From: Diphasiastrum complanatum
Lineage: Eukaryota; Streptophyta; Lycopodiopsida; Lycopodiales; Lycopodiaceae
Direction: 5' to 3'
DNA: 64,000 nucleotides
Assembly (NCBI GenBank): GCA_029204225.1
Contig: CM055093.1
Location: 18,253,041-18,317,040 of the forward strand
The position numbers and the translations under genes were made by a program. Under the pieces are notes generated by a model, which was not told where the DNA came from, did no database searches, and saw nothing but the letters and a program-made list of their open reading frames with translations. Shown here in pieces: positions 1 through 64,000 of the stretch (its first letter is position 1; the number at the start of each line of letters is the position of its first letter).

Positions 1-2190
1 CCTTTTCGCTTACTTCTGCCTCTCGATTTATCATTACCCGTGCATTTTCTGCTGCAATATCTTAAAGATGTGCAATGCGTCCTCGCTCCGTCACGCCATT
101 TTCCGTTTCAACTCACAGATCAGTCCCCCGTCTTTGCTTTGGAGCTCGTCACGCAGATTCCGCCGGTTGCAATCTATGATCACAGTACTCTTCCTGTCAG
201 ACGGAATGGTGCATTGGCACCCTGTACTCACTCTATCCCATATCAGCATAGGATATCCCACGCTCATCATTCCATATCGGCATCTCACTCTACCATGGCA
301 TCATGCCATCATCCTAAACACGCCAACTTGCTGATCTCACAGTTTTCATTCTCTTTGCTTGAAATAAGCTGCACTCACTGAACGTACATATAACCCACCA
401 CAATCCCTATCGTCCATATTGAAGCCGATCGAGATTCCCTGACTCCTGGGTCCTCTCTCTATAAGTGTATTCGGTACTACCGCATTAGCCAGAAACAGAT
501 GAAACTCTGGAGTCAGGTCGTAGTGTAGAGTGTGAACTGTGGATACTGGACAGAAAATTATACCGTACTAGTTAGGTGTTGTACATAGTGACTCGTTGGG
601 AACGCCAGGGTGGAGTCCGTGCTAGTTGCCAGCATACTTTCTCTCGGACCTTCGAATTCTAAGATCATGCATCCTTCGTTGGATGATGGATCTACACTTT
701 AGCAGCCTTTTCCACTATCACTGATCAGCTTTACATGCAACAATAATGCACCGGATCTCATACCACAGCACGGAATCAAAGCCAGAGGACATAAACTCCA
801 TTCATGGCCTAACGAAGCAAATACGGTAGATGCATTGTCAATGAGTGATCAGTTGTCAGATGCATGATCAATCATCAAGGATCGTGCTGAATTCTGATGC
901 CAAGTTCATCTGTCAGGATTCACAGCCAAACTATTGCAGAGCTCCTTGAATTCTTAGTACTTACCAGTATTCAGTGTTCACAAGCAATGGCTGAACTTCG
1001 AAGCCTGAAAACGTGAAAAAGAATTCAGAATGTAAGAAGAGATCATGACCCACCTGGCTTTCTTCACGGGATGCATGCAAAGTGCAGAGTATCTGAATTA
1101 CATGAATAGGATGGATGTGCCCTTAATCATGATGCTTCCTCCTTGCCAATTGGAGCTCAGCAGTGGGGACTAGGGAGCTTTCATTTTGTCCAAAAAGACC
1201 AGGGCTATGGTGTTGACGTGCTAAAAGATGAATTTGTCTCATGTTTGTGAGTTTGAGCTGTAAATAAACTAAATTTTGTGTAACTATTTTTAAATGCCAC
1301 ATCTCTTTTGTCCATTTTTTAACCAACAATCTTTGAGTGTACACATGTGCAACAGAGCTTCTCGTGATATCTCAATCACCTTGTATGTTTTTTTGGTCTT
1401 TGACACATGTGCAACAAAGCTTTTTGAGATATCTGGATCACCTTATTCTCTACAAAGCTTCTCGCGATATCTGGATCACCTTATTCTCTATTGCAAAGAA
1501 AATGACCAGGTAGTATAAGATGATGAAAAAAATGTCAAGAATAAATATTAATCATATATCTAAATAATGGTTGCATAGGCATACAACTCTAGGTTAACGT
1601 CAATGAAAGATTGATCCAGCCAGTATTAGCTTTATGCATCATTTCACTATTCATGACGTTCGAGGAAGAGACACCTATCTTCCATCCTTTCTATGTATTG
1701 ATAGTTTGTCATTCACTCATAAGGAATATATGTGGTAGTTCATATTGCTCTCTTGTTGTTGCTTCAAGCTTCTTCTACATGATTAATATGGTATCAAAGG
1801 CAGTGGGGAGGTTTTCTTTTTTGTGCTTGCTTGAGTAAAGGTGTTGAAGGAAGCATTAATGCAAGCCAACACAGAGGTGAGAATATCAACGTGTGCACCC
1901 ACCAACAGTGCTCATCCTTCGCATTAGTCCCATAAGTAAATAGGGGCCTTGGATTCTCCTCCATAGTAGTTGCACTATGACTCTAGTCATCACTTGGTAC
2001 CTGCCCTTTGGGGACCAAACTCCAACTACAAAAGGTTGCAAGAGAAATAAGAACCTAAATAGTTACAATTTTTGTGACAAGAGCAAAGATTTCTTCATAA
2101 TCAATGCCATACTTTTGAGCTACTTTTTTTTTTCTCTCGAAAATCTAACGATAGATTATGAAATATATACAAAGTACATGCTCTAACTAA
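1..2190. other. No recognisable gene
   Basis: I see no conserved domain, RNA gene or terminal repeat here. Open frames are short (up to 113 codons) and of biased composition. An imperfect duplication of a motif ending in GATATCTGGATCACCTTATT lies at about 1360-1490. This is probably decayed intergenic or repeat DNA. Confidence 0.5.
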
Positions 2191-2199
2191 ACTTACAGT

Positions 2200-2521
2200 A
2201 ACAAAAAAATTTCAGCCTCTTTAAAAAGAAGCAGGAGAGAGATACTAAAGTCACCAGTCCCAAATTCCTTGTTGTTCCTATCTAGCCATATGTTCCAAAG
2301 AGTGATTACTCTAATGTGCTACCAAAAAGCATTTATCTCTAAATCCTCAAAAGTGATATTGTTCAACAGTAAATATGTGTGGTTAAATCTAACATGGAAG
2401 TGCGCAATAAAGAGATCGGACACTGATTTCCAAAGAGGAGCATAACAATGAAAAAATAGATGGATCACATCCTCATCAAATGTTTTGCATTTAGTGCAGA
2501 CATGCGATACATCACCTCAAT
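2200..2521 (-). pseudogene. LINE (L1-type) 3' end, zinc-binding domain relic
   Basis: On the minus strand one frame reads C-T-K-C, then DEDVIHLFFHCYAPLWKSV, then further on RVITLWNIWLDRNNKEFG. A CxxC pair followed by an acidic HLFFHC block, and then W-x-x-W-x-x-RN-x-x-x-F, is the signature of the reverse-transcriptase zinc-binding domain (zf-RVT) at the C terminus of plant LINE ORF2. The frame contains stops and no reverse transcriptase core is seen nearby, so this is a truncated dead copy. Confidence 0.6.
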
Positions 2522-3244
2522 AACTATGAAAATTTGACAAAATCTAGCTTGGATACTTTGCATTTTCTTGTATGAGAATAAATCTCACACGTGTGGAGCA
2601 TGTTCCCACATGTGGAAAATAAGCAAAAGTAACTTAGTCATGTTGAGTTAGGGGTACTTGAAGTTTTGGAGACATCTTTCCATTGGCATTAGAGGCAATT
2701 TGTGTAAGTACACATGTAAGGGCTTGATTTGTCCAAAAGTAGAAAGTGATGTAGTTTGAATTAGGTTAGGCTACTTGTTAAGAATCATATTTGATCTAAT
2801 ATGTCTTTATTGTAAGCTCAAAATGCAGTATTGTAATTAATTGTACATATCTTCAATTAATTAGCATTTATAGTTTTCAGTAACTAGTAATCGGGACTAG
2901 ACCTACACTGGTTATATCAGCCGGTCATTTGTCCCTTAGATGGTTTCTCTTGGATTAGCCGACTAGCCACACACGTAGAGAAATTGAATTGTACAGTGTA
3001 TTTTGGTTTCATTATGCTATACTCAGGGGCATGTCCTGAGTTTTTTAGTCTTTTAGCCCATGTTGGGCCTATTAGTGAGACAGGTGCTTTTTTAGTGTGT
3101 TGACACTTGTCGAGCCCATGCATGTTGGGGCTTTTGGCATATGTACAGTTTTCTCTTTGTAATCTAAAACTTTTGTTTTGCCATCTTTGAGAGCTTGTGA
3201 CGAGTGTCTATTGTGATTGATTGACATTAGAGAAAATATGGGCC
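2522..3244. other. No gene; possible LTR fragment
   Basis: No domain is visible. About 2560-2640 carries, in reverse orientation, motifs like the end of the LTR near 34.5 kb (AAATCTAGCTTGG and a CACACGTGTGGAGCATG palindromic stretch), so a diverged LTR fragment may lie here. Confidence 0.3.
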
Positions 3245-3635
3245 CAAAGAGGGCCCTATAAGAAATGCCATGTAGGAGAGAGAAAAATAACTATAAAGTA
3301 ATTATAATGTCATTTTCTAACTTCTTTACGCATCTGCCCGCACTACTTTCAATGTAAATGAATGCACCTTAGTTTAGTCGCATCAAACTTCATTGGTGTT
3401 TAACCATAGTTAAAATATAATTTTTCAAAATGTTGAAATATTCCCTCCCAATAGTTGGGAACACTCAAAAATTTGAATTAGGAGTGACATTTCTGAAAAA
3501 AAAAAGCCTACGCCATCTCTATCTCCAGGGTAAAAAACAAGTGTTTAGCACCATCTCTATCTCCAACAGAGTCGTTAGCACCATCTCCAGCTTTGTTATT
3601 GTCATTGTGTTGTTTGTTACTATACTACTGTACTG

Positions 3636-6291
3636 ATGACAAAGCTTTATCATCTTCATGTGGATTTGTCACCAGAATATGCTCTGCTCAGGACAAGAAA
3701 TTCAAAGCAACCGAAATTGTCAACTTCTGATATGGTCCGATACAGGGAGGAAAAGCTAAAGCATGTAGATTTATGGTCATCAGGAACATTGTATCCTATT
3801 GATCCATGTTCATTGCAACATTCAGATTTTCATTTGGTGAGTCAGTTAATAATCTATATGTGTCATGGTAAAAATGACCTTTTGGGTTACTGTGAGAATT
3901 TGATGTTGTATGGGAATGCACATTCAATGCAAAGAATACATTATTTGGAAGAGGAATCAAGGAAAATATCAAAGGAGTGCGAAGAAAAAGCTACATAGAT
4001 AAAAACTTGTTTGGAAAAATGAGAGGCTCAAGGAGGAGATCCAAAGGTTGAAACCTTTTTTGCATCATTATACAACTAGTAATGATGAGATAAAAATTGC
4101 ATTTCAATCCATGCGTATCTCATATTTGTCTCTTGTATGGATGTGCTCAACAGAAAGGTCCGAAGCAACAAGAGGAAAAGACTAGTAAACAAGGATATAT
4201 GTGATCTATCATCCAGAGGAGGTCATAGAAAAAGACGAATTTGTGCATTCAAGTAAGTTATAGCTTATTTGTATCGAATATTTCTTGAACTTTTTGATTC
4301 ATTCAGAATCACTAATTTTGTTATTTATTCATTTCAACTTTCTGTTGATTTGCTTATTATATACTGTTGTGAATACTATGAGTGTCCCAATTTCTACTCA
4401 CATTTTCATGAACATTATGTTTCATCAACTGGAAACTCACTAGGCTCTATCTTGACTTCTAAATCTATGAAATCAATGTTAAATAATAACAAAATGAAAA
4501 AGATTAAGACTTCAGTTACTGATAGCATTATGGATGAAGTTGGAAAAATATTAGACACTACATTGCTTAAGGGGGCATGTGACTTTTCTAGCATCAGTAG
4601 GGAAGCATATGCAACAATGTTTAAGATGATAGGTATGCAGACAATAGTTGGTAATCCATCTCATATCAATGAAGTGTATTGCTCGAAAGGAGAAAGTTTA
4701 GCTTATAACAATTCCAACAATTGATTTATTGACATTAATCAGTTATTAACATTCATCATAAATTTTTACGGTATTACAAATGAGAATGTCAATAACAAGT
4801 TGATAGTTGTTCTCAAGTTAGATGAGTCTGAAATTATAAAAGGACAAAAAATGGAAAGAGTCAGTCTCACGATCATGAATGGAGCACTTTCAAATTCAGA
4901 AAACTCGGAAGGCCTCAATTTCAGTGTTCAATCAGAAAATGATATCTGGTGGTTGGCATCATTTTATGTATAGCAGTTCCTTCGCATAATAAATAGGGAT
5001 AATCATTTGAATATGGATTTCATATGGAAAATCTTCTCTGTGTTAATATTATGAGGCTAATCACGGTTTGTATTCTCTTATAGGTGCTAAAAGAAGACCA
5101 TGACATTCTCTCATGGATATTTAATAGAACATCATATCCTGCCACCACAAAAAATCACATGGAGGGAGTTCCGCTCAATATTCCTGGAATTGGCACTTTC
5201 AACATTGAATGACATTTAGCAGGAGATCTGAAGACATTAAAATGTATGTTCAATGTATCTCATGGCACTAACTCTAAACACCCTTGTTTGTACTGCATGA
5301 AAACAACAAAAGACATGACAAGGAGTACAGGAATATCAAGAGATTGAGAAGATCCTAATTGGAAACCTGTACTACCGATTCCTCTACGAAATGTTCATAT
5401 CTGTACATTGCATGCGGAGGTGGGTATTATAGAAAAAATAATATATCTTCACATCTTGTTTGCATGGAATTTCGAGCCAGAGGCCTCTACGAAGGAAGCT
5501 ATTTCCAGATTAGATGATGTGTTGTCCAAAGCAGGCTTACATAAAGGCCACGTTAAAATTAAAAAAGATGACAAGTTATAAGGTAAAACAGGAAATATTC
5601 CATGCAAGCTGAGCATTGGAGGATTTAAAGCTCGAAGATTTTTATCAAATTATTCTGGCAAACAATCTAAGGTTCAATACACGGTTTGGAAAGAAATTAT
5701 TGCAGCAACTCAACATTTCGAAGGAGGTTCTACTTGTACACAAAGTAGAAGTTTGGAAAAAGTTAGACAACATGGTGAAATACTTGAGAAAAGATAAATT
5801 TTCAAATACTAATGTACAAATGATACAGAAAACAACCAATGAATTTGTGGATGCAGTTCAAAGTGCATGGGATGTTGGTCATATAACACATTATATGGTA
5901 AGATTTTGATTTTACACTACGATAGACAAATATGTGCAATTAAGTTACATACTTTTGGTACTGATTTAGATTATGTTTTTATGACATGCAGCACATATTA
6001 CGACATCATTCGATATTTTTTGCAAGAAATAGTGGAAGTCTTAGCATATGGTTATCACAAGGAATGGAAAAATCTCATTGGCAAGCAAGAGCGGCATTTC
6101 ATAAAAGTACACAACATGGCGGGACTAGCACAAAAAACAGTTATATACTGCAACTTTTCCAATGGTTTTACAGAAGAATCCAAATTCGTCATTATACAAA
6201 ATCGACGGATTATAAAAAATTTCAAAAAGCATGCAAATTTATACAAGCCAATAGGCTATATACACACAATAAAATTTTGTATATTAAATAA
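3636..6291 (+). pseudogene. RAG1/Transib-like DDE recombinase, decayed
   Basis: Several exons can be followed. An N-terminal exon (from 3636) ends at a GTAAGT donor at 4253. A middle exon carries LKLDESE, then ERVSLTIM, then SENDIWWLASF. An exon from 5084 carries AGDLKTLKCMF, CLYC, LHAEVG and KARRFLSN. A GT-AG intron (5898-5991) joins GHITHYM to HILRHHS, followed by GSLSIWLSQGMEKSH. By eye these align in order with the RAG1 core: D600 (KFDG), D708 (ESDHETL), the zinc cysteines of ICTLC, the zinc histidines (H-x4-H) of YFHKTLAH, and E962 (EGNES). Stops at least in the AGD and CLYC exons, and a 2-nt deletion near 5737 relative to copy B, make it inactive. A related DDE family with the same fold is the main alternative. 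Confidence 0.55.
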
Positions 6292-6321
6292 AAATATCTA
6301 CAAAGTACAATTCAGCAGTAT

Positions 6322-6931
6322 CTAATCTGCTTCCGATATTTTCTCCAATGAAAGTTGCAACTTAGAATCATGCAACAATTTTCTTCTTTCGTATGGATCC
6401 AATAGCTCATAGTTTTCATGCTTACTCAGATCAACATAAGCAGCATACAATGCAAAATGAGATGATCTGAGCATGGAATTCACTGGTACATATCTTGAAA
6501 TTTTAACGGCAATAGTTTTCTTTACATAAATTATTTTATGCACCTTATTGAAATTATGTCCTTTAAGAAAATGAGACAGTGTCTTGATTGCCATAATCAT
6601 AGTTTCACCATGTTGATGAAACTTTGAATGGGCAACACTTATCTCATCATTCTTGAAGGACTTCAGATAGTGCCCCAGTGCATGATCTCTTGAAAATTCT
6701 CCAACAAAAGATCTCTGCCCTCCTCGACGAATTGCAAAATCATCAAGGAAAATTGTTTCCTGAAATGATAGAACAAAGTAAGCTCCAATATATAATTTGA
6801 CAGAACAAATCTACAAGTACTTGATAAGATACAAAAACTTACGCATTCGGCTTTGTCTTCCCTGATACTGTCTCTCCATCAAAATTATGTCCACCTTTTG
6901 ATGTCAATAATGTTGGTGAATAGACAGTTGG
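6322..6931 (-). pseudogene. Second gene of element A, unknown function
   Basis: Two exons run on the minus strand. The first (about 6931-6843) contains KGGHNFDGET and ends at a GTAAGT donor. The second (6759-6322) follows a TTTCAG acceptor, begins ETIFLDDFAIRRGG and ends in SEKISEAD-like sequence plus a stop. The last 91 codons match element B at about 85 percent amino-acid identity by my count, so they were under protein-level constraint. Compared with B, exon 1 lacks one base (frameshift). I recognise no domain. It is not an obvious kelch protein, so it cannot be called RAG2-like on sequence, although the convergent position is the same as RAG2-like genes in ProtoRAG elements. Confidence 0.55.
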
Positions 6932-6990
6932 GAATGATTGATCTGACATCTGTCACGTGCGAGAATGACACGCATCGAGAACGGATTCAT

Positions 6991-7120
6991 GCACGTGTCC
7001 CATCCCACGTGGCCTCATAATTGGGTCATCATTGTCAGTACGGACATCCACATGGACCAATAATCTGACGACATGTGTCTTAGCCATCTTTTCACACGTG
7101 CAAAAATTTTGTATATATAA
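6991..7120 (+). promoter_or_regulatory. Putative promoter of the H3-like gene
   Basis: Two G-box cores (CACGTG at 6992 and CCACGTGG at 7005) and a CCAAT motif lie upstream of a clear TATA box, TATATATAA (7112-7120). The interval to the ATG at 7431 would be a 5' leader of roughly 280 bp. The arrangement resembles an ordinary plant RNA polymerase II promoter. Activity is inferred. Confidence 0.4.
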
Positions 7121-7430
7121 GTCCTCGAAATTTTCATTGTTTTTCACAAAATTTTCGCTTTTCGCACCCAATATCGCACACAAGCACGCTCTCTCACCGT
7201 TCAAGCTTCCGCCCTCTCGCAGTGCACTCGAGTCCGATACCGCTGGTAGTGCAATATCGCTTTCGAACGCGCATCTATTTTCTTAAAAAGCTCTATGTAG
7301 ATCTTGCGCTCGAAACCAATATTCAGTTCTGGTATCGATCTCTAGCGCCATTTTGTCGCAAAATTTTTTGTTTTCAACCACTTTTTTTTTGTTCAAACAC
7401 CTTTTTGTTAACTTTCTTCTTCTGAGAATG

Positions 7431-8439
7431 ATGGCCATGACCAAATCCACCGCCCTTGCCATAACCATTATACAGTCATCCCATTCCCATGTTCCCCCTG
7501 GTACTAGCCGTAGGCGTGGCAAAAAGCAAGTCTGGCTGAGGGAGATCAGAAAACTCCACAGATCAACTGAATTGTTGATCCCTAGAGTTCCTTTCGGCTG
7601 ATCTGTACGAAATGTCACTCTATCACTTGGGCTGAATGTTCGTTTTGTCGTGACAGCCATGCAGGCCTTATAGGGTGCTGCAGAAAGATTTTTTGTCCCA
7701 GTTTTTTGAGGATACTTGTCTTTTGGCAGTGCATGGTAAGCGTGTCACCATCATGCCAAAGGATTTCGTCATTCTCAAAAGGCTTCGAGACAAATATTTT
7801 GGTCTGCATATTAATAATGTCAGCACCTCCAGAGACCTGCCTCTGGATAGAACCGACTTGCCTACTACCTCTAGGAGGAAGAGGAAGCAGCCTGTTCCCA
7901 AGAAGGCTAGATCTCGAAGGCCAACTGCTTCCCTTCCTCCTAGACGTATCCCGGCCAAGAGACCCCATATCTTCTTGAGCTCTGAATCAGATGCTGGAGA
8001 ATCTGACTCAGATCGAGAATTTTCACCCCTTCCTCCTCATGTTATTCGTCCAGCTCCTCAGTAAGTTTCATCACCAAAAGTGTTGATTACCCAACAAGAG
8101 CTCGACAAAATAACAGAGAAATCTGTAAATATTGTTTCCACTTTTGTTTTAGCTCCTGTACATAATCTTTTTGTGAGAATTCTATACGATCCCACCCAAG
8201 TTTATTTTGATTCTGACCATTATAATCAATACGAGGCCTACTTAGCTAATAAAATTGATCATCTCGACAACTTTTTTGTTTTTTTTCTTCCAGATGCACG
8301 TACAAGCTTTAGATTAGGTCCCAAATTTTGTGCCGAGCTGAAAGATAAAACCTCAGAAATTTCTAATGTAATAGTAGAAGCCGGAGTTTCTTTTTTGCAG
8401 AATAGTATTAGTTTCCCATGGTATAGTTTTTGTTGTTAG
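7431..8439 (+). pseudogene. Histone H3-like gene with long C-terminal tail, broken
   Basis: The reading starts MAMTKSTALA, one base each from the H3-like MARTKSTARA. The core follows in order: LREIRKLHRSTELLIPRVPF (alpha-N and alpha-1), a loop reading LNVRF, AMQAL and GAAERFF (alpha-2), then FEDTCLLAVHGKRVTIMPKD (alpha-3). Breaks are TGA at 7599 (an Arg position in H3), TAG at 7671 (a Gln position) and one extra T in the run 7702-7707. After RLRDKYFG, where H3 would end, the frame continues through a Lys/Arg/Pro-rich segment with SSESDAGESDSD, then a TAA at 8062, then 119 further codons in the same frame to 8439. Loop 1 has canonical H3 length, not the longer CENH3 loop. Genuine H3 ancestry is strong; the function of the tail is unknown. 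Confidence 0.75.
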
Positions 8440-8540
8440 TCCATTTTTCATGGGAGTGGTAAAGGCGAAAGAAGCCAATTTTGAGAAGGCTGTCTATTTC
8501 ATCGAATGCAGTCTTGTGGCGAAATTCTATTTAATTCCAT

Positions 8541-11200
8541 ATGAAAATAAGTAAGGATTGCTCTTTTGTTTTTGTTGTTTTAATCTGGATTGCTGCATGC
8601 TTCATTGTTTTAATAAGTAAGAAATTTTTTCATAAATATGGATTTATCGATCAAAAAGAAATAAAAGTCCTTCCTAACATAGAGGAAGGCAATTTTATAG
8701 CAGATATTCCTCTTGTCTTAAAAGGTATTGAGGACCTTCCCGAAACGGAGCATTAGGGCCTTTTTTGAACTCAAAAAGGGCCTCTTCACTAATCTGGATT
8801 AGTGTTAATGACGACACGTGTACCAATAAAAGTGTGACAATTGAGCAGGAATGGTCCATATGACATGGCAGATTCAATGGTGTAGACTAAATCAAGTGTG
8901 GGCCCACAAAGTATACCTCTAGCATTAACCCTACATTAACCCTACATGGATACACTTGAAAGTACCAGTAACCAACAATAGCTACACACAGTACCTAGTA
9001 GCCAACAATAGGACAACAACTAGTGCTCTAGGTGAGACATAGAATTGCAAGCCTCATTTAATGCCCAAGTACATTTCAAATTTGAAATTTGCTTATGAAT
9101 TTTAATCAACCCACTTTTGTGTCCCCCTTCACATTCAAACTAAGACTACTCATTAGCCTTTCACATACCAAATAATTTATTTTTTTCAAATGGATATCAA
9201 TTTTTTCAAAATTGACCTTTGGAATACATTTTCATTTCGCCATGGATTTAGTCTGTTTGACCTCAGAACCTCAAAAAAAGTGTTTATAAGTCAATTTGTT
9301 TTTATTAGTTTACAAACAGAAATATATCCCGGAGGCCAATTTTTCATTTTTTTTTTGGCCCGAAATCGCGATTTTTGGCCGTTTCGCTTCATCAGAAGCC
9401 CAAAAATTGCGTATCGGACCCAAAAAAAAAATTTTCAAAATCACGATAAGGCGCGATTCTGGGCGTGACGTTTCTTAAGTCACACGGGTTAGAATAGCAT
9501 GGATTTGCTCTGACACCGGCACACGTGTTCACACCATTTCTTTTAGCGATAAGCAATATATACGGTGAAAACTTTTCATACTTTTGCTATAAACAAAATA
9601 AACTAATACGGATCAATGCCCAAAAACTGATCATCATGGCACTCATCCTGATACGGTAACGGAGGGGCTTGGTCAAATGGCCCAAAATCGCGCCTTACCG
9701 TGATTTTGAAAAAAAAAAAATTTGGTCCAAAACGCAATTTTTGGCCTTCTGATGAAGTGAAACGGCCAAAATCGCAATTTCGGGCCAAAAAAAACGAAAA
9801 ATTGGCCTCCGAGGGATACATTTTTGTTTCGTTATGGATTTAGTCTGTTTGACCTCAGAACTTCAAAAAAGGTGTTTATGAGTCAATTCGTTTTTGTTAG
9901 TTTACAAACAAAAATGTATCCCGAAGACCGGTTTTTCTTTGTTTTTGGTCCAAAATCGCGATTTTTGGCCGTTTCACTTCATCAGAAGGCCAAAAATTGC
10001 GTTTCAGACCAAAAAAAAAAAAAAGAAATTTTTTTTTTTCAAAATCACAGTAAGGCACGATTTTGGGCCGTTTGACCTAAAAAACAAAAATTGGTCCAAA
10101 ACGCTAATTCTGGCCTTTTGATGAAGTGAAATGGCCAAAAATCGCGATTTCGGGCCAAAAAAAATGAAAAACTGACCTTTGGAATACATTTTCATTTCGC
10201 CATGGATTTAGTCTGTTTGACCTCAGAACCTCAAAAAAGGTGTTTATTAGTCAATTTGTTTTTATTAGTTTACAAACAGAAATGTATCCCGAAGGCCGGT
10301 TTTTCTTTTTTCTTGGCCCAAAATCGCGATTTTTGGCCGTTTCACTTCATTAGAAGGCCAAAAATTGTGTTTCGGACCAAAAAAATAAATAAAATTCAAA
10401 ATCACGGTAAGGCGCGATTCTGGGCCGTTTGACCAAGTCAAACGGGCGAAAATCTATTCTTATCGTGATTTTGAAAAAAAAAAAATTGGTCCGAAACGCA
10501 ATTTTTGGCCTTCTGATGAAGTAAAATGACCAAAAATCGCGATTTCGGGCCAAAAAAAAAAAAAACGGCCTTCAGGATTCATTTCTGTTTGTAAACTAAT
10601 AAAAACAAATTGACTAATAAACACCTTTTTTGAGGTTCTGAGGTCAAACAGATTAATCCATGGCGAAATGAAAATATATCCTGAAGGCCAATTTTGAAAA
10701 AAAATTATATCCATCTGAAAAAAAATAATTATTTGGTAGGTGAAAGAGGAGTGAAAGTGAGGTAGTCTTAGATTGAATGTGAAGGGGGACACAAAAGTGG
10801 GTTGATTAAAATTCATAAGCAAATTTCAAATTTGGAATGTACTTGGGCATTAAATGAGGCCTGCAAGTCTATGTCCCACCTAGAGCCCTAGATGTTGTCC
10901 TATTGGAACCAAGACAATGAATATGCTAGTCTTGCCTTACAAAGTACCTACAAAAGTCTATGGATGATGGGACCTATATTTAGCCCTTAACTCTTGCTCA
11001 CCCTATGTGGTAACCCAAGGTAAAAGTGCCACGTAGTGATTAACACTAAACTAATTATGATTAACAAACCTGTTTAGACAAAGAAGAGGCCCTTTTTGAG
11101 TCCAAAAAGGGCCCTAATGGAGGGCAAGATTATAGAAGGAATTGTTGTCTTATCAGTTCCTAATACTGATAAAGAAAATATAGATAAATTGATTGAATAG
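8541..11200 (+). pseudogene. ORF split by the foldback element
   Basis: The left part (8541-8750) encodes a hydrophobic segment (FVFVVLIWIAACFIVLI) followed by a polar region ending PETE. The right part (11123-11200) continues GKIIEGIVVLSVPNT and stops at TAG. Removing the 2369-bp insertion and one GAG copy joins the halves in one frame, so they were one ORF before insertion. It may be a later exon of the H3-like gene or a separate small membrane protein. I recognise no family. Confidence 0.5.
8751..11119. mobile_element. Foldback, CACTA-like non-autonomous element, copy 1
   Basis: Termini are CATTAGGGCC and its inverse GGGCCCTAATG, flanked by a direct GAG on both sides (8748-8750 and 11120-11122). 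A 3-bp target duplication and CA..TG-type ends fit the CACTA (EnSpm) superfamily, although the end is CATTA rather than CACTA. The first 37 bp themselves form a hairpin (GGGCC-T6 against A5-GGGCC). The interior alternates forward and inverted units of roughly 200-250 bp (forward near 9230, 9830, 10190; inverted near 9625, 10080, 10450) with GGCCAAAAATTGCG and AAAATCACGGTAAGG motifs. It has no transposase. Confidence 0.7.
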
Positions 11201-11931
11201 AGATCTATTTGTAAATAGAGAGACATAAAAAAAAAAATACAATCATTTTACATGTAAACAACCCGTTTATGGATTTTTTTTATTGATATCAATATAGATT
11301 CTTACAATCAGGTTGTGTCCATAGTGTAATACTGGAATGCAATTTTCTATATTGATAAAAAGACATGATGATTGGCATGTATTTGCTTATAGTGAATCTC
11401 AATGTTCTTCCATAAGTTGGATTGTTTCGCCAATATCTCTATATTTGATCTCGAGCTCATGTCTTTTACATACCTACATAAACTTATACAAAGTTAGTTA
11501 GAATTAGTACAGAGATTGCATTAGAAAGTTTTGATTGAAACTATTCATAAAAGATCGAGTGTTTACAGTTACTTACGAGTTTACCTTTGAAAATGAATTT
11601 GAATTCTGAAAGTACATCATCTTGTAGGAGCAATAGTTCCCGCCGGATGTAGTTTAGACTCCAATCTTCTTCCACCTCAACACATGTCAAAACGACATCA
11701 TTGTATATAATTTTAATATTTTCTCATTTTGAATGTCCACTGGCTTCCAAGTCTCGATCGAGTGGCACCCATTTACCTTTATTTTTTTTTCATCTTTGAT
11801 AATGGAAGCATAAGCTCAACATTTGTTTTTCAGTTTGATAACAGAAGCACATAGAAGACATTTTAATTCTGCATTCTATTTTTCCATCTGATCTTTTGTC
11901 CCAGCCTTCATCCATAAGTTTAGATAATAAA
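11201..11931. other. No gene recognised
   Basis: AT-rich DNA without a clear domain. Minus-strand translations downstream of the relic at 11932-12360 continue with many stops and may be its decayed 3' end. Confidence 0.35.
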
Positions 11932-12360
11932 CTATCTGATAAATTTTTGCATACAAACATCGTTGGAGTTTTGTGTACATTGACATTTGAGAAGAAATCC
12001 ACAAATATATTCAAGGAAATAAATCAAGTCAATCTGACTGTTTTTTATCCTATGCTTTTTTAATGAATTTTTTACATCATTATATATCTTGCAACGAAAT
12101 GATTCTGAAACTGTAACATCTAGTGCAATCCATTCATCACTTTCAAAACTAGGTAATGGAATTGGTATTATTTGTCCAAAATTTTCTTTTGTATCAGGAA
12201 TGTACATTGATTCATAAAAAAAGATTCCACTATCAACTAGAACTTTTGTAGTTCTACTTCAATATTGCAGCTGTCCAATATTAGTGTGAATAACATCTAA
12301 CGTACCTGCTAAAAAAGATCCACTCGGTTCCAATTCATTTATGTTGGATGGATATAAATC
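11932..12360 (-). pseudogene. Unidentified minus-strand coding relic
   Basis: A minus-strand frame reads YPSNINELEPSG, LAGTLDVIHTNIGQLQY, and after a stop VLVDSGIFFYES, then continues for 91 codons with PLPSFESDEWIALDV. The composition looks protein-coding rather than random, and a degraded coding-like stretch (with KKIFKKLLGFDASI) lies upstream at about 12450-12700. I do not recognise the family. It could be a further part of element A or an unrelated gene. Confidence 0.3.
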
Positions 12361-13250
12361 TGCAAGCAAAAAATGATCAGATTGGCAAGTTTACTATTGA
12401 ATATTTATGAATGACAAAAATCAAAGTACCAAAAATATCAATACTCACAGTCATTATTTTTGTGATCCTGACGGACGAATCCTTGCACATTTATCTCTGA
12501 ATACATATATACATGTTGGACTAGAATTTTAGAAATAGATTTTTCTCCTAATGATGTTCTGAAATCCAAAATTTTGGCCTTCCAATAAGATCAAAATGAT
12601 AGTTTTGACCTTTTCCTTTTTTGAAATGCTCCTCTTGATGATGGATGCATCAAAACCCAAGAGTTTTTTGAATATTTTCTTGGCACCCATAATCCATTAT
12701 CATATGTCTCGTTGAATAGAAGCACATAGTCGATTGAGGAGCACGGCTTCCTTGATTGCGCCATTCGTAATTTGCATGCAAAAATTTGAAACAATGAACT
12801 ATGAATCTGAAAATTTGCATAGACAAAAAGCCATGAATCTGAGAAAAAGTGTTGGCAAAAACTTGAAACAGTGATCTATTTGGCACCACAAATTAACTCT
12901 GATTAACCCTGTTAACCATGATTTGACAATGCATGTACATTAATGTACATCGATTTTCTCATCTCAACCATCTGTCATATTCATTTTCAATATTTTTGGG
13001 TCTCTTCAGTGATGAGCTGGAAGGGCAGGCCTCATCAACCAGTAGCATTTCCACATGCTGCCCGACGAAACAGCAATATATTTTAAAAGTTTTTATTTTA
13101 TTTATATTTGAAAAATTCTACGTTACGTAGAACCCCGAAGCTAAGGTTTCAATTGGTCTACATGGCAACGAAAATAAGAAAAAAAATAAAAAAGCATCTT
13201 TTCAAAGGCCCTCGTCGAGCCCTAAGTTTCTCTAATGTGTGATTTACATA
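12361..13250. other. No intact gene recognised
   Basis: The part up to about 12800 may carry a decayed minus-strand coding stretch. The remainder, including TACGTTACGTA at about 13120, looks non-coding. Confidence 0.3.
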
Positions 13251-13279
13251 CTGCACTAGATCCTAGCAGGATTTTAACA

Positions 13280-13291
13280 TGGTATCAGAGC
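13280..13291 (+). other. Primer binding site of a truncated copia element
   Basis: TGGTATCAGAGC, complementary to the 3' end of tRNA-iMet, directly follows a sequence ending TTTTAACA, as at the 3' edge of a copia LTR. The matching internal region is absent: a minus-strand copia begins within about 250 bp. The LTR start upstream is not clear. Confidence 0.6.
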
Positions 13292-13590
13292 GGTAGGGTG
13301 ATGCAAGAATGCACGATTTGGTGCAAGAATGCACAATCTGGTGCAACTATGGGATATCGTCTTTCACCAAGAAAAATGATAGTTGGAGCGTCCCATACAG
13401 GGTATCGGCAAATTGGATGGTAGGAGACAGCTAAATTCCTTCGATCGGAGCTTCGGGGAAGATCAAAACGATTGTCCTAGGGGAATAATACTACATTGGC
13501 GGATGGATCATAAATTTTATAAGCTTTATGCTCATCAGGATAGCCAATGAAAATACATTTATTTGTCCTATGATCCAGCTTCTTCCTAAG

Positions 13591-14237
13591 CTATTTAGGA
13601 ATGTGACTAAAACATATACAACCAAAGATTTTTAAATGGCTGACACTAGGCTTGTGTCCATGCCAAACTTCATAAGGAGTTTTGTTGTTGACGGCTTTGG
13701 TGCTAGATCTATTCTTCATGTAACAAGTTGTGGCAGTAGCTTCTGCCCAAGCCTTCACAGATAGGTGTGCTTGATGTAGCATGGATCTGGCTGAGTTTAG
13801 AAGAGTTCGATTCTTTCTTTATGCAATCCCATTCTGTTGAGATGAATAGGAAGTGGTGAACTGTCTTCTAATACCATGTTCAGCCAAGGTAGTCAGACAT
13901 CTCCTTAGAGATGTATTCGCCGCCACCATCAATTTGGAGTGCCTTCACTTTTGTAGACGTTTGTGTCTCAGTCATGGCTTTGAATCTCTTGAAGCATTCA
14001 AAGGCTTCAGATTTGTGCTTAATGAACATGACTGTGTAGACCTATGAAAGTGATAAAATAGATTGCATCTCCTAAGAATGGAGTTGGCATTGGACCACAA
14101 AGATCACTATGTACAAGATCCAATACATGCTTTGTTTTGATGGAATGTGATTTTGGAAACTTGCTTCTAGAGTGCTTCCCATAGATGCATGATTCACAAA
14201 AGAAAGATTTCCTATCCAGTGAAGAAGGGAAATTCAA
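13591..14237 (-). pseudogene. Copia integrase fragments
   Basis: The upstream piece reads CESCIYGKHSRSKF, then VLDLVHSDLCGPMPTP and YFITFI, the start of the copia integrase core (HSD..GP). The downstream piece reads HLSVKAWAEATATTCYMKNR, then TPYEVWHGHKPSVSHLKIFG, the end of the core. The central part with the second Asp and the Glu is lost to stops and frameshifts. Confidence 0.7.
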
Positions 14238-14473
14238 TTCATCAACTAAATTATTTTAACACATATAAGAAAGTAATCTTGTATTCATGTGTCCAAATTG
14301 ACTATGCCACAGAACAGCACTGTCGTTTACATTCTCATTAGAGATACTAGCTAATGCAACTGAATTAGAGAGTATGTAAAGATTTCCGAATGTAGTGTAT
14401 GTAGTCAAAGTAGTATCTTCCTCAAGTATTGTACACTGTTCAGATGAGAAAGTAACAGTGTAGCCCTCATCAG

Positions 14474-14776
14474 TTATCTTAGAGACTGATAACAGGAAGC
14501 TGATAACTGAGGGACATGAAGGACATTAGGAACACAAATAGATAGATCATTGTTGAAGGTGATCTTCACTGCTCCTTTGCCTTCCATGCGTATGGTGCTA
14601 GAATCTCTGAGGTAGATGAATTGATCTTTGATGTAAGCTGTATACTCGGTAAACCATTCCTTTCGAGAGGTCATGTGTTGGGTAGCACTGTTGTCCAAGT
14701 ACCAGCTATCACAGTCTTTGATGCTACTGTTGTAAGCCATTGACAAATGTTTATCTTGCTCCTTGAAACCCGTCAT
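14474..14776 (-). pseudogene. Copia aspartic protease fragment
   Basis: WYLDNSATQHMTSRKEWF is a copia protease active-site block in which the usual DSGA triad reads DNSA. The downstream VPNVLHVPQLSAS motif is normal for the family. The substituted catalytic motif is a further sign of decay. Confidence 0.7.
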
Positions 14777-15028
14777 GTTGGGGGAGTCTAGCTGCTACTA
14801 TTGTTGCTTCTTTGCCTCGTTGTAGATCCGGATACGACACTCCTTGATGTCGTGATTAGCTCTCTTGCAATATCTATAGAAGAGCTTCCTGCGCGATCCA
14901 CCATGCTCAGTTTGAGTTTGAGGCTTTTGCTATTGCTGCTGCACTTGATTCTTGCCCTTGGAATAATCTTTCTTCTTGGTGTATAGAGTCATTGATTTGT
15001 CTTTGATGGACAGGCTGCTAGTATTTCT

Positions 15029-15607
15029 CTACATTTCTTCTTGAAGAAGATGACCAATCTCCTTTTGAAGAGTGAGGTCAAGTTGTGTGGAGATCATCAC
15101 CACAAAGTGTTCATACGACTTTGGAAGAGAAGAAAACAAGGTCATAACGACATTATCATCTTGAATAGAACATCCTACAGTTGATAACTGATCAAATAGG
15201 GACTTGAAGCTATTGATGTGAGAAGTGATGGCAGTAGAATCAGACATGCTAAGAGTAAAGAACTTCATTCTAAGGTGTAATCTAGTGGTTACATCATGAG
15301 TCTCATAGAGATTTGATAACAAATCTAATGCATCCTTAGAGGTTTTGCATGTGGTAACATGGGATATTTGGGAGTCGGCCAAATTGAGCGTGATACATGC
15401 TAAGGCCTTCTGATCTTTGATCTTCCATGCCTTTGCTTGATCACCATCTTCTGGCTTCAGGTCTACACCTTCTACTACATCCCAAAGATCTCTATCTATC
15501 AACATCATTCGGAGTTTTAACTTCCAGATGTAGAAGTTAGAACCATTGAACTTGTCAATGACTCTAGCTTCGTTGTATGATGAAGAAGAGCTACCAAGAT
15601 GAGACAT
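15029..15607 (-). pseudogene. Copia Gag (UBN2-type), nearly complete N-terminal part
   Basis: An open frame of 192 codons starts MSHLGSSSSSYNEARVIDKF, followed by FNGSNFYIWKLKLRMML, then DALDLLSNLYETHD, MKFFTLSMSD and LFSSLPKSYEHFV. This order is that of the plant copia Gag polyprotein domain (UBN2). The zinc knuckle expected next is not in frame. It lies 54 bp from the primer site, as expected for the first ORF. Confidence 0.8.
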
Positions 15608-15660
15608 GATAATAGTAATACAAATAGAACAAACTTAATCTCTCGGTTTATTTGGACTAC

Positions 15661-15672
15661 GCTCTGATATCA
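15661..15672 (-). other. Primer binding site of the minus-strand copia
   Basis: GCTCTGATATCA is the reverse complement of TGATATCAGAGC, one base different from the iMet primer site, placed between gag and the LTR. Confidence 0.65.
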
Positions 15673-15914
15673 ATCTGATGGGGCAAGGGAGTGCAAAGAA
15701 CGTGAACGGAGAAGAGAGCAAGAATATTGCGGAACAGCTCTCCCTTTACAATCAACTGCTAGATGCAAAAGCAGTCTAATAGAAAGCTTATGCTAAATAT
15801 AATCACAACTTTGAGTGTTCTAGTTGCCCAACAGGATCTTATAAGCTAATTCATACTCACAAAAATGAGAGTACAGTCCACCGAAGATATTAGAAATGGT
15901 TTGTGTGTGTTATT

Positions 15915-17741
15915 CATTAGGGCCTTTTTTGAACTCAAAAAGGGCCTCTTCACTAATCTGGATTAGTGTTAATGACGACACGTGTACCAATAAAAGTGTG
16001 ACAATTGAGCAGGAATGGTCCATATGACATGGCAGATTCAATGGTGTAGATTAAATCAAGTGTGGGCCCACAAAGTACACCTCTAGCATTAACCCTACAT
16101 TAACCCTACATGGATACACTTGAAAGTACCAGTAACCAACAATAGCTACACACAGTACCTAGTAGCCAACAATAGGACAACAACTAGTGCTCTAGGTGAG
16201 ACATAGAATTGCAAGCCTCATTTGCCCAAGTACATTTCAAATTTGAAATTTGCTTATGAATTTTAATCAACCCACTTTTGTGTCCCCCTTCACATTCAAA
16301 CTAAGACTACCTCACTTTCATTAGCCTTTCACATACCAAATAGTTTATTTTTTTCAGATGGATATCATTTTTTTCAAAATTGACCTTTGGAACACATTTT
16401 CATTTCGCCATGGATTTAGTCTGTTTGACCTCAGAACTTCAAAAAAAGTGTTTATAAATCTATTTGTTTTTATTAGTTTACAAACAGAAATATATCCCAA
16501 AGGCCAGTTTTTCATTTTTTTTTTTGGCCCGACATCGCGATTTTTGGCCGTTTCGCTTCATCAGAAGGCCAAAAATTGCGTTTCGGACCCAAAAAAAAAA
16601 TTTCAAAATCACGGTAAGGCGCAATTTTGGATCGTTTGACTTTCTCAAACGGCCCAAAATCGTGCCTTACCGTAATTTTGGAAAAAAAATATATATTGGT
16701 CCGAAACGCAATTTTTGGCCTTCTGATGAAGCGAAACGGCCAAAAATTGCGATTTCGGGCCAAAAAAAATGAAAAACTAGCCTCCGGGGGAATACATTTT
16801 TGTTTCGCTATGGATATAGTCTGTTTGACCTCAGAACCTCAAAAAAGGTGTTTATAAGTCAATTTGTTTTTATTAGTTTGCAACCAGAAATATATCCCAG
16901 AAGCCAGTGTTTCGTTTTTTTTTTGGCCCGAAATCGCGATTTTTGGCTGTTTCAGTTCATCAGAAGGCCAAAAATTGCGTTTCGGACCCAATTTTTTTTT
17001 TTTTTCAAAATCACGGTAAGGCACGATTTTGGGCCGTTTGACCAAGTCAAACGGCCCAAAATTGCGCCTTACCATGATTTTGAAATTTATTTTTTTTTTG
17101 GGTCCGAAACGCAATTTTTGGCCTTCTGATGAAGTGAAACGGCCAAAAATCGCGATTTCGGGCCAAAAAAAACGAAAAAACTGGCTTTCGGGATATATTT
17201 TTGGTTGCAAACAAATAAAAACAAATTGACTTATAAACACCTTTTTTGAGGTTCTGAGATCAAACAGACTAAATCCATGGTGAAATGAAAATGTATCCTG
17301 AAGGCCAATTTTAAAAAAATATATATATCCATTTGAAAAAAAATAAATTATTTGGTATGTGAAAGACTAATGAAAGTGAGGTAGTCTTAGTTTGAATGTG
17401 AAGGGGGACACAAAAGTGGGTTGATTAAAATTCATAAGCAATTTTCAAATTTGAAATGTACTTGGGCATTAAATGAGGCCTGCAAGTCTATGTCCCACCT
17501 AGAGCCCTAGCTGTTGTCCTATTGGAACCAAGACAATGAATATGCTAGTCTTGCCTTACAAAGTACCTACAAAAGTCTATGGATGATGGGACCTATATTT
17601 AGCCCTTAACTCTTGCTCACCCTATTGGGTAACCCAAGGTAAAAGTGCCACGTAGGATTAATTAACACTAAACTAATTATGATTAACAAACCTATTTAGA
17701 CAAGGAAGAGGCCCTTTTTGAGTCCAAAAAAGGCCCTAATG
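15915..17741. mobile_element. Foldback, CACTA-like non-autonomous element, copy 2
   Basis: The same CATTAGGGCC...GGCCCTAATG ends as copy 1, and nearly identical left and right arms of about 400 bp. The middle is shorter (1827 bp in total against 2369), with fewer inverted units. The flanking triplets are ATT (15912-15914) and ACT (17742-17744), a 2 of 3 match to a target duplication. It is inserted in the LTR of the minus-strand copia. Confidence 0.7.
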
Positions 17742-18190
17742 ACTGGAATTCAGATTCAATATGAAATTTAGTTATGAAATAGATGGAAAGAGCAGTATGA
17801 TATTGCAAGCTCCTCAGGCGTCAAAGGCAGCCATCGTTTGATCAGAAGCAAAGGAGTCGTAGACGTCCGTGTTCTGATCAGAGTGAGTAAACAAGCGCGA
17901 TCAAACAATGATAAAGTGCATTCAATCACAACAAGCATTCATCTACGTTATACATAGATAGAAAAACATGCTGCTGCTATATCACATTGAAGCATAATAA
18001 AATAGCAATTACAACCAAAATGGTGGCATAACTGGGAGGCTCAAAATCATTCGTCTCATGGATGGAGCATCCAATAATCTGTGCTTGGATGATCTATTTA
18101 TAGATTTCATCCATGTATTAACTACATTGAATATTTGTCACCTAATTAGGTAAGTCGTTGTACTTGGAAGTATATGGCTTTTGTGACAAC

Positions 18191-21100
18191 TATACATAGT
18201 ATATACTGTAAAGGAATTAAGAATGCTGACGCGGACAAGGACGTCGCAAATTCTCTCATTGCGCATTTTACATGAAGTGGTTTTCTCTCACTTCACAAAT
18301 TTCAAGAAGTGGTTTTCTCTCACTTCGCAAATTTTGGGAAGTGGCTAGGAACATTCCTCGTTGAAAAATAGATGACCTTCGGCATTTTCTCTCTCTTCGG
18401 GATTTTGTGAAAAAATAGTTCAACTCTTGAAAGTAGATGACCTTCAGAAATTTTCTCTCTTCGCCCTTTTGCAAAAAAACCCAAGGTATTAAAAAATAGT
18501 TGAACTTTGAACTGTGCCCAAGTGTCGCATTTCGGGAAAATGCAAAAAAGCCGACACTGTGGAAACCTTAGTTCATTTTTGCAGACTATCGTGACACTTA
18601 GAGTATTTCTGCAGACCATCGCGACATTGAGTCCAATTCTGCAGACTCGTTTTAAATGTTAATTTGTTGAAGTCCTTGAAGATGGCCAAGTCTTCAATGA
18701 CTTCAAATTGTTGAACTTAACATCTGAACTTGAAATTATGATAGGCGTGGTTACCCTTTGCTGGAGATCAGCCCAAAGCCTGTTGTAGATGTTCTTCAAC
18801 TATGGCTATCTAAGTTGTGATTCCTACATGTATCAGATGAGAAGACACATAACTAGAGATGGTTTCAACCTGACCCTAGATCAACGGTCAATAAACGTGC
18901 AGGAAGAATCATGAAATAGGAATTGTCATTCACCAAGGAGACAATTGTGGGCTTAATTTCCAACATGAAGAAGCTTTCATGGAAAAATGCGAGAGAGAAG
19001 AGGACGGGACCTTGCGCGCGGCCACAGGAGAAGATGAAATAGCATGTTGAAGCTGACGGAGACCATTTCGGTGCACGAAATCATGTGTAGCCATAGGATC
19101 GGACCTTCATAGGATCAATGGTCAACATTGTGTGCTCGAGGAGCAAGATGGGCCATAGGATCAAAATCCACCGATAGATGGGCTTCGAAAGAGACCAAGG
19201 GCCATTGAAATATAAATGGCCATGCAACTTCATAAAAAAATTTCAATCTGAAATTCAAATTGGACCCTAAGGGAATGGGACCCTTTTCTTCATTAAGAAT
19301 CTTCAAAATGAAGAACCAGTTCATTTTTGCAAGGCATTCTTTGGAAGAGCCTATCTTTGGCTAGAAGGCACCTATTTTGGCCATCCTTGGGCCATAATGA
19401 TTAAATTGCTTGAAGCCAGCAAACAGAGCAACATCATACAGCAGGGAGGAACTTTTTTTGGAAAGTTTTCATCACCATTCCATCAAGCGGAGTGTAGGCG
19501 ATCTAATGATGGGCTACATTCGCCGTTTGGGTACCGCGGGATCAAATTGGTGCAATTTTTGTCTGGTGAAATCTATTACAGGGTGGTACATTGAGGCATT
19601 ATCGCTTCAAAATCATTATTACTTACTTCTGACCAAGTAACAAGGTGTTTGGAAATGGTAAATGTGGTATGGGAACGAATGATACTAGAATTGTGTGGAG
19701 AAAGCTAGTTTTGACGATGGAAGTGCAGTTTGGCGGCGTGACTACTCATCATTGTGGCGACAATTTTGAGAGGAAAAGCAATCACATGCGAGAGGTGGGC
19801 ATGGTATTTCTTGTGATCAAGTTCAACTCAGGGTGCAGCTATTTCATATTGGAATTGGGTCATTGGATTGGATTGGACTTACAGGTGTACGATATATGAT
19901 GGAATCAGGATGCTTCAAACGCAAATGGGCAAAGCATGAAGCTTTGGGAGCCAGCTCTAGGCTGGAGAGCTGATGGAGATTGCACAGTTCGGTGCGATCG
20001 GAGGGCAAGCACCATGATGGGTGTTTTGCTAGTGATCTACTGGAGGGGACACTGATGGTGAGGACTTCATGGTGTGCTCATTTGGGAGTACAAGATGGCA
20101 TTATAGCAAGGGGCCAGTCATTGGAATTGGCATCGATGGGGAGGCATCTACCATCACAGGTGCGGATAAGCTACCTATAGCTTTCATGAATTTGGATGAA
20201 TTTGCAGGAGTCTAGGCTTGACTCCTGTATGGTTAAGATCCAAAGGTGGTGAGAACAGGAAGCCTAGAGGAAGTCACTCAAAGCCATATACCTTAGTACG
20301 ATCAGGATGGGAGAGAATAGTCTCGGGATTCCATGAATGTGCTGGCGACTCATGGATGATCTTGCAATGGCATGGTGTCGGGTGGCACATAGCTAGGGAG
20401 AGCAACACTGCTATGAGCCAAAAGAGGTATGTGATCCTTTGGCGATCGGCTTGGACAGCAGGATGGTAACCTAGGAACGGGTCAAGTCTACTTGGAGGTA
20501 GGTGGCATGGAGTGTACCTAATGGTGGTACATATCCTGAGGGCATGGAGTGCATTACGGGGTGATGTGGACCCAACATGCCCATGGTTGTGAGCCGACAA
20601 GGATGGAGGTGGTTGCTCAAGGAGTGACAACTGATACTTTGGCGAGTGATCAGGTGAGCTGCATGGTTATATGCATACTAGTCTCCAGGTTGATGTCACA
20701 CGTTGTTTGTTATCCATAATTATTTGGTAAGCAGGATGCAACTTGTTGGTTAGATCTAGTTGGAGTCTAGTTGCACTACAGGTGGACAGATTCTTGGGGA
20801 GCTACCAGTGAGTAATGGATACTTAGTGATCATATGGAATAGAATACAGGTTTCTGATTAAGCTATCCTACTTGATATATATGCTACAGGATCATGGATG
20901 CTTTTCTCATCACGATGGTCAATCTATTCTACATTTGCTTTGGTTGGATTGACATGATGGATACAGTGGTGAGATAGGCTCCTTGGTGGAGGCCTATGTG
21001 CTGGTTAAATCAGAGTTGGCAACGTCAAGCATGGGAAGTTGAGCCTACATGGGATGTAGGACAAGCCAACCATCATCTCAGTATCTCTGGGAGATGGGCG

Positions 21101-22190
21101 AGCTACTTATTAGCTTCATATGAAGCTTTGACTCAATCATGTTGGTAGGGATTTTTTCGACAAGGGATTGGTCCCACTGAAATGCCCCAACAAGTGAAGG
21201 GCCCACAATACTCTTAAGTGAGTAATTGAGGGCTCACTTTCTCCAATCCCAAGGGCCATCATGAATAATACCTCATACTCCTCAACCAATGAGAGTTTTT
21301 CAAGCTCTTAGGAGTGTGGTTGCAAGGAGAGGCTCATCAATCTAAGCTAATATGTATCTTGTCATGGAATTGGCAAGAGGATGAGGGATGTCAATGCCCA
21401 TTGAGCTTTATAAGGGTCTCTAATCATTCCCATTGACGTGCTTTATAAGGGTCTCTCTTCAGTGGTTTCCATTTGTGCTTTAGCGTGTTTTTTGTTGTTT
21501 TGATATTGATTATCACTTTGGTTGTTGCGGCTCTCTTCAGTTCTTTAGATTCATGCCAGGGGTGCCCTTTTCTTGGATTGGCTGATTTGAAAAACCACAA
21601 TGGGATTTTTTTTTAAATTTCATGAAAACAATACATAAAAAATTGCGATGTGGCTAGCTTTCTCATATGTGTGATTCCATCACTCACTAAAGGGCCAATG
21701 CAAAAATATGTGCTAGCTCCTTTATGGGCAGGTTGGAACCCCTGATTCTAAAATAACTTACATCATTAATATGAATGACTTCTAGTCTTTTACCATCGAC
21801 TTTCTCAATATTCTGAAAAAAAAAAAATCAAAAAAAAAACTCTCAATTCTTGTCTGATTGTGATGTCAATAGATTGGTTAACACATGTAAGTTGCACTTT
21901 TCTTGTCAAGTTGGACCATTGGGAGTAGTCTCCAAAATTTTTCATTATAATCTTGGACCAAAAACCTTCGGACCAAAGTAGTTTGTCAAAAATATAACAC
22001 CATTGCTAGAAATGAAAGTCCTTAAATATCTCGATAGAGTGCCATGAAGAATTTTTATTTATACATTATTTTATAATACTAAATGGTACTTACCAGTCCA
22101 ATTATTATAATCTTCAAATCATTGTACCAAATCATTTCACCAATTGTCCACTTTATAAATCATTTTACCAATTGTCCACTTTATAAGCAT
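18191..22190. other. No recognisable gene
   Basis: I see no domain in six frames. Around 18265-18345 a unit containing GAAGTGGTTTTCTCTCACTTC occurs twice. Open frames at 19.4-20.6 kb (up to 118 codons) lack known motifs. A poor-quality LTR or leader of an old retrotransposon is possible. Confidence 0.4.
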
Positions 22191-23464
22191 CATTTCACAT
22201 TAGACAAATGTTATTAACCATATAAAAAATTATATTGTCTTTCACATCAAAAATGCATTTATTAGAAAAAATGTATATATAATAACTTTTGCCCATTTCT
22301 AATAGACAATAATAATAAATAGTTTTGCACACATGTACATCAAGATAGGTTGTACTTGCAAATACAATTTTATGATAATGAGCTAGATGAATGGTCAAAG
22401 TATCACAATAGGTTCTAATCTCATATAGAAAAGGTTGAAGATCTTAAAATTTTAAATCATTTTATACATAATCATATGCCTCAAAGTCAATGTTGTCTTT
22501 ATCATTATGACGATTATCACTTTGCTCATTTTGGCCTTTATCACAAGTTGGTATTGTTGACCAATGGCTTATCAACATTATCAAATTGGAAAATGAATTA
22601 AAAAAAATTGTTGCTACCTTCATACAAATCATACTAATTTTGGCCATTTTCTCATCAATGAAATTTTATGAGAACAATATCGCTAGAAATAATAAGGTAA
22701 GATCTCACAAACATGAGTGAAGAGAAATTTCAAAACCCAATAGAGAGAAAAAAATGTACAATGTTGTCCGTTAAGTTTAAATATCCTTGAAAGCTTTATT
22801 GCCCTTTGAAAAAAAGGACTCACCATCAATGTCTTCATTGACCATCCTTAACTACCTTTTTTTTCCTTCAATGAAATCTTCTTCATGAAAAATTAGAATA
22901 TAAGTTGGTGAAATTATTCTACAACATCACACACATCAAATTAACTTAGACTAGACAATTTTCATGATGTGACATTCTAGCCACTTGTCAATATAATTCA
23001 AATAAAATTATGTAGGATGACCAAACTTTTTTTGAAATCCAAAACATGGTAGAAAAGCTCCTTATTATATGTGGTAGATGATTTTTCAAATAAGATTAGG
23101 TTGAAAATAGAGTCATCTATAAGCTACCTAGCAAATTCAAGTATAAAATGTGCATTGCTCTCATAGAAGTTAAACACCATTATGTAACACAAACATTCCT
23201 AAGCATAGTTTTGGCTTTTTTATGTTACAAGCCCTTTGTTGGAGCTTGGTGTATTTTGAAAAAGCACATGCTTGAATTAATAATTAAAAGTACTGGTATA
23301 ATGTGTCTTTCAAAATTGTTGCTTGGATTTATAGCTAATATTTAAAAGTTGAAATGTCTTCATTAGACAATTAATCTAAGTAGCTTTTAAAGGTGAGTCT
23401 GTAATATTATTTTGACAATCATGGAATTAAATCCAATCATCTTCAAACATTAGAAGAGTTCCAA
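22191..23464. other. AT-rich intergenic DNA, no gene seen
   Basis: Strongly AT-rich, with short low-complexity frames only. Element B begins just to the right. Confidence 0.45.
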
Positions 23465-23641
23465 ATTTCAAAAGGGGTTCTAAGGAATGCCACGTAGGAT
23501 AAAAAAAAACTCGCCGAATTTTGTAATTCTAGTATCTTACAACCTACATAGTTGAATGGATTTACCTATTTTTTTTTCTGATCTCTCTATCGATATTTGT
23601 TGAGATGTCTAAGTTTAATCTCTCTATCGATATTTGTTGAG

Positions 23642-24007
23642 ATGTCTAAGTTTCATCTACATATTGATCTCCTTGTTGAGAAAGCTCTGATATCCAGAAG
23701 AGGAGCAGTAAAAGGATCCACAGTTTTTGGCACTTTGATTATGGATCACATAATCGACAAAAAAAAAACCTATGATTTGTGGGGTGACAAAAGTTTGTAT
23801 CCACAATTTCAATCAATCACACAACTCATAACGTTTTTGTATGAAGAACGCAACGGTTTATTGGGTTATTGTGAAAGATTGAGGACTTACAGTGTTGCAA
23901 ACTCGGTGCAAATATTCCAAAGCTTAGAGCGTACATTGAATGGTTTACTTGTTGACTATAGAGAAAAAGAGACCATATTATTGCCAAAAAAAAAAAAAAA
24001 AACATAA
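23642..24007 (+). pseudogene. Gene 1 N-terminal exon, element B
   Basis: It starts MSKFHLHIDLLVEKALISRR and contains YDLWGDKSLYP and GLLGYCERLRTY. Element A at 3636-3998 has the matching LHVDLSPEYALLR, VDLWSSGTLYP and DLLGYCENLMLY, so this is the same N-terminal domain. It runs into a poly-A tract (KKKKK) and stops. A 45-bp direct duplication (GAGATGTCTAAGTTT...) lies just upstream. The domain is not one I recognise. Confidence 0.5.
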
Positions 24008-24639
24008 TTCACGTTCGCATAATGTTATATTAAAATTAAACGAAAGCAATGATCAAGTGCAGCAAATTTTCTAGGCATAACGTAGATCATATGATCAATT
24101 AAAAGAAGAAGCTCACATACTAGATAAGAATTAAAAAAATAATAAGAAGGTAACCATTACAGAGTTTTTATTTTGTTAACAATTTGAAAATTTTGTAACT
24201 GGCTCAGTAGTCAATAAAATGAAAAGAAAAATTATATCTCCAGAAAGCTCTTTATGTTTTCAAATCGAATTATAGAGAATAGAAGGTTGTGCAAAACATG
24301 GATCAAATAGGCCAAAAAAAAAAAATCTGGAAGTTTTTTATTTATGAAAAGTTTACAAAATTTTGTTGCCAATTTCAAAATTTTGTAACTTCCTGAATAC
24401 TTAACAGAATCTAAAAATATATATAATTCTAAAAAGCCCTTTCAATGCTCTACAACTTTAGTTATTCAGATCCAATTACAAAGAATAGAAAGGTGGGCGA
24501 AAATTGAATCAAACAGGGCAAAAAAAATTAAAAAATAGAAAATATTGTCCCCACTCATTTTTTGAACGTTTTTGGACATAACTCTCACAAATCACATCCA
24601 TAATGCAAAGCTAACCCTAGCATGCCAACCCATGTTTGT

Positions 24640-26290
24640 ACTGCATGAAGACAACAATAGACATCACAAGGAGTACATGAATATCAAGAGATCGAGAAGA
24701 TTCTAACTGGAAACTTGTACTACCAATTCCTCTTCAGAATGTTCAGTGTTGAATTCACACGTGTGGATTGTCCACAACATGTACTTGTGATCTCCTAAGA
24801 TGTGTAGATGCACCAAGATCAAGACTAGATTGAGATTCAAGATCTATCTTTGATTCTATGGCAAAAACACACTACTACATGCATTCAATCACTTCCAACT
24901 CTCACTCACACGTGTGGGAAGTGTTCCAAAAGTATTCTAAGTAAAAACAAGCTGCTCTCCTCGGGTAGAGAGAGAAAAACCATCATGAGCTCTCGGGTAG
25001 AGAGAGAAAGCTAGAAATTCAATGACACTCAAAATCCACTCAATCTCAAAATCAATTAGATCCAAAATGAGGAGTACAATGATACTAGTAGATTCATGAG
25101 CTACCACTATGCTTAACTATGATTGGATCACACTTTGCCACCTCTTAATCCTATTGGACCATTGATCCATGCACCTCTAAATTCTATTGGACTATATTCA
25201 AGCACACCTCAAATTCCTATTGGACCACACATGGTTCCACCTCTAAAACCTATTGGACCTCTTAAACTTCATCAAACAAAAGCATTACACTTGTCTACAC
25301 TCTAATTGGAACAAGTTTGGCCTCCTACTCTATTTTTGGCCCAATAGTGGCATTACAAGTGGAAATGGATAATTTGCCATCTATGCCAAATTTGACCCTA
25401 TCAACATCCTACACCTAAATGCTTGACTGTGAAATTCTATGAGACCCCTATATCAAACATTTTGATTTACTTTACAATTCTCCACACGTGTGAGATTCAC
25501 TTACAAACTTCTATCATAAAAAATACCAAGCTAGATTTTTGCCAATTTCTCACATTCAGGTGCGTATAATAGAAAAAATAATATATCTTTACATCTTGTT
25601 TGCATGGAATTCCGAGCCAGAGGCAATTGCGAAGGAAGATACTTTCATATTAGAGGATGTGTTGTCTAAAGCAGGTTTACATAAAGGCCACGTTAAAATT
25701 AAAAAAGATGACAAGCTACCAAGTAAAACAGAAAATATTCCATGCAAGCCAAGCATTGCAGGATCCAAAGCTCGTAGATTTTTATCAAATTATTCTGGCA
25801 AACAATCCAAGATTCAATACTCGGTTTGGAAAGAAATCATAGCTGCAACTCAAGATTTCGAAGAAGAAGGTTCTACTCGTCTACACAAAGTAGATTAGAT
25901 AGCATGGTGAAAAGATAAATTTTTAAATATTGATGTACAAATGATACAAAAAACAACCAGTGAATTTGTGGATGCAGTTGGGAGTGCATAGGGTTTAGAT
26001 CATATAACTCATTATATGGTAAGATTTTGATGTTACACTGGTATAGACAAATATGTGCAATTAATTTAGATACTTTTGGTACTGATTTGTATTTTTTTTT
26101 AATGATATGCAGCACATATTACGGCATCATTCAACATACTTTGCAAGAGATAGTGGAAGTTTTAGCATATGGTCATCGCAAGAAATGGCAAGCAAGAGCG
26201 GCATTTCATAAAATTACACATTCACAAAGAACAGCTATATATTGCAACTTTTCCAATGGTTTTACAGAAGAATCCAAATTTGTCATAATA
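24640..26290 (+). pseudogene. Gene 1 C-terminal half, element B (solo LTR inside)
   Basis: Outside the solo LTR it reads as in A: LYCMKTT, then after the insertion RIIEKIIYLYILFAWN, GLHKGHVKIKKDD, KARRFLSNYSGKQSKIQYSV, GLDHITHYM with the same GTAAGA donor, and after the CAG acceptor HILRHHSTYFARDSGS. A deletion of about 14 bp relative to A removes the GMEKSHW block with the presumed catalytic Glu. Stops are also present, so the copy is dead. Confidence 0.55.
24747..25554. mobile_element. Solo LTR with 5-bp target duplication
   Basis: An 808-bp segment begins TGTTGAATTC, ends TTTCTCACA and is bounded by direct TTCAG on both sides (24742-24746 and 25555-25559). Element A has no insertion at the equivalent site. 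Ends, size and target duplication are those of an LTR left by recombination between the two LTRs of a retrotransposon. It is related to the LTR at 33796-34599. Confidence 0.8.
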
Positions 26291-26418
26291 CAAAATCGAC
26301 GAATTAGAAAAAATTTCAAAAAGCATGCAAATTTATACAAGCCAATAGGCAATAGACACACAATGAGATTTTGTATATTTAATGAAAAATTTTACAAAGT
26401 ACAATTCAACAATATCTA

Positions 26419-27220
26419 CTATGCTTCCGATACTTTCTCTAATGAAAGTTGCAACTTAGAATCATGCAACAATTTCCCTCTTTTGTATGGATCCAAGAGC
26501 TCATAGTTTTCATGCTTACTCAATTCAATGTAGGCAGCATACAATGCAAAATGAGATGATCTGAGCATGGAATTCACTAATCTATATCCTAAAATTTTAA
26601 GTGCAATAGTTTTCTTTACAAAAACTATTTTATGCACCTTATTAAAATTATGTCCTCCAAGAAAATGAGATAGTGCCTTGATTGCCATAATCATTGTCTC
26701 ACCATGTTGATGAAACTTTGAATGGGCAACACTTATCTCATTATTCTTGAAGAACTTCAGATAACCCAGTGCATGATCTCTTGAAAATTGTCCAGCAGAA
26801 AATCTCTGCCCTCCTGGACGAATTGCAAAATCATCAAGAAAAATTTGTTTCCTGAAATGAAAAAATCCAAAGTAAGCTCCAGTATATAATCTGACATAAC
26901 GATTCTTCTAGTACATAATAAGATACAAAACTTACGCATTCATCTTTGTCTTCCTTGATTACTGTCTCTCCATCAATATTATGTCCACCTTTCAATGTCA
27001 ATATAGTTGGTGAATAGATAGTTGGTTTTGGAAAACCAAGCTAACTTTGAATTTTGATAAACTCCTCTTCAAAAGGCAGGTCATCTTCTTTATTGTGCAT
27101 TTCCTCCAAAGCCATTTTCAAGCAATCTTTCCCTGAATAAGACTCATCATTATTTACATCGTCAACACCAGGGAGAAGATCATCAGCATCAAAATCAATT
27201 ATATTTGAAAAAAATCTATT
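26419..27220 (-). pseudogene. Second gene of element B, unknown function
   Basis: The upstream exon (about 27220-26936) is acidic (DFDADDLLPGVDDVNNDES, then EEMHNKEDDLPFEEEF). After one stop it continues PTIYSPTILTLKGGHN and ends DKDEC at a GTAAGT donor. The downstream exon (26851-26419) has one extra A near its start but then matches A closely (MLRSSHFALYAAY, KHENYELLDPY). Splice sites are conserved between copies. The acidic N terminus is seen only here because A diverges first. Confidence 0.55.
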
Positions 27221-27224
27221 TTAC

Positions 27225-27740
27225 TTGTACTATCTCATGTTTGAACATTTTCATGTGAATGTGTGCAAATTGTCAAGATATGGTAAAGCTAGCTACATTG
27301 GTGAGCATCATTTTGATGTTGGATTTGTACTAGCATTCTTGGATGTTTTTGTCGATGGAAATGAAGCTATTGGAGGTTCATTATATCACTTATCTATGAC
27401 TAAGTTCTCAAGTGTTGAGCTACTTAGTGCCAATGTTTGGAGATTATCAATTTTTGGTGAATTCATGGTCATTTTCTTGTGTCAAGTAGATCTTGAAGAT
27501 GGACTAGGAAAACTTGCTTGGTTTATGGAGTCATGTGGTGCTGGATTAGTATCATTGATGTACTCACTTACTCATGGATTTCCAAGGGTTGATGGTTTCT
27601 TGTGGCAAGATGGAGATGGAGGCTCATGTCATGTGGATACATGGCAACAAAGGACAAAGGAGGAGGAGACATGCAAACAAATGTTGATCACTCACATTTA
27701 TTGTTTGTTTGTTGTATTTTTTCGAAGAGTTCAAAGTTGA
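27225..27740 (+). other. Open frame of 171 codons, unidentified
   Basis: The frame starts MYYLMFEHFHVNVCKLSR and overlaps the start of the copia RNase H fragment. I see no domain, and it may be chance or non-coding sequence of the copia internal region. Reported because of its length only. Confidence 0.15.
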
Positions 27741-27964
27741 TAGAATGGAGGAATCATCTCATTTATATTCTATGTGATTCTTCATGTCATATTGAGGTGC
27801 AATATCATTTTGTGAGGGAGCCATTCATTACAAAGGAGGTGGAGCTTCAACATGTGTCCTCAAGAGAATGTGTAGCTGATATCTTCACCAAAGCATTGGG
27901 AAAGGACTTGTTCATGAAGCATAGGACATCACTTGGAATGTTACCAAAGTCTATGCTACGTTGA
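27735..27964 (+). pseudogene. Copia RNase H C-terminal fragment
   Basis: HYHFVREPF-like sequence (VQYHFVREPFITKEVELQHV), then ADIFTKALGKDLFMKHRTSL, is the very end of copia Pol. A polypurine stretch GAAGAGGGAG follows at 27963-27972, then TGTTTGAC, the start of a 3' LTR. The rest of the element to the left is missing. Confidence 0.7.
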
Positions 27965-27971
27965 AGAGGGA

Positions 27972-28215
27972 GTGTGTTTGACTTTTCAAAGTTCATAAGT
28001 CTAAATTTCATTTGAATAGACACTTTTTGAAAGTGTGGAAAAATTAGAAGTCGAATTTAAATAGATTCAAATTTAGATGTTGTGTACATTGAATCTAGAC
28101 CCAAAAATAGGAGGGTTTACATTTTGGAGGCCAAGTGGCCAAATAGGGTTTGGACCTACCATAAAAGGATGCAACTCATGGAGAGACATATCTTCTCTCT
28201 TCTCTATCTCATTTC
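27972..28215 (+). repeat. 3' LTR, truncated
   Basis: It begins TGTTTGAC immediately after the polypurine tract and includes a TATA-like CATAAAAGG near 28160. The right edge is unclear because minus-strand copia sequence follows. Confidence 0.45.
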
Positions 28216-28299
28216 GTGCTTATACATAGTTCTCTTGGGCTCTATTATCCATTGGTGTACTATACTTTTGATTGCTTGCAGTTCTATGTGTAGGATGAT

Positions 28300-28995
28300 C
28301 TATACTTGGTCTTGAACCGGAATTTGGTCCAGACTGCATGTTGCTCTTCTTGTCAGTATAGCCTGAATTTTTAAATCTCTTGGATCTAAACTTCTGATTT
28401 TTAAATATAGAGTTTGAGGATCTGATCCTGAGCCTGAGGAGGATGCTGATCTTCTGATCTCTTCTTGTAGGAGTAGTGAAATCACTCTTGATAGAGTGAG
28501 GTGCTCCTGGGTAGAAATTGCCATTACCCAATTTTTGTAGGCTTCAAGTAGACTCAATAATAGAGTCATGAGTGCATCGAAATATTCTATGATTGAGCCA
28601 GTTGCAGTCATCTGCTCCATAAGATTTTTGACGGTGTTGAGATGACTCGAGACACTATCTGCATCAGACATTCCGAGGGTGAAGAATTTCTTCCTCAGAT
28701 GAGGCTTGGAAGTAACGTCTCTGATGTCGTAGAGAGTTGCTAGGATGTCCCATGCATCCTTAGCAGTCTGAGCAGCACGTATGTGGCTGATTTGAGTATC
28801 CTTGATATTGAGGGTGATCATGGCAAATGCTTTGCCATCTCTCAGTCTCCACTTGGTAATGTTGGCTGCATATCCTTCTGGTTTGAGTTCTATGCCATCA
28901 CCGATGTCCACAGTTCCTTGGCTAGAAGTATAACCTTCATTTTGAATTTCCAAAGATGGTAGTTATCTTCATTGAGTTTGTCAATAAGAGATGAA
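28300..28995 (-). pseudogene. Copia Gag, minus strand
   Basis: It reads KLNEDNYHLWKFKMKVILLA, then after a frameshift DAWDILATLYDIRD, KKFFTLGMSDADSV and LSLLEAYKNWVMAIST. This is the UBN2-type Gag order. It lies about 140 bp from a primer site and LTR on its 5' side (29137-29540). Confidence 0.75.
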
Positions 28996-29136
28996 CTGGA
29001 TCCAGTCTGGTTGAACGAGATTGTTGGTAGAAACAACGATTGTCAGAATACTGTTGGCTGCGCGTTTGCTAGAAAGATGTCTTGATAGAAACAAGTCTGA
29101 TAATCCATAGTAGAAATGCAGATTACTGAAATTCTT

Positions 29137-29540
29137 GCTCTGATACCATGTCGTAAAATGTGGGGATGACCGGCTGCGGAAGCTCGAAGCTTTGAGCGTA
29201 GGCGTATAGGAATGGAAACACAACAGTTAGCAGCAGAAATATTCAAGAAGAATGATTCATACAAATTGCGCAAATGAACAATACAGTAGTGAGACAACAA
29301 TTGCACTCTAATTAATATCAACAGTGAGTACAATGGCTTGAAGTAATAACTTCAGCTTGCCAAGTGTGATAACGCTGGATATAGATAACTCTGATTGAAA
29401 AAGGAATACTTACATAGCTTGATTCAGCTAGTATATGTACATTTACAAGTGTCGAGAGACAAATATCTTATAAGTCTTAAATGTCATTTACTCCAGTTTT
29501 GTATATGTACAAAGTTGGTAACCACCCTTAGGATATAACA
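29137..29540 (-). repeat. Primer site and 5' LTR of the minus-strand copia
   Basis: GCTCTGATACCA (29137-29148) is the reverse complement of the iMet primer site. The LTR next to it runs TGTCGTAAAA to GGATATAACA (29149-29540, 392 bp), with TG..CA ends. No partner 3' LTR is seen in the window. Confidence 0.65.
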
Positions 29541-29578
29541 TTCCTAATCATATTAAGACTATCTTGTAGATTTTTAGG

Positions 29579-29731
29579 CAAGAAAAACTTTATGCAAAAG
29601 AATCCAAGTGTGAATTCTTTAAGCATAAACTAGTTTATCTTGGTCATAAGATCACCTCTTTTGAATTGAAGATAGACGAAGATAAAATCAAGGTAGTAGT
29701 TGAGTGGTCAATACCAAAAAAAGTCAAATAA
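29579..29731 (+). pseudogene. Ty3/gypsy reverse transcriptase fragment
   Basis: One open frame of 50 codons reads KLYAKESKCEFFKHKLVYLG, then HKITSFELKIDEDKIK, then VEWSIPKKVK. This is the conserved KCEFF...YLGH...D..K...W..P block that follows the YVDD site in gypsy reverse transcriptase. Nothing else of the element is visible, so it is a small stranded fragment. Confidence 0.75.
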
Positions 29732-30660
29732 GTTAAATCAGTTTTAGAATTTAATATATATTTTGTGTAATTTTATTGAGGATTATACTTGTTGATTGAT
29801 CCATCTTGGTTTGTCTTCACTGTGAAGATCCACATGCATGTTGTATTATTCTACTATCGGAGTGATTCATCTAAGTAATCGATCTTTAATCTTCATCCAT
29901 TTTATTATCCAGTTCTGTAGTTTCTACACAATTTGCAGAAATACTTAGGAACCGCTCAACAGGCAGCTCCAACATATCAAATGACTCCAACGAAAGTCAA
30001 AGGAGCTGAACATGTCGAAGGATGACAATTACTGTTATGCCTGATATGAAGCTAAAGACTTGCCATAACTGCTTCGCAAGTAAATTTTTGAAAAATTCTA
30101 ACTGGATGGATGACAACGCATTACGACTAGCTGCCAATTGCGACTACGACCTGATTAGTTGTCCCATTAGATCAACTTAACTTGCTTTACTATAAATAGC
30201 TAATCATCAAAGACCCACTCAGCATAATTCATTTTTATAGAGTTCTCTTTGAGTATTGTTATTAGCGCTTATTGTTATCAGTGGAAGTGCATCAGATAGA
30301 GTTTTTCAGTTATAGTACTCAGCGATATTTATCTACTATTGGTTTGTGCTCTTATTATCTGATTTGTACATGCTACTTACTGAATCAATCCGTCTCCTTA
30401 TTGTGTTTAATATCATGTCATAATGTATGCTTCTTTGTAGTTATTTGTAACTGATAAATCTCTTATTGTTTCGTCTGTTTTGTTGGATACTTCAACCAAT
30501 ATTATGTGCATCACTTCGCAATCTAAATTGTTTGGCTACAAAATCACTTTGGTACTAATGATTTCAAATTTAGTTGCTAAAAGATTGAACGTGACTTTTG
30601 ACGTTATAGCTTTGTTCAATTATTGATAGACGTAGACATGCATTAGGATTCTTCACACTC
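29732..30660. other. No gene; probably retrotransposon leader or LTR
   Basis: No domain seen. It lies directly upstream of the copia Gag relic starting near 30661 and may contain that element's 5' LTR. I could not locate a primer site. Confidence 0.35.
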
Positions 30661-32748
30661 AAGATGTCGAATGGTGATTCACTTCACGTTAACCAGTTTA
30701 AGAATCTCTTGCAACAGATGGCAACTGTCAGATTGATCATCGACGATCAAGACACAATCATGACATTGCTTTCAAGCTTGTCTTCTACATACGAGAACTA
30801 GGTGATGATCATATTGACACACTCAAATTTAACTCTTACTAGAGTTATCACTATGTTGCTGCAAGTAGACAATTGAAGAAGTCAAGACACCTCGGCGACT
30901 TCATCATCTCATGCTCTATATATCAAGAAAGGCTCAAAACGACAGAAGAATAAAAGCACTAAGTAGTCTACATCAAATCAAAAATTGACACAAAATCAAG
31001 AGCAATTATCAAATTCACAATCGAAGAAGAAGATGTTCTATAAGTATTGCAAATGCACTAATCATGAGATCTAGGATTATAGGGTATCAAAAACAAAGAA
31101 TGTAAATAAGCAACCATATCAACAAGCAAACTCAGTTGCAGTATCATCTCTATCTCCCAATTTTGACATGGGGACGAAGGAGCGTTTATTGTCAAAGTCC
31201 AAAAGACGCGATTCGATAATTCTTGGTTTATGGATTCTGGAGCTATCAACATATGACCAGTCATCATGAGCACTTTCACTCCTACACACCTTACAGAACA
31301 AAGAAATTTGTTCATCTTGGCGATGATAGTACACACACTATTGAGGGTGAAGGCATTGTAAGATTGATGTTCCAACATGATCAATTCAAACTACTATGAA
31401 ATGTTTTGTATGTATCTAAACTCTATTATTAGTAAGCAGAATTATTGATTTAGGTCATAGGGTAGAGTTTGAGTCTGATCAATGCCAAATTATCGATAGG
31501 ACAAATAAGATCCTTGCACGTGGCAAGAGACATGGATACTTATATAGACTGGTGCATTTTTATTCTGACACTAGTCAATAAAGCATTACTTTGGCATTAT
31601 AGGACACTTGAATCATACATCTATGTCGAATATGTCCAGACAATCCCTAGCACTTGATCTCAACTATCCAGCCAATAAAGTCAACCTCCCTGTCTATCAT
31701 AGCTGCATCCTTGTAAAACAGACTAGGATTCCTTTTAGATCAAGTCATAGGCATGCAACAAAAGATGTTCTAGATGTTGTTCATTTAAATATATGTGGTC
31801 CAATGCAAACTCTGTTGTTGCTTGATGCAAAGTATTTCATTACCTTCATTGACGAATATTCGAGAAGAACAGCTATTTATTTTATTAAGCGGAAATCAGA
31901 GGCTTTAAAAAAAAATTGACAATTCAAAGAGTGTGCAGATATGGAAACTAGTAAAAGAATTAGAGCACTGAACGAGGGAGAGTACATCTCTACTGAATTT
32001 AAGGAGTATTGCCTTAACAACGGTATTGGGCAACAATACATTACCTCCTATTCACCTAAATCAAATGCATTTGCTAAGAGAAAGAACATAACCTAGTCGA
32101 ATCGACCAAGTGTATGCTTGCTCATGTAACTCTTCCGAAATCCTTCTAGGCTAAAGTTGTTTCCATTGCAGCCTATATTCATAACATATATACGACAAAA
32201 GGTGTCTCAAACAAAAAACTTATAAAGTTTGGACGGGCTCCAAACCATGGTTATCAAATTTACGAGTTTTTGGATGTATCACTTATGCACGGATACCGCA
32301 AGACTCAGGAAGAAGCTCGATTTCTAGAGTACTGAATCTATTTTCATCAGCTACACTACTTTAGATAAAGCTTATAAGTTGTATGATCATGTCGAGTCAA
32401 AGATATTCACCAGTCGGGATATCGTCTTTATCGAAGATCAGTTTATCGACCTCAAAGGCAAGGGCAAAGCTCATATAGTCGAACTATCGGGCTCTCCCAA
32501 ACTATCGAACACTTATGTTTCTAAGTCGACTAATACCTATTGAAGGTCCTAGCTCATCCACTGAAGACAAACAACTTATCAACAATGAATCCGAAAAAAA
32601 TGATGTTGCAGCTCAGCAATTACAGCATGATGAAAATAATCAACTTCGTTCATTACCCAGAAGATCGACAAGAGAATGCAAACCACCTATAAGATATATC
32701 ATCGGAGTCTACAGCCTACCTTGTTCAAGAGACAATGAATTTATTTGA
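30661..32748 (+). pseudogene. Old copia Gag-Pol relic
   Basis: In order: Gag tail (MSNGDSLHVNQFKNLLQQMA, then LLSSLSSTYEN), a degraded zinc-knuckle region, protease (WFMDSGA-like with a changed neighbourhood), integrase (VVHLNICGPMQTLLL, YFITFIDEYSRRTAIYFIK, then NEGEYISTEFKEYCLNNGI), and a C-terminal region ending SLPRRSTRECKPP. Many stops and frameshifts occur, and reverse transcriptase is absent. It is among the oldest copia copies here. Confidence 0.7.
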
Positions 32749-32816
32749 AAATTCCTATTGGCCCACATTACCCAAATGCTACGAACTATTGCAAACAATG
32801 CGTCAATAAAATACAG

Positions 32817-33165
32817 ATTTTATTGATGTGTTAAATAGACTATGTGAAACACAGCACAACAACAATGATTTAAATTGGCTAAATAGTCATTGCTACATAC
32901 CATATTTATCTGTTCCATTTATTTTTCAATCTATCGACATATGTTCTAATATATGTAGCAACAAAATTTCAATGCCTGATAATCCCGCCCAAACTGTCGC
33001 ACTCCTGAAAACAATACAAGCTAAAATTGGATTGCTCATTGAAATTGTGGCACAAATATTGATATTGAAAATGGACTTGTTAATGGTGTAGATGATATTT
33101 TTCAAACAAAAACATCAAAGACTTTCCAATCATGTCCTTGTCTTTCAGATTTTCAATGGTGACTA
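32817..33165 (+). pseudogene. Helitron-type PIF1 helicase fragment
   Basis: The frame reads FIDVLNRLCETQHNNNDLNW, then DNPAQTVALLKTIQAKIGLL, and after a one-frame shift NIDIENGLVNGVDDIF. The series F-x-x-LLNR...D, followed later by N-x-D-x-x-x-GLVNGA, is the C-terminal part of the PIF1-like helicase of Helitrons. The shift and the lack of other domains make it a fragment. A host PIF1 gene is the alternative. Confidence 0.55.
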
Positions 33166-33780
33166 AAGCTGATCTAAAGATTCCTAAAAAAAAGTACGAA
33201 TGATAGTATGTTCTATTTGCGAGTTGTTAAAATCTGCCAAGCAATTTGCAAAGACTTGAGTTGCACAAATGATTCACAACTAGGGTATCGAAAAACTCAC
33301 CTTTGAAAATAGAGAGCAACCGATGAAGGTGGATCCAACCACGTGGGCGGTGAAACCTGTCACTCCTAAAGTTGCTAATGATTCTATCGATCACATTATT
33401 GATCATCCCAAGCAAGTCAAGGGATAAAAAAAAAAACCAGGTGGGCACACCTACCTACCCTCAAAAATTGGATCCATACATCAACAAGCCTTCGGGGCTT
33501 GGTCTTCTCAATCTACACTTGATACTCTTTCCAACAATGTCTACTTGGGCTAAATGGATCAAAGATGAGTTTGCTACAAAATTCAATATGGGTGCAACTC
33601 ACACATGGCCTGTACTTTCCATTATTTAAATGCTCACATATGATCCAAGAAATCACTCAAAACAAGCAATCATTATCCAATTTGAAACTAGAAGACAATC
33701 GGGATCCAAGAGACTCTCAAACCTAGAATTCTCACTCAAGATCTTGCTTCATAGAGATCAAACTTCATGCATGCATGTAC
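33166..33780. other. No gene recognised
   Basis: Only short frames. The right part should be the internal 5' leader of the minus-strand retrotransposon whose primer site follows. Confidence 0.35.
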
Positions 33781-33782
33781 CT

Positions 33783-34599
33783 AGGCTCTAATACCATGTT
33801 ACAAGTGAAATTTGAGGACCATGCAAAGATCTACAATGACCTCCATGCATGTGAGGTTGCACAAGATGCATCTATGATAGATCAAATCAAGGGCTATCTA
33901 TTAAGCTTTGAATCAAGGCAAGAGCTCATCTACAACAAAAGTTATGATCATCCAAAGACAAGCTAGTTTTTCACATCCACATGGAAAAACTAAGTAAAAT
34001 TCACCATGAGAGGCAAAACCAAGCATGTTTCTCTCGAGTAGAGAGAGAAAATATGCACACATTCGGATAGAGAGAGAATAGACCAATTATATGTGTATGA
34101 GAACCAAAATTGCATTAACTCTCAAGTTGATTTTTTTTTTATTCACAAAGAGAGAGCTCCTCCATATAGTGGTTCGAGATCCAAGAGGAGTAGTAAGCAA
34201 GTAAAATGATTGGATCTCTTACATAGCACCTCTAAATTTGATTGGTCCATTGAGTTGTCATCTCCTACATTGATTGGACCACTTTCTATGCATCTCTCTC
34301 TTGTGATTGGTCACATGACAACATTGCAACATCAAAAGACATGTCACTAGGCCTCTATCATCATCCCAAATGTCAAAGGCCTGCACTACCTCAAGCTAAG
34401 TCAAAGCTAGTTTTGGCATAATCACCTACTTACATATGTACAAGGGGTAAATTTGTCATGGGACCCTCAAACTCAAGATTAATGATCTAAGATGATTATG
34501 CCTACATTCCACACGTGGGAGCATGCTCCACACATGTGAAATTTACATATTTACATGAAATTACAAAATACTCAAGCTAGATTTTGCCTATTCTTCACA
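33783..34599 (-). repeat. Primer site and LTR, same family as the solo LTR
   Basis: GGCTCTAATACCA (33783-33795) is the complement of the iMet primer site with one change. The adjacent segment TGTTACAAGTG...TTCTTCACA (33796-34599, 804 bp) has TG..CA ends and the same right-end motif (CAAGCTAGATTTTGCC) as the 808-bp solo LTR at 24747. It ends exactly where a coding fragment begins, so it inserted into that older sequence. Confidence 0.6.
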
Positions 34600-34844
34600 T
34601 CTTCTATTTTGAAATAGAATTTTGTAATAGACTTGCTAGACTTAATAGGTGGGATAATCTTGACTCATTTAGATATCCATTCAAATACATTGATGATATT
34701 TGCTTGGTTAATGTCCCAAATCCTCTATTATTTGTTGATAACAACATTGTGGCCTCTTCTAATAACCCTTTTTTGATTTATCCTATACAATTCGTAGAAA
34801 TTAAATATGAAACTTGCTGCTTTGCGCAATGTGAATGGGTCTAA
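34600..34844 (+). pseudogene. Reverse transcriptase fragment with YIDD motif, unusual type
   Basis: The open frame reads FEIEFCNRLARLNRWDNLD, FRYPFKYIDDICLVNVPNP and then LIYPIQFVEIKYET. YIDD with a following N-P and an IYP...E-x-K block resembles reverse transcriptases unlike copia (YVDD), gypsy or plant L1. Penelope-like or related elements are possible. Only about 80 codons survive, cut on the left by an LTR insertion. Confidence 0.5.
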
Positions 34845-34999
34845 CAGACCATCTTCTTATGCTTATAAAATTATTTAATCATAGATTTTTCCTTTACTAT
34901 ATATTTGTGATAATCTGAAGGAGGATGCTCTACAAATACAAATAGTAGTCAATGCCTTTTGTCGAAAATGGGTTCAATGAGAGAAGAAATTGTCTCATA

Positions 35000-35686
35000 T
35001 GTGAAAAATTGCCTACATTGGCAAATCTAGCCATGTAGAATATTGTATATTTTGTCAATATTGTTTGTTAGACACCTGAATGGCCAAAGTGCCACTTGTC
35101 AATCCACACCTAATGTAGGTTACCACGAGTCAAGAGGAGTGGTTCTGTCCATTTGGTAGTAAATCCTACTTTGTAGGATCTAGACCATGATTTATGATGA
35201 GATTCCTACCATGCACCTACCAAGCATGACTCTTGGATCTAGGCTAGGGTTTTCACTTTAGGGCAAGAGAGTTGAGTCTACTTTCTGATTACATGCTGGA
35301 TTTTCACCTAACTTTGCAAAGGAAGTGTCTTTTACTATGTATTTCCATTCTCCATAGTGAGGAGATAGAAACTTTTTGGAGCCTCAAGGAGAAACTCGGA
35401 TTTTCTCTCTATGTATTGTGATTGTGATTGATTCCAATGAAAGCCAACTTTGGCACACTTCAAAATCTATCTACAAGCCGTACTACAGCCTGATTTTCAC
35501 ACTTGGGAGCTCGGATTATAGTTTATGATCAAGTTTTTGGTTGTCTCTACTTGTTTTCTATCAAGCTGCTAAACTAGATCTTGTTTTATGTTGACTAGTA
35601 TCCAATAGATTGTTCAACAAGCACACAATCAACCTTGTGGATCATTCAAAGATCCATTTATAGTCCTTAGTACTGTACTTTCAACA
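35000..35686 (+). repeat. 5' LTR of the copia element
   Basis: It matches 40063-40753 almost throughout, with scattered substitutions and small indels (for example GATTCCTACC here against GATTTGTACCTACC in the 3' copy). It ends in ACTTTCAACA directly before the primer site. Confidence 0.9.
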
Positions 35687-35699
35687 TGGTATCAGAGCC
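35687..35699 (+). other. Primer binding site (tRNA-iMet)
   Basis: TGGTATCAGAGCC abuts the 5' LTR. Confidence 0.9.
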
Positions 35700-36319
35700 A
35701 ACTACAAAGCTATTGATCAGTGTTTAAAACTAATCCAATTTTAGCATGTTTTTGGTGCAAAAAGCTAGTATTGGAAGGGCGAGCTGGTATCCTGGAATTG
35801 GTGAGGGAATTTGATCCCAAACTTCTTGTGGATCAAAATCCGTATTGTTCACACGTGTGGGCAACTCTGAACCAGCATTTAAACCCCTATATTCATTGGA
35901 TTACTATAATTTCATCCGGTGTTAGTTTGATGTAATTTTTGGTGCAAATCCTAGAATAAGCTACCAAGATCACTTGCTATTAGTTGGTTTTGGATTTGAT
36001 TCATGATAACAAATTAATCTAGGCTGATTTCAGACCTTCTTAAAGTGGAAAACAGGTCTTGAAAGTACATCAAAGTGATAGAGAGAGATAGAGTCATTCT
36101 ATTGTCCAAAAATAGCCAAGATTGGCAAGATTTGCTTGAGAGTAATTTTCATTTCATCTTATCTTCATTCCAACTTTGTGAGGGAGTGATAGAACTGTGA
36201 TCACAAGTCCATCTCTTGGATTAGAAATCAAATTTGATTGAAACACTACAAGTAAGAAACCTTTGTGAGTTTCAAGTTCGACCAAATCTATATCTTGTGT
36301 GTAGAATTTTACTAGTAAG

Positions 36320-36847
36320 ATGGGATCAGTGGGAGCCTACCTTCTAGAAGCTAGTGAGAGGTTAAATTCTACCAATTATGCTATTTGGAAAGTGAGGATG
36401 GAGTCACTCATGGTGCTCCAGGATCTTTATGAGTTTCTAATTGATGATGAAGATGAACCTCTAGGTGCACAGGAATTAGTGAGATACAAGAAGAGGTCTA
36501 GGCTTGCACTTCACTGTATTAAGATGAATGTAAGCAATGATCTTTTGAGGGAAGTATCATCATGTAAAAGTGCTAAATAGGCTTGGGAATCTTTAAAATC
36601 AATCTATCAGTCTAGTAACACTTCGAGGGTTCTCATGCTTAGGAATCAGATTCTACAAAGCATGAAGAGGAGTTATGAGAGTGCACAGGATTATGTGCTC
36701 AGAATCAAGTCTCTCAATAGGGAGTTATCTTCCATTGGAGAGAAGATTCAAGATGGTGAGCTTGTTCAGATTGTCCTTAATGGTCTAGGGAGTGACTTTT
36801 CAAATTTGGCCAAAGCTTTGCAATCCAAGACATTTTGCCCACTATAG
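36320..36847 (+). pseudogene. Copia Gag N-terminal part
   Basis: It starts MGSVGAYLLEASERLNSTNY, then NYAIWKVRMESLMVLQDLYE, interrupted by TAG at 36578 (a K-*-AWES context, so CAG or TGG was likely), then RSYESAQDYVLRIKSLNREL and GLGSDF. This is the UBN2-type Gag core. A frameshift at the end joins it to the next frame. Confidence 0.8.
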
Positions 36848-38805
36848 AAAAGTTTCATAGTGTATTAGTGGCTGAAGAGTGTAGGATGATGCATACCAAT
36901 GCAGGAATGAATGCTATTTCTCTGCAGGATGGCGATGAGAAAGCTAATTTCTCATTCAAAGGCAAGAAGAAGACCAATGGCAAGAAGAAGCACTTCAAGG
37001 AGACCAAGGAGGAGGAGGAGGCTTCAAGCTCAAAGGGCAAGATCAAAGACAAGTCCAAGTACAAATGTTTTTTCTGTGAAAAGAAAGGACATTTTGCATC
37101 AGAATGTCTCAAGAAGAAGAAGGCACAAGAGAGCAAACAAAGCAACATTGCACATCAGGAGGAGGAGGATGAAGAAGAGTCATCCTTGATGGTTTCCAAC
37201 AAACCACCATCATCCAAGTGCAACACCAATGATTCTTGGTGGATTGATAGTGGGGCAAGATCCCACATGACATATCAAAAGGAAATTTTCTCCACTTTAC
37301 TTTCTTACAATGATTTACATAGATCAATCTATACTACAAGTAGTCAAGAATGTAAGATAAGTGGAATAGGAACCATTCCATTGTATGTTGGATCATCGAA
37401 AAGGATGAGTCTTGAGAATGTTCTTTATGTTTCTAAATCAACCAAGAATTTGCTTAGTTTTGGCCAATTAATGGATAATGGCCTTGATGTACAATTTAAG
37501 CATGGAGTTTGTTCCATCCTTAGAAATGATGAATGTATAGCCAAAGGCTTTAAGCAAGGTAGATTGTTTAAGCTTGATGCTAATATTGTAGTGGAGAGTG
37601 TTAACTTGGAAAAGGTGGACTTATCAAAGGTGGAACTATGGCACAGAAGGTTGGGACACCCCAACTTCAAAGCCATGGAATCTATGGTTGCAAAGGAGCT
37701 TGCAGTTGGACTCCCCAAGCATTTGTCAAAGTGTGGGAAGATATGTGAAACATGCAGCCTCTCAAAGGCTCACAAACTACCCTTCTCAAGATCTACATCA
37801 AGATCAAGCTCTCCTCTTGAACTCATCCACTCGGATGTTCATAGCTTTTCACATGAGTCTAATGGTGGTGCCAAATATTATGTAATCTTCATTGATGACT
37901 ATTCTAGATATTGTTGGATTTACCTCTTGTATAGCAAAGCTATGGTGTTTGATTCTTTTGTAAACTTCAAGACTTTGGTAGAAAATCAACTTAGTACCAA
38001 GATTAAGGTATTAAGGAGTGATAATGGAGGTGAATATATCTCCAATAAGTTGATTGACTTTTGTAGTTCTAATGGCATAAAGAGAGAGTTGTCATGTCCA
38101 TACACCCCTCAACAAAATGGAGTGAGTGAGAGGAGAAATAGATCTCTTTGTGAGTGTGCTAAGTCCTTAAGGCTAGATGCTTCTCTATCCAAACCATTTA
38201 AGGGTAAGGCAATAACTTGTGCTAATTATTTGTGCAATAGATTGCCTAACCAAGCCATTGGAGGAATCACACCATTTGAAGCTCTATTTGGAGAGAAGCC
38301 CAATCTCAAGGATCTCAAAGTTTTTGAATCCACTTGCTATGTACACCAATCCTTAGATACAAGGAAGAAGGATGATGCAACCTCCATCAAAGGCATCTTT
38401 GTGGGATATGGTGAGAATAGCAAAGGATATAGAGTCTTCAATCCCATCACTAGCAAGGTGATAGTGAGTAGGGATGTTATTTTTTATGAAGGACATGCTT
38501 GTGATTTGGATGATAATGCTACTAATCATCTTGATGCCAAGGATCATGCTAGGATGGAGGAGGAGCTTCCAAGTGAAGAAGAACTTGAGGATCCACCTCA
38601 AGATGCAAGAACTCCAAGAAGATTTACAAGGGCAAGGTCCAAGCCATTGAGGCTCACCTATGATGGTCAAGGTGATCAAAGGGAAGGCTCATCATCTTTC
38701 ACATATTACACCTTTCTTACTTCAATGTTAGATGAGCCAACATCAAAGGCATTGATTATGATGAGACTTTTGCTCCTGTGGCTAAGCTTGTTACTATTAG
38801 GTTGA
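36835..38805 (+). pseudogene. Copia Gag zinc knuckle, protease and integrase
   Basis: A 656-codon open frame. Near residue 80 lies the zinc knuckle CFFCEKKGHFASEC (CX2CX4HX4C). Near residue 135 is the protease site WWIDSGARSHMT. The GAG-pre-integrase block LWHRRLGHPNFKAM follows. The integrase core has HSDVHSF, DYSRYCWIYLL, LRSDNGGEYIS and QQNGVSERRNRS, so all three acidic residues are visible. The C-terminal GIFVGYGENSKGYRVFNP block is intact. At the end the frame runs into shifted reverse-transcriptase DNA, so the last 20 residues or so are not authentic. These domains look intact; the polyprotein as a whole is broken. Confidence 0.9.
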
Positions 38806-40093
38806 TCATTAGTCTTGCTACAACCTTCAAATGGGAGCTATTCCAACTTGATTTCACAAATGCATTACTCAATGGTTATTTGGAGGAAGAGATCTACATG
38901 AGGCAACCCGAGGGCTTCATCAAGGCAAAGCATGAAGGGAAGGTGTGTTTCTTGAAGAAGAGCCTTTATGGGCTCAAACAAGCACCTAGAGCATGGTACT
39001 CTAGGCTAAGCTCTTTTCTCATTTCCATCAATTTTGTAATGAGTGCCTATGATCCATCATTGTACATAAAATTTTATGATGGCAAGATCATTATACTTGT
39101 TTTGTATGTACATGACATTATCTTGAGTGGTAATGATCTAGATGGAATTAGAGATGTGCTTTGGCAAAAAAGTTTAAGATGGTAGATATCGACCTATTAA
39201 GTTTCATTCTTGGAATAGAGGTTATTAGAGGATGTGATTTACCTTTATTTGTCAATATAAATATTACATTTATCCTAGATGGATTTGGAATGAAGAATTG
39301 TAAAGGCATTGAGACACCAATGGAGCAACATGTAAAAGCATCTATTGAAGCATCCTTTGAGGACATCACATTATATAGAAGGCTTATTGGCTCCTTGATT
39401 TATTTAACTATAACTAGACCTTATCTTAGTTATAGTGTTGGAAAGTTAAGCCAATTCATGCAAAGTACTCTAGTTTCACATTGGAAGATGGCCAAAAGAG
39501 TTCTTAGATACATTTCATCTACTAAGAATTTTGGCATTTTGTATAGAGGGACTAATCTTGGCTTAAGAGCCTATAGTGACTCGAATTTTGCAGGTGACAA
39601 AGTGGATAGAAGATCAACAAGTGCTTTTTCCACCTTTCTATGTGATGGAGTAGTATCATGGCTTTCCGAAAAGCAAGATACCATCTCCTTATCTTCCATA
39701 TAATCCGAGTACAAGGCCTTGACATCAACATGCAAGGAGGTCTTGTGGCTCAAAAGGCTATTGGTGGAGCTTCATGTCATGGAGGAGGAGATTCCTATCA
39801 TCTATTGTGACAACCAATCAGCCCAATCACTTGCAACTAATCCTACATTCCATTCAAGGAGCAAACACATCGAGATTGCTCATCATTTTGTGAGGAAGAA
39901 AGTGCAAGCCAAAGTGATCAAGCTCCAACATGTGTCATCATCAAGTTGCTTGGCTGATTTGTTTACTAAATCTTTACCTAAAGATTCATTTGTCAAGCTT
40001 AGATCTTCAATTGGAGTGATTGATAAAGTATTGTTGTTTCCAAGGCTAGATTTGAGGAGGAGTGTGAAAAATTGCCTACATTGGCAAATCTAG
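38754..40093 (+). pseudogene. Copia reverse transcriptase and RNase H
   Basis: It begins DYDETFAPVAKLVTIR, so the preceding fingers segment (about 60 codons in other copia elements) is deleted. It continues FQLDFTNALLNGYLEEEIYM and KSLYGLKQAPRAWY. The polymerase site reads YVHD instead of YVDD, which would abolish activity. RNase H has LRAYSDSNFAGD, IPIIYCDNQSAQSLA and RSKHIEIAHHFVR, with stops near 39700. It ends ADLFTKSLPKDSF. Confidence 0.85.
40051..40062 (+). other. Polypurine tract
   Basis: TTGAGGAGGAG immediately precedes the 3' LTR, the usual plus-strand primer. Confidence 0.75.
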
Positions 40094-40753
40094 CCATGTA
40101 GAATATTGCATATTTTGTCAATATTTTTTGTTCAACACTTGAATGGCCAAAGTGCCACTTGTCATTTCACACCTAATGTAGGTTACCACGAGTCAAGAGG
40201 AGTGGCTGTGTCCATTTGGTAGTGATTCCTACTTTGTAGGATCTAGACCATGATTTATGATGAGATTTGTACCTACCATGCACCTACCAAGCGTGACTCT
40301 TGGATCTAGGCTAGGGTTTTCACTTTAGGGCAAGAGAGTTGAGTCTAGTTCCTTATTACATGCTGGATTTTCACCTAACTTTGCAAAGGAAGTGTCTTTT
40401 ACTATGTATTTCCATTCTCCATAGTGAGGAGATAGAAACTTTTTGGAGCCTCAAGGAGAAACTTGGATTTTCTCTCTATGTATTGTGATTGTGATTGATT
40501 CCAATGAAACCCAGCTTTGGAACACGTCAAACTCTGTCTACAGACCGTAGTACAGCCTGATTTTCACACGTGGGAACTCGGATTATAGTTTATGATCAAG
40601 TTTTTGGTTGTCTCTACTTGTTTTCTATCAAGCTGCTAAACTAGCTCTTGTTTTCTGTTGACGAGTATCTGATAGATTGTTCAACAAGCGCACAATCAAC
40701 CTTGTGGATCATTCAAAGATCCATTTATGGTCCTTAGTACTATACTTTCAACA
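40063..40753 (+). repeat. 3' LTR of the copia element
   Basis: It begins TGTGAAAAATTGCC, ends TTTCAACA and is the partner of 35000-35686. Confidence 0.9.
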
Positions 40754-42690
<1,937 letters not shown>

Positions 42691-42694
42691 AATT

Positions 42695-42808
42695 GGTATA
42701 TCCAAAATTTCAAAGATGAAGATTCCGGACGTGCGTCGCGCGTCCGGACGTTGATGAAGGGTTTGGGCACGAACGTGCGTCCGGATACGTCCCCCTCTTT
42801 TTTTTTCA

Positions 42809-42861
<53 letters not shown>

Positions 42862-42975
42862 TAAAAAAAGGGGGCACACCCGGGTCCACGTCCAGGACCC
42901 GTCCGGGTCCGGATGCGGACGGGAAAAGGCCGCGTCTGGCCCGGACCCTCATATATTTGGATATTTGAGAACCCT
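42695..42975. repeat. GC-rich MITE-like repeat around a (TA)n tract
   Basis: TATATCCAAAAT on the left (near 42697) is mirrored by ATATTTGGATAT on the right (near 42955). Inside are repeated GTCCGGAC-type motifs on both sides of a pure (TA)n run (42812-42858). The composition is far more GC-rich than the flanks, and the motif family recurs at 46366-46545. It is probably a small non-autonomous DNA element. Confidence 0.45.
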
Positions 42976-44640
42976 AAACTTGATGCAAGTTAAAAAGAAA
43001 ATAGGGCCTTTGACATCCCTCAAAGTCCAATCATAACAAATAAAACTTATGTCCACCACTTGAACACATCGTCGGAGAGGCCCAGTGTAGAAGACTCACT
43101 CGAACCAGTCGTTCAAATTTTTCCTTTGTTTTTGTTGTTCTGCTTCTAGCTTGACCTAGGCTTTGGCTACACAAGCCGTTTTTCCTGAATTACTGCGGGT
43201 GTGCTCCTTTATGAATCAGAATTGCAGCACTGGTACGATTTATACTTATAGTTGCAGCACTCGGTTACCTTTTTCATTAACTCCTTTAAGAATCAGAACG
43301 CTATTCTCCATTTTCTATTGGACATGCTCTTTGTTCTTTAGCGCTTACTGTAACATCAGCTTCACTTATCCAGACTCTTGTGGGGAATACCACTAGTTTC
43401 AAGGCTTAGTCCTTCCTGGTTTCCCTTGGCAGTGATCACATTGAGTCCCTACAAGAACATTATTTCACAAACACTTCAATCGGGCTCAGAGAGTCTTCTA
43501 TCCTTGCGGGTCAAAGTATCATCATTTATTCCTTCACATTGACATAAGGGGTGTGTGAAAATTAGTTGAAAAGTTCTAAGAATCTCCTTATCATTTCTTT
43601 ATTAGTGAATCATCAGAAGCATTGCAGTTTATTGGGGATCACGTGCTGACACACTTTCAAGATTAGAGTGCAAGCAACATAGAAAGGCAAACCACCTCAA
43701 AAAAATTTGGGACTCATTCGGTGCTTACACGACAATATATATAAGTTATTGGATATTTGAAAATCACATCCATGAGCTCAAGTAAAAGCTACTCAAACCA
43801 AACGCACACAAGAATTTGATTGGAGAGGGCTCCCAATGCTAGAAAACGAACTTTTGAAATAGTGTTGATTCATGCACTGTGGTGCTGAAGAACAACAAGA
43901 TGATTGTTTGTGGACATCTGAAAGGCTTGGCTGTACTCAATGAATGTGATTGCTGTATTTGATCAGCTATAAGACACATGAACTTTCTAAAAAAGCTTGT
44001 AGGGTTTTTTACCATCAAGTAATCACGTGATAAACTTTTCCAGCAAAAGCATTCTCACAAATCTGAAAGAAGTGTGACCTGACGGGGAAATTTTCCTTTG
44101 AAAAGGTAACATGCTCCCTCCCAAAGTGCAGCTTTGCTCTGCAAGGCCTCTGTTACATGTAACACTAGCCATAAAGGAAAAACATTTCAAAAGGGAGTTC
44201 ACCCAGTAGCATACTTATATTTATCAAGCTCACTATCATGTGTCTAGAGTACAAGTAGTCAGATGTTCCATTTTGTAACCAAATCAAAATATACATTCTA
44301 AGTAACAAAGAATTCTAAACTCAAATATAGATGAGTCTCATAAAAATCAGCAACCAGTCTGGAAGTATTGAAAACCTGGTTGACATTGAATGGGAGAGAT
44401 TACTTTCTCAACGGTTTAACTACCATTGCCTTACATGTGGAAGAGATTGGAACAGAGATAGGAAATTAAAAAAAATTAGAAACTCCAACAGACGTTAGGC
44501 AACTTTGCTAACGTGAAATCTATAGCATCAATGGACTCCTTTTGATATTATTGTGAACTTCAAAAGTCTTCCCATCCTCAACCTTCCAGCTTTATATAAC
44601 ATTCCTTTACAATATTGCTAAACAATTTGATAGCCACTTA
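42976..44640. other. No gene recognised
   Basis: No conserved domain in six frames. It may include the 3' region of the coiled-coil gene to the right. Confidence 0.35.
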
Positions 44641-44977
44641 AGTTTCATAATAGACCCCTGGCACCTCGATATAAGACTGCCAGCAATAATAAAGGTTCAC
44701 TCATCATCCTTTGGTGACAGACTGAGGGCTTTTGCAAGATTCTGCACCCTCTAAATTTTTTTACGGGCAGCCTTTTTCTCACTTGAATGCAGTTTATTTT
44801 ATCAGTTGGCATGACTGGAAAAGTTGCGATAAATTCAATAATCGTCCAAGTTTTTCTTTCTTGAAAAAGCTGCTCCAATGAACACCAACAGGTCAGCTGT
44901 GGAAACTTATAGTTTATACGCCTTAATAGATTTCCTTTCTGATGAGAAGCATTCCAAGTTTGTTCAAAATACACATT

Positions 44978-45581
44978 CATATTCCCCATGAAAAGAGCTC
45001 TTTAATATAGCAATTTGGCCCTCCTTCTCCATCATCTCCTCTTCTAATTGTTGAACCCTCCATCGCATTCTCTGAGACTCCTTTTTCAACTCAGCTTCTT
45101 CCAGCTCTTTCCCTTCTATCGCTTTTTGCATTGCGCTGTTTTGTGCTCTTGTTTCTGCCATCTGGACTTTACCTCTCAAGCATTCTGCCTCTATTTCTCT
45201 TAACTTATCCTCCAGATTCTTTATAATTGCATTTGAGTGTTTGATTTGATCATCTTGTATATGCTCTTTGTGTTGCACAATATGAAGTGTTGCATGAAGC
45301 TTCTCAATTTCATGTAGCACAGAGTCGTGGCCTTCTATGACTGAGGCTAAATGCAGTGCCTGCAGTTCCATTGCTTCTTCTCGTTGTAAAAGCTCAGATT
45401 GTGCTCGTTTGAGTTTTGATTGATAGTGCCTTTCAAGCACAGTAAAGGAATCTGCTTCATCATCTGTCTCCTTAATTGCTTTATTTGTGATTTCTGTCGG
45501 AACGCTGATCTTGTTATTGCTCAGGGGCCTTTCTTCACTCTTTTGATGAAGCAAGCTCACCTGCTTAGTTAATAAAGTTAC
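44978..45581 (-). CDS. Coiled-coil protein exon, possible host gene
   Basis: On the minus strand a TTTTCAG acceptor is followed by an open frame of about 200 codons with no stop. It starts VTLLTKQVSLLHQKSEERPL, then carries long heptad-rich helices (LERHYQSKLKRAQSELLQRE, LEDKLREIEAECLRGKVQMA, RWRVQQLEEEMMEKEGQIAI). The composition (E, K, Q, L) and regular hydrophobic spacing indicate an extended coiled coil, as in plant cytoskeletal, nuclear-envelope or Golgi tether proteins. The last codons before the stop may be intronic. It has no retrotransposon motif, so it is the best candidate for a host gene or a fragment of one. I cannot name the family. Confidence 0.5.
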
Positions 45582-46365
45582 CTGAAAAGAGTTAAACAGC
45601 CAACGTAAGTAAATTTTCACGAAAATCTTTTCGTCAAAGTCATAAAATCAAGTGAAATGTCTGAGAACCAAACATTTGTGCTAATGAAATGGTAGAAGTC
45701 CTATTCCAAAACCTATATGTTATTGCAGCAATTGGAATGCTAGGCAGGATTCCCAGAGATCTGAACGAACACGTTTTTTTATGAAAGAAATTAAAGCTTG
45801 AGTTTTCTTGGTTTTCTTTTAGGATGTCGGAAAGAAATCCATGGAGGTGAAAAAACAAGTCCACACATTCAAGCAATGTTTCATGGACCTTTTCAAAACG
45901 CCTTTTGGAATGGTTTAAAACAGGAAAGAATCGGCAATCTCGGGAAAGGAACTGTGAATTGGTTTTAGGGTTGTTCTTTTTTGTGGGGATGGGGGTGGGG
46001 GGATTTTAGTTCTATCCTTCCATTATGGCGAAGTGCGTTTTTTAAAGTATTTAGGTTGCAATGTAGATTATAATCAATCTTGAATCTTGACTTTTAATTA
46101 TCTACTTTCAAAAAAGTCCTAAATAGTATTTTACGAGAAGACAACAACCCACACTGCAAAAGATGCGGAGGCTACTACTAAACGCAAATAAAAGAAAGAT
46201 CACCATAGTGACTATGAAACTCAGCAACAACAGCAGGACTTCATCTTCAATTTCATTTTCATTTCCCCTACAATAAAATATCTATACTAACATTAACTTG
46301 GTGCAATTGTCAAAGAGGATGAGATACTATTGACAAAGGCATTGATTGTCTACATCTATAATACA
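45582..46365. other. Probable intron or flank of the coiled-coil gene
   Basis: No domain. A G-rich run (GGGGATGGGGGTGGGGGG) lies near 45985. Upstream exons of the coiled-coil gene were not found. Confidence 0.3.
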
Positions 46366-46545
46366 TGAGGGTTCGGGGCGGACACGGCCTTTTGGCGTCC
46401 GTGTCCGGCGCCCGGACCCGGACGCATCCACCCTTGGACGCGGATGTGTCCACTTTTTTAATTTTTTTTCTTTTTTTAAACGCTGGACGCGTCCAGCGTC
46501 CGGAGTTGGACGCGTCCGGGTCCCAAAACGCATCTGGGACCCAGA
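46366..46545. repeat. GC-rich GTCC/GGAC repeat block
   Basis: Many copies of GTCCGG, GGACGCG and TCCGGCGCCCGGACC in both orientations, like the block at 42.7 kb. Dense inverted short motifs of this kind are typical of subterminal regions of hAT and CACTA elements. A diverged hAT-associated small gene follows at 46749. Confidence 0.45.
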
Positions 46546-46592
46546 CGCATATTTTAAAAAAAAAAAGTTTAGCCCATAAACCCTAAAACGCG

Positions 46593-46595
<3 letters not shown>

Positions 46596-46627
<32 letters not shown>

Positions 46628-46656
46628 CTATTGGGTTTAGGGAGGGAGAGAGAGGG

Positions 46657-46722
<66 letters not shown>
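46596..46722. repeat. Two (AG)n microsatellites
   Basis: Dinucleotide runs at about 46596-46627 and 46660-46722, separated by TATTGGGTTTAGGGAGGG. Confidence 0.9.
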
Positions 46723-46724
<2 letters not shown>

Positions 46725-46748
46725 AAGGGTAGAAGAATCCAGTGGGAG

Positions 46749-47170
46749 ATGGCAGGGTGCACACCAACTGACGTGAGTGTTTGCCTTGTACCTGTTCGCT
46801 TGCAATATAGGCTTCTTTTTTGTTTTTCACAGTTTATTTCCATCGTGGGATTTGGCTTGACGGTCTTCTTTGTGTGCAGACAGAGAAGCTCCCGGAAGAT
46901 GTCCGCCGGCACGACGAACGGCATCGGAAGCAAGAAGCAGAATTTCACGAGCGCTAACGAGAGATAATGGCGTGACTACCGAAGCTGCAGCCACATGCCC
47001 TACAACTCTCGGACCTGCTCCCCCTTACCCCCGTTGGCGAGGGCGAGGAACCACAGCGGATTGGAATTAACTTCACCGCAAAACAACTGGCCATGGTCCG
47101 GGAAAGGGTCCTTTGTCGCCGGGCCAGCCACGAGGCAGAGCGACAAAATAATAATCAACAGTATATTTGA
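46749..47170 (+). pseudogene. hAT-associated small gene, copy D (diverged)
   Basis: The start MAGCTPTD corresponds to MAERIPP(D) of copies A-C. A GTGAGT donor follows, then a 120-bp segment matching the intron of copy B (TTTATTTCCATCGTGG), then exon 2 (KLPEDVRRHDERHRKQEAEF). After frameshifts it reads RIGINFTAKQLAMVRERVL, matching the conserved IGMNFTQRQLIMVRERA block. It is a pseudogene preceded by (AG)n tracts and a GC-rich block. Confidence 0.55.
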
Positions 47171-47389
47171 TATCCTTCTGTTGGTTGTTTGTACCTGAGG
47201 GAAGTAAAACTGCAAGAATGGGCAGTGAAGCCAATTCCTTTTGACAACCTGTATGCAACCAATTCCTTTCCTCAACCTGTATGAAGCCCATAAAACTGTA
47301 GAGAAGAACGTGGTTAAAAGTTTTTTAGATGAAGGGCATTTCCCACGCACAAAGAACACGAGGATACTTCTCCCAAAAAATCTTCTGGT

Positions 47390-47392
<3 letters not shown>

Positions 47393-47432
<40 letters not shown>
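47393..47432. repeat. (GA)n microsatellite
   Basis: A pure run of 20 units. Confidence 0.95.
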
Positions 47433-47435
<3 letters not shown>

Positions 47436-47570
47436 TGTTGTCTGAGGAAAGTTCAGTGCTACACTTTCCAGCCTCCAATGTGATACAACCATTCCAACGA
47501 TGATAGTGGGCTACTAGGACACGACGTATTGCAGCCAGGGTTTAAGGTCTAGGGTCCAGTGATGAAGTTG

Positions 47571-47775
47571 TAGCATAAGTAGTTAGTAAGCTATTGGGGT
47601 TCATCCGGGGAGAAATCGATCTCATCCTATATGACATAGCAGTATGTAGGTTTAGGGTTTAGGGTTTAGGATTTGGAGCATAAGTAATTCGTAAGCTGTT
47701 GAAGTTCATCTGGGGAGAAACCGATCTCATCCTATAAGACATAGTAGTGTGTAGGTTTAGGGTTTAGGCTTAGAG
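47571..47775. repeat. Imperfect tandem duplication ending in TTTAGGG-like repeats
   Basis: Two units of roughly 105 bp each start AGCATAAGTA and contain GGGGAGAAA(T/C)CGATCTCATCC. They end GTAGGTTTAGGGTTTAGGG and GTAGGTTTAGGGTTTAGG. The TTTAGGG motif is the plant telomere repeat, here in two or three units only. Confidence 0.75.
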
Positions 47776-48700
47776 AAGCAAGATAGTAAACGTCACTGAA
47801 AAAATTTATCCAAGAAAATAGCTCTGTATCCAGCACCTTTCTGAAAGCTCTTCAGCATCCTTGAACACACTACGTTAGGTCTCAACATATTTCTCAGCTT
47901 CAAGCCATTTTGCTTGGTCTAGCTCTGCTGAACGAGAATCTTTTGCGGTCCAGTACGAGAGAAGGCAAACGACGGAAACGAAACCTTCTCCTGCCTGCAC
48001 GCTCCAAAGAGTACCAGCAAGATCATGCAAGTACCCAGAAGTACAGATATTTGATTTGATGGCATGACGTCAGCAGATACATTTTAGGTCATGGTGAATC
48101 TACCACTCTTGTAATTCCCTGATTAGTTGTAGATGTTTAATCACTCTAATCTTAGATTCACATAGAGCGACCATACTTACTGGATGATACTTGACATATA
48201 GATCAAAAGAATACATATACAGTGTAATGTAGTAGTCTGATGCTAGTAAGCAATCAAGACGAAATACAGACAACAAGTGCGCCTGCGTGCGACACGAGCT
48301 CTATGATCAGGATCCAAAGAGATCTAACTGTCCGCTAGTAAAGCGAGATGATTACTCGTGAGAGAACCGTGTTTCTCCCACTTCAACGCACTGCGTGGAT
48401 TTGCATGCAGTGCTTGAAGAAAGTAGAGGAAGTTCAATATAGATAATTTCTCTTGTTGTGTCTGATCTCGTATGCAAATGCTTCTGCTGTTAATCGTGTG
48501 TCTGAGTTTTCTTGTTCATTTTAATTCCGCACCTTGGTTGAAACTATGTTGAATGCTGCATTAATTTTATAAACGTAGATCAGCAGAGCCTGACTACATT
48601 CTGGAGGATAGTAGGAGTGATTCAGCTGGCAGTGTCCAACGATCGCATCTGAACTCCATCCGAATCGGAACAGAGGATCGTGGTTCCTTCGCGAAGGCTT
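47776..48700. other. No gene recognised
   Basis: No domain or terminal repeat found. Confidence 0.4.
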
Positions 48701-48715
48701 CGCGATTGCGAGATC

Positions 48716-49556
48716 TCATCGTAATAGAAGCATCTCTCGGATCATAAGTGCAACACAGCGTGGATCCTCATAGGTAACAAGTGAGCGCAAAGTGACTGGT
48801 GTATCCCTGAACAAGCAATAGTATCTCCCACGAATCTCGTAATAAGCTGGGCAAATGAAGATAAAATGCTCCTCAGTCTCCACCGCACCTAGGGAACATA
48901 ACTGGCAGATCCTATCCTCTCGTGGGGTACCCTGAAACCAACCAATCTCAATCTCAAGCTGGTGTGAGGAGACAGGGAGCTGACCCAGTATGAATCTAAG
49001 ACCATGTGATAACCCAAAGCACAGGTAATTTGGTAGAAGTGGGGAACCTGATACATCAATCTCCAAAAAATGAAGCCGATAGAAGTTGGGTTTGACACCC
49101 AACTGACCATGCCAGGATCGATCAAGGTAAGCTCTATAGATGAATCGTCTGATGTAGTCATGGGTACCAGAAGGAAGTGCAGTGATAGAGATACTGAGTG
49201 TGCCAAGAAGTCTGGAGGCCTGAGAGAACCAAGCCAAATGGTAGCCCTGAATGTGAAGGCGCTGAGATGAAATGAGAGCAGCCTGAGTATATCTCTGCTC
49301 AGAAGACTGGAACGCACGGACGCGCTGTATATATGTGATGAGCTGAAGTAGGGCATCAAGGTACATGGGCGGGACCGCAAACTCAACAAGGATGATTTGG
49401 TGTGGAACTTAAGGCTTAGCCCGAATCATGCATGACAGCATAGTGATCTGTAATAGTGAGATACTGGCCCAGTCAGATGAAGTAAGACCAATGCACCATG
49501 CAGCTGATGCATATAGGGCTGTAGGAGAAACAATGGTGTCAAAAAGCCGACACTTA
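48716..49556 (-). pseudogene. Non-LTR retrotransposon C-terminal segment, copy 1
   Basis: The frame reads CRLFDTIVSPTALYASAAW, IRAKP, a TAA, VPHQIILVEFAVPPMYLDA, then 215 codons ending with a zinc-binding motif (CQLCSLGAVETEEHFIFICP) and YYEIRGRYYCLF. The LFD-x-x-VSP-x-x-LY-x-x-x-x-W block is the thumb that follows the reverse transcriptase core in LINEs. CX2C...H-x4-C is the usual C-terminal zinc knuckle. No catalytic core lies upstream: an (AG)n run stands there. Confidence 0.6.
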
Positions 49557-49557
49557 C

Positions 49558-49592
<35 letters not shown>

Positions 49593-49598
49593 GGGGGG
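49558..49598. repeat. (AG)n followed by a G run
   Basis: About 12 AG units, then 17 consecutive G. Confidence 0.95.
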
Positions 49599-49605
49599 AC
49601 ATGTG

Positions 49606-49740
49606 TCGTATCTCTTCAGTATGGTTCATTATGGTTTCAGCCATGATTCAGTATGGTTTAGTACGATTCGGTATGGTTCATTATGGTTCAATATGATTCA
49701 ATATGGTTCAGTACGATTCAGTATGGTTCCTTGTGATTTG
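49606..49740. repeat. 10-bp tandem repeat (ATGGTTCAGT), copy 1
   Basis: About a dozen imperfect units of ATGGTTCAGT / ATGATTCAAT. The same array follows the second LINE segment at 51118-51245. Confidence 0.85.
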
Positions 49741-49751
49741 ATTCAGAGAGA

Positions 49752-49778
49752 GAGAAAGAAAGAAAGAAAGAAAGAAAG
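49752..49778. repeat. (GAAA)n microsatellite
   Basis: Six or seven tetranucleotide units. Confidence 0.9.
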
Positions 49779-50259
49779 CTTTATTAATGTCTTTTCCATG
49801 CCAAAAGGCATATAAGACTAGTGAATGTACATGTCAAGTATGTGGTAACAATGGGAGCGTATGAAACATCTCCAAAACGGTAACATAAATAACAAATCTA
49901 AAGCTATGAACTGAAATAGATGTGATGATATATGAAACATGTGGGAGCATGTATACTGCTAAAAGTCATGAGTGGGGTATGACACTATCATCCAATCCTG
50001 TCCTGCTGATGCTATAAAAGGATGTAATGCAGGCCGCATGGAGGGCCACTGGTGGTCGCTGACGTCGTCTAGGAGGGTGAAGAAGTCTCCTCGTGATAAG
50101 TGGAGTAGCTCGTGATGCAACATGGGTATGTCTAGGGCACTGTCTCCGATCTCTATCGGCAGGTAAGTCATCATCATCATCAAATACTAGGTCTCGTCCT
50201 CTCCTCCTGGGGAAGAAAGAAGTGATCTGAGGCTGAGAAACATGACTCTGCTGGGCTGT
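49779..50259. other. No gene recognised
   Basis: No domain. It is probably the 3' untranslated part and flank of LINE copy 2, which reads right to left. Confidence 0.35.
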
Positions 50260-51045
50260 CTAACACAATCCCTGTCGCAGTATAAACATCTCCCGTATCA
50301 TGAGTGCAGCGCATCTGGAGTCCTCATAAGCTAGGAGGGATCGTAGGGTGACGGGTGTGTCACGGAACAAACAGTGGTATCTCCCTTTGATCTCGTAATA
50401 TACCGAGCACCTAAAGATAAAGTGCTCCTTTGACTCCACCTCATCCAAGGAGCATAACTAACAAATCCGCTCCGCTCTCGGGATACCCTGGAATCTCCCA
50501 GTCTCAATAGCCAACTGATGCGATGATACGCGAAGCTGTCCCAATGTAAATCTGAAGCAGTGTGATAACCCTGAGTCCAAATAGTGTGGCAAAACTGGGA
50601 ACCCTGCTATGTCAAGCTCAATAAAGTGAGTCCAGTAATAACCCCACCCTGTCGCCTCCAAGTATGATCGAGATATGCCCGATATAAGACGCGCCTGATA
50701 TACTGATGAGTACCTGAGGGGAGCTCTGTAATGTGGATACCAAATGACTCAAGGAGGAAGTGGGATGCCTGGGAGAACCACGACAGTCGATAGCCCTGGT
50801 CATGAAGTGAGTGTGAGGAAACTAGTGTTGTCTGTGTATATCTCATATCTGCATCGAGCAGAGGCTGGACTCTCTGAATATATGTGATAAGCTGTAAAGC
50901 GGCATCTATCTGAATGGGTGGAACAACAAACTCTACAAGAAGGATCTCGTGTGGAACCGAGGGCTTCACCCGAATCATACGAGCTAACATAGTAGTCTGT
51001 AATCGTAAAATGTTGGCCTAGTGTGATGACGAGAGGCCAGTACAC

Positions 51046-51048
<3 letters not shown>
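50260..51048 (-). pseudogene. Non-LTR retrotransposon C-terminal segment, copy 2
   Basis: It is homologous to copy 1: RVKPSVPHEILLVEFVVPP, LPSGTHQYIRRVLYRAYLDH, AERIC then a stop then LCSLDEVESKEHFIFRC, and YYEIKGRYHCLFRDTPVTLR. It is broken by frameshifts and a stop at the first zinc motif. It begins about 20 codons further into the thumb than copy 1, again at an (AG)n run. Confidence 0.6.

Positions 51049-51084
<36 letters not shown>
51049..51084. repeat. (GA)n microsatellite
   Basis: About 17 units, followed by AAAGGGGGGG. Confidence 0.95.
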
Positions 51085-51088
<4 letters not shown>

Positions 51089-51117
51089 GGGGGAAATGGA
51101 GAGTGACAGAGAGAGAA

Positions 51118-51245
51118 CATGCGTCGTATCTCTTCAATATGGTTCATTATGGTTTCAACCATGTTTCAATATGGTTCAGTACAATTCAGTATGGTTCAGT
51201 ATGGGTCAGTATGATTCAATATGGTTTCTTACTCATTTTGACCTT
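51118..51245. repeat. 10-bp tandem repeat (ATGGTTCAGT), copy 2
   Basis: Imperfect units like those at 49606-49740, with the same entry sequence (GTCGTATCTCTTCA). Confidence 0.85.
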
Positions 51246-51606
51246 AATAGGCAGCAGATACCCAGTAAAACAAGTTAGGGTTTTTCGGTAAGGCTTAGTA
51301 GGGTTTGGCATGGTTCAGTGTGCATTTCACTGCGTATCAGTGAGGTTCAGTGATAAATGTTCGTTCAACAACATACCTGGAATTTTTGTCACCCAGGTTT
51401 ATGCACCGAATCAAGATTTCACCTAACTGCTTGTGGCGGACCAGAATCCATTGGAAAATTGTCTATCTGCAATCCTCTAATTTTCCTCTCTCTACCGATA
51501 CCCAAATTGGGTGGCTTTAAAAGAAAAAAACAATTCGCAACGAATCGCTGATTTTCTGGACAGCGATTCGCAAATAGCGATTCCCGATTTGTTGCTGCAA
51601 CTATGA

Positions 51607-51607
<1 letters not shown>
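51246..51607. other. No gene recognised
   Basis: It contains short repeats of GCGATTCGC and AGCGATTC type near 51545-51585. Nothing coding is seen. Confidence 0.4.

Positions 51608-51649
<42 letters not shown>
51608..51649. repeat. (TA)n microsatellite at the hAT A edge
   Basis: A pure run of 21 units directly before CATAGTGGCACG, where hAT copy A begins. Confidence 0.95.
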
Positions 51650-51651
<2 letters not shown>

Positions 51652-51667
51652 TAGTGGCACGTAGTAC

Positions 51668-51740
51668 CGCCATTATGGTACCGCCGGTACCATAATGATG
51701 GTACCGCTAGTACGGTACCGCCCTGGGATTCGCGGTACCA
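51668..51740. repeat. GGTACC palindromes near the hAT A end
   Basis: GTACCGCCATTATGGTACCG, then GGTACC and several further copies in both orientations. The same block lies at 58552-58595 in copy C. Confidence 0.8.
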
Positions 51741-51996
51741 TTTTTTAATATTTTTTTTAAATTTTTTTTTATAATTAATAAATGTCTTTTATATAGTAAA
51801 ATAGGCTTTATAAAATGGAAAAAAAAGGGTTTTGGGTGTAAAAAATGAGGGGACAGTACAAGGGGCAGGGGACAGGTGTGGGTGAGCAGACCATGAGGCC
51901 AATGGGAGAGCAGCACGGGGGGGAGCAACACATGGGGGCAGGTACAGAGGCACATGGAGGGATGATGGGATGCACATGGCAAATCAGGCTGTGAGG

Positions 51997-52005
51997 ATAA
52001 ATAGG
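51997..52005 (+). promoter_or_regulatory. TATA box of small gene A
   Basis: ATAAATAGG, about 175 bp before the ATG. The same element is placed similarly in copies B (reverse, 58332-58344) and C (TAAATAGGC near 59042). The leader between it and the ATG consists of imperfect GTGAGAGCCA repeats in all three. Confidence 0.55.
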
Positions 52006-52175
52006 CACTCAAAATGCTATTGTGAGAGGCATTTTCAGAGGCTGTGAGAGAGCCAGTGAGAGCCAGTGAGAGAGCCAAAGAGAGCCAATGACAGGCTGTG
52101 AGAGGCTGTTTGAGAACCAGGTGCTGTGAGAGGCTGTTCGAGGACCAGGGTGCTGTGAGGAGAAAGTCAATCGAG

Positions 52176-52520
52176 ATGGCAGAGCGCATACCACCGAAGC
52201 CCGAGGGCAAAGCCAGGAGGAAGCTCGAGGAAGATATCCGAAGGCACAATGAAAGACATCGGAAGCAAGAGGCAGACTTTGCGGAGATGCGGCGACAGGC
52301 TCGGCTGAGAAACCTGGAGCCGGAGCACCCCGCCCCCGCTACGCCCCCCGCCCCCGCTGTCGAGCTGGATTTGGATGAGCAGATTGGAATGAACTTCACA
52401 CAACGGCAGCTCATCATGGTCAGGGAAAGGGCGGCCAGACGTCTGGCTAATCAAAAGGCAGAGCAAGAGCGATAGAACAATGCACCTGACGAGGGCGAGG
52501 AGTCAGTGGAGGATCCGTAG
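52176..52520 (+). pseudogene. hAT-associated small gene, copy A
   Basis: It starts MAERIPPKPEGKARRKLEED, then RRHNERHRKQEADFAEMRRQ (basic, helical), a proline-rich linker, and IGMNFTQRQLIMVRERAARR. The frame stops at TAG 52473. Copy C has CAG at that codon and continues NNAPDEGEESVED to its own stop, so the original product was about 114 residues with an acidic tail. The gene faces the transposase gene tail to tail. It has no recognised domain. A DNA-binding or accessory role in transposition is conjecture. Confidence 0.6.
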
Positions 52521-53054
52521 GAATGTTTAAAATAGATAAGGTCCAGCCGTATGTGGCAGACTGTTGCTATGTGATTTTCGGCAGTTTAGGGTGCGGCAAA
52601 TAACTATATAGTTGTATAAAAAAAAGACCCAGCCATATATGGCGGGATACGTAATGTTATTTTGATACATCGGCTAAATCAATATACAGTGTGTTTTTTG
52701 TGCAACGCGCGCCTGGAGCTGTGAAATGCAATCTTTGTATTTTTTTAAATGCAATGTCATGTATGTGTTTATGAAATGTTGTCATGGGTTTAGGGTTTAT
52801 GGGTAATTGCTCTGCTCATGATTGTTTGGAGTGCATGTGCTATCAGTTTGTTGTGGCATCAATGATCAGTTTGTAGGTGCATTTCTCTGAAGGTATCAAT
52901 CGACACACGCACAATGTGCAGCAAATAAAGTACGCCAAACACTGAATATAATGTGAAAAATGGTCTGAATACAATGGTCGACCGTCTGCTAGAAACAAAT
53001 TGCTGAAAATAAAATAACAGAGCCACAATCAATGCTCTGTCTCTAACTCAGACG
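52521..53054. other. Conserved spacer between the two hAT genes
   Basis: It contains CCAGCCATATATGGCGGGATACG-like and AAACACTGAATATAATGTG-like stretches, which also occur in copies B (57250-57760) and C (59562-60048). It probably holds the 3' untranslated ends of both genes. Confidence 0.55.
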
Positions 53055-53395
53055 AATGCTCCGGAGACAACTCAGGGTGTCTGGAACTGGCATGGGCTGT
53101 GTATCGGAGGACTCGTCACTAGCATCATCCCAATTTGCCTCCGCATCGGCCCCCAAGCAAGCCAAACCAACAAGACCTGCTCTAGCTGGCTGTAATACTG
53201 GACCTTTAGCTGTACCTGGAGCCCTGCGAGGTCGTCCTCTCCTCCCTGGCAGTTTCTATGCTTTGCCTTTCTTGTTTGGTGCACCCTTGGGCCTTCCTGG
53301 TCTCTTGCAGACGAGGGGAGCTGTCAATGCCTCATCACCCCCATGCAAATCACCTGGCTGGCTAGGCTGGGCCCAAGCTGAGGCCGGCTGGGATA
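53055..53395 (-). pseudogene. hAT transposase C-terminal AT-hook tail, copy A
   Basis: It reads LHGGDEALTAPLVCKRPGRP, GRPKGAPNKKGKA, and after a shift a second basic GRPR-type motif, then an acidic tail and DTQPMPVPD. The KRPGRPKG and RGRPRKA motifs are AT-hooks, which bind the minor groove of AT-rich DNA. Copies B and C have the same order. Confidence 0.6.
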
Positions 53396-53662
53396 GGGAA
53401 GGGGGAGACGCGGTGGAACTACTTTCACAGGAGTATCCACAACATTGCACACATCTTGCATCCCCTCTTCCTCTCGGCTGCTCAGGATCCAGAGAGGAGG
53501 CAGCTCTCCATTACCTGGTGGACCATGTTCGGTAGTACCTATCCATCCATACATCGTCTTGCACTTTCACAGATATGCGGTTTCATTTCATCCTCCCTTA
53601 CTGCGTTTGCTTGACATTCCACCCGTGCAGTTGTGCTAAGCCGTTTCATTGCACGTTTGCAA
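53396..53662 (+). pseudogene. hAT transposase exon fragment in inverted orientation
   Basis: It matches copy B 55490-55870: WNYFHRSIHNVAHILHPLF-type sequence, then a deletion, then DPERRQLSITWWTMFGSTYP-type sequence and the start of the intron (GATATGCGG...). It lies head to tail against the AT-hook tail of copy A. Confidence 0.6.
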
Positions 53663-53719
53663 AATCTCAAATGATATAAGATAGATCTTGTTACCGATAA
53701 AATCTTGATTATCACGTCG

Positions 53720-55037
53720 ATGCAAAATCTCAGCTTGCAACTCCATGAAGAATAGTTGGTGCCATCCAACATACCTTCACCTGAACAAGTACGAATTGCT
53801 CCCAAATCTCTTGCCATAAGAACCAACCAAGAAGATAAACTTTTTCAAACCCTAATTGTGCCCTAAAAGACACAAAAACCAGCAAGTATCAAATCTGACA
53901 AATCAGCACCGGAATGTGTCGAAACCACACATTAGATGGATGTAGGAACTCGCCCTCCTACAAGCCTTGTGTGCTGAAAATTTCAGCCTGAAATTGCATT
54001 ACAAACTCAAAAACCAGCAAGCAAAGAATCAGGTTAGCCTCCAACAAAGCTTTTTTCGGAACCCTTCTTTCTTGCCAAAAAGTGTGAACAATACACACAC
54101 GGATAGGGTTGTTGCAACACCCTACAAATGGTAATATGCTATCCAATTTTCAGCCTCGGAATGTGATCGGATCATCACAAAAAAATTAGCGCCTTCTTCC
54201 ACACCTGGAAACAAGCAAAAAGAAGCGGATCTTCACTTTGCAAAATCAGCAAGAGTGCTGATTTTTCAGCCAAATCAGAAGAATAGAAATTGCTTGTAGA
54301 TGGGCGCCCTCCTACAAAAGAGCAAATCTGAAAAATAGGGCAGCATCGGACCAACGGAAGTAGGATAAACCTACACGGATGTGGGCGACCTAAAAGAAGC
54401 CCCGAAGAAGATAAGTAATGGCGCCTTCCTGCAACCTGAAAAATCAGCAAACAGCAACTTGATTTTTTAGCGCCCAAAATCCTGTTATCTTCTTTGATGT
54501 GTGGCGCCCTCCTGCAAAACGGAAAAGAGTCAAAAAACGGATCTTCACTCCAAAAAATCAGCAAAGGTGCTGAAATTTTGTGATCCCTAAGTAAAGACGA
54601 TCTCTTTTGGTAGGGCGCCCTAAATCAAGCATAGAAGATCCATGGCTCTGATACCATGTAGGAATTCAAAGTGCCAAGATCCTTCTAACATTCAATCTCC
54701 ATATACAAGAAGAAGAAAAAGAGGAAGAAGAAGAAGAGGGAGAGGGTTAGGTGCCCTCAAGGAGAGAGAAAGTAGTAGCAATGCTTGAAAGGGAATGAAT
54801 TACAAATGAACAAAGAGTACATATAAATAGGCCTTCCAAGGGCCTAGACTCTTCCAAACTCTAGAACCTTCCAAGACCCACTACTAATTATAGGGCACCC
54901 CCAAAAGTCAAGATAGGGTCCCTTAACATAATTAGACTTTACTTGGACCCACGAATTACTACTGGACCAAAATTGGGTCCAACTCAACTAAAACTGACTT
55001 AACATGATCTAAATAATAAACCTAACCCATGGTTACA
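53720..55037 (-). mobile_element. 5' end of a minus-strand copia retrotransposon
   Basis: LTR 54656-55037 (TGTAGGAATTC ... GGTTACA), primer site GGCTCTGATACCA (54643-54655), an unusually long leader (53830-54640), then the start of Gag (MLDGTNYSSWSCKLRF at about 53770). The rest is missing: at 53660 hAT sequence begins. The leader contains five or six diverged copies of a unit with GGCGCCCTCCTGCAAA and AAATCAGCAA. Confidence 0.6.
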
Positions 55038-55049
55038 CAAGTCTCGACC

Positions 55050-56238
55050 TTTTGGGTCAAAGTAACCTATGGGAAACACTATCATTTATTACTTCTAAAA
55101 AATCTTTGGCGTGGTAGTACGTTTGAGCACACAGAGGATGGGGAGCACTTTTCGTACAAGGTGAGGGGTGACCAATTCTGGAGGGATGCGCAGACATTGT
55201 CAGGACTCCTGCGTCCATTCTACATTATGCTCCGCATGGCTGACAACGAGGGGTCCACACTTGGATTGGTGTATGAGCTCATGGACCGGATTGGACAGTT
55301 CTTGCAATTGCCCATCTTGCAGCCAAAGAGGTAAGCAGTATAGTAATGTAATTGCTCTTTATCTTTTTCAGTGATTGCTAGTTTGTTTGTATGTTGATTT
55401 TACATTTTTCCGTATTTTGCTTCCATCTTGTTGTACTTTCTTCAACCTCAGTATAATAAGCAGGATGACCGATCTCAAGGGTATATGGGAGACGCAGTGG
55501 AACTACTTCCACAGGAACATCCATAGTGTTGCACACATGTTGCATCCCCTCTTCCTCTCTCCAACACAAATCGCAGACAGGGAACTCGAGGCGGATTAAC
55601 TTTCCTACATCTACAACGTGGGTCCACGCATTGGTTTGGATCCTATTAGACTCATGGAGGAGCTAGCTGCATTTCGTTTCGACATGGGCATGTTTGGTCA
55701 CGAGGCTATGCAGGATCCAGAGAGGAGGCAGCTCCCCATTACTTGGTGGACCATGTTCGGTAGCACCTATCCCTCCATACAGCGTCTTGCACTACGTGTC
55801 CTATCACAGATATGCATCTCATCTCATCCTCCCTTACTACGTTTCCTTGATGTTCTAGACGTGCACATGTGCTAAACCATTTCATTCATGTACTATAGGA
55901 TTGCCCGCTGCCTCCGTCTGTGAGCGTAATTGGAGCACATGGGCCCTCATTCACACGAGGAGAAGAAACAGGTTGTCAGTGAGTCAGCTAGAGCGGTTGG
56001 TGTTCTATAGCACCAACGCACGTCTCACCAGGAGATTGCGTAGGTGATAGGTTATTCTCCTATAGTATGTTGGTTGACGTCTCCCTAATAGGTTGGTTTC
56101 AATTCCTGATCATGTTGTTTCCCTAATATGCTCAATTTTAACCTTGCAGACGAAGATATCGAATTTGGAGCGCCAAGTTGACTTGCCTACAAACAACGTC
56201 CAGCCGATGCCTGCATATGACTTGGGCACACAGTTGAT

Positions 56239-56278
<40 letters not shown>

Positions 56279-57246
56279 GCTTCATCACCGACAGCCTCCA
56301 TTGTATGAGGTAGATGAGCCAGCGTCAGAGGATAAGCAAGACGAGGATGAGCCCATTCAGGTTGTGTTCACCAGATCAGACAGGGATGAGGCAGATCCTA
56401 TTAGTGTTGGGCATACGCGACGAGTAGGGGTCACAAGTGCATCAGGTGGCAGAGGTGGGGCAGGTGGCAAAGGTTTTACTAGGGGACCTCAAGGGCACAC
56501 GGGGGGGGAAGTGGCATGCCTACTTATGTTGATATGATGGAGGAGGCTCTCGATGGAGGGCACAATGATTAAGATTTGGATCCCGCAGCTGCTTGGATGC
56601 ATGCAGCACAGAGTTATGGGCGTGACTTCGACAATACACCAGATGACTTCGATGGTACCAAAGGTTCAAATGTTTGAAACAAAAGCCTATATTTTTTTTC
56701 TGATTTTTTTGCAAGTTTTTAAGCAACTAATGCTAATTTAAGTGTTGGAACCTTAAACATAACATAAAAGTAGTTGAATAAGCATGTCCCAGCCTCATGG
56801 TAGGTAGTTTTTTAGTAGATGGGCCCTAGGACCCATTTGGAGGGCTAGGGCCCCAAAAAATTTGAGTTGCAAATGTCCACATTTCAAACGCGTTTGAATG
56901 TAACTATGGTGATGAGGCATTGACTGCTCCCCTCATCCGCAAGAGACCCAGAAGGCCCAAGGGTGCACCGAACAAGAAAGGCAGAGCACAAAAACCCACA
57001 AGGCAAGGGAAGAGGGGGCGACCTCGCAAGGCTACAGGAGCACAGTCACATCCAACTGGAGCAGGTCTAGTCGGTTTGGCTTGTTTGGGGGCTGATGAGG
57101 AGGCAGATTGGGAGGATGTGGATGACGAGTCCTCTTCCTCGGATACACAGCCCCTGCCAGTTCCAGACATGCCCTGATATCGGCTGCGAGAGTCAGCTCG
57201 AGGCCCTGAGTTGTCTCCGGAGCCTTCGTCTGAGTCAAAGCCAGAG
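55050..57246 (+). pseudogene. hAT transposase C-terminal half with tail, copy B
   Basis: Exon 55103-55330 (FWRDAQTLSGLLRPFYIMLR, then GLVYELMDRIGQFLQ) ends at GTAAGC. Exon from 55464 (IWETQWNYFHRNIHSVAHML, LAAFRFDMGMFGHEA, ITWWTMFGSTYPSIQRLALR) has a TAA where C has Trp, and its 3' splice donor reads AT instead of GT. The next exon (SVCERNWSTWALIHTRRRNR, LSVSQLERLVFYST) completes the hAT dimerisation domain. The final exon carries the RE-rich tract (expanded into (AG)n), an acidic region, unrelated DNA at about 56660-56900, and AT-hooks (RKRPRRPKGAPNKKGR, RGRPRKA). The N-terminal half is absent. Confidence 0.7.
56242..56273. repeat. (AG)n microsatellite inside the hAT coding sequence
   Basis: Sixteen units at the place where copy C encodes MAERERELAEMRERELG. 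The expansion shifts the frame. Confidence 0.9.
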
Positions 57247-57767
57247 CATTGATTGTGGCTCTATTATTATATATTTAGTAGTTTGATATCATGTTCCATG
57301 TTTGGCGGCCAGATGGCCGAACTGAATTCAGACCATTTTATACATTGTATCCAGTTTTGGACACATTTTATTTGTTGCACATTATGTATATGTCGATGTC
57401 TAAATGTCATGCTCTATTGTCAATTTTATCTCAAATTGTATGTGCGTGCGTGAATCGTATTTACAATTAATTTCATTAGTCATACAAAAAACACTAGATC
57501 TTCTCTCCAACACTATATACTAGTTAAGCATTTAAATAAAATTCAGAACATTGGAAAACCAAATCAGAGAATCGTTAAAATGTCACAATCTAGGATTCAT
57601 TCAAAATATCAAAACCCTAAACCAAACAAGACACAGTACATAAACATTGTTTCATAAAAACAATACATTGTTTCATAAAAACAAGACACGGTACATAAAC
57701 ATTGTTTCGTATGCCTCACTTACTGCTGAAAATTACATAGAAACAGTCCGCCACATACAGCTAGACC

Positions 57768-58197
57768 TTATCTAGTCTTCGCATTCCTACGAAGAGCCCA
57801 CAGACTCCTCGCCCTGGTCAAGTGCATTATTCTCTCGCTCTGCCTCCTGGTTAGCCCGACAAATTCGCACCCTTTCCCTAACCATGGCCAACTGCTGTGC
57901 AATGAAGTTAATTCCAATCTGCTGTGTTTCCTCGCCCTCGCCAGCGGGGTAGGGGGCTGCAGCTCCGGGTGTCTCTGCCGAATCTCTCGCTGCCTCTCTT
58001 CAAAACTGCTTGTTGCTTCCGATGCCTTTCGTTGGGCCTTCAGACCTCTTCCTCGAGCTTCATCCTTTGCACACAAAGCAACCCATCAAGCTATATACCA
58101 CGATGGAAATAAACTATAAAAAACACAGAATAAGCCTAAATTGCATGCGAACGGATACAGGGCAAACGCTCACGTCAGGTGGTATGCGCTCTGCCAT
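57768..58197 (-). pseudogene. hAT-associated small gene, copy B (with intron)
   Basis: Exon 1 (58197-58174) encodes MAERIPPD and ends at GTGAGC. An intron of 109 bp (58173-58065) ends GCAAAG. Exon 2 starts DEARGRGLKAQRKASEA, and after a shift reads GINFIAQQLAMVRERVRICR and ends DQGEESVGSS. Copies A and C have no intron here but 27 bp of coding sequence. The frameshift indicates a pseudogene. Confidence 0.6.
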
Positions 58198-58345
58198 CTT
58201 GATCGACTTTCTCTCACAACACCCTGGGCTCTCGCACAGGCTCTCACAGTCTTTCACAGCCTCTGACTAACTGGCTCTCTCACATCCTCTGAAAATGCCT
58301 CTCACAATGCGTCTCACAATGGCAGTCACATTGCCTATTTATCCC
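58198..58345 (-). promoter_or_regulatory. Promoter and leader of small gene B
   Basis: The inverse of ATAAATAGGC lies at 58332-58344, followed toward the gene by GTGAGAGGC-type repeats, as in copies A and C. Confidence 0.5.
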
Positions 58346-58483
58346 CACAGTGCGGCCCCATGTGCTGTTGTACCTGCCCCTTGTATTGTCCCCTTTTTTT
58401 TGCATACTTTCATCTTTTTTTGGCCTTATTTTGGCCTTTTTCTTGCACTATAAATGCATTTTTTTATAAGGAAAAAATATTTG

Positions 58484-58485
<2 letters not shown>

Positions 58486-58533
<48 letters not shown>
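58486..58533. repeat. (TA)n microsatellite between hAT copies B and C
   Basis: About 24 units, flanked on the right by TCAATATCATAG, the start of copy C. Confidence 0.95.
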
Positions 58534-58535
<2 letters not shown>

Positions 58536-58744
58536 ATATCATAGTTTCCCATGGTACCGCCATTATGGTACCGCCCTCAGACCCGCGGTACCAAGGCGAC
58601 ACCATAATAATAATATTTATTTTTTTTTTTTTAATTTTCTAATAAAAACCCCTTTTACTAGGGTAATCTAGGGTAAAAAATTTAGAAAAAAAAGGGTTGG
58701 GGTTTAGAAAAAAGGGGGGACTGTACAGAGGGACTGTATAGGGG

Positions 58745-59000
58745 GCACTGTGGGGGAGCAGACCTTGGGGTCAATGGGAGTGCCGCATGTGGGGGAGCAG
58801 CAAATCCGGACCTGTACACCGTCACATGGGCACTATGGGGCAGCAGACCACGGACCCAATCGGAGTGCAGCATGTGGGGCAGCAATACATGGGGCAGGTA
58901 CAGTAGCACATGGGCACTGTGGGGGAGCAGGCCATGGGGCCAATGGGAGTGCAGCACGTGGGGGAGCAACAAATGGGGGCAAGTACAAGGGCACATGGAG
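58745..59000. repeat. Three tandem units of about 83 bp upstream of small gene C
   Basis: Units contain GGGGAGCAG(A/G)CC..GGGGCCAATGGGAGTGCAGCA and ACATGGGCACTGT. Copy A has one unit at 51885-51965. Confidence 0.75.
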
Positions 59001-59236
59001 GGATCATCAACAACTGCACATGGGAAAACATTTTGTGGGGTTAAATAGGCACTCATGAGGCTGTGAGAGAGCCAATGAGAGGCTGTGAGAGGCATTGTGA
59101 GAGGCTGTGAGAGAGAGCCAGTGAGAGGCTGTGAGAGAGAGGCTGTGTCACAAACCCAGTGAGAGGGTGTGAGAGGGAGGCTGTGAGAGCCAGTGAGAGC
59201 CAGTGATACCCAGTTTGAGAAACAGGGTGTCGTGAG

Positions 59237-59561
59237 ATGGCGGAGCGCATACCACCGAGGTCTGAAGGCGAAGCCAGGTGGAAGCTCGAGGAAGATGTCA
59301 GAAGGCACAACGAAAGGAATCGGAAGCAAGAGGCAAACTCGGCTGGGAAATCCGGAGCCGGAGAACCCAGCCCCCGCTGTCGAGCTGGATTTGGATGAGC
59401 AGATCGGAATGAACTTCACACGACGGCAGCTCATCATGGTCAGGGAAAGGGCTACCCGCCGTCAGGCTAACCATGAGGCAGCTCGGGCTAACCAGGAGGC
59501 AGAGCGAGAGCGACAGAACAATGCACCTGACGAGGGCGAGGAGTCTGTGGAGGATACGTAG
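59237..59561 (+). pseudogene. hAT-associated small gene, copy C
   Basis: The start MAERIPPRSEGEARWKLEED and RRHNERNRKQEAN match copy A. A 22-bp deletion then shifts the frame. The C-terminal half is intact in the shifted frame: IGMNFTRRQLIMVRERATRR, then an extra ANHEAARANQEAERERQ, then NNAPDEGEESVEDT and stop. No intron. This copy supplies the intact C terminus of the family. Confidence 0.6.
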
Positions 59562-60048
59562 GAATGTTTAGAATGGATAGGAGTGGCTGGCTGTTGTTAT
59601 GTAGTTTTCGGCATAAGATGAGGGAACATTTAGTGTTTAACATAGTGTAAAGAACAGCCCCAGCTGTATGTGGCGGGATACGTATTGTTATTTTGATACC
59701 ACTGTTGAATTAATGTTTAATGTATTTTTTGTGCAACACGTGCCGGGTGTAATGCAGTGTAATATGTGTGTTTATGAAATGCTATAAAGGGGGTTGTATT
59801 TCTGTGTTGTGCATCTGCTATAAATCTCTGCAGTTGAAATTAATTGAAGATACGCACATACCATTCGAAATAAAATTGAAAACAAAGCATCACAATTACA
59901 AATTGACAAATACACAATGTGCAGCGAATAAAGTACGTCCAACACTGGATAAAATATGGAAAATGGTCCGAATACAGTGTTCGACCATCTGGCCGCCAAA
60001 CATGGAACATGATATCAAACTGCTAAAAATAAAATAACAAAGCTACAA
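59562..60048. other. Conserved spacer between small gene and transposase, copy C
   Basis: The counterpart of 52521-53054. No coding sequence recognised. Confidence 0.5.
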
Positions 60049-62516
60049 TCAATGCTCTAACTCAGACGAATGCTCCGGAGACAACTCAGGGCCCCGAGCT
60101 GACTCTCGCAACTGATATGGGCTGTGTATCCAAGGAGGAAGACTCGTCATCCTCATCCTCCCAATCTGCCTCCGCATCAGCCCCCAAGCAAGCCAAACCA
60201 ACTAGACCTGCTCTAGCTGGCTGTGATACTGCACCTCTACCTGCACCCGGGGCCTTGCGAGGTCGTCCTCTCTTCCCTGGCTGTTTCTGTGCTCTGCCTT
60301 TCTTGTTCAGTGCGCCCTTGGGCCTTCCTGGTCTCTTGCGGACGAGGGGAGCCGTCAATCCTCATCACCCCCATGCAGATCACCTGGCTGGCTAGGTTGG
60401 GCCCAAGCTGAGGCCGGCTGGGATAGAGAAGCCAAAGATGGGTGTCCCTGTGCGATTGATAGTGGAGGATAGGTCCGTAAAGTGTGTGCCCGTGGGGCTG
60501 CTGCTGGTGGAGGAACTGGCTGTGGAGGGGCCGTCCCTGTAGGAGGCAAGTACAGCGGCAATATGTACTAAAAGGGGCACTGCGGTGGCCGATACTGGTA
60601 CATCCTGGGTGCTGCCAAAGGAGGAGCCGGTGGAGTAGGTGCTGCCAAAGGAGGAGGATGTGTCGTGGGTGTTGCCACTGGAGGAGCTGTTGTGGATGTG
60701 GGCGCTGCAACAGAAAACCTGGGCACAGATGGTGGCCTGCCATGGAGACCTAGTGCTGCAGAAGTGGATGGCGATGGAGGGGCTGCAGGCCTCAATGGCA
60801 TCGGTGGCACTGGAGGTGCTGTGCGGCGCACGTACACCCTCTGAGGAACTGGAGGAACTGCAGGCACCTCGTGTAGCTGCTCTGGCTGAGACTCTGTGTA
60901 GGGCATGCTGGCTAGAGACGATGGGGGTGCCCTAATGCTCGGCATCTGCTGGGCCTCTGAATCCAACTCTGCAATCAAGTCGTCCAGCTGGGCATCCGAA
61001 TACAACTGCTCTGGGCTCTGGTATTCATCATGTGCACCATCCTCTGGATCATCCTATGCCTCATCCTGTACACCATGCGGACCCTGCATGGCCTCCCAAT
61101 CAGTACAATCAAAGTCATCTGGTAACTCCTCTGGTGTGCTGTCGTAGAAATGCCTATGACTCTGTGATGCACGCATCCAAGCAGCTGCGGAAGGTAAACC
61201 TGGATCACTCTGCCCCCTATCAAGAGCCTCCTCCATCATATCAACATAAGAAGGTATGCCACTGCCCCCCCCTGTGTGCCCTGCCCATCTCCCGGTATAA
61301 TTTGTGGCATGTGACCCACCTCTACCATGTGATGCACCTATGACCCCTGCTATAGGCGTGTGCCCAACACCTATATCACATGCCTCATCCCACTCTGATC
61401 TAGCGAACACAACCCGAATGGGCTCATCCTCATCCTGATCATCCTCTGACACTGGCTCATCTGCCTCGTACAATGGAGGCTCTCTGTGCTCAAGCCCAAG
61501 CTCTCTCTCTCTCATCTCGGCAAGCTCCCTCTCTCTCTCTGCCATCAGTTGTATGCCCAGGTCATCTGCAGGCATGGGATAGGTGCTGTCCGTAGGCAAG
61601 TCAACCTGGCGCTCTAAATCAGATATCTTCGTCTGCAAGGTTTAAAATTTGCATGTCAAAGAGACAACTTTATCAAGAAATGAAACCAACGTACCAGGGG
61701 TCAACTAACATGCTATGGGAGGATATCTTATCACCTGCAATGCGCTCGTAATGGTCGGAAGTCTCCTGGCGAGACGTGCGTTGGTGCTACAGAACACCAA
61801 CCGCTCCAACTGACTCACCGACAACCGGTTTCTTCTCCTCGTGTGAATGAGTGCCCATGTGCTCCAATTACGCTCACACACGGAGGCAGCGCAGTCCTGT
61901 GGTACGTGCAATGAAATGCTTCAGCACATGTGCACGGGTGGAAGGCCAACCAAACACAGTAATGGAGGATGAAATGAGATGCATACCTGAGAAAGGACAC
62001 GCAGTGCAAGACGTTGTATGGATGGATAGGTGCTACCGAACATGGTCCACCAGGTAATGGGAAGTTGCCTCCTCTCACGATCCTGAGCAGCCGGTGTCCG
62101 AATGTGCCCATGCTGAAACGAAATGCAGCGAGCTCCTCCATGAGCCTAATAGGATCCAAACCTATGTGTGGACCCACCCTGTGAATGTACTGAAGCCAAT
62201 CGGCCTCGAGCTCCCTGTCTGCGATCTGTGTCGGAGAGAGGAAGAGGGGATGTAGTATGTGTGCAACGCCGTGGATACTCCTGTGGAAGTAGTTCCACTG
62301 CGTCTCCCAGATGAACTTCAGCTCGGTCATCCTGCAAGTGAGAGGCATGTGGTTTAGGGCATTACGATAAAAAAATAACTTCAACAGAAAATACAAAATA
62401 GCAATCAGTGAAAAAAGTTAAAGCGCAATTACATTACTATACTACTTACCTCTCCGGCTGCAAGATGGGCAGCTGCAGGAACTGTCCAATCCGATCCATG
62501 AGCTCATATACCAGCT
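60049..62516 (-). pseudogene. hAT transposase C-terminal half with long tail, copy C
   Basis: Reading right to left: exon to 62454 (LVYELMDRIGQFLQLP); intron; exon 62331-61987 (IWETQWNYFHRSIHGVAHIL, DWLQYIHRVG, LAAFRFSMGTFGH); intron; exon 61896-61735 (SVCERNWSTWALIHTRRRNR, LERLVFCSTNARL); intron; final exon from 61632. The dimerisation domain spans the middle exons. The last exon encodes a tail not usual for hAT: a helical LERQ and RE-rich region, an acidic stretch (SEDDQDEDEPI), glycine-rich then proline-rich segments (residues from SIRAPPSSLASM on), and two AT-hooks (KRPGRPKGALNKKGR, KRGRPRKA). TAG codons at 61054 and 60568 and a 1-nt deletion near 60352 break it. Confidence 0.7.
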
Positions 62517-62764
62517 AAATTTACCCGCCCCCTCACTTCTTCTCTCCCAAAAATTTTTGTGCCCTCGCTGCCCTGCCTTTGCTGCTGTTTTTCTGCCCTG
62601 CCTTCATTGCCTTAAGTCTGATTTGCGTCGCCCTTCGCCCACAAAACGCCCTGCCTTGCATCTACCTTCGCTCCCTTCGCTGGCTTCACCCACTTTCAGC
62701 GTCTCTCCAACACTAAACCCTGCTGTTTTTTTTTCAGCTTTCCAGCTTTAGCTTCCTCTGCATT

Positions 62765-63585
62765 TTTTCCCTAGTTTTCTCCATCACAATGGTGGGCAGT
62801 CCAAACTTGCCAATCTGTGGGACGAGGTGGACGTTGTCAGGCGGGTTGCCGACAAGACCAACAAGACCGGTGCAAAGGTCGTGCATTGCCGATATCTCCT
62901 AGTCGAATTTGCTGCGTCCCTCACTCGCCTTAAAGGCCACCTGCTCGGTGCACGCGCCAAAAATGGTGGCACCATAAATGCTGCCCCTTGTGGCAGCATG
63001 TCTGTCCCCGTCAGGCAGCGACTACTGGACACCTGCGGGCCACATCTTGGCACGCACGAGGAGAGGGAGTGCATCCTCGTCCCGTCCCACTGCCCCTCAT
63101 CCCCCTCAGACAGTTCCACCACACGCACCCCCATCTGCACCCATTCCGGTGGAACCCGTCCCCTCGCGTCCGCCAATTGCCACTGCGGTTCCACCACCTC
63201 GTCCTATTGCTCACACGCCCCCAGTTTACGATTTTCTCATGGAATCTCCACCACCCGAGCAGGCCCATAATGCTAGTGACAAGGCATTCAAGGATGTTGA
63301 GGAGATCCCTTCCTCCCTCCCTTCCCATCCGCATGACATCCCTAGCCAGCAATTTTCGTATCCCATGCCAGATGTTGCCCCTCCAGTGCATCCCACTTAT
63401 GCTGCTGCACCCATCCTTGCCAGTGCATCCCACTCTCCCCATTCCACGTCTACAGCCGATGCATCCACTAGTAGCCTGTCGCGTCATCATCCATTCCCGT
63501 CGCAGTTGGTGCACCATGTTGGAGGTCCACTACCAGTCACCCAACAGGGAGAGCTCTTAGGCAGCAGACCATTCGCGGCGCACAT
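62765..63585 (+). pseudogene. hAT transposase first exon: zf-BED-like domain and Pro/Ser-rich region
   Basis: After a one-frame shift near the start it reads LANLWDEVDVVRRVADKTNK, GAKVVHCRYLLVEFAASLTR, LKGHLLGARAKNGGTINAAP and VRQRLLD. This follows the plant hAT zf-BED pattern (W..V, then C-x2-C, then TR-x-x-x-HLLG). The second Cys appears as Leu, and the spacing matches. After another shift comes a Pro/Ser/His-rich stretch of about 180 codons. The pyrimidine-rich DNA before it (62530-62760) could be its leader. It points opposite to transposase C, from which it may have been separated by inversion. Confidence 0.5.
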
Positions 63586-63806
63586 TTTTTTTTACTCCAG
63601 AATTACGGACTTTTCTAAAACAATAATGTAAGCATGCTAAATACTGAAAAATCATGAACTAATGGAAATACTGATGGAGAGGACATAAGTCGTCACAACA
63701 GATATCCCAAAAGTATGCAAGTACTAAGCAAATACTACAAAAAAAAAGAATAGTCATAGCTAGCCGAATCATGAAGTAGAGGGAACATCTGTAATAGAGG
63801 AAAGAA
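63586..63806. other. No gene recognised
   Basis: A short AT-rich interval. It may be the 3' region of the gypsy element that follows on the minus strand. Confidence 0.35.
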
Positions 63807-63971
63807 CTAAAGCCATGAGGGCTGATCTGGCAATAATGGTGTATGATAAAAGACATCAATAGGCTCCCAAATGGCCTCCTCAAGAGCACGACCATCCCAC
63901 TGTACTAGAAACTGAACCTGCCTGCGACATCGACTATGCTGAAGGTGAACTTGTTGGATGGCAACTGGCAA
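63807..63971 (-). pseudogene. Ty3/gypsy integrase C terminus with chromodomain
   Basis: One minus-strand frame reads PVAIQQVHLQHSRCRRQVQF, LVQWDGRALEEAIWEPIDVF and ends PLLPDQPSWL-stop. V-x-x-LVQW-G-x-x-x-x-x-A-x-WE is the chromodomain of chromovirus-type gypsy Pol. The rest of pol would lie beyond the window's right edge. Confidence 0.7.
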
Positions 63972-64000
63972 AAAAAAAGGAACAGCTCTAGCTCTGTAGG

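Follow-up and report, generated by a model that had tools for sequence, protein, structure and literature searches.

A decayed transposase gene of Diphasiastrum complanatum, probably with a RAG1/Transib-type core, and the gene that converges on it

The stretch of Diphasiastrum complanatum DNA analyzed here (the window, 64,000 nucleotides in length) contains a split and broken gene, gene 1, which by frame reading extends on the + strand from approximately 3636 to 6291, and a second gene, gene 2, that converges on it. The features of this locus (copy 1) are as follows.

3245..3277, + strand: candidate 5' terminal region, weak, resembling 23467-23499; extent judged by eye
3636..3998, + strand: gene 1 N-terminal part, at the end of which the frame apparently shifts to that of 4003-4185
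4371..4967, + strand: gene 1 exon encoding catalytic Asp 1 (4821-4823) and ENDIWWL (frame reading, tblastn); start approximate
4968..5083, + strand: gene 1 intron 1, GT-AG, phase 0 (reading and alignment)
5084..5897, + strand: gene 1 exon encoding catalytic Asp 2 (5225-5227), CLYC (5285-5296), and CxxH (5402-5413) (frame reading, tblastn)
5898..5991, + strand: gene 1 intron 2, GT-AG, phase 0, splitting the Y-x-H zinc motif between YM and H
5992..6291, + strand: gene 1 last exon, with H4H, Trp, catalytic Glu (6067-6069), and C-terminal domain (frame reading, RAG1 alignment)
6322..6759, - strand: final exon of gene 2, converging on gene 1; open frame of 145 codons after the acceptor
6760..6842, - strand: gene 2 intron, GT-AG, with the same site aligned in copy 2
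6843..6931, - strand: gene 2 upstream exon, incomplete; homology to copy 2 stops at 6931

An initial annotation of this DNA had quoted a series of motifs as belonging, in order, to one gene, and all of them were located in gene 1 on the + strand: LKLDESE, which contains catalytic Asp 1; SENDIWWLASF, directly 5' of intron 1; the CLYC pair, with its cysteine codons at 5285-5287 and 5294-5296; and HITHYM/HILRHH, which straddles intron 2 and is followed by GSLSIWLSQGMEKSH with the catalytic Glu. The N-terminal part is 41% identical over 103 aa to the relative P0019 (tblastn, E 5e-18), another relative, P0003, matches copy 1 across 3645-4970 (29% over 476 aa), and in the alignment the reading of P0036 breaks off at about the site of intron 1. 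The reading frame of gene 1 is interrupted by four in-frame stops (4722-4724, 5210-5212, 5345-5347, and 5579-5581), and the copy 1 gene is therefore dead; apparent frameshifts lie near 4000 and near 5717.

A blastn comparison of region 1001-10000 with the window revealed a second copy. Positions 5280-5397 match 24628-24745 (89% over 118 bp), and 5418-6931 match 25558-27025 (86% over 1523 bp), the latter match running on into gene 2.

23606..23980, + strand: copy 2 gene 1 N-terminal part, related but different (tblastn with P0019, 34% over 122 aa, E 4e-9)
24628..26400, + strand: central and 3' portions of gene 1 in copy 2 (blastn, alignment); end approximate
26413..27200, - strand: copy 2 gene 2, with an extra acidic upstream stretch absent from copy 1; both ends approximate

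The 5' part of copy 2 (23606-23980) has no blastn match to copy 1 and resembles it at the protein level only; copy 2 is thus a mosaic. Its gene 1 also holds an unrelated 812-bp insert (24746-25557) with CACACGTGTG motifs towards both ends, apparently another mobile element. The copies of gene 1 and gene 2 in the window are no longer able to act. Between the two copies, dN/dS over 98 codons of gene 1 is 0.38 and over 142 codons of gene 2 it is 0.53, in both cases with stop and gap codons left out and with significance not assessed; the values hint that both proteins were once under selection. Values below one for both genes, together with the lack of recognizable termini, would suit a host gene family that arose from a transposase and was multiplied by segmental duplication. 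We give this explanation very little credence, given the lesions in both copies, 5' parts that have no blastn match to each other, and a set of 45 relatives (see below) whose spread over many divergent clades looks transposon-like.

As to the ends of the element, RAGL elements are described by Martin et al. (2020, PMC7204232) as having CAC ends and a 5-bp TSD. The terminal inverted repeats and 5-bp target duplications that the initial annotation proposed to look for were found for neither copy in a search of the window, nor was a paired 3' end. The candidate 5' block, whose first bases are not CAC, shares 20 of 26 bases between 3252 and 23474 (among 20 shuffled queries, the highest match in the window was 18), and a window scan returned no 3' mate for it. 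At the other side, the homology of copy 1 ends at 6931, whilst copy 2 continues into different sequence.

The window contains several further features. Downstream of copy 1 is a decayed histone gene in two frames (7431-7598 and 7654-7800, + strand), with Pfam Histone matches of 1e-5 (just under the cut-off) and 4e-7 (above it), which in our own reading is H3-like. Two related elements (8751-11119, with an internal 368-bp tandem repeat, and 15915-17741) have inverted ends of about 37 bp beginning CATTAGGGCC and are MITE-like, possibly of the CACTA type. Copia-type gag and pol fragments lie at 15029-15634 (- strand) and 36796-38805 (+ strand), as judged from Pfam, and a tandem 105-bp unit with TTTAGGG telomere-like repeats is found at 47568-47768. 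The copia elements and the TTTAGGG repeats agree with a plant origin of the DNA, though by themselves they are no proof of it.

Gene 1 belongs to a family. The joined reading matched 45 database proteins (E 5e-113 to 2e-46), none of which has a precomputed Pfam domain listed; a scan of viral and prokaryote contigs for members of the family found none. These 45 matches and the conservation of the D, D, and C residues throughout the family lead us to reject the idea that the motifs of gene 1 are a chance collection. In the alignment of 46 rows (the 45 relatives and the window gene), and in the numbering of the relative P0001, catalytic Asp 1 (D411) is present in all 41 rows that cover the position and catalytic Asp 2 (D508) is invariant (46/46). 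The zinc cysteines C528 and C531 are found in 44 and 45 of the 46 rows, C588-x-x-H591 (the CxxH motif) in every one, W713 in 41 of 41, and Y759 in 40 of 41. H761, H766, W779, and E785 are present in all five rows that reach their block; the other 41 rows end upstream, mostly from the trimming of intron tails, and the tails of P0003 and P0042 in this region were read as out of frame. In a tree built from 45 of these rows (one of the 46 was too short), 25 of the 42 inner branches were well supported, and the window gene occupied a long branch of unsure placement.

Intron 2 is very probably a family-conserved, phase-0 intron between Tyr-Met and the first zinc His, judging from the protein sequences of the relatives. 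The motif HY(M/L/I) is present in 38 of them, and in 37 of these 38 the next residue is Val, which is a GT codon; P0002, P0017, and P0034 come back into frame with HI(L/I)-x-x-H past an intron-like stretch, and P0001 alone reads straight through the site. With a conserved intron, the family is eukaryotic.

How does the family compare with RAG1? The RAG1 equivalents, whose numbering was verified on the PDB chain, are D708, C727, C730, D792-x-x-H795, W893, Y935, H937, H942, W956, and E962; W713 was equated with W893, and CxxH with DxxH, by eye. The last block of the family aligns in register with Y935, H937, H942, W956, and E962. The ungapped spacing claimed for this block held up: the H-to-H, H-to-W, and W-to-E distances of the window gene are those of RAG1. 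In P0001 the interval from the second His to the Trp has one residue fewer than in RAG1. At the positions of the RAG1 aromatics W893, Y935, and W956 the family has Trp, Tyr, and Trp, and the D-D-E triad, the zinc-binding C2C, and H4H appear to follow the order and spacing of RAG1/Transib.

Searches of the HMMER and Pfam type gave no RAG1/Transib signal. Pfam scans of the gene 1 exons, taken apart and as the joined reading, and searches of PDB sequences with a single sequence and with a 30-row profile (phmmer, hmmsearch) detected neither RAG1, nor Transib, nor any other transposase. No RAG1 or Transib match was present in the full hmmscan lists of 10 relatives, and for 30 members none of the RAG1/Transib Pfam families was among the best 25 of 49 weak families. 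Mouse RAG1 as query found the ProtoRAG protein BbRAG1L at E 4e-48 and HzTransib weakly (E 0.0095); the gene 1 family was found neither from mouse RAG1 nor from BbRAG1L. Because HzTransib itself is weak from RAG1, this silence is no proof of distance.

The family was also set against residues 689-1010 of mouse RAG1 by profile-profile comparison (hhalign). The untrimmed rows, most of which read on into the intron after HYM, gave P 0.076 and a probability of 0.7%. The trimmed whole-family profile gave a score of 31.5 (P 0.0029, probability 10.8%), with its best local match in the block corresponding to H937-E962; 200 shuffles scored 25.3 or less, and reversed RAG1 scored 14.2. This block alone, represented by five sequences, matched RAG1 with P 1.8e-5 and a probability of 78% (none of 200 shuffles was as good), values that are optimistic since the block was chosen post hoc. 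The block from Asp 2 to GGxKAR had no significant match, 13 of 100 shuffles being as good.

The predicted fold of an intact relative placed RAG1, ProtoRAG RAG1L, and HzTransib far above the other solved structures listed (Foldseek, VIA-align). The Foldseek TM-scores by target length were moderate (0.44-0.59), with an rmsd of 10-19 A over the whole chain, and the H4H and E blocks were weakly modelled (ten-residue confidence means of 58 and 35). A viral fold library yielded nothing at E<=1e-3. CACTA, KDZ, and other superfamilies were absent from the fold lists, an absence that excludes nothing. The family is thus predicted to have a RAG1-core fold. The proposal that gene 1 encodes a RAG1/Transib-like recombinase therefore survives in its fold and in the layout of its catalytic and zinc residues, including the register of the last block, and finds no echo in the sequence searches; structure and the one profile-profile block are its sole signals.

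Gene 2 had been taken to make the locus resemble ProtoRAG. The convergent gene is real, being an open frame in copy 1 that copy 2 shares (84% identity between the proteins, with a one-base gap in the upstream exon), but the likeness to ProtoRAG is not borne out: its readable parts (about 230 aa) are much shorter than RAG2, they had no Pfam match at E<=1, kelch included, and no match among PDB sequences below E 0.2, and an AlphaFold2 model from two rows showed helices only, at an unusable pLDDT of 37. As far as its sequence can tell, gene 2 is not recognizably RAG2, and a RAG2-like partner was rejected for want of a Pfam match. A true RAG-like (ProtoRAG/RAGL) transposon, composed of RAG1L and a convergent RAG2L, would account for the RAG1-type predicted fold and for the convergent gene order in both copies; given gene 2 as it is, and a family out of reach of both mouse RAG1 and BbRAG1L when the former readily finds the latter, we consider it highly improbable. 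From its presence in both copies we infer that gene 2 is part of the element, of which it could be a mere passenger.

A two-gene organization is standard for plant CACTA elements, and an origin from an ordinary plant CACTA/EnSpm transposon that has diverged had to be weighed. No CACTA structure appeared in the PDB comparison, which may mean that the fold search is unable to see CACTA; moreover, CACTA has the C2C/H(3-4)H signature too, according to Kojima (2025, PMC12730594). This origin is nonetheless improbable. The complete Pfam lists for the window reading and for 10 relatives contain neither Transposase_21 nor DUF4218, and a plant CACTA DUF4218 sequence, scoring 1.4e-35 in Pfam, had no match to the last block of gene 1 (69 of 150 shuffles were as good). 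The E block of gene 1 is unlike that of this one sequence, and the H-to-H spacing of gene 1 is that of RAG1, with that of the CACTA block one shorter. An ordinary CACTA element was rejected on this one sequence and on the missing DUF4218 and Transposase_21 matches. In the single part compared, sequence favours a family nearer to RAG1/Transib than to CACTA, a comparison of one sequence per side that does not settle the tree.

The family may also bear a name already, most likely Lanisha, which was reportedly proposed by Maumus, McDaniel and Carey in 2020 (Repbase Reports); two of these authors are moss researchers, and a plant host would fit. The legend of Figure 4 of Kojima (2025, PMC12730594) defines a clade, CMCT, by a signature of three acids, two Cys, and three His. 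The same paper includes ESTA, Plavaka, and Lanisha in the clade, with Lanisha having C(2)C and H(3-4)H motifs and ESTA linked to RAG1 by HHpred. The gene 1 family is one lineage of this clade: the signature residues are D411, D508, C528, C531, H591, H761, H766, and E785 of P0001, the choice of H591 as third His being our own assignment. Lanisha may be the gene 1 family itself. Set beside the family by description only, it is called similar to EnSpm in that paper, whereas the E block of gene 1 has no likeness to the single plant CACTA sequence and 10 fully listed relatives match no EnSpm Pfam model. An already named CMCT lineage, which would imply the same mechanism and overlaps with the explanation we prefer, is somewhat unlikely. 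Among the open-licence papers listed by our literature searches, judged by title and the start of the abstract, none concerned the gene 1 family, save that Kojima (2025) names candidate lineages, including Lanisha.

The explanation we prefer makes gene 1 a decayed transposase gene, from a DNA transposon of the cut-and-paste type, with a RAG1/Transib-type core (an RNase H fold with a zinc-binding insertion and flanking domains). We hold it with considerable confidence; behind it stand the fold match of the intact relative, the layout of D-D-E, C2C, CxxH, and H4H, the conserved intron, the presence of two copies in the window, and a companion gene converging on gene 1 in each. The element would have been mobile. 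Transib and RAG1 nick DNA at the transposon end, and the new 3'-OH makes a hairpin on the flanking DNA. By analogy, the transposase of an intact element would nick at the transposon end, the new 3'-OH would attack to give a hairpin on flanking DNA, and the freed 3' ends would be inserted elsewhere, with the gene 2 product presumably serving as an element-borne accessory protein. W893, Y935, and W956 of RAG1 have a role in hairpin formation; our literature search on this role found no paper naming W956 or Y935, and W893 appeared in none among the matches listed.

Beyond this, it is possible, and we put it forward tentatively, that the family is an undescribed, anciently split superfamily that kept the whole RAG1 core as in Transib, lost the sequence likeness, and has an unrelated convergent partner of its own, which would be a second independent pairing of a RAG1-type protein with a helper, outside animals. 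RAG1 is thought to derive from Transib-like transposons. A RAG1-core fold with almost no sequence likeness, spread across many clades and recognized by no Pfam model in our scans, would deepen and broaden the root of RAG1, and would allow one to ask which parts are ancestral: the zinc insertion, the hairpin-forming aromatics, or the partner protein. The finding further suggests that elements of this kind are being left unannotated in their host genomes.

Finally, we compare the family with known systems. By homology search, Tao et al. (2022, PMC9435367) reported 39 Transib-like proteins from plants, 20 from fungi, and 42 from bacteria, together with a pelagophyte element that contains RAG1L and RAG2L. 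Unlike Transib (HzTransib, PDB 6pqx and 6pqr), to which it has no phmmer or hmmsearch match, the gene 1 family has an intron inside the zinc motif, the companion gene 2, and, in the model, a long N-terminal coiled coil. From the RAG1 core and ProtoRAG RAG1L (4wwx, 6xny, and 6b40) it differs in its low identity (12-15% in nearly all structural-alignment rows), in the lack of any RAG1 match among the Pfam families listed, in a partner not recognizably RAG2, and in a Ser or Cys at the position that by eye is equivalent to R848 of RAG1. With the CMCT lineages ESTA, Plavaka, Lanisha, EnSpm/CACTA, Chapaev, and Mirage, compared by their published descriptions except for one CACTA block, it shares three acids, two Cys, and three His; Chapaev and Chapaev3 are counted in the Transib superfamily by Kapitonov and Koonin (2015, PMC4411706). 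The P element, hAT (Hermes), and ISCth4 have, like the family, an RNase H core with a helical insertion. Hermes and ISCth4 also have a C/DxxH His, which in Hermes contacts the scissile phosphate, as stated in the ISCth4 paper (PMC7780238), and the invariant CxxH of the gene 1 family would, by analogy, be consistent with this phosphate-contacting His.
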